Assembly (NCBI GenBank): GCA_000611775.1
Contig: KK106987.1
Coordinates: 1,631,506-1,695,505 of the forward strand
Direction: 5' to 3'
Origin: Umbilicaria muhlenbergii
Taxonomy: Eukaryota > Ascomycota > Lecanoromycetes > Umbilicariales > Umbilicariaceae
DNA: 64,000 nucleotides
The notes beneath the pieces were generated by a model that searched no databases, was not told the DNA's origin, and worked only from the letters and a program-made list of their open reading frames with translations. Position numbers and translations under genes: made by a program. Position 1 is the first letter of the stretch. Each line of letters opens with the position of its first letter. Positions 1 through 64,000 of this stretch are shown here, piece after piece.

Positions 1-22
1 TCAGGACATAATTAAGCATCAT

Positions 23-905
23 GATGTGTCAAAAGTCTTAATCACAGACAGAGACAAGCTGTTTACATCAGAGCAGTGAATCAGCTTCTGCTTTCACATG
101 TGATGTCATCATAACATGTCAACAGCTTTCACCTGCAAACTGACAGTTAAACAGAGAGGCAGAATCAGTCCCTGAAGATGTATTTACACATATTTATTAA
201 TGAGCAGCAAGAGGACTGAGTGAAGCTCTTATCTTGCGTGAAGTTCTCATACAACAACTTCATACATGCTGCTACAGGAAAGAGCCCTTTTCAGCTTAAC
301 TTAAGATGAGACCCTCAGATGAGCTTAAGTAGGTTGTTTATACAGCACTCACATGAACAAATAAGACCTTATGCAGATGCACAGCAGCTTCAAGATCAAA
401 TTGCAACAACTCAGAAGCAGCTATGACAGATTAATAAAACATATGCAAATTATTATAATCAGCACTGAACAGAGATAACATTCAAAGAAGGTGATTTAGT
501 ACTGATCAATGAAAAGAATATGTCAGTGAACAAGCAGATGAAGAAACTGCATTGAAAAAAGCTCAGTTCATTCATGATATGACATGTGATAAGTCAGTCA
601 TTGTATGAACTTAACCTCTCAGAGGATCAAAACATCTATAATGTATTCAACATCACTTTATTGAAGTCATTTCAAGACACACATCATGTGTCTCCTGCAT
701 TGACAGGAAAAGACCTACTACTTAATTAAGACAACAAGTGAGAAGTTGAGGCAATTGTGAATAATCATGTTCATGACAGCAGGCTTCAATACCTCATTAA
801 ATGAAAGTTGACAGACCAGGTGTGAGATGACACATGAAAGTCAGCACACTTCATTCACAATGTAAAGGCAAAAATGTGAAAATTTCATGCTGACAACTCT
901 GATAA
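23..905 (+). pseudogene. Chromovirus integrase C-terminus, GPY/F and chromodomain remnant
   Basis: Reading frame +2 and neighbours give the classical order integrase core, GPY/F, chromodomain. Visible pieces are TERQNQSLKMYLHIF, SYNNFIHAATGKSPFQL, EGDLVLINEKN and EVEAIVNNHVHDSRLQYLIK. The last is the chromodomain start, which in active chromoviruses binds heterochromatin marks and steers integration. The frame is broken by TGA and TAA stops at positions where Trp and Gln are expected, so no protein is made. A matching chromodomain remnant lies at about 30,600-30,830. Confidence 0.8.
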
Positions 906-1356
906 ACTGAAATTCAGGTGAGCTGTATGATGTGATTCTTTGAGATTGATTGAGAAGCTGTCACAAAAGTCATGAGCCTTAAGAAAGCTGTCACAAAAGT
1001 CATGAGTCTTAAGAACTGAAAACTTTGTCAGCTTTGTTAACCTGATCTCTTATGATGAAGTCAGTACTTTATAACAAGAATATGACAGAAGTTACAACAC
1101 TACAATAGAATCTGTAATAAAATTACTGCATGAACTACATTATAACAGACGTGTCACATTGCAGAGAATCAGAGAACACTTAAGCGCAGAAGCATTTCAT
1201 TTCAAGTCTGAAGATTAAAGTGAACCTGAGGTCAACATCTTGCACTTGACTCCTCATCAGTGCTGCATCAAGTCATCCTCATTTATTTACTTGTCTTTCA
1301 TCATCTTAAATTCTTCTTTGTTGTCTGATGAAGCCTTTGACCTCATCTCCTCAACA

Positions 1357-1560
1357 TGATGCTGCTCACAGAGTTCAACGTACTCTTGATGATGATGAGA
1401 TTAATGAGTGTTGAGGATGCAGAGAGCATGAGCAGTGCTTTTCAGCAAGACAGCAAGAGCTTAAATGAGCTCCTCAGGACTATTGAATTAACATTAATTA
1501 CCTCATTATGAATGCCATGAGACTCACATTGAGGAGCAGCTGCAGGGGGCGTGAAGGATG
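1357..1560 (+). pseudogene. Extra 3' ORF of the chromovirus, decayed copy
   Basis: A frame starting near LLTEFNVLLMMMRLMSVED resembles the open 67-residue frame at 31,213-31,416 in the other chromovirus copy (TEFDVLIMTARLMSVEN, then ..FQQ.SKSLN.LL). It lies between chromodomain and 3' LTR, where most chromoviruses have no ORF. Here stop codons break it. The product is not recognised. It may be an accessory ORF of this element family or just a stretch that has not been hit by stops. Confidence 0.35.
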
Positions 1561-1717
1561 TTAATAATGATTGATAAAAAACAGCAGCATGAGGATCTGA
1601 TGATCAGTCATTGAACACTATGACTAGTTAACAATGCAAAAGTATGAAATAAAGTATGACAAAAGTACAACACTTTGTCATACTAAACAAAACAAAAGAG
1701 GATTAAGAAAAGCAGAC

Positions 1718-1939
1718 TTACAGTGTGCTGTCACTCTTCTGATCATCATAAACATGCGTCAGGACAACAACATCAGAGCTTTTAAAATTAAGAGCAGTGA
1801 TGATTGAAGGCTCTGCCGTGCATTGCTCATGAGGATTGTGAAGAGATATGCAACATGCACAGGCTCCCCTGTCTGACACAAAGCAGTGATCAACTTCAAC
1901 TCTTATACAAGAGTCACAGTGAGCAGTATCTGACAACAT
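1718..1939 (-). pseudogene. Antisense Cys-rich ORF inside the chromovirus 3' region
   Basis: This 73-residue frame runs opposite to the retrotransposon. It has a cysteine pattern CDSC-x7-C-x7-CACC-x8-C, with the stretch DHCFVSDRGACACC. The pattern resembles the Cys-rich small domain seen in many fungal proteins of the DUF3716 type, which usually sit in repeat-rich DNA; this assignment is from memory of the pattern and is tentative. A homologous frame with the same cysteines, apart from one C to Y change, lies at the same relative position in the second copy (31,584-31,805). The frame may continue upstream through NLSHM, so it could be the 3' exon of a captured gene. Whether it is expressed is unknown. 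Confidence 0.45.
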
Positions 1940-2743
1940 GTGACTGAGGTTCTCTCAAATCACACACTCATGATGATGAGCCTGCTGCACGTGAGCTGGC
2001 AGCAAGATATCATCATGACATCACACAGAGCAGGAACTGCTGCTGAAAATGTCATTCAAAGATAAACACCTGACCCTCTTCAGATGTTGAACAGTCAGTT
2101 TTATCACTCTGTTTCCTCATCTCTTTCTGAAGGTGTTGATCATCACAGTTTCACTCATTGACTCTGACTCAGAGCCCTTCTCATCACATTAAGCTTAAAG
2201 ATTAATGAGCTTCCTTGACAGAGATGAGTCTTCACTGTTGTCTGCAGCCGTGAGTTTAAGAGTTCAATTATTGATTGCTTATATATCATGTTAGCATTCA
2301 TATGATATATGACAGGAAGTACAACATCACAAGAATGTTGAGCTGTGAGCTGCAAGCTTCATGATGCTCCCTTCATGAAGTGAACACCTCTGCAATGAGG
2401 ATGATGTCATGAAGTCATTAAGTCACTCAATGAGCTGCAGAAAAGCTGTGAGAAGTACAACAACATGTCATAAGAGAGATGATGAAGAAGAAACACAAGA
2501 GAAGAGTGTTTTAAACCTATGATAAACATTTTAATTTCAATGTTTATGTTAGAAAGAAGAGCTTACTGTCAGGTGTGATATCATCACAATTAAGTGAGAG
2601 CATGTGATCAGCTTTACTTTAATGCAGTTTCACACCCTCACTCTACAAGGTCAACCACTTATCAGGTCATCATGATGATGTTTATAATGATGAATTTAAA
2701 GTCAATTGACATCAGGGATGACATCATGAGAAGGAGAATGCTG

Positions 2744-3027
2744 TGTCAGAGTCATCATATATAGTAGTACAACAGTATGACAGTATGACAGTATGACAGT
2801 ATGATAATACATCACTATAACTCACTTATATGATGACTCAGTGAGTAGCGCCTTAACATTAAGTGAAAACTCTTCACAAGGAGGTTCAGAAACCTGCTTC
2901 CTCAGTGATCAGTTTTATCACTGAATAAAAGATGTATAATCACTGCATTGATTTTATCATGACTCTTGCTTATGACATCTCATTTAAACATCATTATGAT
3001 GCTCTGTCATACACTTCACCTCTTACA
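2744..3027 (+). repeat. 3' LTR of the left chromovirus (284 bp)
   Basis: The segment starts TGTCAGAGTC and ends CTCTTACA, giving TG...CA ends. It aligns along its length with the 269-bp LTR pair at 26,378-26,646 and 32,614-32,882, including the shared block around CTTCACAAGGAGG and ATCACTGCATTGA. It is slightly longer because of extra copies of a short ACAGTATGAC motif near 2769-2800. Confidence 0.85.
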
Positions 3028-3099
3028 AAAGAGTGAAAATTAAAATATTATGTAATGTTTTTAAACTTATGACTTCTGCTCTTTCCCTGTCAATTAAGT

Positions 3100-4490
3100 T
3101 CTTTAAGAAAGCCTTAAATTCATCTTTATCATTTTTTCAGATTCACAGAGTGCCTTTTTGTCTAATATGCTCTTGAGTCACATGAACAGTATCATCTTCC
3201 TCACAATCCTCTTTGAAGAAAATGATTCAAGATAAGCTGTTCACAACAACATTCTGAGCACTCTTGATGTAAATAATTTTAACATGCAGCTTCTGAAGCT
3301 GAGCTGCTCAGTGATCATAAATGTTATCATGAAGGTTGAAGTTAAAAAAGTGAACCAGGGGTTTGTGATCTGTATGAATTATGATTGAGCACTCAGGGTT
3401 TCAGAGAAGGTATTAAAACTTTAAGATAAATCTGATTATCACACATAACTCCTGTTTGTAGGTCTGATACTTTCATTTGATGACTGAGAAAGTGAGGGCG
3501 TCATAGATGATGAGGACTTTCACTGACTTAAAAAAGTCATTCAATCTTTAAAATTAAATGATCATCAATCCCCCTGCAAAGCTGAATGCGTCAGTATAGA
3601 AGTGTATTTCCAGGGATCAGTCAATGTCATGCATAACAACTCAGGTCATGCACTTTATTCAGAGAATTTCAAAAGATAATTGCTCTGATTGTATTCATCT
3701 TCAAGGCACATTTTCAGTCAACTGATTCAGAGGTCTTGCAATCTCAGTGAAGTTCTTCACTTAATGACATGTTATGCTTACAGCACCTAAGAAACCCTGT
3801 ACCCCTTTGACATTTATAAGCTTCAGTCACTTGACTAAGACTTTGACTTATGAATTCAGGATGTGAATCTTTTCACTGACATAATGCTTCATCTCAAGAG
3901 CTTTAATATGATTCATGAATAACCTGAGCTTTTGAAAAGATAATGTAAGTTTGACTCATTCAATTTGAGGAAAAAAATAATCTTAGAGGAAGAAGAATTA
4001 GAATTTAAAGTCTGAGTATTCATTAAAGAGATCATTCATATAAAAGGTAATTAAAGCAGGTTCTGAAAACTCCTCATGCATTAAAAATAACTCTGAATGT
4101 GACTTCAGAATTAATTTTAACATGATGTTCATAAGTTTTAACATCATAAAATTAACTGATCTAGATCCCTGAGGCATTCTTGTTGACTGAAGTTGTTCAA
4201 TCCTCAGGATAGTAAAGGTGAATAGATAACAGTCTTTTAAGTGAAGAACAACATTGAAGTACTCATGTTTAATATCAGCTTAAAAAAACATCTTATGTCT
4301 TGAGTCTGAGAAGTAGTTGTGAATCTTAAACATGAGCTTAAGATAACTTCTTGACATATTTTCTTTTATCTTGCTGTAATTGAAAGTGAGCCTTGACTCA
4401 TCAGTAGACTTCAGATTTTCCTTTTTGTTGATAATCACAGCTTGAGCATTTCAGGCAGACAACTCTTCATTGATGTGCTGCATTCTTTCA
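3100..4490 (-). pseudogene. Reverse transcriptase/RNase H remnant of the family F gypsy element
   Basis: On the minus strand one reads AVIINKKEN, ESRLTFNYS, FKADIKHGYFSV, QLQSTRMPQGS, ITFYMNDLF and LALKSLIP-type pieces across several frames. This order is typical of a large gypsy clade of eurotiomycete fungi, in which the active-site box reads FYVDD; here the second Asp position has become Asn (FYMND), as expected for G-to-A mutation. The frame is interrupted by many stops. Assignment to gypsy RT is firm; the exact limits are not. Confidence 0.7.
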
Positions 4491-5823
4491 TAAATTTCAC
4501 TCAGCATATAATTCTGTATGAGCTTCTGAAGTCATCATTCTTTATGAGAAGCTCATTGAATCTGCACATTAACTGAAGATGACTTAATGCTTGAGGTAAG
4601 TTAAACTCAGTGCACAATGAGATCAGTGAAGAGAAGAGTATCAAGATTAATGTTATTAAAGTGTTAATAAAAATAAAGAAGCTGAAGAACCTGTAACTCA
4701 TCTGCTTTAATGAGAATTAAATTACTTAATTGAACTTTCAGCTCTGCAGCTCACGCTCAAAGTTCAGTATGATTAAAATAATCATTAAAATCATTTGATA
4801 GGAGGTATTTCATTAATCAGCACTGAACAAGAAATGATGCTTGCAATGACATTAAATTAACAACACTCAGATTAACTTGATTGAGATGAAGAGATAATCT
4901 GAGGAGTGTTCACTGATACTGCAAAATTAATGATAAAGAGGAGGAAGGACTGATGTAATGAGAAGATTTAATCTCATAATGATTGAAAAAGTATGAGGGA
5001 GATGATAATAGAGTAAAGTTTATGAAATAATTACATGAGAAATCAGAGTAGTGAATAATGATCTTCTCAACAGAAGCAGTGTACATTCTTATAAAGTAAA
5101 ATAATGCTGTCTCTTGCAGTTTAAAGTCCTGCAGAAGATTTAATGAAAACTTTTTCTCTTAAATTTAACTTTTTTAAGCTCCTCCTCATCCTCTGACAGG
5201 CTCACAGCATTATTAATCTCAGACTTTATATTTAACTCCTCATCATCTGAATCATCCTTCACTTGAGAAGTCAGGATAATTTTAAAATACATTAATAAAT
5301 TATGATCCTGAGAAAAGATTAATTTTAATTCAATGACATTCTGTACAGTTTCTTCAGCAGCTGAGTCATTAATCTTAATTCTTAAACCTCAGATTTCAAT
5401 GATGATATTGATGAAGTATAATCATGAGATTTTTATAAATAAACTGAGGTGCTCTGTACCTGACATAAGAGATGAAAGTTTTAAAGTCACAAAACAATGA
5501 ATCTGCCTTCAGATACCCTCAACACTGAGTTTTAAATAAACTTAATGATGCAAAAAAGTCTTCTGATGATTAATCATCTTCATAGTGAGACCTGTGAAGC
5601 TCACATCAGACAGTGAGTGAAACAATAATCTCAGTTGTTTAATCATAACTGTTGAAATGATGTTCATGTTAAAACCTTGATTCACTTGCACCTGAGAACA
5701 GTTCAAAGTCAACTCACTGCCCTCAACATGAACTGAGCATGAGATTCAGAAGGCTTTATCAGTGCTTATGAGCATGTTAAGAAAATGAGTATTCTCATTC
5801 ACTGCAATTGAATTGATCATTTT

Positions 5824-5994
5824 TATCAGGATCATGCAGAGCTTATCATGCAAATATAATGATCAAGAGATTAATTCTAAAGAGTCATTAAGTGATGAGC
5901 AAAACTACATATGTGAGTGTTGCAGAATTAACTGAACATACTAGACTCAATCAGAAATTAATGTAAATTGCTTAATTTTATCATGCTCTTAACA
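5824..5994 (-). repeat. LTR (3' LTR of the minus-strand element)
   Basis: This 171-bp LTR matches 11,827-11,997 with a few differences that are all C/T or G/A, for example CTCATC to CTTATC and GTGGGTG to GTGAGTG. These changes show both CpA and CpC sites mutated after insertion. Confidence 0.85.
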
Positions 5995-6543
5995 TTATCT
6001 TCTTCTTTGAAAAAGTGTCATCTGTGACACTGCTGTAAAAACAACATCAAAATATGACATCCTTGCTCAGTTACTTTAAATGATTTAAACAGTCACTCTG
6101 AACAGTTCTTGAACAGTTTGAACTTAACATGACTTATTAAAGTATTTATAATGAAATTTCTTCAACACTTTTGTTGAGCTGTTAAATTCACTTTTGTCTG
6201 CATAATATCACTCATTGTCATGATCAATTTCATGTCATTTGACCTTGTATTGAAGCCTGTCATAATATCATTTTAAGTTAAAAATGTCATCAATCTTTTA
6301 ATGCTTCTCCTCATCTTTTATTACAATAAGTACTGATGAAGGTGTTTGTTGACCTGACAGTGAGTCATTAACAGCTGAATAAAGCAGCTTTGAACTGAAG
6401 ACATTGTGAATTCACATTGTAACAGAGAGCTTCAGTTGATAAAAGACTTCAACATGTTGAATGATTTAAAATGACCTCAGCTGTTTATTCTTTAAGTCTT
6501 AACTAAGTCTTGTTGTCTTGATATTTTGACTCAATAATCATAC

Positions 6544-9099
6544 TCAGTTTTTAACTTCATAGCTGACATCCTTTTGATGTTTATTCACTTGCACTTTCAT
6601 AAATTCCCTGCTCTTCTTCAACTGCTGCTTATTGAAATCAAGGATTTTCTGCATGTAAGTTGTTATGTCCTCCGCCTTCACTGACTGAAGTCGTTCACGT
6701 GTGAATTCATAGGTAGTAGTATCAGGGCTGAAACTCATGCATGAGTAAAAGTCTTTGTTAAGGTAAAAAGGTGAGAGTGAGGTCACTGAAGAGCAGTTAT
6801 TATTATCACTGAATTTAATCATAAGCAGTCACTTCACTCAGTCATCTTGCATGTAGTTGCAGTATGTTTAAAGGCCTTGTTTAACATCTTGATTAACCTG
6901 TTCAGTTTGACCATCTGTCTTTGAGTGGTAAGTGGTTGATAAGTTAATCTTGATTTTCAGATGTTTACACATACTCTGTCATAAGTTGAAGATAAACTGA
7001 GGGCCTCAGTCTGAGGTAATAAAGCTCAGCAGGTCATGTAGATGATAAATGTTTTATAACATAAATTATATTAACTTCTTTGTTGAGGTTCCTTCATATC
7101 TTGAATGACAAGAAACATAATGCTTTTTCTTAAATAATCTGTTAATGAGAGTGCAGATGATGTTATAACTCTTTAATATTAACAGTTTAATTATAAAGTT
7201 CATGACATTGTCCTGTCAATATTGCTGTGAAATAAGCAGAGGAATTAGTAGTTCATTAAGAATATCACATGAAGATTTGCTGTATTAGCAATGATGACAG
7301 TTCTGAATGTATTGCTTGACAGTGCTTACATGATCAGGTCAGTAGTAATGTCAGTGAATAAATTTCACTGTTCAATTTATGCTCAGGTGTTCAAAAGATG
7401 ACTGATCATGTATTTCTTAAAGAAGCTCAGTATGTAGAGATTCAGATACTCATAAAAAGTTGTTTTTAAATAAAGTATCATTTACTACCTGACATTCATG
7501 AAGGTGAGTATCATGTAGCTTAATGACATTCTTTGTTATGATTGAATGATATTCACTGCATAGCTCATCTACTTTATTAACTGCATGCACATGTTTAAAG
7601 AGGCCTTCTTTCACTTTTTTTATTCAAACTTTCACACATTCTGAGGTAAGAATGATTTGATAAGTCAGGTTCTTGTCTTCTGAGCTATCAGATGTTCAGA
7701 TTAATGCATTCATCTTATCATTAATCTTGCCTGTTCAGAAGATGACCTGAAAGTTGAATTCTGATAAAATATTTAAGTATTGAGCTTGACATCATGTCAG
7801 TTTCTTGTTCTTCATGAAGGTCTTCAAGGCCTGATGATCAGTGAAGACTTGTATGAGCAAGTCAGTGTGTTCAAGTTCAAGACATCAGTGTTTGAAATAA
7901 TGAATAATGATCAGGAGTTCCTTATCATAAATGTAATAATTATATTTCACTGATATCATGCTCTTGTTGTAGAACATCATCAGGTGAAGAACTTCTTCAT
8001 CATCATACTGAGAGAGGATTTCACTTGTCACAAGGTTAAAGACATTCATCTTCAATATAATCTGACAGTTGAGATTGAAATGCTTTAATACTGAAGCTTT
8101 TGTCATGACCTTTTTAAGATCTTGAAACACCTTAAAGCAGTCTTCAGTTCATGTGAATGAAACCTCTTTTCTAATAAGCTTGATGAGAGATTTAATGATT
8201 TTGAAGAAGTCCTGTATGAATTGATGATAAAAGTTAATGAAACTTATAAAGTCTTAAATCTCTTTCAAGTTGATTGATTTAGCTCAGTCTATGACTGCTT
8301 TAATCTTCTGAGAATTCATGTGTAGCTCTTCCTCTGATATTATAACTTCTAGGAAGATGATCTCAGAGACATTAAATTCACACTTCTTAATGTCAACTTA
8401 TAAGTTAACTTCATGAAGATGATGAAGAACCTGCTTAACATGATGATTATGCTTCTTTTGAGTCTTGCTGTAGATGAAGATGTCATTCAGATAAACTTAA
8501 CAGAAGTCATTAAGAAAGTCTTATAAAGTGTTGTTAATGTACTGCTGAAAGGTGCTTAGTTCATTGATTAATTTAAACAGTAGAACACAGTATTTGTAGA
8601 AGCTCAAAGCAGTGATAAAAGTCATAAGATCCTCACTATCTGAGTGCATACATAACTTATTGAAGGTGGTGATAATGTCAAGTTTAATAAAATGTTTGCA
8701 TTTTAAAATCTTTTCAATCACCTCTTCAATGAGTGATAAGAAATAATGATTTTATTTTATGAGGACATTAAGCTTCTGATAATTCATGCAGAATCATAAG
8801 TCACTGTTTGTCTTTAAAATAAACAACACTGATGAGGAGTAAGCTGTTTTGCTTAAAGTAATGAAGTTTTTAAAGAAGTTCTCATTAAGATACTCCTTGA
8901 CCTTTTGAAGCTTATAGAGTGACATGCAGTAAGCTTGACTTTGAGGTGAAGCAGCATCACTCATCAGCTTAATTTTGTGATTATAAAAGCAGTGAGGCAG
9001 GAGCTTGCTGACCTCAGAGCAGTTAAAAACATTAAGATACTCATGATATTCTGAAGACAACTTTTGATGTATCTTCTCAAGGTGTTTAAACATGTTCAC
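6544..9099 (-). pseudogene. pol remnant: RT, RNase H and integrase C-terminus
   Basis: Long open stretches survive on the minus strand. At 8794-9099 is the N-terminal part of RT (HKIKLMSDAASP, YCMSLYKLQKVKEYL). At 8521-8721 is the RT palm (HFIKLDIITTFNKL, FKLINELSTFQQYINN). Near 8460-8520 is YLNDIFIYSKT, the YLDD active-site box with one Asp changed to Asn. At 7885-8130 is RNase H (YDKELLIIIHYF). At 6544-6822 is the chromovirus integrase tail (SFSPDTTTYEFTRERLQ, KDVSYEV). Stops between these blocks abolish function. The order is typical of gypsy/chromovirus pol. Confidence 0.8.
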
Positions 9100-11826
9100 T
9101 TTGAGACTTATTTTCTCTGAATGACACTCTCAATTCAACATCAGTTGTCTGTCAATGTTTTTCATTAACATAATGAATATGTGTACCTCCTCTTAATGAG
9201 TTAGCACTGCATATGAAGCTGCTCTCACACTGTGAACAGAGAATGCATCATTATCAGCAGTCAGAGAAAGTTGAGGCAGGATTTTAAGTATTGTCTGAAT
9301 GATTCAAAGAGGTGTTCAGAGAGGTGTTTAAAGAGGAGAAGATGAAGAGGTAAAATGTTCAAAAGACAACTTTTGTAAAAAGACAATGAAATCATCCTTC
9401 ATGTTCAACATTAATTGATTTCAGTTCATTCATGACTTCCTTAAAATAATGTCATGCTGACTCAGATCTATTATCAGCATAAGAATAGTAATCTTCTTAT
9501 GCTTTTTCAGATGTAAGTCAGGATAAATGACATGAGTGATTTTCCCTTTAATGAGGTTCTCATTAAACTCACATACATTTTTCAATTTAAACAACAGAAC
9601 TGACTTCAGCCTGAGCCTGTCACAAATCATGAAAATTAATCAAGTGTGAATAAGAGAATATGTTGTACAATCAGTGTTTATCAATGCCTGAAAGGGTATG
9701 AGAAAGCCTTGAGAGTAAAGAGAGCAAGCTGTAATGAATGATCATAATGTGAAGAGCTCAGAGTCATCATTCAGACTGTTTAAATCATTCAGAACATTCA
9801 GACTGTTTGAATAATGCTCATTAAGATTCAACAAAAGGTTCATGCTGCACAGGGAAACTAATTCACCCTTAATCATGACTTTAATAAAAGTCATTTGTTT
9901 TTTAACTCAGAATCAGAGTCTTCTTGATTAATATTCACATGAAGTTCACTCACAGACCTGTCATGTTGAAAGGAAGAGAACAGTTGTCAGACATGCTGAG
10001 AGCATTCATTAACAGAGTGCTCAAGATGATGATAAATATAACAGTTTTCATTCTTCTCATTAGTTAAACATTGTGAATCAATTGAGGTTCTTTGATTGTT
10101 TAAACTGTTTAAACTGTTCAGAGGTGTGATGAAACACAATATGAGCTGAGTGACAGGCACTTTAAATGTGATTTATTTGAAGATTTTAACCTTCTTGATA
10201 AGAGCAGCTATGAGGTCTTTTCAGTTCTTAACTGCTTAAACAGCACATTGTTCATTTTTCAAGTGTATGAGGTAAGTCTTCATGATCAATAATGAATCAA
10301 GCTGAATCATTTGAGATGACAGAGAAGCTTAAAGATGAGGAGAGATCTTATCTTTGAGATCATTCATACATTAAGTTTCATCATACTCAAGGAAGGTGAA
10401 AAGGTGATGAAACTTAACATAAAAGTTTGAAAATCACTTTAATCTCTGAATAAGCTCAATATAAGTCTGATAATAATTTCTTTGTTTATCTGAGTCTTCA
10501 TAAATCTCCCTCAAGTCCTTCAAGATCTCATTTGCATTATGATAAAGGTTTGTGACTGAGAATTCATATAATGAACAGAACTCAGTGTGTTGAGTGATCT
10601 TTTCACTCAATTAAGACAACATGTACCTCATACAGGCAATCTCAGTCAGGTAATAATCTTTATTGATGTTTAATCTGATCTTCATCTTGTCTACTCAATC
10701 CTCTCATGTAGGCTCAGAATCATCATTTAAAAGAGGAGAATCAAAAAGCTTCTGTAAATACTTATCATCATTCAAAATATTTGAACTGTTTGAAATGTTT
10801 GAAGAATAAGTGTTTTCTCATTCAGTTCATCAGCATTCCTTCAGAAGTTAATATTTAATGTTGAGAGCAATGAAGTTGATTTTCAGAGAGGTCATATGAT
10901 CTTGTTGTTTAATGATGATGTTTATAAGATCATTCTTTTCAATTAATAAGTTATGAATATTTTTATTAATTATCATGCTCAAGTCCCTCTGCTCTCAAAG
11001 AGTGTTAAGTGCATTTAAAAACTACTTCAGTTTCATCTCTGCTCAATGCTGAAGTTGTTTCATGTTGACAATGTCATAAAGGGTTTTAGCATCATCTTCA
11101 CTGATTTATTCATGATGTCATGCAGTTGAAATAAAGTACTTCTGTTCTTTTCTTTTCTTCTTGAGTTTTCTGAGAGCTGCATTCAGTTTGAGGTAAATTA
11201 TCTTCACATTAAAAAGAACTTCTTCTTCATCTCTCTGCTCATGTTGATGAGATGAGCTGCCTCAGCAGCCTTTTCTTTTTAAGCTTGACTCAGTGAAACT
11301 GTGCTCTCATGTGTCATGTTGATGATGATGTGTTAATGATTCAGGGTTGAAGATGTCTGTCTTACAGCATTCTGTGTTTGATGTCTTTCTTGACCTCTGT
11401 TCAGTGTTCAGTTCAGTGTGTTGTTTGAATAATTCAGTAATTTCTTTTAATTTGAGGTGCTGTCCTCTTTGAGGTCTTTATGAGGTGTTCAACTCAGTGA
11501 TTTCTTTTAATTCAGCTCTTTCACAAGAGCAAGGTGAATGCAGGTTATTTAAATTCAACTCAACTGCTTCATGAGTATTCAGTGATGACAGCGGCTGCAC
11601 ACTTATCATAGCAGGTTATTTTAACTTGACTGCTTTATGAGCTTTTAGGTTTTTATATGACTTAAGTTGACTGATACACATCTGTATGACTTAAAAGGTG
11701 TAGTTGCAGAGAGTAATGTTATCAGTGTCTTTTGAAGTCATCAACACACACAACTCAATGCCTTTTTGAACAGGTTATTTCAGTTCAACTGTCTCATGAA
11801 CATTAAGAGAATGAGAATTAATTTAA

Positions 11827-11997
11827 TATCAGGATCATGCAGAGCTCATCATGCAAATATGATGATCAAGAGATTAATTCTAGAGAGTCATTAAGTGGTG
11901 AGCAAAACTACATATGTGGGTGTTGCAGAATTAACTGAACACGCTAGACTCAATCAAAAGTTAATGTAAATTACTTAATCTTATCATGCTTCTAACA
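11827..11997 (-). repeat. LTR (5' LTR of the minus-strand element)
   Basis: Partner of the LTR at 5824-5994, the same length (171 bp) and less mutated, keeping the ACACG and GTGGGTG that are changed in the partner. It ends 16 bp before the hAT-like element. Confidence 0.85.
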
Positions 11998-12013
11998 ATC
12001 TCTTGCTGAGTGT

Positions 12014-12948
12014 TACGCTGCACCATGGGTTGAGTTTGGGCTGGGTTTTGACTATTGTGACCCAACCCAGACTGGGTTGGGTTTTTTTTGGGTTGGGTCA
12101 CACTGGGTTGGGTTTTTTTGGGTTTGGGTTGGGTTTTTCACTGGGTTACCCAGTTCAAGTTCACGTATATGACTCATTCAAACAGCCTTCAAAGCAGCTT
12201 TCAAAACGGCTTTCAAAATGGCTTTCAAAATGGCTTCAACGACGGCCTCAAAAAACGGCTTCCAAAACAGCTTCAACGACGGCCATGAAAAACGGCTTCC
12301 AAAACAGCTTCAACGACGGCCATGAAAAATGGCTTCCAAAACGGCTTCAACGACGGCCTCGAAAAACGGCCTCGAATAACGGCTTCCAAAATGGCTTTCA
12401 AAACGGCTTCAACGACGGCCTCGAAAAACGGCCTCGAATAACGGCCTCAAAAAACGGCTTCCAATATGGCTTCCAAAACGGCTTCAACGACGGCCTCAAA
12501 AAACGGCCTCGAATAACGGCCTCAAAAAACGGCTTCCAATATGGCTTCCAAAACGGCTTCAACGACGGCCTCAAAAAACGGCCTCGAAAAACGGCCTTGA
12601 AAAACGGCTTCCATAATGGCTTTCAAAACGGCTTCAACGACGGCCTCAAAAAACGGCTTCTAAAACAGCTTTCAAAACAGCTTCCAAAATGGCTTTGATG
12701 ACGGCCTCAAAAAATAGCCTTGAAAATGACTTGAGAAGGCACCTTTTGAACTGACTTGTTTGACTACCATAAAGACTACCATAACTATTTGTATGTACTG
12801 GGTTAACCCAGAATTTTCTGAGTTTGAGTTAAATGGGTTGAGTTTTTTCTGAGTTGAGTTTTGACATGTATAACCCACCACAAAACCCAACCCAAACCCA
12901 ACCCAAACCCAAACCCACTGGGTAAAACTCAACCCATGGTGCAGTGTA
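12014..12948. mobile_element. hAT-like non-autonomous element with 8-bp target duplication
   Basis: The 935-bp element starts TACGCTGCACCATGGG and its other end, reversed, reads TACACTGCACCATGGG, so it has terminal inverted repeats of at least 24 bp with one mismatch. It is flanked by the exact 8-bp direct repeat CTGAGTGT at 12,006-12,013 and 12,949-12,956. An 8-bp duplication is the mark of the hAT superfamily. Subterminal regions are full of TTGGGT/ACCCAA motifs. The interior is a GC-rich tandem array and no transposase is encoded. A second, damaged right end is at 25,498-25,707. Confidence 0.85.
12170..12720. repeat. GC-rich tandem array inside the hAT-like element
   Basis: Imperfect tandem units built from AACGGCTTCAACGACGGCC and CTCAAAAAACGGCTTCC repeat over about 550 bp, with a larger period of about 60 bp in the middle. 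The array is open in one plus-strand frame (12,003-12,698) and there spells repeated NGFQNGFNDGL, but the frame has no credible start and is best seen as a by-product of the repeat. It keeps dozens of CpG sites, unlike the surrounding DNA. Confidence 0.85.
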
Positions 12949-13638
12949 CTGAGTGTGAAAGTGTTTAGCTGAAGACTTACCTTTCTTCTTGTGATTGAAC
13001 ATATGAGTCAGAAGGCGCTTGAGCTCACAATAAATTATCAAGAATCAGATGCAGAAATTCATTCAAGTCATGTTTATCTATTGAGACTTGAGGAGCTGTT
13101 AAACTGATGTTGACTTATTCACAAATTCAGTGTCCTCATCAATGAGTTCAATCAATGAGGTGATTGTTGCTGTTTTATCAGTTCACTTTTAACCTTTCTT
13201 CTTCAGTCTTTCATTTTCATTTTGAACATTAAGCATTTCTTAAAAGAAGAAATCCTGATCAGTGAATGTACCTGAGTGAAAAGCAGCAGGTGAAACTGTA
13301 AGTCTTGATGAAAAAAGAACTGATGAAGAGGCAGATGTATTCATATAAATGTATTTATTTAATCTTGATCCTTCCTCAAAAAGCACCTCAGTTGAATTAA
13401 TGTTATCACTCTCATTCAAATTGATGTTTTCACTCATCACTCTTAAGCCTGTCATATCATACATTATTAAATGAACACTGACAGCCGGTGAGAGAGGAGG
13501 AGCTCATGAAAGAGTGTTGTTTAAAATCATTAATGTGAAAAACTCAGCTGTTGAGGATCTTGAATTTTGTTGAGCTCAATCATTAAATATCATGTTTCTC
13601 AGAATGTTCTGCTCATTCCTTGATAACTTTTACTTTAT

Positions 13639-13680
13639 GCAGATATTACTTATATGCCCTTCTTCCTCACATCTTACACA
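13639..13680 (-). pseudogene. gag CCHC zinc knuckle remnant
   Basis: The minus strand encodes CVRCEEEGHISNIC, a perfect C-x2-C-x4-H-x4-C zinc knuckle typical of retrotransposon Gag. It lies where Gag of the minus-strand family F element should be, upstream of its RT. The surrounding 1.9 kb is decayed; short open frames on both sides (for example 14,665-14,946, -) have no recognisable domain. Confidence 0.7.
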
Positions 13681-14999
13681 TATCATGATATCACTGCCAG
13701 GACTGAATGTTATGCTGCTGTTGACATACAAATTGTTTGATCATTCAGCTGAAACTGCAACCAGCTGATAAGAAGCTCACAGCTGATAAAGAGCTGACAT
13801 TAACACAAGTGATTGAGGAGAAGGCAGTTGATAAGCTTGCTGAAGCACTGATGTAAACTGCTGAGGAGATCAATGAGCATAATAAAGAGCTTGAGCAGCA
13901 TCAGTTGATGCAAGTGCTGACATGAGTGTAGATGTAAATCATGATATGAGTTGCTGAAGCATCAGTTGACTGAGATACCCTCATTGAGGTATATACTGAG
14001 CATGAAAGAACACTTTCAGGGAATTGATCTAAGTGAAAAACATATTCCTCTGAATTACCTCTCAGTAGAATTGAAGTTCCTGCACTTTAGTGACTTCTTT
14101 CTGCAGTTTAATGTACTTCATCTTGACCCTCCTGAATTCTTCTGATAATGTGTAAAGTCTGAAGAGGGAACAGTCTGATGATATCAAGCCTTATAAGAAA
14201 TCTCACTGTACATCTGAATCATGAATGCTTCAAGTAAATGCTCTCATTACTGTATTCAGCATTGCTGCTTTCAATGATGTTAATGAAGTGAGATTCAGCA
14301 GCACTGCAGTTACTTTAAAGTGATCTCATTCATTAACTCAAGATAACAGGTTAGCAGTCTGTTTATAATAAATAATTAAAGTCTCTTCATCTTGCTGCTT
14401 CAGATCTGTGATTTCAGAATTGAAGTGAACAGCTGAAACCTCTGAGATCTTGATTGAATACTGCTGAGTGAATACTTTCTTGAATTGAATAATGACATCT
14501 GTGATTAAAGCAGGATGTTCTAATAGCTCTGTGATGCTTGAGGTAATCTCTGCTCATACTGCAGCATCATCAGCTAATAGAAGGTCAACAGCTTGAAGAA
14601 AATCAACAGAGTTTATGACTTTGTTGTTTGAATGTCTCTTGAGTTCTCATTCAAGCTTCTTCAGTCATTGAGTAGCAGACTGATCATTCTTCTCATTGAA
14701 TGATTCACACAAAGCAAAATCCAGGCCGTTCCCCTGAACCATGAGGATGACCATAAAGAAAGAAAAGGCTGAGGTGAGTACAGAACTGAATGAAAATAAA
14801 GAAGTTAAAAAACAGTCTGAGTACTCTGTGAAAGTACTCAAGGAGGATGAATGAGGTGAAATAGAAAAGATCAGCCCTGAGAATTCTTCAGACAACACTA
14901 TAATGTTCCTTGAGCTGAAATCCGTCGTGATAAGAGTTTTATTCAAGATGAACCTGAGAACCTGAAGGAGATTTCATAGAAGCCAGCTATAAAAATAGG

Positions 15000-16179
15000 A
15001 ATATGGTGATCATATTGCAGTCAAGAGCGAATTCTTGAAGTCCCGTCTGAAGTTGTCAGAAAAAAGGAGCTGGCTGGTGGAAGACGTTTCTTGCAACAGA
15101 TAGGGAGAAAATCCCCTCATGAAATCCTGGCTTTTTGAGCCAGGAAGCTAACTAAGCTACACTACGTCAGTGCCTAAGAAAACCAGGTTTTGAGCCTGGA
15201 AAATCAGGTTTTGCCGAGAAGCGAGCAACATGTACCCGTCCATGCATAAAGACCATTTCTTTACTCCGAGTACAAATAGACTGCATCTCTTTACGAACCG
15301 ACGAGCTAGTCCTAATGCATCACGATATTCATGAATAGACTGTTCAATCACGAAGCAATCAGTCCCTTCATAATGTGACTGTCGCTGCTTTACTAATGCT
15401 ATTGAACAGAGAAGACAGGAAGTTTCCTGTCACTGCACCTGCACTCATGTATTTTTAATGAAGCCTGCAGCGGCTGCTTCTAACCCCTCATTGATAAAAA
15501 ACAACGCTTGATTTTCAGGGACTCTGAGTCTCCCACTTCATTTTTGAGGTTTACATGGGGGCGTTAATAGCAGCAGTCGTCAGTTTCCAAAGAGACTAGG
15601 TGATTTATGAAGACTCAGTTGATTTATAAAGCGTCAGTCAATTCATAAGCTGACTGCCTTCTTTATAAACAGACGTGGTTGGTTTATGAAGAAAATAAAC
15701 TTTATGCCTTGACGGGTACACATGCATCTAACAGAAACAGGGCGAAGGGCACTCTCAGCGTCATACAGGCTATCTCCCACGTTCGTCTCGTCGCAAGTCT
15801 TAGAACCTAAGGTTTTGGGGCATCTTGCAGTAATTTGGTATTCCTTTCTTGTAAAGAGAGCTTACACGGTAATCACAAACCTTATATACCCAACGCTCAA
15901 AACACTTGTTGATGCTGATACAAAGACGAGCCTCCTTCGTTGTTGCATAATAATTTGATACACTGTGCGCAAGCATAGAGGTTCCATCGAATTTTGGTGA
16001 GGGATCTCAAGTTACGTCTGCCACTTCTTTTTGCATGAGTCTTCAGACATACAGCCAAACCTGACCCAGAACACGCGAGAAAATATTTTCCCATGACGCC
16101 AAGCTATCCCGGTTTCGCTTCTTGTACAATGCTCCCACTCCAAATATAGGACTCCTAGGGGAAGTACAATACCCAATCC
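15000..16179. other. Transition from heterochromatin to gene island; no gene seen
   Basis: Base composition changes sharply near 15,000. The segment holds short imperfect hairpins around CCTGG/CCAGG near 15,125-15,210 and a degenerate repeat of GATTTAT-GA-GACTCAG type at 15,600-15,700. The open frames in it are short, lack splice-compatible neighbours and match no family I know. Confidence 0.5.
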
Positions 16180-18275
16180 TTACGAGCCATCAGACGACTT
16201 GCCCCCATGATATGGGCACTGGAAGTAACAGTCTATTTGTCGTTTCTACAAGAATTCAACTCATTAGCCGAGTATCAGCCAACCTAGTAGGAAGAATAAC
16301 TTACCGAAACTTGTTGAACCCTCCCACAAGCCGGACCCTGGCTCGGGTCCCAACCACCCGTGCTGCACCACGAGAGCGCCGTCTGATCCGCCTGCCGACT
16401 ATCGAATTGCTCCGTTCCCAGACTGAACTGAACATAATCGCCTTTGTGTTCAGGAGTCACTATAAGCGGAGCCTCGAGCTTGCTATTCACCGACAGCGGA
16501 TCCGTAGCACCAGCTTCCTTGACGCTCTGATATCCAATTTGGTTCCCACCAACGTCCCAGATAAGAACTTCAGTGGCGAGGTCATGCGCGTCGCCCGCAC
16601 AATCTTGGAACTCGTTGACGTGGACGTGACATTTGCCAGCCGTAGCTCCATCCCCTCCAGTCGTCACGTAGGGAGCGACCGGGGCAGCTGCCGGCGCGGA
16701 GCTGGTAGCCGGAGGGTTACTTGTCGTCCCTGAGGCTGGGCAGGAATTTGGATCTATGAGGGTTGGATCGGCAGGCTGATTCATCATTTTGGCTTGTTCG
16801 GTTACCATGGCTTGGATGATGTTATTGGCAACGATTGCGTTGCCGAACTTCGTCAAGTGGAAAACACGTCCCATCCTAGATGAGTATTTAGCTTTGACCT
16901 CACAAGATTTGATTCATTGGGGTACCTTACCAGTCTGGTAGACCCTGTGCGTTGACTTCGCCGAAGCCAGCAGCGGTGGTATTGAGAGTCCCGTCTGCGA
17001 TACCCTCTTGAATCCAATTTCCGACATTGCCCTCAAATGTACTGTTGTCCAGACTTCCTAGGGTATCATTCCCAGTCTTCAGCGAGATGAAGGATTCCCC
17101 TTCCTCCTCATCTCCATCTCGCTTTTGTGGTTGGTCAATAGACTTCTCCCCGTCCTCGTCGTTGTCTTTCGTGGTAGACCTGCACCAATAGATAAGCATC
17201 TGATGGCCAAAAATCCTTTCCTTTCCTGACTTACCACTCATAAAAGATAGTCCTCTCCCGGTTCCACCCGTCAGTGGGAGAATTGACGCCTCCGTAGTAT
17301 TTTTCATTGACACCAGGCATACACATACGACCTCTGAGCTGGTCAACCTGAGCCTCGGAATCAACGTATACACATCGATCTACAGTTTTGCAAGCAGCTT
17401 GGATTTTTTCATTGACCATATTGACCAAATCGTTGAATCGAGTTCTGCAGCTTGTCAGTCTTATTAATTAGGTTCCCCTTGAATGCTGTCACATACCTTC
17501 TAGCTTGAGTAAGGTACTGCCTGAAGCCATAATTACGACTGAACGCCCAAGTCACAGCATCGCAATCCTTGGAAGTATCGTCAAAGAACCTCATGTAGCC
17601 CGGCCAGTAAATCCGGCTGTTGCCATCGACCAGCTTAGCCTCAATGGCTGTCAGCATGTCTGTCATACCCTTGAAATAGCTATCAGATTTGACTTCATTC
17701 TGGCCGGAGTCCAACTCGCCATCACATGTCCAGAACCACTTCGATGACCATTGATACACGCAGTAGTTCAAAATCACCGAGAGATGGGCGTCGTTGCCGC
17801 CAGCTGAGACGATGACGGCTTGGGATTTCTGCATTTTCGGAATCTGTTTATCTTTTATCTTATCGGTCAATGCGCCAGAGCATCCCAGGTATTGGAAGTG
17901 TCGCTGGTTATTTTCTGCGATCATATCATCCATATTGACCAAGTTAGGGTACCCGTGACTGTATTGATAGCAGTCTGTATTGAGCTCCATCTGGCAAGTG
18001 GTGGATTAGCATAGGATACTTGGATTAGACGTCGAACGTCGTACCTGGGCAGTGCCTTTGACAGCATGCCCTGCACCCAATCCGACGGAATAAGAGTCTC
18101 CGACGGCTGTCAACGTCTCAATCCATCTTCGATCAAAAGGATCAGTAGCTTGGATAGAGGGGCCCCCTCGTGAAAAAAGTCTTTTAGGGTTGTAAAGATT
18201 GCTAGGAGTAGTAGGCATGGCCAAGGCTACGCTAGCCAGTAGTAGAGACAATAGATATGCCGACATGATGTTCAT
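16180..18275 (-). CDS. Secreted SGNH/GDSL-type hydrolase
   Basis: The model has six exons: 18045-18275, 17497-17990, 17235-17444, 16931-17179, 16305-16875 and 16180-16245, giving 606 residues. All introns are 52-59 nt GT-AG. The N-terminus is a clear signal peptide (MNIMSAYLLSLLLASVALA). SGNH blocks are present: AVGDSYSVGLGAG (nucleophile Ser), GCSGA, SAGGNDAHLS (oxyanion Asn) and, near the Asp/His block, DWMGRVFHLTKFGN. After the catalytic domain come a Pro/Ala/Ser-rich linker (residues about 415-445) and a Cys-containing C-terminal domain ending RQIDCYFQCPY, a tail common in fungal members. The family hydrolyses esters or acetyl groups on lipids or polysaccharides outside the cell; the substrate cannot be told. 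The last short exon is supported by a strong GTAAGT...CTAATG...TTGTAG intron; reading through it instead would end at 16,284. Confidence 0.85.
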
Positions 18276-18967
18276 GTGCCCGTCCAGGCAAGGGAAAACG
18301 ATGATTGAGTCGTTTCTGAAGACAAAACGACAACACGAAGGGGAAGAAGCCCAAGGAGGTGTCGGCCAAGCAGGAGGAGTAGTCTAACTCTGGTGCGGAA
18401 ACTGGCCGGCCTCTTCCGTATGAACGTGATCAAAGACAAGGCAACGTGCACAAATAAGGAAGAGACAACATGGAGTGGCATATCATAAGGTACATATAGT
18501 TGACGCAATTTTCGACATAGCAACAGCAAGACAACGTCGGAACAAATCACGTACAACATGCTGACCTAGGATCAAACTCTGCGCAGCTTTGTTGCAATTC
18601 AACATGAAAGGACCACGCCGGGACGAAGGAAGGATTCAACATAGCCTTCGATAATAGTTTCAAGGAACACAGTGTGAAGACGATATAATCCTATGCCAAG
18701 TAGCGAGGATGTTTCAAGGGGCTGTTGGTTGCTGAGGTATACCAGGTAGGCACAGACAGTGAGTGTGCCTCCATCACATACATAAACAACTCCGAAGCCT
18801 TCCTCCATCCAAGCAATGTATGGTTGTCAGAACCTAAGAAGAGGGTTGCATGAAGGATGATGAGCTAAGATTGGTTTCTGCTTTCATATGAGGGTGTGTA
18901 GCCAAAAGCATCCATTGGAGGACTCGGCCGCTTGTGCATGAAGATTTGTTAGCTACAGCAGCCTGTA
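18276..18967. other. Upstream region of the hydrolase gene
   Basis: This 690-bp stretch contains the presumed promoter of the hydrolase on the minus strand. Open frames on both strands are short and have no recognisable domain. A candidate AT-rich start region lies just upstream of the ATG, but no defined regulatory site can be supported. Confidence 0.4.
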
Positions 18968-19683
18968 TCGAGCTTCCTGACACATCAATTTTTTTCAAAG
19001 TCATAATTGAAAATCGAAAACCAAAACGAAAACCAAAGCAGAGGCAGTAAATGATAATAACAGCGCACATAAGCATATCATTTAGAATAGAAGAGTTTTT
19101 GTACAACAAGTTTATTTTAACATTTTTACATAAAGAAAAGTATAATACTAAACCTTGAAGTTTTATATAATTATAAAAATCTCTGAGTATAATAAGATAA
19201 ATATTTGGTTTTAATAAAGAGAAAATCAATCAAAAACTGCTGAAAATTATTAAGTAAAAACTTATTAAAAATATTATTAAAAATAATGACAGAAGTTTTT
19301 TATATATTTACTTTTATATAAGAAGAGATTTTAACACTTAATTAATAATTTTTCTTTTAATAGTTTCTATATCTTTTAATAGTTTCTGTATTATCATAAT
19401 AATATTACAAATAATATGTTGCTTTAATAATTTTAAAAACTTAATATTAAAGATTTAAGGATAAGTAAGTCAAACAAGCTCTTAGAGAATAACTTATGAG
19501 TCATTCACTTATTATAATATATTTAATCAGGAGGTTCAGATCAATCTGTACATATTAAAATTACTCACTTAATTATTTATGTGAATATAGAAGCTGTGTT
19601 ATAATTTTATTGTACTCTGTAGATACTCTATTCACTTTTTACCCCGTGGAACTTTGAAAATTTTGATGTGTCAGGAAGCTCAG
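18968..19683. mobile_element. AT-rich element with terminal inverted repeats, possible TA duplication
   Basis: GAGCTTCCTGACACATCAA at 18,970 is repeated in inverted orientation as GATGTGTCAGGAAGCTC at 19,665-19,681, and the similarity runs inward to AAAGT/ACTTT, about 32 bp. TA lies immediately outside at 18,966-18,967 and 19,684-19,685, as expected for Tc1/mariner-type insertion. The interior of about 650 bp is very AT-rich, without coding capacity, and appears C-to-T mutated although both flanks are normal. The two outermost bases of the repeats do not match, so the exact ends are uncertain. Confidence 0.65.
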
Positions 19684-19685
19684 TA

Positions 19686-20270
19686 TCGTCTGTCATCTCA
19701 GCAAAGGCTACTATTCCGCGGCACGGATACGACTGAAAAGCCACAAAACACCGTGCCGCGGAGGATCTAGCCTTGTCACACGACAATTTAGGGACTCCAT
19801 GGGTCGCTTTGCCACGAGCTGATATAGATTAAAGTTGCTCTCATTTTGAAAGTTGTTACACAGTTGTTGTAGCGTCTTACCTGTCTGACCCTGGGATTCA
19901 CCGAGGTGCGTTTGTTGGTGTCTGCAGACGTTTCACAATAGTTCTAGCCACTATGCTATTGTCAGCCTTTTCACAATCTATGCGGAGATGAAGGACCTGA
20001 CACCACACTGCAGGATTCGTTTTTGTTTCCAACATTTGCTCAGCTATGTTGCAGATTCCTGTGGAGCGAAAATTGGTCTCTGTGGGGGTAGTCCACCTGA
20101 CTTTGACTTGGTTATATGGCCGTAATGCCCAATTCTCAAAGGCTGCATCAGACATCTACTTCTTGCTTGTCTATGCCCATATTCCCAAGTGACAGGACTC
20201 CCTACTTTGACTTACCTACCAAGAATATCACTCTACGAGTACCATCAGCGGCAATTCACGAGCATCGAAC
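19686..20270. other. Upstream region of the small secreted protein gene; no gene seen
   Basis: Normal-composition DNA. The minus-strand frame at 19,898-20,155 has no partner exon or motif. The region probably contains the promoter of the gene at 20,271. Confidence 0.4.
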
Positions 20271-21190
20271 ATGCGCTTCAAAATGCATAACGGGGCCTGC
20301 ATCCTCGCCGTCATCCAGCTACTATTCTCTATTGCCTTGACGACTCCAAACCTCGGAATCAGAGCAGATTTTCTTGATGCCACTGGCAAAACTACCGACA
20401 GAGATATCCAAAGTTATTCCGGTATCATTAAGTTCGACGATGGCACTATTCCACTCGACAAGACGAAGATGACCGACGCGAAGCTACTCCACTTGTGTGT
20501 TTTGGCCTATAATGAAATGGTCAACATATGGAGACCACGGAACTTGGTCTCGGATGCTCTCCCTGGAGCCATGGCGGCGATTGCCTATAAGGATAAGATC
20601 TATTTTGCCTCTGCCCTCCGTGCGCCAGCTGCAGTTGTAAAGCTAGCGAATGTCCCGAAGGGTTCTATCAGGGAAAACATGGATGACGCTTTGACGATGG
20701 GCCTCGGTAGGTCCTCCCCAGCCCCTAGTATGTTCATTTGGACGTTACCAGGGGTCCAGAGACATCTTTGGGGACTCCCATTCTTTAGACATGTTTCATG
20801 ACTCCCGATCCTATCTGAAGAGAGTGATTGCTGATTGCTGATTGCTAACCTTCATCAGGCACACACGCACATGGTGGCGGATGTTCCGAAATCAACTGTA
20901 TCGAACTCCTTTGGGACCACAACGGGCAGAAAGACCCCGACAAAGGGCCCCCGGCCCCTAGGGTTGCTATTTGGGTCCTACCAAGGGATAAGAAGATAGA
21001 CACCAACAGCGAGATAAATGCACCGCCTTGCAAGTGGGGTTCCCGTTCAGGTGTAGGTTATGGGTGCGCTGATATCGTACTTGCGTACGGTCTTGATCCA
21101 ATAGACTCAAAGGTTGCACCCGACGCTGCAGGCGAAGACGACTGGAAATTCAGCCTCGAAACAAACCCTCGGCCTCCGTGTAAACGATAG
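20271..21190 (+). CDS. Small secreted protein, possible YwqJ-like deaminase fold
   Basis: Two exons, 20271-20706 and 20859-21190, give 255 residues. The intron is 152 nt, longer than others here, with GTAGGT donor and a CTAAC branch site before TTCATCAG. The N-terminus (MRFKMHNGACILAVIQLLFSIALT) looks like a signal peptide. In the second half, HAHGGGCSEINCIELL is followed by VAIWVLP and APPCKWGSRSGVGYGCADI. A (C/H)-x-E motif after a glycine-rich turn, then PC...C, is the zinc-binding layout of the deaminase superfamily, and HG-x-CSE is closest to YwqJ-type members. The spacing between the last two cysteines (10 residues between them) is longer than the usual PCxxC, so activity is doubtful. 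If right, it could be a secreted nucleic-acid-modifying effector; it could also be an unrelated Cys-stabilised fungal protein. Confidence 0.6.
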
Positions 21191-21783
21191 GAGCTGAACC
21201 GGGCTGCACTGCTGTTGTCAGGCGACATTGCGGGGTTTCCTTTGAGCTTTCCGCGATTGAATGGTGCTTGAGGTTTCTATGAAGGACAGCCGTGAAGGCT
21301 GCGATGGAGTAGTAGAGTTCCGTAGATCGTTTTGTGCTGTTTGTAGAATCTGCTTCGTTAATTTGCAAAGTTGAAAGAACCTTATAGACCGATAACTACT
21401 TATAGAAGTGATCACCTCAGTGATACGACCGGAGCACAGAAAGATCTAAAAGGACGTAAGAATCCCTGTATGGCATGTATTTCATGGCTCGGCGACCTTC
21501 CGTTCCCATTCCAGTGCCACAGTGCTACGAGTGGGGATCATGCCGTATGATGAGATAAGTCTGTTTATATAGTAGGTTATTCGCCAAAGAGCAGGGGCAT
21601 TTGATACTCAGTCTTTTGGAGAAGTTTCAGATGTGAGAGACTAGAAAGGTTCTGCGAGATAGTCTAATCCACGTCGGCAGTACGATTGCCATCAAAAGAG
21701 CTGACGATGAGCCTTGATCCGAGACCAACTTTCGCCAACAGGATAGTAATCCGAACTTGAAATGCCATTCACTGTATCAGGAC
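21191..21783. other. Intergenic region between convergent genes
   Basis: About 590 bp between the stop codons of the secreted protein (+) and the pepsin-like gene (-). Both 3' untranslated regions should lie here. No gene-like frame or clear terminator was recognised. Confidence 0.5.
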
Positions 21784-23222
21784 TCAAGCCTGCGAAGATA
21801 AAGGAGCGACTGGACAGAATTAACAAAGACGTGGCGATTGCGTAGAGCAAATGGCAAAAGGGGCCGACTTACATCCCAAGGTATTCGTGTCCAGGTCGAA
21901 GACCGAGTAAAAGGCTCGTAGAAAGGCGGAGCCCAGCACAATCTCGTCGTATTGCTCAACGCCGAAGGGCATGATAGCGCTCACACAGCGAGTTCTGCTC
22001 TGCTTTATAGGCCACTCGAACGTGTAGTCGAACGGCGTGAGCGTGAAGTTTTTACCGGCCAAATTGAACGTGAGATCTGGCATGATGCCCCGCTGTTCAC
22101 AGGCGACCGAGGGTGGCAAGTACAGAATTTCCTCAAACTGAAGGTCCTGCCATATATCCATGACCAAACGGTCAGGAAGAAACATGAATGCTGATCCGGT
22201 GGAGAAGGAAGCGGTGTAACCAGCAAGGGACATTCGAATGCCCGGCTCACTGCCAAGCGTCAGGTAGTCGGCTTCAGCTTGCCATCTTCCGGTCAATGCG
22301 TAGCGACCAGTCTTGTTCGTGAGGGGTATTTGGACAAGATCGCCAGTGAATAGCTCGTGATTGACTGCGCCAAGCATGAGTTCACGTGGCTCTCGCAGAC
22401 GCATTGAAAAGATATTCCGGTCAAGAACCTTTTCCTGGACCATTGACATGAAGGGGGATGGATTGTTGAGGACTGAGCCTGCGCTCGACGGCGTCAGTCC
22501 TGCGATGCCATGGATGATGCTCATGTCGTCCCATGATAAACCAATGGGCTCCACTGTTGTAGCCTCCAGAAACGGCTGGTTCTTGACCTGGAACCCATCA
22601 AAGTCGAAAGTGTCTATCGTCACCTTTCCAGAGGCGAACATGTATCTATAGTCAACCTCCAGGGCGGTTCCGTTAATCTTGGAGCTGCAAGATCGAGAAG
22701 AGTCATATTTCACGTCTCCTGAGGCACAGTTCTCGCATTCGACCGAAGTAACAAACGTCTCGGGGGAGGATATGTCTATCAGGACCTGGAATCGTTGGGG
22801 TGGAGTTCCAATGCCAATCTCAGTAAAGTATACGAGATCGTGGGTGAGATTTTTCTGTAGCATCCATCTCGCGTCAGCAGTCTGGCCATACTCCAAGGTA
22901 CATCGGTCGAGCTCCTACCGTGAGACCATTGCGGCTGGAGGAGCCAGCGGAGCCAGCAGAGCCACAGTCCTTTGGGATAGGGTCGGTGTCGGGGCCAATG
23001 ATGGGCTGTTGGATACTTCTCGTGGTGAGGTGATGCACCTGCTCCGTGCTCTGCGGGTACGTCAGCCAGAGACTTGGCCATTGCTCAAGGGTAGGAGCTC
23101 ACTGCAACGGAGCTCAGGGGGAACCGGACCACGGTCGCAGAGCAGGAGCGAGCCAGCAGAATGCCAAGAAGTCCTAGCGCCGCTTTCCCCGTGACCTTGG
23201 CCATGCTTGCCATGCTCGCCAT
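21784..23222 (-). CDS. Pepsin-family (A1) protein lacking catalytic residues
   Basis: Four exons, 23103-23222, 22919-23050, 21873-22854 and 21784-21809, give 419 residues. Three introns (52, 64 and 63 nt) have good donors and the first two show CTGAC branch sites; the last exon completes the typical ending LGFAPLSSQA. Residues 1-30 are a signal peptide. The fold is clear from YFTEIGIGTPPQRFQVLID, GIAGLTPSSAG and the C-terminal LGSAFLRAFYSVFDLD. The first catalytic box DTGSS reads DISSP (residues 111-115), keeping Asp but losing Thr and Gly. The second box reads FSTGSA around residue 302, with Ser in place of the catalytic Asp. The protein is therefore predicted to be a catalytically dead aspartic protease homologue, secreted, perhaps a binding protein or inhibitor-binding decoy. 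It shares a 478-bp divergent promoter with the ankyrin gene. Confidence 0.85.
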
Positions 23223-23700
23223 GCCACCAACACTTTGAGGCAGTCGGGAGTTTGGGCGAGCAAGTGGAATTTGTAATTTGAGGAGGAAGCGGAGGCCATA
23301 CGAGAGAGCGGATTGCTTCAAATCATATGGTGATGGGCAGGATTCTGCCTCGTCGGCTCCGTGCAGAACGGCAAGACGCAGCAACTCAGCCCAGCTGTGC
23401 GTGAAGGATTTTGCGGCGTCTCCCACACGAAACATCATCTGTGGCGCGTTGCACATCTACGGCTCTACCATCCATTCGGCTCCGGGCTGCCTGTTGGAAT
23501 GTACTCACGGCGCAGGTCATCGGGGTGGAGCGGCTACGTTCATGTCCAATGACCATCCATCGCTATCACCACTGGCCTCAATTCTCTTCTTTCAACAGTA
23601 CAGTCGAAGCCAAGAGTCTAGCACACTGTCACGCTTCTGTGATCCCTGATATCTCCAACCAAACACTCGCCATCAACGCTCAGTCCAACAACTCTGCACG
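23223..23700. promoter_or_regulatory. Divergent promoter between pepsin-like and ankyrin genes
   Basis: The two start codons are 478 bp apart and face away from each other, so both promoters must lie here. Overlapping open frames in this stretch are shadows with no motif. No single binding site stands out. Confidence 0.5.
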
Positions 23701-24805
23701 ATGGCCGACGACAGTTGTCGTGCCCCCGAAGACAGCGTCGAATACGAAGAACTCTTCAACGCAGCCAGCGAAGGCGACATTCCACGCCTAGAAGCAGCTT
23801 TACTTCCGTCATTGAATGTCAATGCCTTGGAAGCCGATCGCTTGCAAGGGCGTGCAGCGCTCCATATAGCCGCACAAACTGGACGGGTCCCAGCACTACA
23901 ATTTCTCCTCGCCCATGGTGCCCAGGTGGATTTGCGTAACTCCGAGGGTGAGACGCCACTCCACGAGGCCGCATATTCGGCGCACCCGGAAGCCATAAGA
24001 GCCCTGCTTGATGCTGGGGCTGACATCAATCTCCCAACTGGAGATTACAGTTATACGGCACTGCATAATGTCTTGAAACACAAGAACACGGTCACACCGC
24101 AGCAGATTGAGACTATCGAGCTCCTTCTGGATCGAGGGTTGGATCTGAACGCCGAAGCTGACAGTTGGGGAAGCACCCTCGTAAGCTTCCATCTAAGATG
24201 TTGGTGGAGGCGAGTGATTGACAACAGGACAGATTGACCAAGCCTGTGCACTGCGCAGCATCGAGTTGGTGCGAGTTTTGATTGACAGAGGCGCACGCTT
24301 CGATAATGCTCTGCTCTCTGCAGTGGACGATTACGACATGGTCAAATTTCTGCTCAGTCGAGGTGCCAAGGTCGTCGCCGCGCCAGGCAAAACCTCTGCC
24401 ATAACGAATGCAGCCGGCGCCGGCAATACAGAGGTAGTCCGGTTACTACTTTCTCATGCTAACGATGCGGAACTCGACGGTAGTCGCGATGCCTTGAACT
24501 GGGCCGCTGCTGCAGGACGCATAGATACAGTGAAACTCCTCATTGAGCATGGCTTCGACGTCAACGTAACCACAAAAGACTGCATTGTGGGCGAAACCCC
24601 TCTTCTCGCAGCTTGCGAGTCCAAGGAAGTGAATCCACAAAGGATGGCAGTTGCAAAGTTGCTTATGAAGGAGGGTGCAGATGTCAATGCTCGCAGTCAA
24701 GATGGGAAGACTGCCGCTGAACTGCTTGTTCAAAATGATTCTGACGGATTACTCCAGGGTGATGCCGAGTTAAACCAGCTACTGGCTGGGACCCATACCA
24801 GATGA
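23701..24805 (+). CDS. Ankyrin-repeat protein
   Basis: Two exons, 23701-24180 and 24233-24805, give 350 residues. The 52-nt intron has GTAAGC and ends at GACAG, which restores the frame as GSTL-IDQACALRS. At least eight ankyrin repeats can be followed, for example RAALHIAAQTGRVPALQFLL, GETPLHEAAYSAHPEAIRAL, ALNWAAAAGRIDTVKLLI and GETPLLAACES. There is no signal peptide, membrane segment or second domain, so the protein is probably cytosolic and binds a protein partner. Stand-alone ankyrin proteins of this size are numerous in moulds and their partners are mostly unknown. It ends 83 bp from the converging Spc7-like fragment. Confidence 0.85.
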
Positions 24806-24888
24806 GATGAGAAGAAGCGTGGTCTAGCGTTGTAGATATGACTGGATTCGAAGGGCACGTAGCCTTCAATGCTTGACAATTGATTCCT

Positions 24889-25347
24889 TTACAACTCCTG
24901 GATATCTTCAAACGCCCTTTCAATTACTTCATATGCAGCCAAATCCGGCATCACACTACGACTTCTTCCCTCTTGCAAGCAATCTTTCTTCAAGCTTCCC
25001 AACAGCCTTGACCCAAATGCCTGCTCCCTTCGCGCCCTTAACCTTAGACTCCAGAGCTCCGCCATCTTCTTCTCTTTTAGGCCTTTGCCATAGCACACCT
25101 TTGCACTCAGCTTCACACCGACACCCAAGGCCGCACCGCCATCTCCACTCCGCACGTTGACTTCGAAAACCACCTCCACCTTCGTCCGCACTGCTTGCAA
25201 CAGGATAACAGACCGAACAGCCATAGCTTCATCTGACGTAATGATAGGCTCAGTGATATAGCTGACACCTACCACACGTGCCTCTTCCACGATGGCAGTG
25301 GCGGTCTCCCAGCTGCTGCTTACGAATAATAGCAGATCTTTCGACAT
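24889..25347 (-). pseudogene. Fragment resembling the C-terminal domain of kinetochore protein Spc7/KNL1
   Basis: The 152-residue frame contains SSSWETATAIVEEARV, TSDEAMAVRSVILLQAVRTK, VEVVFEVNV and LSAKVCYGKGLKEKKMAEL. This looks to me like the conserved C-terminal (RWD-type) region of fungal Spc7/KNL1, which docks the Mis12 complex at kinetochores. The identification is from memory of the family and is moderate. Full-length Spc7 has well over 1000 residues, so this is a 5'-truncated copy. The frame stays open upstream of the ATG to about 25,405, just where the AT-rich transposon block begins, which suggests truncation by insertion or rearrangement. The true single-copy gene is expected elsewhere in the genome. 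Confidence 0.5.
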
Positions 25348-25497
25348 TGGTCTATGACTACTATAAGCACTAAAGTTGAGCTCGCATAATCTGGAGGAAG
25401 AAGAGTTTTTCTGTTATCAATAATTATGAATGATACTCATGCGTATCAGTGATATAAGTGAGACTCATTTCAGAGTTCTGAGCTCTCACTGTTCTTG

Positions 25498-25707
25498 AAA
25501 AACAGCTTAAGAAAGCGCCTTTTGCACTGATTTATTTGACTATCATAAAGACTATCATAACTATTTGTATGTACTGAGTTCACTTCGAATTTTCTGAGTT
25601 TGAGTTAAATGAGTTGAGTTTTTTTCAGGTTGAGTTTTATCATGTATAACTCACCTCAAAACTCAACTCAAACTCACTGAGTAAAACTCAACTCATGATG
25701 CAGTGTA
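25498..25707. mobile_element. Damaged second copy of the hAT-like element (right end)
   Basis: The stretch aligns with 12,735-12,948 of the first copy, including CATAAAGACTA-CATAAC and the final GCAGTGTA. ACCCA in the first copy is ACTCA here, GGGTT is GAGTT and ACCAT is ATCAT, so this copy has been C-to-T mutated. The left end and the GC-rich tandem array are missing. Confidence 0.8.
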
Positions 25708-26377
25708 GTAATAATTTTAATCAGTGAAATTTTAAGCTGTAGTCATAGCAAAAGCTTTTATTTATACTATTTTAATAATAAATTAATTATTCAAAATGTG
25801 TTACGTTTTATACTCATATATCACAGTAAGTGCAGCAGATATAATTAATTTTTATAATTTTTTAAATAAGATAATTTTAAATAAAAGCTCATAGTTTATA
25901 TTAGTATTTTAAAAAATCTTATGTTGTAAGCATACTACTGTGAGGTAATATCTTAACTAAGGAATTATGAAGCTATGTGACAATAATAACTTAAACTTAT
26001 AATTGATGATTCACAATAATATAATATTACTAGTAGGTAGAGAATTATTGTTAAGAAAGAAAGTGAGACATGTTTTAACTTCATAATATATCTCTTCTGA
26101 AGTTAACCTGCTTGAGGAAGATTTCATGAAGCAGTCACTTCAATGAAGTTGTCTTCACAAGATGTTTATTATTGAATTACATCTTCATGAAATGTCATCA
26201 ATGATGTTAACTTCTTTAATCACTTTTATGAAGTGTCAAGAGTGATGTTTATTAACTGAGTTTTCTCATGAAGTTGTTTCACTAATGAAAGTTATCTTCA
26301 CAAAATTATATTGTTGTTGAATATAATTTTTCTTATTTTGAATTAGTACTTGATGAGTTTTATACATTGAATGCTCA

Positions 26378-26646
26378 TGTCAGGGCCATCATATAATAGT
26401 ATGACAGTATGACACTAATATGACATTATAATATGACATTATATAAACATGATGACTCAGCGCTTAGCGCCTTGACATCAAGTGAAAACTCTTCACAAGG
26501 AGGTTTGAAAACCTGCTTCCTCAGTGATCAGTTTTGCCACTGAATAGAATATATATAATCACTGCATTGACTTTATCATGACTATATTGCTTATGATACT
26601 TCATTCAACACTTATATGATCTCATGTTATAGATCAGCCTCTTACA
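26378..26646 (+). repeat. 5' LTR of the chromovirus
   Basis: 269 bp, TG...CA. Preceded by target duplication GCTCA. Differs from its partner only by C/T and G/A changes as far as could be checked by eye. Confidence 0.9.
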
Positions 26647-28249
26647 TACTGATCACTCAGTACCTTCAGGTGAACAGTCATGTCAGAAGCAAAATAAGAC
26701 ATGATGACATCAACACTTTAATCTCATCAAGTCAGTGAAACAGCTGATAATTACACTGAATCAGAGCCTTCCTTTAGCAGGTTTACACTATCAGTCATTA
26801 ATACCTCTACTTAGGATAATGATGAATATATTGATCAAGGTGACCTTGATGACATCATTAAAGACCTTAAGACAGTCACTGCTCATAATGAAGAAGTTAT
26901 TAAGCGTCAGTGACTACAACTACAACATGTATGACAAGAAATTAAGTTTGAGGACAATAAAAGAGAGCTTCAGGAGCTTAATCAACATCTGTAAGAAGAT
27001 TCTTCAATTATGATTACAATAAACTCAAGGAATGACACAAGTTCTTCACATGAACTATGATGTTGAGTTACAACAAACATCACACCTCCCCCTTTTTAAC
27101 ATCTTATAAAGTCATGAGAGCCTCATCTTTATGCAGGAGGCGTCAAAGTCATGAGATGAAAACTTCAAGAAATCTCAGCACATCTTGATGCTATCATCAA
27201 TCATGAGTCTTTTCAAAGCCGCTCAGACACTAAAAGGGATCATCAACACAAGGTGAATGATATAAACAAAAGTACAACATGAATGTTGTATTATGACAGA
27301 AAAGAACCCTTCACTGAATAATAAACCTTTCACTCTCATCACTTCAGTCATGGAAGAGAGAATGATTTATGAGGTTTTTACTGAGGAAGCCGTGATCAAA
27401 GCTGAAATTCAAATCACATATCAATCACTGAGAGAGTGATTATGACAACAACACAGATGTTCATGAGACCCTCATGCTGATATGAAGACTTTGTTTCAAA
27501 GAATGAAGTGTATGCATGAAAAGCAGCAGGCCTCTGTATTAAATGTGAAGTCATCAGTCATTAAATAAATAAATGTATGACAGGATGATCAACAGCAGTC
27601 ATTATTATAATTAATGTGAATAAATAACTCATGACAATCAGCATCTTTCATTCTCAGTTTACCTTTTTTAGTTCATGTGAACCTAAATCATTACTATGAT
27701 ACAGGTAAATTCCTATGAAGAAAAGCAAAACATGTTATCACATGCTGTATATTCACCACTGATGAAAAGAAGGTGTTGAAGAATGTCTTATGTATGAATA
27801 ATCTTTTCATTACTGAACACTTCATAAAGCTGGTGGATTTAATGACTGATATGAAAGAATATACTCTGCAAATGAACTTATTGTGATACAACAAAGAGTA
27901 TGATAATGTCTATGACAGTTTACCTCCTGAATATCATGATTTCACAGACATATTTTAAGCAGCTGAGAAGCAGTCTCTGCTTGAGAGAGGTTCACATGAT
28001 TATATTATTAACTTAAAATCAGGGCAGTCCTGTACCAAAATTAAACAATAACTTATGATTAATCATTGATTATAAGTGCTTGAATGATATTATTATTAAG
28101 AATCACTCCTCATTATCATTTATATCAGACATGTTGAATCATCTTTAAGAAGTCAAGAAGCTCATGAAGCTGAACTGCAAGAATACATATAATTGAATAT
28201 GAATTAAAAGCAGAGATGAGTGAAAGACAACATTCTGAACATGATTCAA

Positions 28250-28640
28250 GCTGTTTAAATATCTTATCATGTTTTTCAGATTCATGAATACTCCTGCTAC
28301 ATTTCAAGTCTTTATAAATAAAGTGCTTGATGAGTTTTTAAATATCATATGTGTAATCTACTTGAATGATATCTTGATCTTTGATAAAGATGAGTTTAAG
28401 CATGAAGAGCATGTATGACAAGTATTAACTGCATTATAACATCATGATCTTCACCTTAAGATCAGCAAATGCTTGTTTAATGCAACAGAAGTGAACTTCC
28501 TAGGGTTTAACATTAATACTGAAGGCATACACATGAGTTCAGAAAAGATTCATGCTGTTGAAGAATGACTGCCCCTGAAGGACATTCATGATTTGCAGAT
28601 CTTTTTAAGCTTCATTTATATAACAAGAGAACATCATACC
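28250..28640 (+). pseudogene. Chromovirus reverse transcriptase remnant
   Basis: The plus strand reads FMNTPATFQVFINKVLDEF, ICVIYLNDILIFDKDEF, LHLKISKCLFNATEVNFLGF and TEGIHMSSEKIHAVEE. This is the second half of a gypsy RT; the YLDD active-site box reads YLND. Stops at expected Trp positions confirm decay. RNase H and integrase core sequences that should follow are absent. Confidence 0.85.
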
Positions 28641-30180
28641 TGTTATAATGAATATTATCAGTATGATGAATACTGAAGATGATGATCTCATCAGAACATC
28701 AGTGATGTAGAATTTATCAACTTAAGAAGAAGCAAGCTGTAATGAACTGCAGTTAAAACACTCAGTATGACAGAGATTATAACAAAAGAATGTTATATCT
28801 GTCACAATGAATCTACTGATATGATGAATATTGAAGATGATGATTTCATTAAAATATCAGCAGTGAGGAACCTACCTGCTCATGAAGCAAGTCATAATGA
28901 AAATGAAATCAACAGTATCACTGAAACACCAGCAGTGAGGAATCTATCAGTACAATAAATACTAAAGACAGCAGTCTCATCAGAACATCAACAATGTGAA
29001 ATGCAAGCTGTAATGAGAATGAAGTCATCAGTATCACTGAAACACCAGCAGTGTGTCATCTATTCAGTACAACAAGTATCACTGAAACATCAGCAGTGAG
29101 GAATTTACTCAGTATGATGATTACTAAAGATGATGATCTCATTAAAACATCAGCAGTGTGAAATTTACCTGCTCAAGAAGAAGCAAGCTGTAATGAAAAA
29201 ATTAATAATCTCATTAAAACATCAGCAGTGCAGAAACTATCTGCTTAAGAAGCAAGTCATGTCATGTTAAATAAAATCAGTGAACTCATTAAAACATCAA
29301 CAGTGCAGTGCTTATATGCTTAAAAAGCAAGCTGTGATTGAATAAGAAGACTTGAGTTGCAGAATCTGAGTAGCACTCAATTAAAAATAACACAGCAAAC
29401 ACTGTAGTTATGAACAGCAGTGCAAGCTGCATTTTTATTAATTTTTAAATTAAGGATAACACTCTTCTGCTGACACTGTTGAAGTGCTTCAACTCATATC
29501 TACTCACTCACCTCTAGGTGAGGAGATAATAGCTTATATAAAAATATTTATCAAATAACTTGAACATATGAGTCATACTGAACAGTTGAAAGACGGTTTG
29601 ATATGACAAGTATGACAGGGATTAACTACCCCTCTCAAGAATAAAAACAACTTGACTGAGTCTGAGATGATAAACATGAATATAGATATGAACTCAGAGA
29701 TGATCATGACATCAGAGATGCAGCCTCATGTGACTTTTATACTGTTGAATGTGCAAAAGCGCTGACAGGAAATGAATGATGTCATATGTGATAAACATAT
29801 CAGTATGATGAATACTGAAGTTGATGACACAGCTGAAACATCAACAGTTCATGACCTACATGCTCAAGAAGTAAGTCATGATGAATATATATCAATATGA
29901 TGAATATTGAAGTTGATGATATAATTGAAACATCAGCAGTCTGTGATCTACATGCTCAAGAAGCAAGCTGTGATGAATATATTAACATGATGAACATATC
30001 AGTATGATGAATACTGAAGCTGATGATGCAGTTGAAACATCAGCAGTCTGTGACCTACATGCTCAAGAAGCAAGTCATGATGAATATATCATTCATGACT
30101 TACATGCTCAAGAAGCAAGCCGTGATGAATATATTAATACAATGAATATACATGAGTACAGCAAAAGTATGACAATTATT
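28640..30180 (+). repeat. Degenerate tandem repeats replacing part of pol
   Basis: About ten imperfect units share the core ATGATGAATACTGAAGATGA, then ATCAGCAGTG and GCTCAAGAAGCAAG, with unit lengths of roughly 80-130 bp. Translated, the units read variants of MMNTEADD..ETSAV..LHAQEAS. They lie exactly where RNase H and the integrase core belong, so the expansion accompanies a deletion. The left copy (1-3027) keeps integrase sequence in the corresponding place. Confidence 0.75.
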
Positions 30181-30589
30181 ATGACATTTTATCATACTAA
30201 ACAAAAATGAAAGGAGAGTAAAAAAGGCAGACTTATGTCTGAACAGTTCATCAAACATGTTGAATAATCTGAATGATTTAAATAGTCTGAATGATTTGAA
30301 CAGGACTTAATTAATGTCATAAGAATATTCTTTTCTGATTTTCCTCAAGTGGTTTTACAAGTTTTATCAAGGCCTTATAAGTTATCTACAGCAAGAGTCA
30401 AGAGTGATTCATTAAACATGCTGAACAATCTGAACAGTTTAAACAGTCTGAATGATTTGAACAGGACTTAATTAATGTCATAAAAATACTTTTTTTTAAT
30501 TTTCCTCAAGAGGTTTTACAAATTTTATTAAGATCTTATAAGTGATCTACAGCAAGGGTTAAGAGCATCAGGTTTTCACTGCATTAACA

Positions 30590-30830
30590 GAAAAAAACTT
30601 ACTACTCAATCAAGACAACAAGTGAGAAGTTGAGACAATTGTGAATAACTGAGTTCATGATGACAGGCTTCAATACCTCATCAAATGAAAGCTGACAGAT
30701 CAGGTGTGAGATGACACATGAAAATCAACACACTTCATCTGCAATGTAAAGGCAAAAATGCAGAAATTTCATGCTGACAACTCTGATAAACTGAAATTCA
30801 GGCAAGCTGTACAACATGACTCTTCAAGAT
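30590..30830 (+). pseudogene. Chromodomain remnant of the chromovirus
   Basis: This stretch aligns closely with 710-925 of the left copy, including AAGTGAGAAGTTGAG and CAAAAATGCAGAAATTTCATG. It encodes the same chromodomain, with Trp codons changed to TGA. It confirms that both elements belong to one chromovirus family. Confidence 0.8.
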
Positions 30831-31212
30831 TGATTGAGAAGCTGTTGCAAAAGTCATGAGTTTTAAGAACTGAAAACTTTGTCAGCTTTATTAACTTAAT
30901 CTCTTATGACAGAGCCTGTGCTCTATGACAAGAATACAACAGGGGCTATGATGCTACAACATTATAACAAAATCTTTAATAAGATTACTGCATGAATTAC
31001 ATTATAACAGACATGTTACATTGCAGAGAACACTCAAGTGCAAAAGTATTTTATTTCAGATCTGAAGATCAAAGTGAATCTGAGGTTAATGTCTTGCACT
31101 CAACTCTTCATCAGTGCTGCATTAAGTTATTTTCATTTATTTACTTGTCTTCTGCTGTTTTAAACCTTTTTTCATTACTGTTTAATGAAGCCTCTGACCT
31201 TATCTCCTCAAC

Positions 31213-31416
31213 ATGTCAGCACTCACAGAGTTTGATGTACTCATAATGACAGCAAGATTGATGAGTGTTGAGAACATGAAGAGCATTAATGATGCTTTTC
31301 AGCAGAACAGCAAGAGCCTCAATAAGCTCCTCAAGACTACTGATGTTAACATAGTCATACAACTAGATGAAGGATATAAACTCATGTTGAAGAGCAACTG
31401 CAAAGAGTGTGAATGA
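31213..31416 (+). pseudogene. Extra 3' ORF of the chromovirus
   Basis: A 67-residue open frame (MSALTEFDVLIMTARLMSVEN..) sits between chromodomain and 3' LTR. A decayed version is at 1357-1560. No domain is recognised. Its retention in two copies suggests an accessory ORF or a shared low rate of stop-creating mutation in this stretch. Confidence 0.4.
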
Positions 31417-31583
31417 TGTTAATAATGACTGAAGGAGGATGACAGCCAGATGATTCACACAAGTTAAAACATAAACTGCTATAATTAAACGTCAATATTG
31501 AGTACAACAATAATTATGACATAATATTGTACTAATATGAACTCATGAGCAAAAGAAAAGAAGATTTAAAGAGTGTAAACTTA

Positions 31584-31805
31584 TCACCTGCTGTCACCTC
31601 CCTTGTCATCATGATTGCAGGTGTGCAAGACAACAACATTAAATCTCTCAGAGTCAAGAGCAGTGATGATTGAAGACTCTGTCATGCATTGCTCATGAGG
31701 ATTGCAGAGAGATATGCAGCATGTGCAGGCTCCTCTGTTTAATATAAAGCAGTGATCAACTTCAATTTTTATATAAAAGTCACAGTGAGTAATACCTGAC
31801 AACAT
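31584..31805 (-). pseudogene. Antisense Cys-rich ORF inside the chromovirus 3' region
   Basis: The 73-residue frame opposite to the element keeps C-x10-C, then RGACTCC and NPHEQC, aligning end to end with 1718-1939. One cysteine of the first pair is Tyr here. The pattern resembles a DUF3716-like Cys-rich domain of fungi, tentatively. Both copies are free of stops although the DNA around them is heavily mutated. Confidence 0.45.
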
Positions 31806-32613
31806 GTGACTGAGGTTCTTTTAAATCACACACTCATGATGACAAGCCTGCTGCATGTGAGCTGACAGTGAGGTATTATCATGACATCACACAGAGTGAG
31901 ACTTCCTGTCAAAGATGTCATCTGAAGGTAGATGCTGAGCTCTTTTCAGACATTAAATAAATTATTTTCTCTCTTCACTTCTCTTTCTCTTTTTGAAGGT
32001 GTTAATCATCACAGTTTCACTCATTAACTCTGATTCAGAGCTCTCCTCATCACATTGAGCCTGAAGATCAACAGGCTTCTCTGATGAAAATGAGTTTTCA
32101 TTATTGTCTGCAGCTGAGAGAGGTTCAAGGATGTGAGGATGATTTATTGCTTATATATCATGTTAACATTTATACATGTATGACAGGAAGTATGACATCA
32201 TAAGAATGTTAAATCATGAGCTGCAAGCTTCATGACATTCCCTTTATGAGGTGAACACCTCTGCAATGAAGATGATGTCATGAAGTCATCAAGTCACTCA
32301 ACAAGCTGTGAAAAAATCATGAGATGTATGACAACATATCATACAACAAATGACAAAGAAGAAACACAAAGAGAAGAATGTTTTGAACTTACAGTAAACA
32401 TAATGATTTTAATGTTTATGTTATGAAGAAAGCTTACTGTCAGCGTGATATCATCACAATTAAGTGAAGGCATGTGATCAGCCTTATCTTAACACAGCTT
32501 CACACATTCACTTTACATGATCAATCATTTATCAGACTATCATGATGATGTCTATGATTATAAATTCAGAGTCAATTGACACCAGGGATGACATCATGAG
32601 AAGGGAAATACTG

Positions 32614-32882
32614 TGTCAGGGTCACCATATAATAATATGACAATATGACATTAATACAACATTATAATACAACATTATATAAACATGATGACTCAGCGCC
32701 TAGCATCTTAACATTAAGTGAAAACTCTTTACAAGAAGGTTCAGAAACCTGCTTCTTCAGTGATCAGTTTTATCACTGAATAAAATATGTATAATCACTG
32801 CATTGACTTCATTATGATTATATTGCTTATAACACTTCATTCAACATTTATACAACCTCACGTCATAAATCAGCTTCTTACA
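32614..32882 (+). repeat. 3' LTR of the chromovirus
   Basis: 269 bp, partner of 26,378-26,646, followed by target duplication GCTCA. Confidence 0.9.
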
Positions 32883-33336
32883 GCTCACATTGTTTTTCTC
32901 TTTTAAAAGCTCATATTCTCATGAGTATGATGACAGTCACAGTTGCAAGCCTTCATTAAGAAGCACTTCACAATACATCAGTAACAATAAAAAAAATAAC
33001 TCTGTAAATTGAAAAAAAAAATTAAAACTGTAAAAAAATTATATGTCATGAAACTCATTAAAACTCAGTGAGAAAAAAAATCTCTCTTTACAAGATATTT
33101 GTGAAGTTATGATTGATTTATACATTGACTCAGTGTTTATGATGATTGTTATTCATTTGTGAGCCTGTTCAGCTGTTTATGAGGTCATTCAGATTCACTT
33201 TGTCAAGCATCATGAATGACTCAGTTCACATCATATGATCAGAGTTTTCACTGTCAGTGATCTTCACAACTTCAATCACTCTCATCTCTCATCAGATAAG
33301 TTCATGATAATGATGTTTATAATGCATTCTTGTGAT

Positions 33337-33401
33337 GTTTGCTCTTATGATGCTTGCTTTCATGATGCTTGCCTTCATGATACTTGCCTTCATGATGCTT
33401 T
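33337..33401 (+). repeat. Short 15-bp tandem repeat
   Basis: Four to five imperfect copies of TTCATGATGCTTGCC follow each other. In one frame they give DACFHDACLHDTCLHDAFF. No function is suggested. Confidence 0.6.
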
Positions 33402-34099
33402 TTTTGTTAACAGTGATACAGTTTATCATACTTCACATCAGTCACATTATTAATGTTTTTAAGTAAATCATTTATGATTCTTGTTTGTTTCCTCTCTTCA
33501 TGCAGGCAGTTCAGAGAGCCTCATGTAATCATACTTCTCATGAGATAACTTTTCACAGAGAGGCTCAGCTTCATGATTATGTCATTTTGCAGCAGCTTGT
33601 TCAACTCATTAATTATGAACAAGATCATAAGATGATCTGTAAGTATTTTTTATGATCACTTTTCATGAAAACACTTCATGACTGACCTTCATAATAATAA
33701 TTATAAAGATTAAAAATATTTTATTTTAAATCTGTGAGTCTTGTGTCACTGCTGCTGTGAGCTGTGAATTTAATCATTTTAAGGGGTATTTCCTCTCCCC
33801 TCATGTCATGAAATGTGTGAAGTGTTATTAATATATAAGCAAGGCTTGTGTCTTCCTGTGTATGACTTTATGATGCTTTTTCATGAAGTGCTTTTGATTA
33901 ATTGTGCTACAGTTTTATTTTTATTATCTCTGATTTCATCTTCCTCCTCTGCATTGTTTTTTTCACAGGAATTAAGTTCATCTTCATTTTTATCTTCACC
34001 CCTGCTGAACTTTAACTCTAAGGGTCACAAGGAAATGTGTAAGACATGTAAACAGAAGAAGTGCTGAGTGAGCAAAGTTTATAAACTTATCATGACTGC

Positions 34100-36800
34100 T
34101 GCTTAAACTGAACACCTCTGTGACAGTGAAAGTTTACAGCTTCACTGAAGGAAAATATTATTATAACAAACTGATGATGATTGAAATATTTAAGTTTTTT
34201 AAAAGGTAAATATCAGCTCCTGCAGAGGTTTATCCCTCATAAAATTTTAACTTTGAGTCAGATCTTTTCATGATGTTAAAAATTAATAAATTTTGACAAG
34301 TTGAAGTTAATGTGACTCATTTCTTCATGAGTTTTCAAGCTTCATGAAGTGATTTTATTTTCAGTCCTCTGATAATTTAATGTTTTGATAAGCAGAAGAG
34401 ATTTTAACCCTTTGTTTAATTCTCTCATAAACATATATCAACATTAATTATGACTCATGAGGTCTCAAAGAAGTCCTCATGAAACTTTTTAATTAATTTC
34501 TTAAAGTTGCAAATATTATCTGCAAGCTTTTAAATAATCTTTAAGGACTTCTTTCACATAATGTGATATTATAAAACAGGTTTATTCTCAGAGCTGATCA
34601 CAATTCATGAGGTTATTATAACCTTAATCTTTCACTCCCTTTCAGCTGAGTTTTTTATGAGATAAAGTAATTTAAACTTTAATGTATCCTCATTTGCTCA
34701 TGATTTATAATTATGAAGCAGGTTAATATGAAACACATCATGAATAAAAAGTTCCTCTGATAATTTCAGCTGATAAACAACATTTTTAATCTTTTTTATA
34801 ATCTGAAAAAGTTTATAATGCTGTCATTTTAACTTCTGTGAAAATCACTTTAAAGTTATGTTTTTAATTTTTGATCAGACTAACTGTCTGACTTTATAAA
34901 TCACATCAAGGTGAGATTAATTATAATGCTTGACTTGATACTTTTAAGACTTCATAAAAGCTCTGCAGACTTTTATTTAAGTCTTATGAAAACACTTCAT
35001 GAGTTGTTTCACTTCAGTGATAATTCTGTTAACTGCAAAGTACTTCATGAGTTCCTCTGCAGTAAGCATATCAGATCTAGGTATGAAGTCATAAATAATC
35101 TTAAATGATGCCTTTTCAGTAGAAGAGTGTAAGCTCACATTATATATAAACTCAGTTAATGTTAAAAGTGAGGCTTAATTGTTCTGTTAATAATTAACAT
35201 AACTTCACAGGTATTGTTTCAACATGTTATTTTATTATTTAATCTGCTCATCAGTTTGTAAATAAAAGGCAGTGCTCAATCAGTGATTAATCTTCAATAT
35301 GAAAATCAGGTTGACTCAGAGTCATGAGGTAAAAATAAATTCACAATCTGAAATTAAAGCTTAAGTGACTTCATGTAGTTTAATAATCTCTTTAATAAAG
35401 ATTTTCATGAGTTAATCAGCAGCTCAGTCCTTTCTGATTGAAATATAATATGTCATTTTTAAGAATTTACACATCATCATCAGTATGACATCATATACAC
35501 CCTCATAAGCATGACTCTCTGAAAGATTAATTATAAAGTTTAAAGTGAGTATTTCTCAGAGTTCCTTCAAGATAAATATGAGCTGTAATAATTCAAGTTA
35601 TTTTTCATGAATGACTCTTGCTCTCTGATAGATAAGATAAAAATTATAATATTTTTAAATTTGCTTCTACATGTTCAGTCAATAGTACTTTGCATGTATC
35701 AAAGTAAAGATTTTCTCTGTCATGAGGTGATTTGTAAGTGACTCATCATAATACTTCTTAATAATCTCAAGTCATAATGACCCTGCATGAGGTATATAAA
35801 GCATTGAGTTAAAGTATAAAAAGTCATTTTTTTATAATCAGAGTGAATGAGAACTTAATATTTTTAAATTAACTTCATGAGCAGTGATTTATTTCAGCAT
35901 ATATTTCATTAAAGGATTAATTTACAAGAATTTAAGTAATATTTTAATGAGAGAGATATTAACCTTCTCATAAAGTTCTTTATTTAAAACAGCCTCAGAG
36001 GCCTGTTTTTGTTGATTTTACTGCTGAAAACTTATTGTACCTGCAATTAATACCTCATGAAGATGTATCTTCTGAGTTAATAAATCATCTTTAAACTCAA
36101 CTGAAATCAAGATTATTATCATGAACAGTACTTATTATAATATTAAAATATTTTTAATCTGATTCTCTTGTTTTGCTTCACATTGATGATCAGATCTTCA
36201 TGAAGAGTTGTTAATAAAATTCAGATTTCCCTTTCAATAAATGATAATAAAATCATAAGTTGATAAAGTCAACACTCATTGAACCTGTCTTCATGAGAGT
36301 TTATAAGTAATTATAAAACTTCACAAGCTTAAATAATTTGATAACATCTCAACTGAATGAGTGAATTCCTCTAAATAATACTGTTAATAATGAAAACTCT
36401 TAATTATCATAAGCAGCTCTTCATTATGAGTTTTATACTTTCATTTCATGAGTATCATTTTTCATGAGAAATAGGCTGTAACTTTTCACTCATTAGAGTG
36501 CTTTTGTGAGAAAATGTTTAAAATTACATACTCAGAGGCATCTGTTTCAAGCTGTATTAATAATATGATGTTGAAATGTTGCAGGAATAAAGTGATAATA
36601 AAAACTCATATAAGAACTTTAAAAATAATCTGTATCTTTAAAGACAGAAAGTTTGCTCTTCATGAGATCAACTTCTTTTTTAATTTTGCATTATACCCTT
36701 TAATAATCTTCATGAGAAGTATAGTGATACATGAGAAGCTCTATATAAACCTTTAATAAAAATTTATAAAGTTTAAAAATGTTTACACTTCATGCACACT
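34100..36800 (-). mobile_element. Minus-strand chromovirus remnant
   Basis: On the minus strand, about 35,100-34,600 encodes the integrase tail and GPY/F region (YDFIPRSDMLTAEELMK, YQVKHYN, NITLK, VYQLKLSEELFIHDVFHINLL). About 34,640-34,440 gives a likely chromodomain end (KLADNICNFKKLIKKFHED). The plus-strand open frames in this area are shadows. LTRs were not found; upstream pol (35.1-36.8 kb) is too decayed to delimit. Confidence 0.6.
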
Positions 36801-36839
36801 TTCTGACTTTAATCAGTTGATAATAATAAATATGTGATT

Positions 36840-38000
36840 CATCTTCATTTCAACCCCTGTATCTATGCAATCTTAATAATAATAAATTAATATACAAAAA
36901 TGATTTTATATATTTAAATTATAAAAACAGTTATAGCAACAAAATTAACTGATTTATTTTATGAAAAAATTATATATTAATTTAATATACTGAAAGAAAC
37001 TGTCTTTAATTAAAAATTAATTTTCATAAGTGCTTTTTGATCAGAAATGTATTATTATTTAAAGATAAAATATTAATTAAGTACTGTCTTTTATCTGCAG
37101 ATAAACAAGCAGATAAAATAATAAAATTAAACTTTAAAATATTATCTTTATTGCTACTACTCAGATAAACAAGATAACTAAATATGCTTTTTATTTTTAA
37201 CAAAATTCACTTATAATAATAAAACATGAGTATCAATAAAGTGCAGCTCTTTTTACATCATGTATATTTATTTTTCAGAAGTGAAATAATAAAGTTGAGA
37301 ATAACTTTTTAAAAAAAAGAGGTACTTGCAGTTAAAGATTAAATAAAATAATTTCATAATATACAAAAAGTACTGTCACAGTGATAAGAAAATATTATGA
37401 TGTTAAACACAAACTTAAGACTTATAATATGAAAAATCTATTAATATTGTTTATAAAGAACTTATACTTAAAGTGCTTAAGTAAAAAGTTATCTCACAAG
37501 TTCATTGAATTATTTAAAATACAAAACTTAATTAAAAAACAGGCATATCAATTATTTTTATCACTGAATTATTAAATTTATAATGTTTTTTATATATTAT
37601 ACTTAAAGTTGTATAAACATCAGCATGATGACAACTTCATATCACTTTTTCAATCATCAGAGTTAATTAATGATAAAAAAAAGTATAAGATTAAAGAAAT
37701 CTTGAATAAGTGAAAACATCAAAAGAAGATTTAATATAAGATAAATTAAAAAAATAATTAAAAAAGTATAATCAGTAAGTTTCAAAGTAAAATATGAGAA
37801 AAGTGCTAAAATTGCATTAAACATATAAAGCATTCTTAAAAGGACAGCAGAGAAAGTGTTAATAAAAATTTAAAAAAAATTACTATAAAGATACTTTTTT
37901 CCTGATTTTTTTTATAAGATTTTACAGATTTTATTAAAACTTCATTAATATGTTTATTATCTTAATACACTTTATTACATACAGACAAGATATGATTATG
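36840..38000 (+). mobile_element. Plus-strand chromovirus 3' pol remnant
   Basis: About 37,080-37,200 resembles the QTD-x-QTE region of integrase. At 37,381-37,575 an open frame reads YYDVKHKLKTYNMKNLLILF and LYLKCLSKKLSHKFIELFKI, the region before and within GPY/F, and ends AYQLFLSLNY. A chromodomain start (KYKIKEILNK) follows near 37,680-37,710. GC content is very low and CpA sites are also depleted here. Confidence 0.65.
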
Positions 38001-40280
38001 ATAATTAAAAAATATTAAAAAAATAATTTTATTGTAAATTATTTATCACAAATGATTTTAAAGACTCAAGAGTATTTATTTTATATATTAATTTATTATT
38101 CTTTTTTACCTCACTAAAGCTTTATATCTGACTCACTGAGGATATTAATATAAGATAAGTGATCATCATTTTTATCATTATTATTTTTATTTAAAAGGTT
38201 TATCAGGTTAATCTTTATTACATTTTTATTTAATAATTTTAAAAAAAAAACTTATCTTCTTCTTTTTATCTCTCATATGTTACACATACTTTACTTTTAA
38301 GATAACAATCTCAGTCTTTACTTAAATTAAAGCTTGACAGCATTATCATAAGATGAAGTTTAAAAAAGTTTTAATTATGAATAATATTTATTAAAGTGAT
38401 ATCATTTTTTAAGTATTAATAAAAAAATATTTAACATTGATATTAATTTCTTGTGTAAATTATATTATTTAATAATTTTTAAATACACCTTTATATTCTT
38501 TATATATGTATATTAATTTTTTATTAGCTCATCAGTGCATACCTGATGAAATTTATTATTAAGTTTAAGATTATAAGTGAAGATTAATGAATCATAAAGA
38601 TTAAATATTTTAAAAAAAAATTTCACAGGTATTTAAACTTATCAGTGTTTATTTAATATTTTTAAGTGCATGATTTACTGATTCATAATACCTTTATTTC
38701 TCTAAACAGCATGAACAATATTTATTTTTTTTAACATCACAAATCAAGATTAGTTTATTAAAAATTAACTTTAAATAATAAAGATATCATGATTTCTTTT
38801 AATAAAGTATTAAACTTGCATTGTACTCAATAATTAAAGGTAAAAGAGCTTATAAACACATTAATAATATTAAATAAATATCAGATAATACTTATAATTT
38901 GTGTCATTATTAAATGACTTGAATACACTAAAAATAATTTTAAATATTTGAATTCATTGAGAAGAGTTAATAAAGATGATTCAAGATACTATTAATAATA
39001 AAATATTATTATTAACATACTGAGGAAAACAGGTATAAAAGCTATTAAAGTTAAAAAATTTTATAACAAATTTATTTATCAACAGCAAATCATCAGCTTA
39101 AGTTAATATTAAAACATTCACAACACACATATCAACAACTTTATTTATCATTAATCATACATTAGCCTAAATTAAGGCTGAGATATTTACAACATGTTGA
39201 TAATTAAGCATTAGCAAGATAACAGTTATACATTGTTATATTGTGTTATAATATAAGATAAATAGCACTAAAGGATCAGCATACAAAGAGAAAAGTAATT
39301 ATTATAATATAATAACATATTAAAGTTAACACTTTCTAAGTAACTTGATAATGTATATAATAAAACTTTATATCACTTTTTTTTTACTCCTTAGTTATTA
39401 GTTCTATATAGTTAAAATTATATAATTTATATATATTTACATTTTATATTGTCACATACTTTGATTATATTTTCTTTTTTAATAAAGGATATTATAGCTT
39501 AATATGAAGACATGATTTAATGATAAATCAAAACTACATCAGAGAGAGTTTATTATAAAAATATAATTTATAAATATCTTTTGATAAAAAGTCACTTTAT
39601 TATACAAGGAGAATATGTTATTTCAAATAAAAAATATATTTTAAAAAAGTTATAATTAAAAGTATAAGCAGTTTAAACAAAGTTTAAGCAAAGAGATTTA
39701 AAATAATACTTCACAGTATAAGTTGATTCAAAGAAATTTTAATATATTAATTTTCTCTCAAAAAAAATAAGCTTTAACAGTAATAATTAATTATCAGTCC
39801 TTAATTTTAAGCTTTTAAATAATCAGCTTATCAAAAATAATAACAGAATAACACTGTGTGTAATTTATTTATATGAAGCACACTTTGTAGTTAAAGTAAA
39901 GTTAACATAACAAGAAACTCAAGTCATGATTAACTTTAAAACTACAAATAACTTTATATTACTCAGATTTATGATTAAAATCAGAGGAAAATTAAGGGAA
40001 AAGCAAGTATTTATATCTTTGACAATAATTAATGATATATTAATTGTTTATAATAATAAATAAATAACTCACAATATTACTGTGAAGTTAAAAATAAAAA
40101 CATACTTAGAAAAAATAACTTTAAATATCATTGAAATATTAAATATAACATTATGTTAAGCATATCTTGACTGTAAGAGGTTAACTCAACTACTAATTAA
40201 AGTACTTAACAACTTGATTTTAATTAAAACTGAAATTACTTTCAAAAAAGCTGATAAAAAATATAATAAAGATATTGTTT
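38000..40280. other. Very AT-rich DNA without recognisable coding sequence
   Basis: Long runs of A, T, TTAA and ATTA dominate; GC is far below that of the first block. It probably holds Gag and 5' sequence of the plus-strand element whose RT starts near 40,280, plus unidentified debris. No frame or repeat boundary could be supported. Confidence 0.5.
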
Positions 40281-40724
40281 GTCTGTCATAAAAGTTATAG
40301 TGCTTGAGAAATATCAAGATTTCACAGAATTATTTTAAAAAAAACAAAGTTAAATGTTTTACTAAAATATCAACTTTAAAATTATAAGATATCTCTTGTA
40401 AAAGGAAAAGTACTCCTTAAAAAAATAATATATTTATTATTTACAGAAAAGCTTAATAGTTTATAGAAGTTTATTGAAGAAAATTAATATAAAAATCTTA
40501 TAAAAGAGTTATAATTATTAATGAAATACCTTATACTGTTTATATTAAAAGAAAACAGAAGTTAATAACTTTATATTATTTATAAAAAACTGAATAATAT
40601 TATAATTAAAAATAATTACCTCTTATTATTAATATTAAAATTTCAAAATCATCTTTAAGGAGTAAAGTAATATATAAAGTTTAATATATTTAATGTATAT
40701 AATAAAATATACATAAAAGAAGAT

Positions 40725-41179
40725 TGTGAGCATTCAATGAACAAAACTCATCAGATGCTAGTTCAGAATAAAAAAAGTTATATTTAACAACAGCATGATC
40801 TTGTGAAGGTAACTTTCATTAATGAATTAATCTCATGAAAGAGCTCAGTTAATAAACTTCACTCCTGACACTTCATGAAAGTGATTAAAGAAGTTAACAT
40901 CATTGATGACATCTTATGAAGATGTGATTCAGTAATGAACATCTTGTGAAAGCAGTTTCATTGAGGTGATTGCTTCATAAAACTTTCCTCAAGCAGATTA
41001 ACTTCAAAAGAGATATATTATAAAGTTAAAGTGTGTCTCATTTTTTTTCTTAACAATAATTCTCTACCTACTAACAATATCATACTATTGTGAACCATCA
41101 ATTATAAGTTTAAGTCATTATTGTCACATAGCTTCATAATTCCTTAGTTAAGATATTACCTCATGATAATACACTTATA
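40725..41179 (-). repeat. 455-bp solo LTR, copy 2, inserted in a reverse transcriptase
   Basis: Inverted relative to copy 1 (25,925-32,889) and exactly the same length. On the minus strand it starts TATAAGTGTATTATC (TG changed to TA) and ends GAATGCTCACA. The 5-bp target duplication AAGAT is intact at 40,720-40,724 and 41,180-41,184. With no internal sequence between, it is a solo LTR left by recombination. Confidence 0.9.
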
Positions 41180-42090
41180 AAGATAATGAGTGAAAAACAG
41201 CTTTCTACACATGATTAAAATATTATAAGTATTTGATAATATTATTTAAGTTTATTAATACATCAGTAATATTTTAAGTATTTATTAATAATATATTATA
41301 ATAGTATCTTGATGTTTTCATAATTGTATACTTGAATAATATTCTCATATACTTAAAAGTAATGAAAAAACATGTACAGCATATATTTAAATTCTACAAG
41401 CATTAAAAAATATTAATCTTCAGGTAAAATTAAAAAGAAGTCAGTTTCATATATAAGAAGTAAAGTTTTTAATATATATTATCAAAAAATCTGTTTATAC
41501 AAGAAATCATTACAATGATTATAAAAAGAAAACAAATTATATTTAAGAAATAAAATAATTTACTCACTTTTAACAAGTTAATTTATATTTTTATTAAAGA
41601 AAAAATAAAGCTTATACAATTATATTATAATAATAAAACTCAAAAACATTAGAGTATAAATAAAATTTAAAAAAATTCATCAAAATATACTACTTTTTAT
41701 ACATAAAACAAGAAGTAAAAGAATATATAAAGAAATATAATATTTGTTAAAGATTAAAACACATCAGATATAAATTATATAAAGAACTTTAATTACTTCA
41801 AGCATCAACAAAGTCTTAAAAATTAATAACATTAAACTTTATAATTAAGTTATCAAATTCAAGGACTCATTAATAAAAAGTATTTATAACTTTGTATTAA
41901 TTATCACAGATAGATAACTAAGTACAGAAAGTTTATATTATATAATAAAGTAATTACAGCAGAGCAGTTAATGTATATATTTTTAAAAATTATTATTATA
42001 AAACACAGCATATTTGAAGAAGTAATATTAAATTAAAATGAATTATTTATATTAATATTCTGAAAGTCACTTATAAATCAGTTAATGTTA

Positions 42091-42216
42091 TGATGTAAAT
42101 GAGTTTATAATATTACTGACTTTAACTGTTATATTTAATAGTTGCCTATTTGAGCATTAACTTAGTAGCAGGCTTCAGTATTTAAAGAAGTTGTTAAAAC
42201 TTTTAAAATTTATTCA
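42091..42216 (+). repeat. 5' LTR of the family D gypsy element
   Basis: 126 bp; partner at 48,656-48,781. Confidence 0.85.
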
Positions 42217-45200
42217 TAACAATGATAGCAACATCAAAAAGATTCATTAATTAAACATCATGTATTATCATTAATAAATCAGGCCTCTCTGCAATTATTA
42301 ATTTATAAAGTTAATCAGTCCTTCTGAGCTCTGTCATCTTATTCACATCTTATAATTTTTTAATTTCTGCAGAAGTCTGCTGTCCTCATTTCATTTTAAG
42401 CTCACAGTTTATTTAAAGATAAATTAACTTCATTCTTCTTAAGCTGTCAGGTTGCAGCTCTGTCAGATGAACTTTTTATCCTCACTTGTCAAGTTTAAAA
42501 CTTCATCAAGTTAGATCACTTCTGAGTTAAAGAGATCACTGCTTCAAGAAAGCAAGCTTTAATTTAATACTTATGAATGATATAATCAGATAAGAACCTC
42601 CCTCTGAGCTGTTAAATCAGAGTCAAGACAAAAGAAGTCACTTTGTGACTGAAAAGTTAATTTACTGATTTGCCTCAACTTCTACACAATGTTAAGTGAG
42701 TTTATTAAGTTATTCAAGCTTCATTTATGAGCTCTGTTCCTTTTAATTTAACTGCATCTGAGTTGAATGACCTGTTAAGAAGTTAAACTGAACATTGAGC
42801 TGTTAAAACTGAAGAATTTAATTAAATTTAATTTAAACTGATGTGAACATCCTTTCCTCATCAATCTTTCACTCAATTAAAATGTTCAATGATGGCAGGG
42901 GATGACAGTGAAAGAGTGAGAAAATAATAAAAATAATCATCATCATATCCTCTGTTGAGTCATGACATCATCAATGTGCAAAGGGCTGAGCTCACATTCA
43001 TTATTACATAAATCATCACTGCAGCTTTAGCTGCTTAACAGTCAGCTGAATCATAAGTATTTATAAATTAATGAGAAGAATGAGCTTTCTTGAGTGAGTT
43101 GAATCAGAGTGAATTCAGTGATCAGATCATCTTTCAAGCAAAGAACATTAATTACTTCAACTCTCAAATTAATGCTGTTGATGAGGTTATTATAAAGGAT
43201 CAAGACATGATCTACTGAAATATTTTCTCCTTTATAAATTAAGTTTGAGTTAAAGTCACTTCAATTGACTCAGTGTTAATCTGTCAAAACCTTGATGCCT
43301 ACCTTTTAAATTAAACAGACAAATAATACATTGAAGAGCTCTCTCATATTCAGTGACTAAGACTACATCTTAACATCAATGATGTTAAAGAAATGATGTA
43401 AAGCTCTTGAAGCATGTTTTTGAGAACCCTCAAGCAAGTCTCTTGTCATGCTTAAAATAACTTGATATACAGTGAACAATGCATGAAAGAACTGTGAGCC
43501 TGTCTTTTATGTTCAATTTATCATTGTTAATGAGTGAAACATCAACATCACTTTTACTGACTATACTCAAGTCCTTTTAGTTTATGAGCATATGAATAAT
43601 GAACTTTATCTCACCCTCTCTGAACCAATAACTCAAACCACAGTAGCTCAGTTCATTAAGTAACTTAACATGAAGAAGCACACCTGATTCAAGATTTATA
43701 AATGAAATCATGATAATATTATAATGCATGAATGAGATCAACATCAAGATCAATTCAGAAATAACAAACATCAAGGCAAGTAAGAGTTTAATTAATCATT
43801 TAATCAGTTCAATTAATTTAATTCAAATTATATTTTTTTTCTGAATGTTTTTTTTAACATCTTCTACTCTTCTCACCTGCCTTCAGCAGCAGACAGTAAT
43901 TTCTTTTATTTTTCATTTTTTAATCATTCTTCTTGATCTGATTCAGTGAGATCATGAATTAATCATGAACAGCAGACTTTAAATTTACTGCAAGCTGCTG
44001 AGTGAGCACCTCTCACTACATTAAATTATTAACTGCTTATGCAGAACCTTTCATCAGCGTTTGTAAACATCAAGCAATTTTATCAAGGTTAAACAAATAA
44101 GTCTCAACTCTCTTACCCTTCTTTTATGTTGACTAAAACATATCATACTGAGCTGCTTAATAATATTAATTATGATGAATAGTACGCATATCAAGCATTC
44201 ATCAACAGATATTATGACACCAACTATGCTCATTAACAAGGATGAACATACATCAATGAAGATTATAATCACTATGAGAATGAAGAATCTATGCAAGAAT
44301 ATACTGAGGATCAAATCAATGAAAATGATGTTGAAGCCAACTACATTTCATTTATAAAGAACATATGATGTTGAAGTTATCAGCAAGCCTTTCTTTTAAA
44401 TAATCTCCTTTATAAATATGTCTACTGAGGCTGTTCCTCAGTTCAATCAGACAAGAAGATCAGCAAGAAACTTATCATCAATAATGTCTTAATTGACATT
44501 GTTGAATCAAATACAATTGATTTAAAAAAAAACAGCTATGACTTCTGAGGCTGACACTACATTACAATTATGATCAAACTACACTCTGCTTAAAGCAGTA
44601 CTTTAGTTTGCCTTGACACAGATTACACAATGTTTTTAATTAATTAAATATTCCTCAAGGAAGAAGTCTTGAGTGTATTAATTCAACATATGACTTCCCT
44701 CATATCAGTCTGAGGCATTGGCTCAATCATTCATTAATGCAAAAAATACATCATTATTGACCTCTTTATACTTGAAAAGGACGGTCAGATTATGAAGATA
44801 ATTTATGAAGTTCACTTAATTAATGACTTAAAGACTAAATTGCTTATAGAAGTAAATATCATGAGCCTTAAGAATATAATCACTGATCTCTTTCATTAAA
44901 CTGCAGTTATACACTCCTGCAAGAAGCTGAAAGTTGACATTAACATCTCATCATGATTAAATCAGAGGATGCAGATCTCTGTTACAAGCTTAATAAAAAT
45001 TTCAATAACCTCACACATTACACAATTTATAATGATATAAATAAAAAGTAATCTTGTAACATTACCTTCTGATCAGAATCTTCTGTTCAAATTAAAGCAC
45101 ACTCTTGAAGACATAAATGTCTTCACTCACATTGTTGACTGCTTCATGACTGAAATAATGATTCAAAATGATACAGATAAACTGATTAGGATTCAGCAAA

Positions 45201-45499
45201 ATGATCAGTTAAAATTAATTATGAAGTATGATGAAGAAGAATACTTTCATGCTGAATTTAATAATTTATCATTAATTATGATATCAGGTAAGCTGAGGAG
45301 AAATCAGAGTTCATGAGTTAAACACTTTATTAAGATTATAACAACAGCTGAAGCTCTATTAACTGCAGTCAGCATGAAAACTCTTCATTATAAATCCTCA
45401 ACAACAGTGCTACCTAATGATGTTATGATACACAGTTCAGTCAATTCTGAGGCAGCACATCAGCTTTTCAGAGTGATGCAAGCATACTTTAAGTTATAA

Positions 45500-48420
45500 G
45501 AGGATCATGATAATGTTGTCAACATTCTTGAAGTCAGCTGAATGCTTATACCTCTTGTTGATGACTGGCAGTTAAAATATATGTGCAAAGTCAAAGTTTA
45601 CCCGCTCAGCAAAGCAGACAAAGAGGTAGTTGACAAGGAATTTAACAAGTTATAAGAACAAGAAAAGCTGAAATGATTTAATCAATCAACTTCATTCAGC
45701 TACTCATGCTTCATTGTTTAAAGAATGATGTCTGATGACTTTTGAAAAGATCAAGTTGTTGTTGATATATGCTTCTTTAATTGAATCATCATCTCTGACA
45801 TTTATCTTATGTTTTTACAGTTTAATATTATAGCAGCTGTCTGTGATTTTATTATAATTTCAACAGTAGACTGCTCTGCATTCTTTCATCAATGATGAGT
45901 TAAGCTTAAACATTGACATTAACTAGCTGTTATCAGTCACTGAGGCCAAGAAATGTTCAACATCATTGTTATGAGATTTCAAAATAATTCTTTTTATGTG
46001 TAACAAATGATTGATCAGATTCTTCAATCACATTAAGGTTATTTCAAAGCTTATGTTGATGACATAGTTGTTTATTCTAGATTTTTAAAAGAGTATATTA
46101 ATCATTTAAACATCATCTTCTGAAGGCTCTCTGAGCTCAATGTCACCTTAAAGTCTATTAAGTCATTCATTAACTACTCATCAGTTCAACTTCTTGATCA
46201 GAAAGTGAACACCTTCAGTTTATCAACAGTCACAGAGAAGTTATAAGTTATCTCTGAGCTTAAATTCCTGAAGTCACTGAAGCAGCTAGAAATTTACCTT
46301 GGCATGATCAGTTACCTCAAGCAATACATATCTTTTTACACTCAGGTATCAGCTCTGCTGCAGACATGTAAAACTCTTCTTTTGTAAAATGTCTTCTTAT
46401 CAGAATGAGTCAGAAAGGTTGAGTCAGTTAAAATTAACATTTTCATCTTTACATCAGCAGAATTAAGGTCTTTTCATGATTTGCAGTTTTTATTCACTCA
46501 TCTCATCATGTTCACTCATTATGATCATACTTAATTGTTGTTCACAGACCTCAACGCCTCTCAGCTAAGCATAAACATCATGATATATCATGTACAGGAT
46601 AACAATAATATCATAAGATTATGATAAAACCTGATTCAGCCTATTCTCTTCTTGAGTTAAGTCATTATTAACACAGAAAAGAAGTACTGACCTACTGAAC
46701 TTGAAGTAACAGGCTTAATTTGAATGATTATAAAGATTCAGCATTTGATAGAATCCTCAGAGCACATAATTATTATTTACACTGATTATGAAGCTTTTAT
46801 AAATTTAATTAAGCAGATGAACCTCTCCTCAACATCAAGTGATCAACAGAGTAAACACTTAATCTGAGCCTCTGAATACATTCAACAATTTTGAATCAAA
46901 GTACATCATAAAGAAAGTTGAATCAACTATGTTTCAGACACTTTATCAAGACTGAAAAATCACTGAATCAGTCAGGATTTTATCATGAATGATGAAATCC
47001 TTGATGTCTTCTTTGATGAAGCATACATCTTTGCTACAACATTAATTGAGATGAGTGAGGTCTTTAAGGCACATTCTTTTATTAATTATATCACAGATAA
47101 GTCCTGAGACAATATTCATTAAACACTTGAAGTTAATAACCACCTCAACATCTCTGACTAAGCGGTTTTACTCTTTAAACTGAACTGAACAGGCCTAATA
47201 TATCATGTCAACAGAGAAGATGTATGATGTTTATGTATATCAAAGCATGATGACCTCATAAGAGACATCTTACAGCTGACTCATGATGAGATCAGTCACT
47301 CAAGCTTTCACTGAACATATGAATGAATCACTGAATTATTATACATTCAGAAACTTTACATCATCCTTTGAGAATTCATTCAACACTGTTTAAACTGCCA
47401 GGTCATGATTAGCTCAAAACATAATTCATATGAATCATTACAGCTGATCACTACATCAGCATTTCTGCATCATATTATAATCATAAACTTTGTTTTAACT
47501 CTTCTCAAATCATTCTCTTCAGATGAGTTCAACTCTGCAATGAGCATCACTGATAAATACAGCAAAAGAGTCACCTTTATCTTTAATTGAATCATATATA
47601 TCACAATGCAATGAGCTGATCTACTACTGAATCAACTGAATGTCGCAGACTGAGGCTTACTGAAGGTCATCATATCAGACTGTGATAAGAAGTTCATCAG
47701 TGAAATGTGAATAATTATATTCAGAAGGAAAAATGTTGAACTGCTTTACAATACAGCTTATTACTCACAGTCAGATGATCAGTCAGAAAGAATAAATCAG
47801 ACATTTAAAATCATCCTTTGACATTACATTGCAGGCCTTAAAAAGTCCTTTGATTGACTTACAGTTCTACTTAAGATGCAAGTGATCTTCAACAACTTAA
47901 TGTTAAGCTCAACAGGTTAAGCTCTGAATGAAGTTTTATATGAAAGGAAAATTAATAAGCTTATAAATCATGTCATGAAACTTAATCTCATTGATGCTGA
48001 AGCTTTTTCTTCTAATGAAGTCTTTACCTCTGACAGAGAACTTGCTGTTCACTTAAATTAAAACCCCTGAATATAAATTGATTCAAGAGACGTCATCAAC
48101 TTCACTAATATGCAAGTCAAATGTCATTATGATAGAAAGCATACAGTGATGTTTTAAAAGATCAAAGACTATATGAACTTACAATTACATCATGATTACA
48201 TCATATCAATAATGAAGAAGAACTTGAAGTTTACTTAACAATTTATTAAATTATTTAAGGTGCTCTGTAATGTTGAAAGGTTGACATATGAGCTGAATAT
48301 ATCCTCAGCATGAAGAATTCACTTCATAATTAACATCATGATGCTTAAACTCACTTCATCACCTGATGAAGATCTTTTTTAAAGATATTAATCAAATCAC
48401 TCACCTGTCATTGAAGTCAA
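45500..48420 (+). pseudogene. pol remnant of the family D gypsy element
   Basis: RT pieces are ADKEVVDKEFNKL--EQEKLK, ISTVDCSAFFHQ and, near 46,050, a damaged active-site region (KLMLMT--LFIL). RNase H-like pieces follow at 46.4-46.9 kb. Integrase is best preserved: SAMSITDKYSKRVTFIF (47,540-47,590), VIISDCDKKFISEM (47,670-47,710), YNTAYYSQSDDQSERINQTF (47,750-47,810) and HYIAGLKKS. The order protease, RT, RNase H, integrase is that of Ty3/gypsy. Confidence 0.8.
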
Positions 48421-48655
48421 AGGAGAGCAGGAATGAGAAATTAAATGTTTATTAAATAAATACATAATATGAAAAGGCTGTGACTTCTTCACATAATATC
48501 TTATTCACTGAACAAGTTATGAGCTGAAGCATGATTAATGATACACAGTGAAGAACCTCATCAATGCTGTTAATTTTATCACTGACTATGAATGCATCAT
48601 AGATAGTTAATGAGCAAGATGCAGAGCACTGTCTTTTTTAATGAAGACATTATTA

Positions 48656-48781
48656 TGATGCAGATGAGTTTATGATGTTGTTGACTTTAATTATCATATT
48701 TGATAATTGCCTATTTGAGTATTAACTTAGTAGCAGGCTTCAGTATTTAAAGAAGCTGTTAAAACTTTAAAAATTTATTCA
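48656..48781 (+). repeat. 3' LTR of the family D gypsy element
   Basis: 126 bp; preceded by AATGAAGACATTATTA, a likely mutated polypurine tract. Confidence 0.85.
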
Positions 48782-48999
48782 CTTTACATTCATTGAATTG
48801 ATTCATTCATAACAGTTAAATAAAATATTAAAACAGTATTTACACTGTTATATTAATTATTAATAAGACAACTATATTATACTATTATTAATAATATAAT
48901 TGACATATAATATCTTAAAATTTAATACAATGAGTACTTATCATTTTATATAAATTATAATTTTTACTTAGATATAACAAAGGAACTGAGAAGATTATA

Positions 49000-50500
49000 A
49001 TTTATAATAAATTAAATATAAGTAAATATAAAATTATTAAAAATAATATATACATAACTCACAGAGGATATTATATTCTTATTATAATAATTAATTATAT
49101 ATTATAATAGGAAAAAAAGTAAGAAACTTACTTGTAATAAAAAATAAAAAATACATCTTCTTCAAAAAAACATCAAATTAATAAGATTAAGCACAAAACT
49201 AAATTATATAAAACTGAGACCTTTTATGATCAAGAAGATTAAAGGAAAAAAAAATTATAAACTTTAATTATTAAGTGAGATAAAAATATATTCAGTATGT
49301 TATATTTTTTTATTAAAGTTAACACACTCAGAAACATCAGTATAATTGTATTTATTAAATCTTAATAATAATAAAGATCAAAATTATGAGATTTAAAAGA
49401 ATTTTAAATATGCAAGAAATTAATAATTAGCTTTATTGTTTAATAAAGTAAAAAAAGTATAAAGATATTAAAATAATATAAGAATTATAAGAAAACTTTA
49501 ACTTCTTAAAGCCTCTTCAATAGTTTTATCAGCAGAATTTAAACTTTCTTAAAATAATAAAGTTAAAATAATATTCATATCTTTAAAAAAGAGTAAAGAG
49601 ATAATTTTGAAAGTATTAACTTTTACATTAACAGCATTCTCTATTTTAAGCTTTTTAATATTATGAAGCTCTATACAGATTAACCTCATGTATTATTTTT
49701 TCACAATAGTAAATTGTTTATACAAGCACTCAACCTTAAATTTTATTTTATTTATTTTAAATAAAGTTTTTTTAATATGTACTTTTGCCTTCTTCTTTTC
49801 TTTATAAAAGTGATCACGTTCTTCATTTATATAATTTAACTCAGCAGTTGAATATATTTAATATTTTACACTTTTTATCTGAAGAAATACAACATTTATA
49901 TAATTATATAATAAGTTCTCCTGATTCTGAGATGAAATTCATCAAGCAATAATGATAATAAGTAGTAGCAGTGAAACAAAACTTGTAAATACAAGTTAAT
50001 AACATATTGTAGAAAGGATTAATAGTTTTTAAAACAAAAAACCTTAAAGAGAAACTTAATATTATAATAAGTTTAATCAGCAAACTGCTGAAAAAAGATC
50101 AATAATTATTTTAATAAATAAAATAAATGAATATTATTATAACCTGATCACATTACTCACTCTGAGTAAAGAGAGTAAAGGGAATGAAGAAGTAATCATG
50201 TCACTCATTATGAGCAAAGAACTTATAAATTATTATATAAACAGGTTCAACTTCTGCATAATTTAAAGCTTCATACTCAACTTAAAATAATAATTATATA
50301 ATATTATTAATAATAACTCTAAATTCAATATATTTCATTAAATAATAATGTATGAAGTACTTGATAAGTCTTAAAACTCATTATAACAGCTTTATATAAT
50401 TAAGAATTTATAAACTGTTATTACAGAACAATAATAGTAACAGTGACATTAACAGTAAAAGTAATAAAAATAAAAAAAATAATGAGAATAGTGTAATATT
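49000..50500. other. Very AT-rich DNA, no gene recognised
   Basis: Probable 3' debris of the family C element. Only short frames, no domain. GC rises abruptly near 50,640. Confidence 0.5.
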
Positions 50501-50504
50501 AATA

Positions 50505-50625
50505 GCTTTAAAGTCTCAAGTTTTCTACTTTCTTCTTTATATTTATTAAATATTCATTTGATAATATATTTAGTTAATTTAATAATATATTTATTTGACC
50601 TTTAAATAATTATTTTATGCAACAT
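50505..50625 (+). repeat. Mutated third copy of the cluster-associated repeat
   Basis: The sequence aligns with about 55,975-56,094 (TAAATATTCATTTG, then ATATTTAG and TTTATTTG-CCT-TAAATAATT). C and G positions of the copy at 55,9xx are mostly T and A here. Only the distal half is present. It marks the boundary between heterochromatin and gene cluster. Confidence 0.75.
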
Positions 50626-50639
50626 CATTCTTCTGCCTT

Positions 50640-51249
50640 TCCTCTCTCTATGACCTCACACGGCTAGGCACTGAAATTCTGATGATCGACATATGAAGTG
50701 AAGATAATAAGTGACGGATGATACTGCAGAGATAATACAGGGCCGCTCAGCTCAATACAATTCACTAGCGCTTCAGTCTACACGTCAAGAACGCGTACCG
50801 GCCGTTCAGACGGCGTGGGGAGGGCAAGGGGAGGGCAAAGGGGCCGGTGCAAAAGCCGCTTAAAACAGCGTCCAAGTAGGCCAAAAGTGGCCCCCTTTTT
50901 ACCCTGATCAAGATTGAGTCAAAATCACTTTCCCGGGTAATTGCAGCTGCCAAAAGCATAATTTGAAACTTGAGTAAGCTAACATATCTCCTTTTTGTCC
51001 ACCCCTCCAACCAAGGCGCCGATAACCTTAGCAGTAAAGTTGATTAATCTAGGATTTGAGAGATTTTGAGTGTAATTTCGTAAAAGTAAAGAGTTAACCT
51101 GGGTTATTTGAGAAAGAAATCATTTCTATACCCAGTCACCAAAGGTGCCCGTGGTGCATAAAGCAGAAGAAACAAACAAGTCTCAAAGCGCCTGTCAAAC
51201 ATGTTATCGTCAAAAGAGAGCAAACGCCTTAATCATTTCTTCAAATGGC
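50640..51249. other. Downstream region of the first P450; no gene seen
   Basis: Normal composition from 50,640 onward. Short frames such as 50,765-51,010 (-) have no motif. The P450 3' untranslated region should be in the right half. Confidence 0.45.
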
Positions 51250-52856
51250 TTAGAAGCGATCTGTGAGATCTTGTACTGAAGTCACAAGGATATCACATCT
51301 AAGACCTATGGGTACGGCTTCTATTGACCCAGTCTGCCACATCATTTTCTCCGTCGTCAATGATGTATCGACTTGACTGCTGAACTTCAAGAAGAAACAA
51401 GCAAGCAACAGCTTCATCTCCAGCAGAGCCAAATATCTACCTAGACACACTCGAGCCCCATATCCGAAAGGCACAAAATATCTACCCATGGTGTGTAACT
51501 CCTCCGGACTTTTATTAAGCCATCTTCCGGGCTCGAAGATGTCTGGCGACGGGAAGATAGATGCGTTGCGATGTAAAGCAATTGTTGAAGCTGAAACACG
51601 GACCTATATAACCGTGACGTATAAGCTAGCTATTAAACAACGTGGTGGGAGAATTAACAGACCTCTTCCGGTAAGTAGTAAGTGTGGTACTGTCTGCCAC
51701 CCACAGGCACGCACCTCTCCTGGCGACCGCCTGCTCCGGGGTGCATACGAAGTGCTTCATTGACGCAAGCGCCGAAGATTGGTGCAGCATCAATACTCGC
51801 GAAAGAAGGGTAGCCGTCTTGCTCAATTGGGAGTGCGGAGAGTTCGTCCCGGATCTTAGCCTGCCACTCAACGCTTCGACTAAGATGATACACGGCGTAG
51901 ACTAGAGGGACAGCGGTAGCCTCCTGCGCAGCGAGTAAGTTATCATATGCCTCGGCAGCAATATAAGTCTTGTTAAGCGGAGTCCCAGTCTTATATTTCA
52001 CGTTGACCATCCGACGCAGCAAAGTATAGTCTCCGTCGAGGTCTGGATCGGTGATTGCCTTGGTGAATCTTTTATAGTTCCAATCAGCAAGATCGCGCTC
52101 GCCCTTTACACCGGCCTCGTGCGATTCTGGGAAAAAGAATCGACTGAGTCTTGAATGGTAAACGGAAGAGAAATTGAATTTGTAGGGATCCCAAAGCTGC
52201 GCCTGTTTAAGTCCTAACAAAACACGCCTCTCGTCGCAATCGATCTCAAGAACATGAGAACAGTGGCGAGGCCCGTATACAAGGCGAGTTATGTTGTCAA
52301 AAGTATAGCAGTTGAGGAACGGATAGATATTCAAGGATCGACTCGCTGCTAGAGCATTGTTCACGCAGCCAAGAAAGACATGTACCCGCTCACGGACAAA
52401 GTCTTCAACAACCGGGTTGTGGATGGATGTTTTATGGTAAAAACTTGATATCAGCGACCGCTTTTGCTGATGATCCCAGTAAGGCCGGATTGCAAAAAGC
52501 GATCTTTCCCCATAGGCCATAAAATGATCAAAGGTGTCGCTCTTGGCATATTTGCCAGATGTTCCATAGATCTCTCTCATCAGGTCCGGACTCGAGAAAG
52601 AGACTTCGTTCGATCCGATGCAAATGACAGGCCCGTAGTTCTCGTGCCATTCGCGGATCTTGTCGCTTCGCTGCAGTCGAATATCAAAATACACAATGTA
52701 ATACCGGGAGAGCTTGCACAATACAGGTCCAGGCACGTGGCTCAGTGGCGCAAAGAAAAGCGGGTGGATGAGAAAGTAGTAGAGGAGTGCGGGTATGATC
52801 AAAGCCAAACAGACACTAAGGTCGAAGAAGTTGGAAGCTAGTTCTACAAGCTTCAT
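51250..52856 (-). CDS. Cytochrome P450 monooxygenase (first of two)
   Basis: Two exons, 51663-52856 and 51250-51603, give 515 residues, a normal length. The 59-nt intron starts GTCTGT, an unusual donor, and ends TATATAG; joining gives LPEE-VRVSASTIALHRNASIFPSPDIFEPGRWL, which matches the family. Residues 12-35 form a membrane anchor followed by the Pro-rich hinge. The I-helix reads YDNLLAAQEATAVPL (AAQEAT for A-G-x-D/E-T-T), the ExxR motif is EALR and the haem loop is FGYGARVCLGRYLA with the Cys ligand. The enzyme should sit in the ER membrane and hydroxylate or oxidise a small molecule. It is divergently placed from the second P450, 1.13 kb away, and likely belongs to the same cluster. Confidence 0.9.
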
Positions 52857-53441
52857 CTCGAAGTGGCGAATTAATCAAGTAGGAATTGGTATCGGGTTTT
52901 TGGGTGGGCACAGAAAGAAGCAAGCTCGTAAGGCGGTACTCAAGATGACTCACTTGGACCATCGACCACAGGATCATCGAGCGGAACACATTGAAGACTG
53001 GCCTGTTCCAAAAAGACGTGAGAGTCTTAAATAAGATCCTCGTAAGATTGATAATACACTTCACCGCAGATCGCAGACCTGGAGAGCGAATGACCCGGGA
53101 CGATTCAGCGGGTTGATCCTCATCTCAGGCCAACATTCCTCTTCAAGAGCCTTTACATGAAAAATAAGCCCTCGCACTTCCTATAACACTAAGCTCTAGC
53201 TTCAGTACTGTCTTTCTAGAATTTAGCTGCAGAAAGGAAGAGCGACCAGGACCCACGCTGCGAAGAGGAGGTGACATAGTCTGATGTAGTCAGAGCCGAA
53301 GGATCAAACTACTTGTTCGGACCTAACTTTCCATAATCACCACCAGCACCATTAGTTATGTAGAGAGAGTAGGACGACCCCAGATTTAGCCTTGAACAAA
53401 TCATATGTAGTCTGACGCCGCACAAAATCCAAGTTAGCTTA

Positions 53442-53560
53442 TTTTAGATGTCGTGGATGGATTACATAGAGTAGGCTAGATGTGGATGAGCCAATTGAAG
53501 CCAATTGGCTTTGTTGCTGGGGTTCACTCGCAAGGCACGTACTATTCAAAGAGATCACCA
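53442..53560. promoter_or_regulatory. Paired CCAAT motifs in the divergent P450 promoter
   Basis: GAGCCAATTGAAGCCAATTGGCT near 53,489-53,510 contains CCAAT on the plus strand twice and ATTGG on the minus strand. CCAAT boxes bind the HAP complex in fungi. Function here is inferred from position only. Confidence 0.4.
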
Positions 53561-53688
53561 GACGATGAGCTCATGTCATCTCTTACAAAGATGATTCGTC
53601 TTTCTAATGGAGGATTGAAGGAATGTTCCGAAATTGGGGGGCGGTGAAGAATTGATTCCCACGTTTTGACCAACCCCTAGGAAAATAT

Positions 53689-53746
53689 CGTAAAGCAGAG
53701 CTGACGTAAAGCAGAGCTGGCGCAAAGCAGAGCTGACGCAAAGCTG
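53689..53746. promoter_or_regulatory. 16-bp tandem array with TGACGTAA in the divergent P450 promoter
   Basis: Three full units of CGTAAAGCAGAGCTGA (53,689-53,704, 53,705-53,720, 53,721-53,736) and a 10-bp partial unit follow each other with two or three substitutions. The junction of units 1 and 2 makes TGACGTAA, a CRE/bZIP-like site, and units 3/4 give TGACGCAA. A repeated array of this sort between two divergently transcribed cluster genes is a candidate site for a shared regulator. Confidence 0.5.
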
Positions 53747-53989
53747 CACTTGCGTGTCTTTTGCTCCTTCACCGGCATAACATTCCGGGGCTGACGGCAT
53801 GGGCAGAGATTGACACTATGGCTCGAGGAGGCTCGGGCAATTATTTGTCAATTCGTCCTCATATTGTGAAGACATAGTACTAAAGCAGCAGGAAGTCATC
53901 TCCGAGCCTGGAATTTTTATATTTTGACTCTATCCTATACTCTCTACCGCGCGCCTACACTGTACGGGCTCAGAGGCTGCTTTTCCAGA

Positions 53990-55818
53990 ATGTATGACAT
54001 CTTTTTCACCCGAGAAGCTTCGGCCGTTCTCGTCGTTGTACTCAGCATAAGCTGTGTCAGATTCATCTTGTATCCAGTCTTTATATCTCCACTATCCAAG
54101 ATCCCCTGCGTGAACCCGCTCTGCGCCATAACACCGTTGTGGATACTCTGGATCCGTTTCCAAGACAAAGAGTTTGACACCGTGAATGCTGCACATAAGA
54201 GGCTTGGCCCAGTTATCAAGTTAGGTCCAAGAGATATCAGTATCAATTGCATCGATGGGGGCATTCGGACGGTCTACGGCGGAGGCTTTGAAAAGGCTCC
54301 CTGGTATTCTTTCTTTATCAAATATGGGTATTGATGAAACAGGCTGCTTGTTTCGAGGGTCACTGAAAGCTAAGCACAGACTTTAGGGTACACAACACAT
54401 TCTCTTCACAGGATTGTAAAGCCCATTCGATACGCAGGCGAAGGATTTCCAGCGTCTACTCCAAATCTTCCCTCCAAACGTCTTCGCATATGACCGCTGT
54501 GACTAGTAACATCCTTTACAACCGTTTGCTGCCCATTTTGGCTAAGCACGCTAATAACGGCTCTTCAATTGAAATTCTGGAGCTGAACTTCGCCACCGGG
54601 ATAGACTTCGTGAGCTCTTTCTTCTTTGGACTTTCGTGTGGCAGCAACTTTTTGCAGGAAGAGCCGTATAGAAAGTACTGGCTGAATCTCTATAGAGAAG
54701 CCCATAATCACACATTCTGGAGTCAAGAGCTTCCAAGTGTGATGAAGTGGATTGCCAAGCTGGGAGTAGATGCCATGCCTAAGGTAACTCAAGCAAACAA
54801 GGAGCTTGAGGCCTGGGGGCTCAAGTTGTGTGATGCAGCCGAGAATTTCTTATCGGGCCTTGAGCATGGAAACAAAGTTGATGAAGGCCATGTTCCAGTC
54901 GTCTATCAGCAACTCAAGGCCGCCATCAACAAGGAACTCACACAATTGAATCCCGCAGGTTTGTTCACTAGCTTTTCGACATATTGGCTGGAAGTTGCTA
55001 GCGAATTACTTGATCATCTTGGTACGTTACTGCTTTATATCACCTAGTCCATGGCTAACACCTTCATAGTTGCTACACGAGATACCTACGGTAAGCTGAA
55101 GCAATGCGATTTGAACGAAAGTCACTAAACAATTTCAGGCATCGCTGTCTCTTATACCATTTTAGAGATCTCTCGCAATCCAGCCGTACAATCTCGTCTT
55201 CGAAAAGAGCTCCGTGCATTACCGGTACCTTTTTTATATCCCTCTTGCGACGGGCATCTACCTAGTGCAAAGTCACTAGATGCGCTTCCCCTACTGGACG
55301 CTATCATCAAAGAGAGCTTAAGGCTCCGCGTTCACTTCCCTGCGTCCCTGCCACGCTTGACGCCGCCTTCACCCACGACACTGGGTGCTTTCAATGATAT
55401 ACCCTCAAATGTACGAGTCAGTGCCTACGCTTGGTGTCTTCATCGCAACCCGGACGTGTTCCCAGATCCTAATGCGTGGCATCCGGAACGTTGGATTGAT
55501 GAAGACAAGGATGAAAGAAGGGAAGGAGGAGAAAATGCTATGGAGCGATGGTTCTGGACATTTGGGAGTGGACCGAGAATGTGTATTGGTAAAAATCTAG
55601 CCTTTTACAGTAAGTTTGACTAAGATGTTGATCAAACATGACGATCTTCCAAGCTGATGCGGTTGGCGATAATAGTGCTAAAATATCATCTTGCCGCCAT
55701 TTACACCAACTTTTCAACTAGCGTCGTGGATGATCTAGGGTTCGCAAAAAACGGTAATTTCGTATCCGGGAAAGAGGATGATAAGCTCTTTGTGAAGCTT
55801 GAGAGCCTCTCTTTGTAG
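53990..55818 (+). CDS. Cytochrome P450 monooxygenase (second of two)
   Basis: Five exons, 53990-54327, 54387-55021, 55070-55090, 55139-55609 and 55676-55818, give 535 residues. Exon 3 is a 21-nt micro-exon; with it the I-helix reads LLDHLVATRDTYGIAVSYTI, without it the frame breaks. Introns are 48-66 nt GT-AG. An N-terminal membrane anchor (ASAVLVVVLSISCVRFILYPVF) is followed by the Pro-rich segment. Helix-C region NTFSSQDCKAHSIRRRRISSVYSKS is typical. ExxR is ESLR, the PERF-like motif HPERW, and the haem loop FGSGPRMCIGKNLA with Cys. The start at 53,990 is the first ATG in frame. It probably acts in the ER on the same metabolite as its divergent neighbour. The cluster repeat begins within 10 bp of the stop codon. 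Confidence 0.9.
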
Positions 55819-55822
55819 CTCA

Positions 55823-56094
55823 GGCGGTTGTGTTGAATTTCACCGATTCGCCGCCAAGCAGACGTCATTGGGGCAAGGGTTTGGGGCAGGGATTCTAGCG
55901 AGAAAAGCAGTCACGTCAGGGTTAGGAAACGTCATGAGTAGGCTTAGTGAAAAGCTCCTAAATATGCACATCAACAGCTCTAAAGCCTCAAGTTTCTGCT
56001 TCCTCTTCTACGTTCATAAATATTCATTTGGACCGATATTTAGCTAGTCTAATAACACATTTATTTGGCCTCTAAATAATTGTTTCTATACAAC
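55823..56094 (+). repeat. Cluster-associated repeat, copy 1
   Basis: About 270 bp, starting TGTGTTGAATTTC just after the second P450 stop and ending near TTCTATACAAC. It is repeated in inverted orientation at 59,805-60,057 with perhaps 80 percent identity by eye, including CAACAGCTCTAAAGCCTC and TTGGACCGATATTTAG, and half of it again at 50,505-50,625. No terminal repeats or coding sequence were found, so its nature is unknown. Confidence 0.85.
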
Positions 56095-56669
56095 AGGTTG
56101 AGATGACTTAAAGACTTTGTTACGAAAATACTCTTTGAATTAAAAAGTTTGCTCTTAGTGACCTTCGCAGCTCGATGTTAGCTGTGTCTCATCGCTATAT
56201 CTACTGCTCATCTCTGAATAACAATCTACTTGTCCTTGGTCTTACTATTCAATCGCTCATCATAGCACTATTGTCTTGACGTTATGAAAAGTTCGGTGAA
56301 AGAAAGTTTGAAGGATGCTATCACATGTTGCTACATGAATCATGTTTCCCTGCATAATCACAAATTAAGACACATTTCTCAGCCCTCTTCACAAGTATGC
56401 ACAAGCAGCAGTCCTTATAGGTAATGAATAATGTTCAAGTTCATCACAAACCGATGCGAAGCTAAAATAATGAAGTAGTTGTGATCCATTGTTATTCATG
56501 AAGGGCTTTGCAGCCTCTTTTACCCTCGAAGAAAGCCACAAGCATGAACTCTTAACAATGCCTAACCTTAAGACTAATGACGTATCTCAAACAAACATTT
56601 CTCCCTAGCATTCTTAGTCCAAAATAATAACCTGTCATCCCAAGGTACCACCTAAAGCCCCGAAGGCCC
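56095..56669. other. Intergenic, nothing recognised
   Basis: About 575 bp between the repeat and the amidinotransferase stop codon. It should include the latter's 3' untranslated region. Confidence 0.5.
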
Positions 56670-57695
56670 TTACTTATCTCTCACCAAGTCAACCGTCGCA
56701 CAATGAAATGACCCACCGATACTGTAGACATGGCGAAAAGGACAGAGTATAGGCACCATCCCAAGCTCCTTTAGCCACTCAGCAAACGCAATCTCGTGCT
56801 CCTCTACAAGCACTTTCTGACCGTCAAGCACAAGAACATTCATCACCAACCACGCAGACGTCATGTAGAGCGGTGGCTCATCATGAGCCTTGGGAACGAA
56901 GGGAAACTTTCGAAGATCCCAGTCCTTCAGTACCTTGTGCATTCTTAAAGCTTTTTCAGACACTCGATCCGCATTGTAAACCAGCAATCCCTCTCGCAGA
57001 GGCAAGATTGTGGCATCAATGTGCATGGCATGTAGATCGTCCACCGCAAGGATTTCCACAGAATACCCTTCAGGAACGTTGGCCCGCAGATACTCCACAC
57101 CCTTCTCATTCGTGACATGACTGAACTGCCCAAGTAAAGTCTTGCCAAACCGCATGAAATCCGCCGCATCAAACGCAGGCCGACTGTTATTGGTTACCCA
57201 ATGCTTACGTCTTTCGCTATCGCTTTGGTCACTGTAAAGCGTATCCGGTGCCGGCGGGTTCGGTGCCCTGATCACCCGTACAGATGCATCTTTCTCGAGC
57301 TTACACAACACATCCTCATATGCAAGTCTTATCTCCCGGCGACGACATGCCCAGGCGAAGGGGGCTTCGATAATGTGGTTGCCGACAGTTATTAAGCCAT
57401 CGCGAGGCATGGCACCTGTGTAGCCGCCGACTTCACACCAATCAACGACTTTGGGGCGGTGGATCTGCACCCCTTCTTTTTGGAGAATGGAGACGAGTTG
57501 ATCGAGTTCCGCATCTGCCTGAGAGAGAATATCTGGCGGGAAAGGGTTCTTAGGGCTGAAAGATGAGCGATGGTCCGCTGGCATGGTGGCTTCGACCATC
57601 GGGGTGGGCTCGCTGGGGAAGCAGGAGTGGGCGGCTCTGCCTACAATGACGGATCGGAGAGGCGACCATTCATTAGACGCAGAGATGGAAGGCAT
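56670..57695 (-). CDS. Glycine-amidinotransferase-like enzyme (guanidino-group transfer)
   Basis: A single exon of 341 residues from the first in-frame ATG (MPSISASNEWSPLRSVIVG). The family (AGAT, pentein fold) moves the amidino group of L-arginine to an amine. The catalytic residues are in place: Asp of FDAADF (176-179), His of AMHIDAT (225) and the nucleophilic Cys of GGSFHCATVD (332). Further signatures are GAMPRDGLITVGNHIIEAPFAW and VTNEKGVEYL. There is no mitochondrial targeting peptide and the protein is shorter than the animal enzyme, so it is probably cytosolic. In bacteria such enzymes start several guanidino natural products; here the neighbours (decarboxylase, P450s, transporter) suggest a similar biosynthetic role. 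The acceptor amine is unknown. Confidence 0.88.
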   Translation of the reverse strand: MPSISASNEWSPLRSVIVGRAAHSCFPSEPTPMVEATMPADHRSSFSPKNPFPPDILSQADAELDQLVSILQKEGVQIHRPKVVDWCEVGGYTGAMPRDGLITVGNHIIEAPFAWACRRREIRLAYEDVLCKLEKDASVRVIRAPNPPAPDTLYSDQSDSERRKHWVTNNSRPAFDAADFMRFGKTLLGQFSHVTNEKGVEYLRANVPEGYSVEILAVDDLHAMHIDATILPLREGLLVYNADRVSEKALRMHKVLKDWDLRKFPFVPKAHDEPPLYMTSAWLVMNVLVLDGQKVLVEEHEIAFAEWLKELGMVPILCPFRHVYSIGGSFHCATVDLVRDK

Positions 57696-57779
57696 GTTGT
57701 TGAGAGATTGAATGAAATTATTGACAGGAGATAGAACAGGACTCAAATTTCTAATGTGAGCGCAGAGATTCTTTTACAT

Positions 57780-58022
57780 TCAAGCATTCAACATAAGGAT
57801 ACATACAGCTATCGGTAACACCGAAAAGTAAAGCATTGCCCCAAGCAGACTTACATCGTGCCGTGACAGGAAGGAAGCCTTCAAACGCATTGCATACTCC
57901 GCGGCGTTTGAAAAGTCATCTCCTAAGTGCGCACTCTCCACCCTGACGTCCCTCACCGACAATGCTGACTTCATGCTCTCGGAGACCGGTACTGCCCCCA
58001 AGACGTACCAATCCTTATTCAC
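57780..58022 (-). other. Unrecognised short open frame upstream of the amidinotransferase
   Basis: An 80-residue frame (from a non-ATG start; first ATG gives MKSALSVRDVRVESAHLG..) with coding-like codon use up to about 57,855. A GTAAGT donor at that point and a TTAG acceptor at 57,749 would place it as a 5' exon of the amidinotransferase transcript, but the joined frame does not lead into the conserved start. It may be an upstream ORF, a non-coding 5' exon or a gene remnant. No domain is recognised. Confidence 0.25.
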
Positions 58023-58300
58023 CTCATACGCACACGCTGAACAAATTGAATCCTGTGGCCTGACCGTAAGGGTTCCGCAACAACCGATTCGCTAATTTGC
58101 TGAGAGAGGTCATCAAGATGTCAGACGGGAATGATCAGATTTTCTATTGTTCAATGACAAACCCGTAAGCTAAGCCTGTCATGTGGAGTCAATCTTTTTT
58201 GATCACATAAGCACACTAAACATATTATGTGGAGTCACTCCTTTTTGACCACGTACGCACACTCTGAACATCACGAGTCCTGCGGTCTAACAAGGGCGGC
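58010..58300. repeat. Degenerate triplicated motif
   Basis: Three related stretches share CAC-TA-GCACAC-CTGAACA (58,020-58,060, 58,200-58,225, 58,248-58,285), the last two preceded by ATGTGGAGTCA-TC-TTTTTGA. They may be small duplications in the amidinotransferase upstream region or remains of a repeat. Confidence 0.5.
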
Positions 58301-58603
58301 GTAGAAACAGATGGCTTGAGTAATGTAAATGGCATCCACTAGTGAAAGACGTGCTCCACCTATGTTGAGCTACGATGGAACGCCGCCCCATGATCAACGC
58401 ATACTGTAAATCTCACTTCCAGTTTCAAGGAGGTCAAATTAGGTCGGCTAAATCACGGCTTGGCAGTTTCAGTTAATTGGCGCCTCCATGCCAGGGTGAG
58501 CTAGCCGTTCTGCATACTAATTACTAGCGAAAAACTAGACTTCGCTAAGTAGCTGGTGTCGCCACACCGCCTCGATCTTTCGAACTTGTTTTTCCAGCTT
58601 ATT

Positions 58604-58702
58604 TTTCGGCCTCGTATTTCGGCCTCGTATTTCGGCCTCGTATTTCGGCCTCGTATTTCGGCCTCGTATTTCGGCCTCGTATTTCGGCCTCGTATTTCGG
58701 CT
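58604..58702. repeat. 13-bp minisatellite (seven perfect copies)
   Basis: CCTCGTATTTCGG is repeated seven times without change from 58,610 to 58,700, with a partial unit on each side. In either strand it reads as a short periodic peptide (RGRNTRPKYEAEI or RPRISASYFGLVF), which is not a credible gene. Confidence 0.9.
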
Positions 58703-58796
58703 ATATTGAACGCCCGATTTTGGATGTTCGATATGTAGGTAATTCATTGTATAGCATCTAACTAACATGCTCATAGAGATCTCCGCCTCGCCGCCG

Positions 58797-58938
58797 CCGC
58801 CCCACCCCCCCCCCACATAACAGCTGGCTCGTCGACGCCGCTGTCGCCAACTACCACGCCCCCCCCTCCCAAAGAATTCTGAGTAGGCCCCAGCCAACGA
58901 AGTGCTGCCAAATTTCTGCCAGGTAAAGCCCCCCCCCC
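58797..58938. repeat. Cluster of poly-C tracts
   Basis: Runs of 10, 8 and 10 C bases (near 58,806, 58,860 and 58,929) occur within 140 bp, next to GCCGCCGCC. The origin is unclear; such runs are prone to assembly and slippage errors. Confidence 0.7.
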
Positions 58939-59019
58939 AACTGTGAGCTCCTAAAGGCTACCCTAAGGTTAAAGAGCTCAACCTGAGAAACGCTCCCTTC
59001 CAGCTTGCCTTCTTCTGGG

Positions 59020-59138
59020 CTCATCACCACTGATTCACCTTCTTTGCCCGCTCTTTCTCCTCCTCCGCCGCCTTCCTTGCCCGCGCTTTCTCCGCCTCTG
59101 CCGTTGCCTTCACCACGGCCTTCACTGCTGCCGCCGCA
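59020..59138 (-). pseudogene. Small Ala/Glu/Lys-rich coding remnant
   Basis: The minus strand reads AAAVKAVVKATAEAEKARARKAAEEEKERAKKVNQW then stops. This charged helical sequence is like the C-terminal tails of fungal pogo/Fot1-type transposases. It is too short to be sure. The adjoining TIR element at 59,218 may or may not be connected. Confidence 0.3.
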
Positions 59139-59217
59139 TTATAATGTTTGTATGTAAATCAAGTGCAATTCTATCTAAGCAATGATAGAAGAGTTCAATG
59201 AAGGCCCCTGACTTCTA

Positions 59218-59680
59218 TCCCGTTGAATGGCAGTCTGGCAGCCTGGTCCGTGCATGACAGAATAGGAGTAGCTGCCAGCAGATGCTTAGTCAACACCCTC
59301 AATGTTGAAGGTCGTATAAAACACAATAGGTTCAGTTCCTATTGGCGCTGCTTTTGTGGTCTAAGTGTGTTTTTGCGACCTTTCTCTCAAAGGACTAGAA
59401 CTCGTGAGAAGGCGTGTGGAAGCCTGAACTATAGATAACTTCACAGATTCAAAAGATAACAAATACTTTAAACTGTAGGGTTGTAGAGCCTGATAAACTC
59501 TGTAACTTTCAAACTGAACATTTCCTTAGGTCTCTAGAATTTGTGAAATTATTCAGCTGTCAGGTCAAGCGGGTGTATCTTATCATTCACGTTTTGAGAG
59601 GGGATTGACTAAGCAGCCAGCGGTATCTACACCTATTCTGTCATGCACAGACCTGGCTGCCAGACTGCTATTCGAAGGGA
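59218..59680. mobile_element. 463-bp MITE with about 70-bp terminal inverted repeats
   Basis: The left end (TCCC, then GCAGTCTGGCAGCC, TGCATGACAGAATAGG, CTTAGTCAA) is repeated inverted at the right end (59,606-59,680) with about 85 percent identity. TA flanks both sides (59,216-59,217 and 59,681-59,682), the insertion signature of Tc1/mariner-type elements. No transposase frame is present. It is not C-to-T mutated, so it is probably young. It lies between the amidinotransferase and decarboxylase genes. Confidence 0.85.
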
Positions 59681-59804
59681 TATGAAAAACCTCAATTTCC
59701 CCGCAATACTCATATGCCTGCCTTTTACCCCTGATACCGCCCGAAAATTTCACTTTTCCGCGGCTTGATCAAACCAATCTAACACGTCTCTGTGCCTACA
59801 TCAT

Positions 59805-60057
59805 ATTATATAGAACGATTATTTAAAGGCCAAATAAATATATTATTGCAACTAAATATCGGTCCAAATTGACTGTAATGAATGTAAGGAAGAAAGCAGA
59901 AATTCGAGGCTTTAGAGCTGTTGATATACATGTTTGGGAGCTTTTCACTAAGCCTACTCATGACGTGACTGCTTTACTCGCTAGAACCCCTGCCCCAAAC
60001 CCCTGCCCCCATGACCTCTGCTCGGCGGCGAATCGGCGAAATTCAACACATCACCTC
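59805..60057 (-). repeat. Cluster-associated repeat, copy 2 (inverted)
   Basis: Inverted relative to 55,823-56,094. On the minus strand it begins within a few bases of the decarboxylase stop codon, just as copy 1 begins after the P450 stop. The two copies bracket 3.7 kb that contains the amidinotransferase. Confidence 0.85.
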
Positions 60058-61490
60058 TTATTCATGGTGTAGAACAGCCAATGCATTCGGCTCGCTGCAG
60101 ACGTATATGACATCACAATTGTCCGTGTAGCCATTGAAGCGAGAGGCGCAAGCGTTTGAATACGCTATGTATCGTTTATTAGCATAGTTCAATAGCAAGT
60201 GGAGAAACCAATCCCCACCTCCCATATTTTCAAAATACATCCAATCGCCGGCATCAATCTCGCCCGGAAGTCTGCATGATCGATTGATGCAGTCATAACC
60301 ACAGCAGGTTCGGCCCCAAATGCAGTACTCCTGGGTCGAAGCACTCGCTGCAGATACTTCGTCTTGAGCCACGTGAGAACCTTTGTGCCCCAAAGTACGA
60401 GGTGTGAGCGGTTGCTCCAGAACGGCGTTTATGAGATTGCTATACACTCCATCGTTGAGATACAGCATATGTGGCCCAGGCGTCACCTCTGGATCATCAC
60501 AAGGAATCGCTTTCCGACGAGCGGTAACGTTAGTCGCCAGCGTAAAGGCGCTTTCCACGAAGTAGCGGCCAGGCTCAGCGATGATCCGAATATCGGGTGG
60601 AAAATGTTTGTCCAAGGCTCGTCTTAGAGAAGCCGTCGTCGCTACAAATCCATGACCGCCACTAAAGCCTCCTCCAATGTCTATGCTGTGCAAGTTGAAT
60701 CCTCTGGCAAGAGCCTGGTCGAACACAGCGCGGGCATCACTGACCACTTTGACATAGACCTCTGGATCACTTCCGCCAGAGCCAACATGGAAGCTGATCC
60801 CCACGACGTTTAAATCTAGGTCTTTGGCCAGGTCTAACAAAGCCGCGACCGTATCAAGAGGCGCCCCGAACTTTGCACCAAACCTTAAGGGAGCTGAAAC
60901 ATCATCTGCAAATATGCGAAGAAACAGGTCGGCCTGTGGGTTTAGGCGCTTGATTTTTCGTAGCTCCTCTGCGCTGTCGAACGTTGTTTGAGACACGCCT
61001 TGGTCTTTTGCATATTGGATAGCTGACTGAATCTTGCAGGGGTTTGCAAAGATGATACGAGAAGGATCAACTCCTAGATTGAGAACCAGCTGGATTTCCG
61101 CTACAGATGCACAATCGAACCCTATACCAAGAGTAGCCAGAAGGCGGAGAACTCGAGGGTTTGGATTGCATTTGACGGCTACAACATTATCGCATAAGTT
61201 ATCCATCCTATTGCAGTGACTTTGGCTTGCAACTAACCATAGAATGGCGTAACCCTTCCTAGCATCATTTTCCATTTGACGTGTTGGCGGTAAACCTCTC
61301 CCAAGTCCGCTACAAAGAAAGAATCGTCTTCTCCGGGCTTGCAACTATCAAGACGAACGCTCTGCGCGCGATTCTCGATGGTAGACAGAACCATCTGCTC
61401 AGCATCTTGCTGAGCAGCAAACTTGTCTTCGCTTGCGCCATCAAGGATGGAGCATTCTGGAGAGGTGGAAGAAGTGCTTGAGGAAGCCAT
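60058..61490 (-). CDS. Ornithine-decarboxylase-like PLP enzyme with altered substrate site
   Basis: Three exons, 61238-61490, 60219-61178 and 60058-60164, give 439 residues. Introns of 59 and 54 nt restore PFYAVKCN and ENMGAYS-FNGY. The fold-III decarboxylase residues for PLP are all present: Lys of AVKCN (about 87), HVGSG, DIGGGFSG, AEPGRYFVESA and the essential Cys in GRTCCGYD (Cys360 of ODC). Two positions that bind the substrate side chain differ. The specificity-helix Asp (332 in ODC; NDGVYSNLINAVLEQ here) aligns with Glu, and Asp361 aligns with Cys. Chlorella-virus arginine decarboxylase is a known case where Glu in that helix goes with a different substrate. The enzyme may act on arginine or another basic amino acid, or be ODC with relaxed use. 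It is cytosolic, without the long N-terminal degradation domain of house-keeping fungal ODC. The MFS gene is divergent, 592 bp away. Confidence 0.87.
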
Positions 61491-62082
61491 TTCTGATACT
61501 GTGGTAACTCATTAGTAAGGTTGAGGATACTTAGCATATGCTATTTACGTCGTGATGCCCTGTCATAAAAGAAATTACAAGACAACACCAACTTTTCTGA
61601 ACTTCTCCCTATTGCGCTCATGAGGCGACCTAGCCGTATATTTCCCTCTCTATAGAGTTTAAAAGTCTCCCACAGTAAATGAAGAAATTGCCTTCGTAAG
61701 ACTTAATTTTGCTTCGGCTTGAGGTAGAGTGATTGCAAAATAGAAGAGCTGTACATTGCATCAATTTAATGCTCTATGAAGGTCTGTTGTGGGATGGCGA
61801 GTCTCTAAGTTGCTACGGCAAAGATAAGGAATCCTAAAAGCTCAGAACTTATGACAAATGGTAATCCACGGAGCTACGCACCTTCACATGACATATAGTC
61901 CATTGCGGAAGGATCACTAGCTTCTCGTCCGTGTTGCACGGCTGGAAGAAGGCAACCCCACTACTACCTCAGTGGCTGAATCGTGTTCCGGTACACCGCT
62001 TCTTCGAGTCTTTACTAACGCCTATTAACGGAATTTTCGGCTGTGATGACTTCTCCACTCTCACTCCCCTTCGTAGAGCAAC
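61491..62082. promoter_or_regulatory. Divergent promoter of decarboxylase and MFS genes
   Basis: 592 bp lie between the two start codons. No 16-bp array like that in the P450 promoter was found. A TATA-like TATATTTC is at about 61,637. Specific sites cannot be assigned. Confidence 0.45.
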
Positions 62083-63897
62083 ATGAATGAACAACGGCCA
62101 CCACATGCAAGATCCGACATACGCAATCGCCTGCAGGACTGTGACCTGGTCCTGGACGCAGACAACTATGTGCGCTGGCACCGACGGAATCCTGGTCATC
62201 CTCGGAATTGGACTCCGCAAAGGAAGGCATACGATATTGGAATCATTATGGGACTAGAATTCTTCAAGTGCGCAACAGACGACCCATGAGTTGTGTAGAA
62301 TACTGACACGATAGTTTGAAGTGCGGCAATGAGCACAGTTGGTGTATGTTATAGTCCTACTTGTTCTAGCTACTTTGCTTAGGATCCATCTTAATAACGA
62401 GCAATAGACTGCCGTCGCCGACCAAGCCCGACATGACTATGCCATCAGTCAAACAGTTGGATATTTTGTCTTCACCACAGTGTCTGCCGCCTCTCCATTC
62501 GTTTCGTGGCTATTACTGTGGCATACACTGACAAGATGTAGCTACCTCATCGGAGAGTGTGTTGGCGGTGTATTTCTTCCACCCATTTCAGAAACATTTG
62601 GCCGCAAACCACTATACGTGACGGCTTCAATCGTATCATGTGCCTTCTCTGCACTGATAGCTTCTGTTCCGTCCTCAGCAAAGGGCTCGCTGACAATGGT
62701 CGTTGTTGGGCGACTCTTTTGTGGAATTGCATCCTCCACGCCGGCCACGATAGCCCCCGGTAGTCTTGAGGACATATATACCCCAGAGCATCGCCTCTGG
62801 GGCGTCTTTGCCTGGACAACGGCTTCAAACCTTGGGCTCGTCTTTGGACCCATATTCTCGAGTTATGTTACAGCATATTGGGGATGGTAAATGAGCGCCA
62901 TACTCCCTTTTACAGATTCAGCAAAGCTTACTTTCAAAGGCGCTGTGTTTTCTACGTGGCTACCGTAATCTTGGGCCTAGGGGTTTTTATCTCTCTTGGC
63001 CTGCGCGAAAGTCGTACCAACCTTCTGCTGCAGCGGAAGATCAACGCCCTTCAGGCAGAAATAGGCGACCACGCCCTACGCATTCACAACGCAGATGAGA
63101 TGATAACCTTCCAAACATGGGTTCAAGACGCACTTATGCGTCCACTCCGCCTTCTCGTCACAGAGCCTATCGTTATTCTCTGTTCCGCCTTGAACGCTAT
63201 ATCTTTCAGTTTGATTTACGGTCTCACAGAAGCATTAACGATTGTCTACACATCTTTTGGATTCTCAGCGCAGGCCAGCTCCCTAGCCTTTATCCCAATC
63301 ATGATTGGTGTTCTCACGTCTGTCTTCTCTCGCGTTTATGACCAACGACGCTTGGATCGCCTACGTCGCAACCGCATTCTTCTCACTCCTGAGTCAAAGA
63401 TCGCTTCTTTCGCTGTGGCAGTTCCAGCCCTTGCTATCGGATTGTGGTGGTTCGCATGGAGCATACCTCCAGTGGTTACCAACGTTCCCTGGATTGTCTC
63501 CATGCTAGCACTTGTCCTTGTTGGTTTTGCAACGAACGATCTCGACACGGTCCTCTGCGGGTACATGGCGGATAGCTATACTGTCTACGCGGCCTCTGCA
63601 TTTTCAGCCTTGACTCTACTCCGGGCTCTTCTTTCCGGCGTGTTGCCACTCTTTGCAGGAATCATGTTTACTGGTTTGGGTTCTAACATCGCAGCAAGTA
63701 TACTGGCGGCTATCGCAACGGCGTTCTGCGTCAGTCCTTTTGTACTACTGAGGCATGGGCAGGCGTTAAGAGAGAGAAGTGTGTTTGCGAAGTATAGCCT
63801 GGATGTTTCACTTGAGGCTTTACCAGAAGAAGGGGACCAATTAGCGGAAATAGGGATGTTAATCGTTGACGAAAGAGAGGTAGAAACAATGCTATAG
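62083..63897 (+). CDS. MFS transporter, DHA1 drug:H+ antiporter type
   Basis: Five exons, 62083-62267, 62322-62343, 62408-62481, 62542-62886 and 62940-63897, give 527 residues. Exon 2 is only 22 nt (NAAMSTVG). The third intron has a weak GTCTGC donor, chosen because it restores TTVYLIGECVGGVFLPPISETFGRK. The N-terminal motif NPGHPRNWTPQRK, the GRK loop after helix 2, GWRCVFYVATVILG and RESR after helix 6 are DHA1 hallmarks; about 12 membrane helices can be counted. The class includes toxin and polyamine exporters such as Tpo1. Within this cluster it would export the product or protect the cell. Without intron 3 the protein would gain 20 residues, so that boundary is less certain. Confidence 0.85.
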
Positions 63898-64000
63898 TTT
63901 TTAACCTAGAGAGCAAATTTGATATGATTAGTAGATTTGATACGTATGACCGTAGACTAACCTTAATTCTCGCCCTGTACTCAGGTGGGTACAGTAAGGC

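What the first reader, a model, noticed from the sequence alone, without database searches (positions are those of the whole stretch)
51250..63897. Candidate guanidino/polyamine biosynthetic gene cluster without a classical core enzyme
Seen: two P450s, an amidinotransferase with intact Asp/His/Cys, an ODC-like decarboxylase and a DHA1 exporter lie in 12.6 kb, arranged as two divergent pairs around the amidinotransferase. Known: amidinotransferases open guanidino natural-product pathways in bacteria, and DHA1 pumps often export cluster products. Inference: a small arginine/ornithine-derived guanidino metabolite is made, oxidised twice and exported. I know of no described fungal cluster with exactly this set, but I could not search.
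Basis: partly seen in the sequence, partly recalled or inferred. Interest (0 to 1): 0.85.

Follow-up and report, generated by a model that had tools for sequence, protein, structure and literature searches.

The report
Lichen fungus guanidino-amine gene cluster candidate
Five intact neighbouring genes in a lichen-forming fungus look like a small pathway that puts a guanidino group on an amino acid, removes its carboxyl group, oxidises the product and pumps it out, although no product is known and only parts of the gene set were seen together in other fungi.

Summary
Five intact genes (two P450s, an amidinotransferase, an ODC-fold decarboxylase, an MFS pump) fill 51250-63897 as two divergent pairs around the amidinotransferase, at the end of contig C7 of a Lasallia-like lichen fungus. 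New: the decarboxylase is not the housekeeping ODC. It belongs to a second ODC lineage (100/99) in which the substrate residue Asp332 is Glu in 10 of 10 rows (Asp in 111 of 111 others), the change linked in print to arginine use; the window gene and two relatives have also lost Asp361 (Cys). In four Botryosphaeriales this ODC2 shares a contig with a relative of the pump; on two other contigs a neighbouring-group amidinotransferase shares a contig with a related pump. Whole-set synteny was not shown, P450s were not tested elsewhere, and the two contigs of the closest decarboxylases showed neither partner in the listed hits. Best reading: the amidinotransferase makes a guanidino amino acid (homoarginine favoured), the altered decarboxylase makes the guanidino-amine, P450s oxidise it, the pump exports it, as at the start of the sponge oro pathway. 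Substrates and product are inferred. The contig ends 117 bases past the pump, so a core enzyme beyond is not excluded.

The parts
51250..52856 (-). P450-1, 2 exons, 515 aa, heme motif FGYGARVCLG present
   Evidence: Pfam p450 E 7e-48; next best match in the genome by E-value is 29% identical over residues 33-389
53990..55818 (+). P450-2, 5 exons, 535 aa, heme motif FGSGPRMCIG present; divergent from P450-1
   Evidence: Pfam p450 E 4.1e-39; 45% paralog on C2 that breaks within two residues of the last intron
55831..56095 (+). solo LTR (TGTTG...CAACA, 5-bp target duplication GGTTG), 12 bases after the P450-2 stop; later insertion
   Evidence: 41 matches of this repeat in the genome, a lower bound
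56670..57695 (-). amidinotransferase of the AGAT/HsvA/SxtG family, intronless, 341 aa, Asp176/His225/Cys332 intact
59804..60048 (-). second solo LTR of the same family (target duplication TGATG), 9 bases after the ODC-like stop
60058..61490 (-). ODC-fold PLP decarboxylase (ODC2 lineage), 3 exons, 439 aa; Asp332 position is Glu339, Asp361 position is Cys377
62083..63897 (+). MFS transporter, DHA1-type by the names sources give its relatives ('MFS multidrug transporter'), 4 exons, 547 aa; divergent from the ODC-like gene

Best explanation
A small non-canonical biosynthetic cluster for an oxidised guanidino-amine. Most likely order: (1) the amidinotransferase moves the amidino group of arginine to the side-chain amine of an amino acid, lysine (giving homoarginine) favoured; (2) the ODC2 enzyme, in which Asp332 is Glu and Asp361 is Cys, decarboxylates that guanidino amino acid to a guanidino-amine such as homoagmatine; (3) two P450s oxidise it; (4) the transporter exports it. 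Shown: five intact genes, their enzyme classes, conserved catalytic residues, the separate ODC lineage, its two substrate-site changes, and partial linkage elsewhere. Inferred: substrates, order, product, co-regulation.
For: Catalytic residues of the amidinotransferase are conserved. In the decarboxylase the positions of Lys69, Asp88, His197, Glu274, Arg277, Tyr323, Cys360 and Tyr389 are kept. It is not the housekeeping enzyme, which lies on C3; it groups with P0122, P0125 and 7 Botryosphaeriales rows, 100/99 with animal ODCs as outgroup, 38 rows. Asp332 is Glu in 10 of 10 ODC2 rows and Asp in 111 of 111 other fungal-search rows; Asp361 is Cys in 3 of 121, the window gene, P0122 and P0125. In print, Asp332 and Asp361 interact with the substrate, and Glu at 332 was called a key determinant of the change from ornithine to arginine in an algal-virus enzyme (PMC2217671, passages); Asp361 binds the distal amine, and replacing the corresponding residue of a related decarboxylase widened its substrates (PMC8277567, passages). 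ODC2 and MFS share a contig in Diplodia corticola, D. intermedia, Phyllosticta citrichinensis and Saccharata proteae (4 coincidences against 0.02 expected). The MFS tree also puts the window gene with the Botryosphaeriales set (SH-aLRT 96). Amidinotransferase, ODC-fold decarboxylase selective for homoarginine, and two P450s open the sponge oro pathway (PMC12833800, section 10 and passages).
Against: The contigs of P0122 and P0125 (22185 and 40804 bases) match no contig length among the listed amidinotransferase or MFS hits, and no contig was shared by amidinotransferase and ODC. Lignoscripta atroalba has a 73% amidinotransferase but no close ODC2 in the listed hits. The amidinotransferase is widespread in Pezizomycotina (702 hits), so it may have a job of its own. 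The two contigs with amidinotransferase plus MFS carry members of neighbouring groups, not of the window's own clades. D332E was reported insufficient alone to explain the arginine use of the viral enzyme and also occurs in antizyme inhibitor, an inactive ODC homologue; an Entamoeba enzyme with both residues replaced showed no activity on arginine or lysine (PMC2217671). P450 linkage was not tested. No promoter word is shared beyond chance. No regulator gene was recognised among the ORFs tested.
Confidence: 0.46

Rival explanations
1. Chance neighbourhood: a conserved ODC2-MFS pair, a P450 pair and a widely distributed amidinotransferase lie side by side at a contig end but do not act in one pathway. 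ODC2 may then be an arginine decarboxylase whose agmatine-type product is exported.
For: Amidinotransferase relatives are spread over Pezizomycotina; ODC2 linked to MFS without a seen amidinotransferase in 4 Botryosphaeriales; two ODC2 contigs that match neither partner in the listed hits; no shared promoter words.
Against: Two divergent pairs packed in 12.6 kb beside a long AT-rich stretch; complementary chemistry; an amidinotransferase and a related transporter share two other contigs; the only other amidinotransferase match in this genome has broken frames; the extra Asp361 to Cys change is seen only in the window gene and two near relatives.
Confidence: 0.26
2. Diamine first: the ODC-like enzyme makes a diamine (putrescine, cadaverine or another) and the amidinotransferase guanylates it, as the polyamine amidinotransferase HsvA does.
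For: HsvA is the best sequence match among solved structures (E 1.6e-59); its polyamine activity I saw only in a reference title in PMC12833800. An Entamoeba enzyme with both residues replaced was not active on arginine or lysine.
Against: Both residues that meet the substrate's far end are replaced, which argues against a plain ornithine or lysine decarboxylase; AGAT matches almost as well (E 2.1e-58), so the best hit says little about the acceptor.
Confidence: 0.13
3. Fragment of a larger, canonical cluster whose core enzyme lies beyond the end of contig C7; the guanidino-amine would be one building block.
For: The contig ends 117 bases after the transporter stop, and the last 74 bases read show no telomere repeat.
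Against: To the left, no ORF of 150 aa or more lies between 25.4 and 50.0 kb; no core enzyme was recognised in the ORFs tested at 50.0-64.0 kb.
Confidence: 0.12
4. ODC2 is no enzyme any more but a regulator of the antizyme-inhibitor kind.
For: Asp332 to Glu also occurs in antizyme inhibitor (PMC2217671).
Against: The PLP lysine, Cys360 and six other checked positions are kept; it is linked to a transporter in other fungi.
Confidence: 0.03

Closest known systems
oro gene bundle of sponges (PMC12833800)
   Same: Amidinotransferase, ODC-fold (group IV) PLP decarboxylase and two P450s; the first two turn lysine into homoagmatine in that paper.
   Different: Animal genes spread over large regions with unrelated genes between; also CoA ligase, acyltransferase and halogenase, none recognised here. 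Substrates of the fungal enzymes are untested, and the active-site residues of OroE were not given in the passages read.
Chlorella-virus arginine decarboxylase (PBCV-1; PDB 2nva, 2nv9)
   Same: ODC-fold enzyme with Glu at the Asp332 position (PMC2217671); it is also a sequence match of the window protein.
   Different: Whether it keeps Asp361 was not looked up here; the window protein is closer to ODC by score.
E-64 clusters cp1/cp2 of Aspergillus (PMC12568646)
   Same: Fungal clusters without NRPS that carry a PLP decarboxylase and use amines such as agmatine (passages).
   Different: Core is an Fe/alpha-KG oxygenase plus two amide-forming enzymes; 'amidino' has 0 occurrences in the main text.
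AGAT / HsvA / SxtG amidinotransferases
   Same: Homology over nearly the full length and the Asp/His/Cys positions.
   Different: Fungal branch with its own conserved AMHID surroundings; acceptor unknown; scores below the Pfam ADI cut-off (14.1 against 22.8 bits).
Eukaryotic ornithine decarboxylase
   Same: Both Pfam domains and eight of ten checked active-site positions.
   Different: Asp332 is Glu and Asp361 is Cys; separate lineage from the housekeeping gene.

Membership tests
AGAT-type amidinotransferase | full-length homology and catalytic Asp/His/Cys | tested here: met
AGAT-type amidinotransferase | Pfam PF02274 above its cut-off | tested here: not met
   14.1 against 22.8 bits; own-genome search with this model 0 hits; homology stands
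Ornithine decarboxylase (as an enzyme) | ODC fold domains, PLP lysine, Cys360 | tested here: met
Ornithine decarboxylase (as an enzyme) | Asp332 and Asp361, which interact with the substrate | tested here: not met
   Glu339 and Cys377; so not filed as an ODC by function
oro-type homoagmatine pathway | amidinotransferase, group IV decarboxylase and two P450s together | tested here: met
   presence only
oro-type homoagmatine pathway | CoA ligase, acyltransferase and halogenase | tested here: not met
   none recognised at 50.0-64.0 kb; Pfam was run on 8 of the 20 ORFs listed and on four of the five final proteins, the fifth against NCBIfam
oro-type homoagmatine pathway | lysine to homoarginine to homoagmatine activity | not testable with these tools
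   needs enzyme assays
Fungal biosynthetic gene cluster | conserved co-localisation in other genomes | tested here: inconclusive
   ODC2-MFS in 4 species, amidinotransferase-MFS on 2 contigs of neighbouring groups, none with all genes; P450s searched in the own genome only
Fungal biosynthetic gene cluster | co-expression | not testable with these tools
   no expression data
E-64 cluster | Fe/alpha-KG oxygenase plus two amide-forming enzymes | tested here: not met
   none recognised among the ORFs tested at 50.0-64.0 kb

The most novel reading that the evidence does not exclude
A fungus evolved, independently of sponges, the same opening for an alkaloid pathway, and its decarboxylase shows the route: an old ODC copy first gained Asp332 to Glu (guanidino substrates, exported; kept in Botryosphaeriales), then, with an amidinotransferase beside it, lost Asp361 and took a longer guanidino amino acid such as homoarginine; two P450s turn the resulting homoagmatine into an exported alkaloid.
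Probability: 0.25. Interest if true: 0.74.

Novelty: new variant of a known kind. Interest (0 to 1): 0.58.

Why it matters
Standard cluster finders look for core enzymes and would probably pass over this set. If it works as proposed, lichen fungi have an overlooked class of guanidino alkaloids, the second ODC lineage with its Glu332 is a simple marker with which to find more of them, and the two substrate-site changes are a directly testable case of how a primary-metabolism decarboxylase is re-tuned for a natural product. It would also be an independent parallel to the pathway recently described in sponges.

Tried and rejected
Broken P450-2: the 3' end first looked frame-shifted, because the obvious acceptor gives the wrong phase. 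An intron 55610-55675 keeps the frame, and a C2 paralog breaks within two residues of it, so the gene is taken as intact.

Amidinotransferase as cargo of a transposon: the inverted repeats on both sides are two separate solo LTRs with different target duplications (GGTTG, TGATG), not terminal repeats of one element.

Recounting the mouse numbering and a new alignment showed that it lies further on and is Glu here. The best explanation was raised from 0.42 to 0.46 and the diamine-first rival lowered from 0.18 to 0.13 for that reason; interest was raised from 0.55 to 0.58.

Midpoint-rooted ODC tree: the root lay almost at the three-way split, so the ODC2 clade was not shown by it. It was rebuilt with mouse and fish ODC as outgroup. 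Long-branch attraction is not excluded; the fish row is very long and looks like a rearranged, fused prediction.

Second gene set around the amidinotransferase copy on C2 (20 kb, part of it N) or the related transporter on C4 (20 kb): judged by eye from the ORF lists, ordinary genes, no P450, ODC or intact amidinotransferase.

Shared promoter words between the two divergent promoters and the amidinotransferase promoter: not clearly more than in shuffles (11 nine-letter words against 7.9 expected for one of three pairs, below expectation for the other two).

Bacterial neighbourhoods: 2 distant loci (31-32%) out of 58 candidate stretches, not followed.

Papers: 10 of 10 searches. No fungal cluster with an amidinotransferase and an ODC-like enzyme was seen in those listings; the library lacks most subscription journals. 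PMC12833800: section 10 and passages. PMC12568646, PMC8277567, PMC2217671, PMC6723126 and PMC10967133: passages only. The others: listing or abstract start only.

It shows same contig, not distance (contigs of 0.45 to 2.5 Mb for the named species). Only the best 120 hits per search were visible (of 702, 6320 and 131), and the contig shown is the longest of a cluster. In one search my typed ODC list held 119 of 120 rows (P0177, 689080, left out by mistake; that length is in neither other list), and ids after it are shifted by one. A 1707-base coincidence there was dropped as chance: short contigs, different sources. Phyllosticta capitalensis and Neofusicoccum parvum have both genes, but the longest contigs listed differ. 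P0122 and P0125 are unnamed; that they come from lichens is a guess. Both are fragments: P0125 does not reach Lys69, and both seem to run into an intron before Tyr389.
Full report
What is there. The window ends 14 bases before the end of contig C7 (1,695,519 bases) of a 34.8-Mb, 7-contig genome. Its housekeeping ODC on C3 is 96% identical to that of Lasallia pustulata; that Lasallia is an Umbilicariaceae lichen fungus is my own knowledge. The right 13.4 kb has 47% GC and lies beside a long AT-rich stretch that drops to 20% GC. In it lie five genes that can all be modelled as intact: P450-1, P450-2, amidinotransferase, ODC-like decarboxylase, MFS transporter. The P450s form one divergent pair and the ODC-like gene and the transporter another, with the amidinotransferase between. 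The two P450s are not recent duplicates: they match each other at 28-40% over stretches.

Amidinotransferase. Its best matches among solved structures are HsvA (E 1.6e-59), human AGAT and SxtG, over nearly the full length. Asp176, His225 and Cys332 are invariant in 10 of 10 aligned fungal sequences. 702 relatives reach E 0.001; the 120 listed include many named Pezizomycotina. The genome has one more copy, on C2, whose frames are broken and whose neighbours look ordinary. In a tree of 122 rows the window gene sits in an 8-row group (SH-aLRT 96) that includes Lignoscripta, while the C2 copy sits in a neighbouring 9-row group (99) with P0007 and P0011. The acceptor substrate cannot be read from these data.

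Decarboxylase. It keeps both Pfam domains and, by alignment with mouse ODC, Lys69, Asp88, His197, Glu274, Arg277, Tyr323, Cys360 and Tyr389 (roles recalled except where a paper is named). Two positions differ. At Asp332 there is Glu in 10 of 10 ODC2 rows, against Asp in 111 of 111 other rows. At Asp361 there is Cys in 3 of 121 rows: the window gene (Cys377), P0122 and P0125; the 7 Botryosphaeriales ODC2 rows keep Asp. P0122 and P0125 are 72-74% identical to the window protein over the parts they cover. With mouse and fish ODC as outgroup the ten form one clade (100/99; 38 rows), apart from the housekeeping ODCs. One of the seven, P0124, has no species name; it is counted with Botryosphaeriales for its place in the tree.

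What the changes may mean. [quoted passage not shown] The same passages say that this change alone was insufficient, that it also occurs in the inactive antizyme inhibitor, and that an Entamoeba enzyme with both residues replaced had no activity on arginine or lysine. A second paper has Asp361 of the other subunit bind the distal amine of the substrate, and replacement of the corresponding residue in a diaminopimelate decarboxylase widened its substrates (PMC8277567, passages). So the lineage points towards guanidino substrates and the window branch away from the usual distal-amine contact; the true substrate is inference.

Linkage elsewhere. The protein searches give contig lengths, so equal lengths mark shared contigs. 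ODC2 and MFS share a contig in Diplodia corticola (591978), D. intermedia (451216), Phyllosticta citrichinensis (2519586) and Saccharata proteae (934362): 4 coincidences over 3 kb against 0.02 expected from shifted lengths, and the species names agree. Two further species with both genes gave different longest contigs. The MFS tree of 104 rows puts the window gene, with P0256, beside the Botryosphaeriales genes (14-row set, SH-aLRT 96), as the ODC tree does. Amidinotransferase and MFS share two contigs from ENA sources (47077 and 24720; 2 against 0.13 expected, and 2 was also the highest of the 600 shifts); these are members of neighbouring groups on both sides. Against: no contig was shared by amidinotransferase and ODC in the lists; the contigs of P0122 (22185) and P0125 (40804) match none of the 120 listed lengths of either partner; Lignoscripta has a close amidinotransferase and no close ODC2 listed. 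So parts of the set recur, the whole was not seen, and the P450s were not tested outside this genome.

Later insertions. 55831-56095 and 59804-60048 are solo LTRs of one family with different 5-bp target duplications, 12 and 9 bases after the stops of P450-2 and the ODC-like gene. The search with the left copy returned 41 matches in the genome, a lower bound. They do not make the amidinotransferase a transposon cargo.

How it may work. The parts list equals the opening of the sponge oro pathway: OroA turns lysine into homoarginine, OroE, an ODC-fold enzyme, turns homoarginine into homoagmatine with no activity on ornithine or arginine and minimal activity on lysine, and two P450s are proposed to act in the pathway (PMC12833800, section 10 and passages). 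On that model the fungal cluster makes homoarginine, decarboxylates it with the re-tuned ODC2, oxidises it and exports it. Rough odds: the genes act together 0.6; amidination before decarboxylation 0.7 given that; lysine as acceptor 0.5 given that. The diamine-first order, a chance neighbourhood, and a cluster cut by the contig end remain open. A search for 'homoagmatine' and 'fung' listed 3 papers with both, by title on a tunicate, plant cadaverine and a sponge; their texts were not read.

Verdict. Real genes, a real and patterned oddity in the decarboxylase, partial synteny support; product unknown. A new variant of a known kind, interest 0.58.

Noticed in passing
window 55831-56095 and 59804-60048: Two solo LTRs of one family, 12 and 9 bases after a stop codon; the search with the left copy returned 41 matches in the genome. 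An insertion preference just downstream of genes would be worth testing.
   Followed up: partly
window 50480-50628: A diverged, AT-rich relic of the same LTR at the edge of the AT-rich block.
   Followed up: no
window 59216-59682: 85-bp inverted arms 297 bp apart (82% complementary), a MITE-like element between the amidinotransferase and the ODC-like gene.
   Followed up: no
window 53689-53752 and 58578-58714: A 16-bp tandem repeat in the promoter between the two P450s and a 13-bp tandem repeat between the amidinotransferase and the ODC-like gene; possible regulatory sites, not tested.
   Followed up: no
window 26000-50600: About 25 kb of AT-rich DNA (down to 20% GC) without an ORF of 150 aa or more up to 50.0 kb.
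   Followed up: partly
G000 C2:2207147-2208164: Second amidinotransferase copy with broken frames between ordinary-looking genes; two relatives of its group elsewhere share contigs with a related transporter.
   Followed up: partly
PMC6723126, proteome section: A 'lysine amidinotransferase' (MAC_04410) is ninth, with log2 1.56 after light, in a table that stands before the 'ten most downregulated' proteins of Metarhizium acridum (passage).
   Followed up: no
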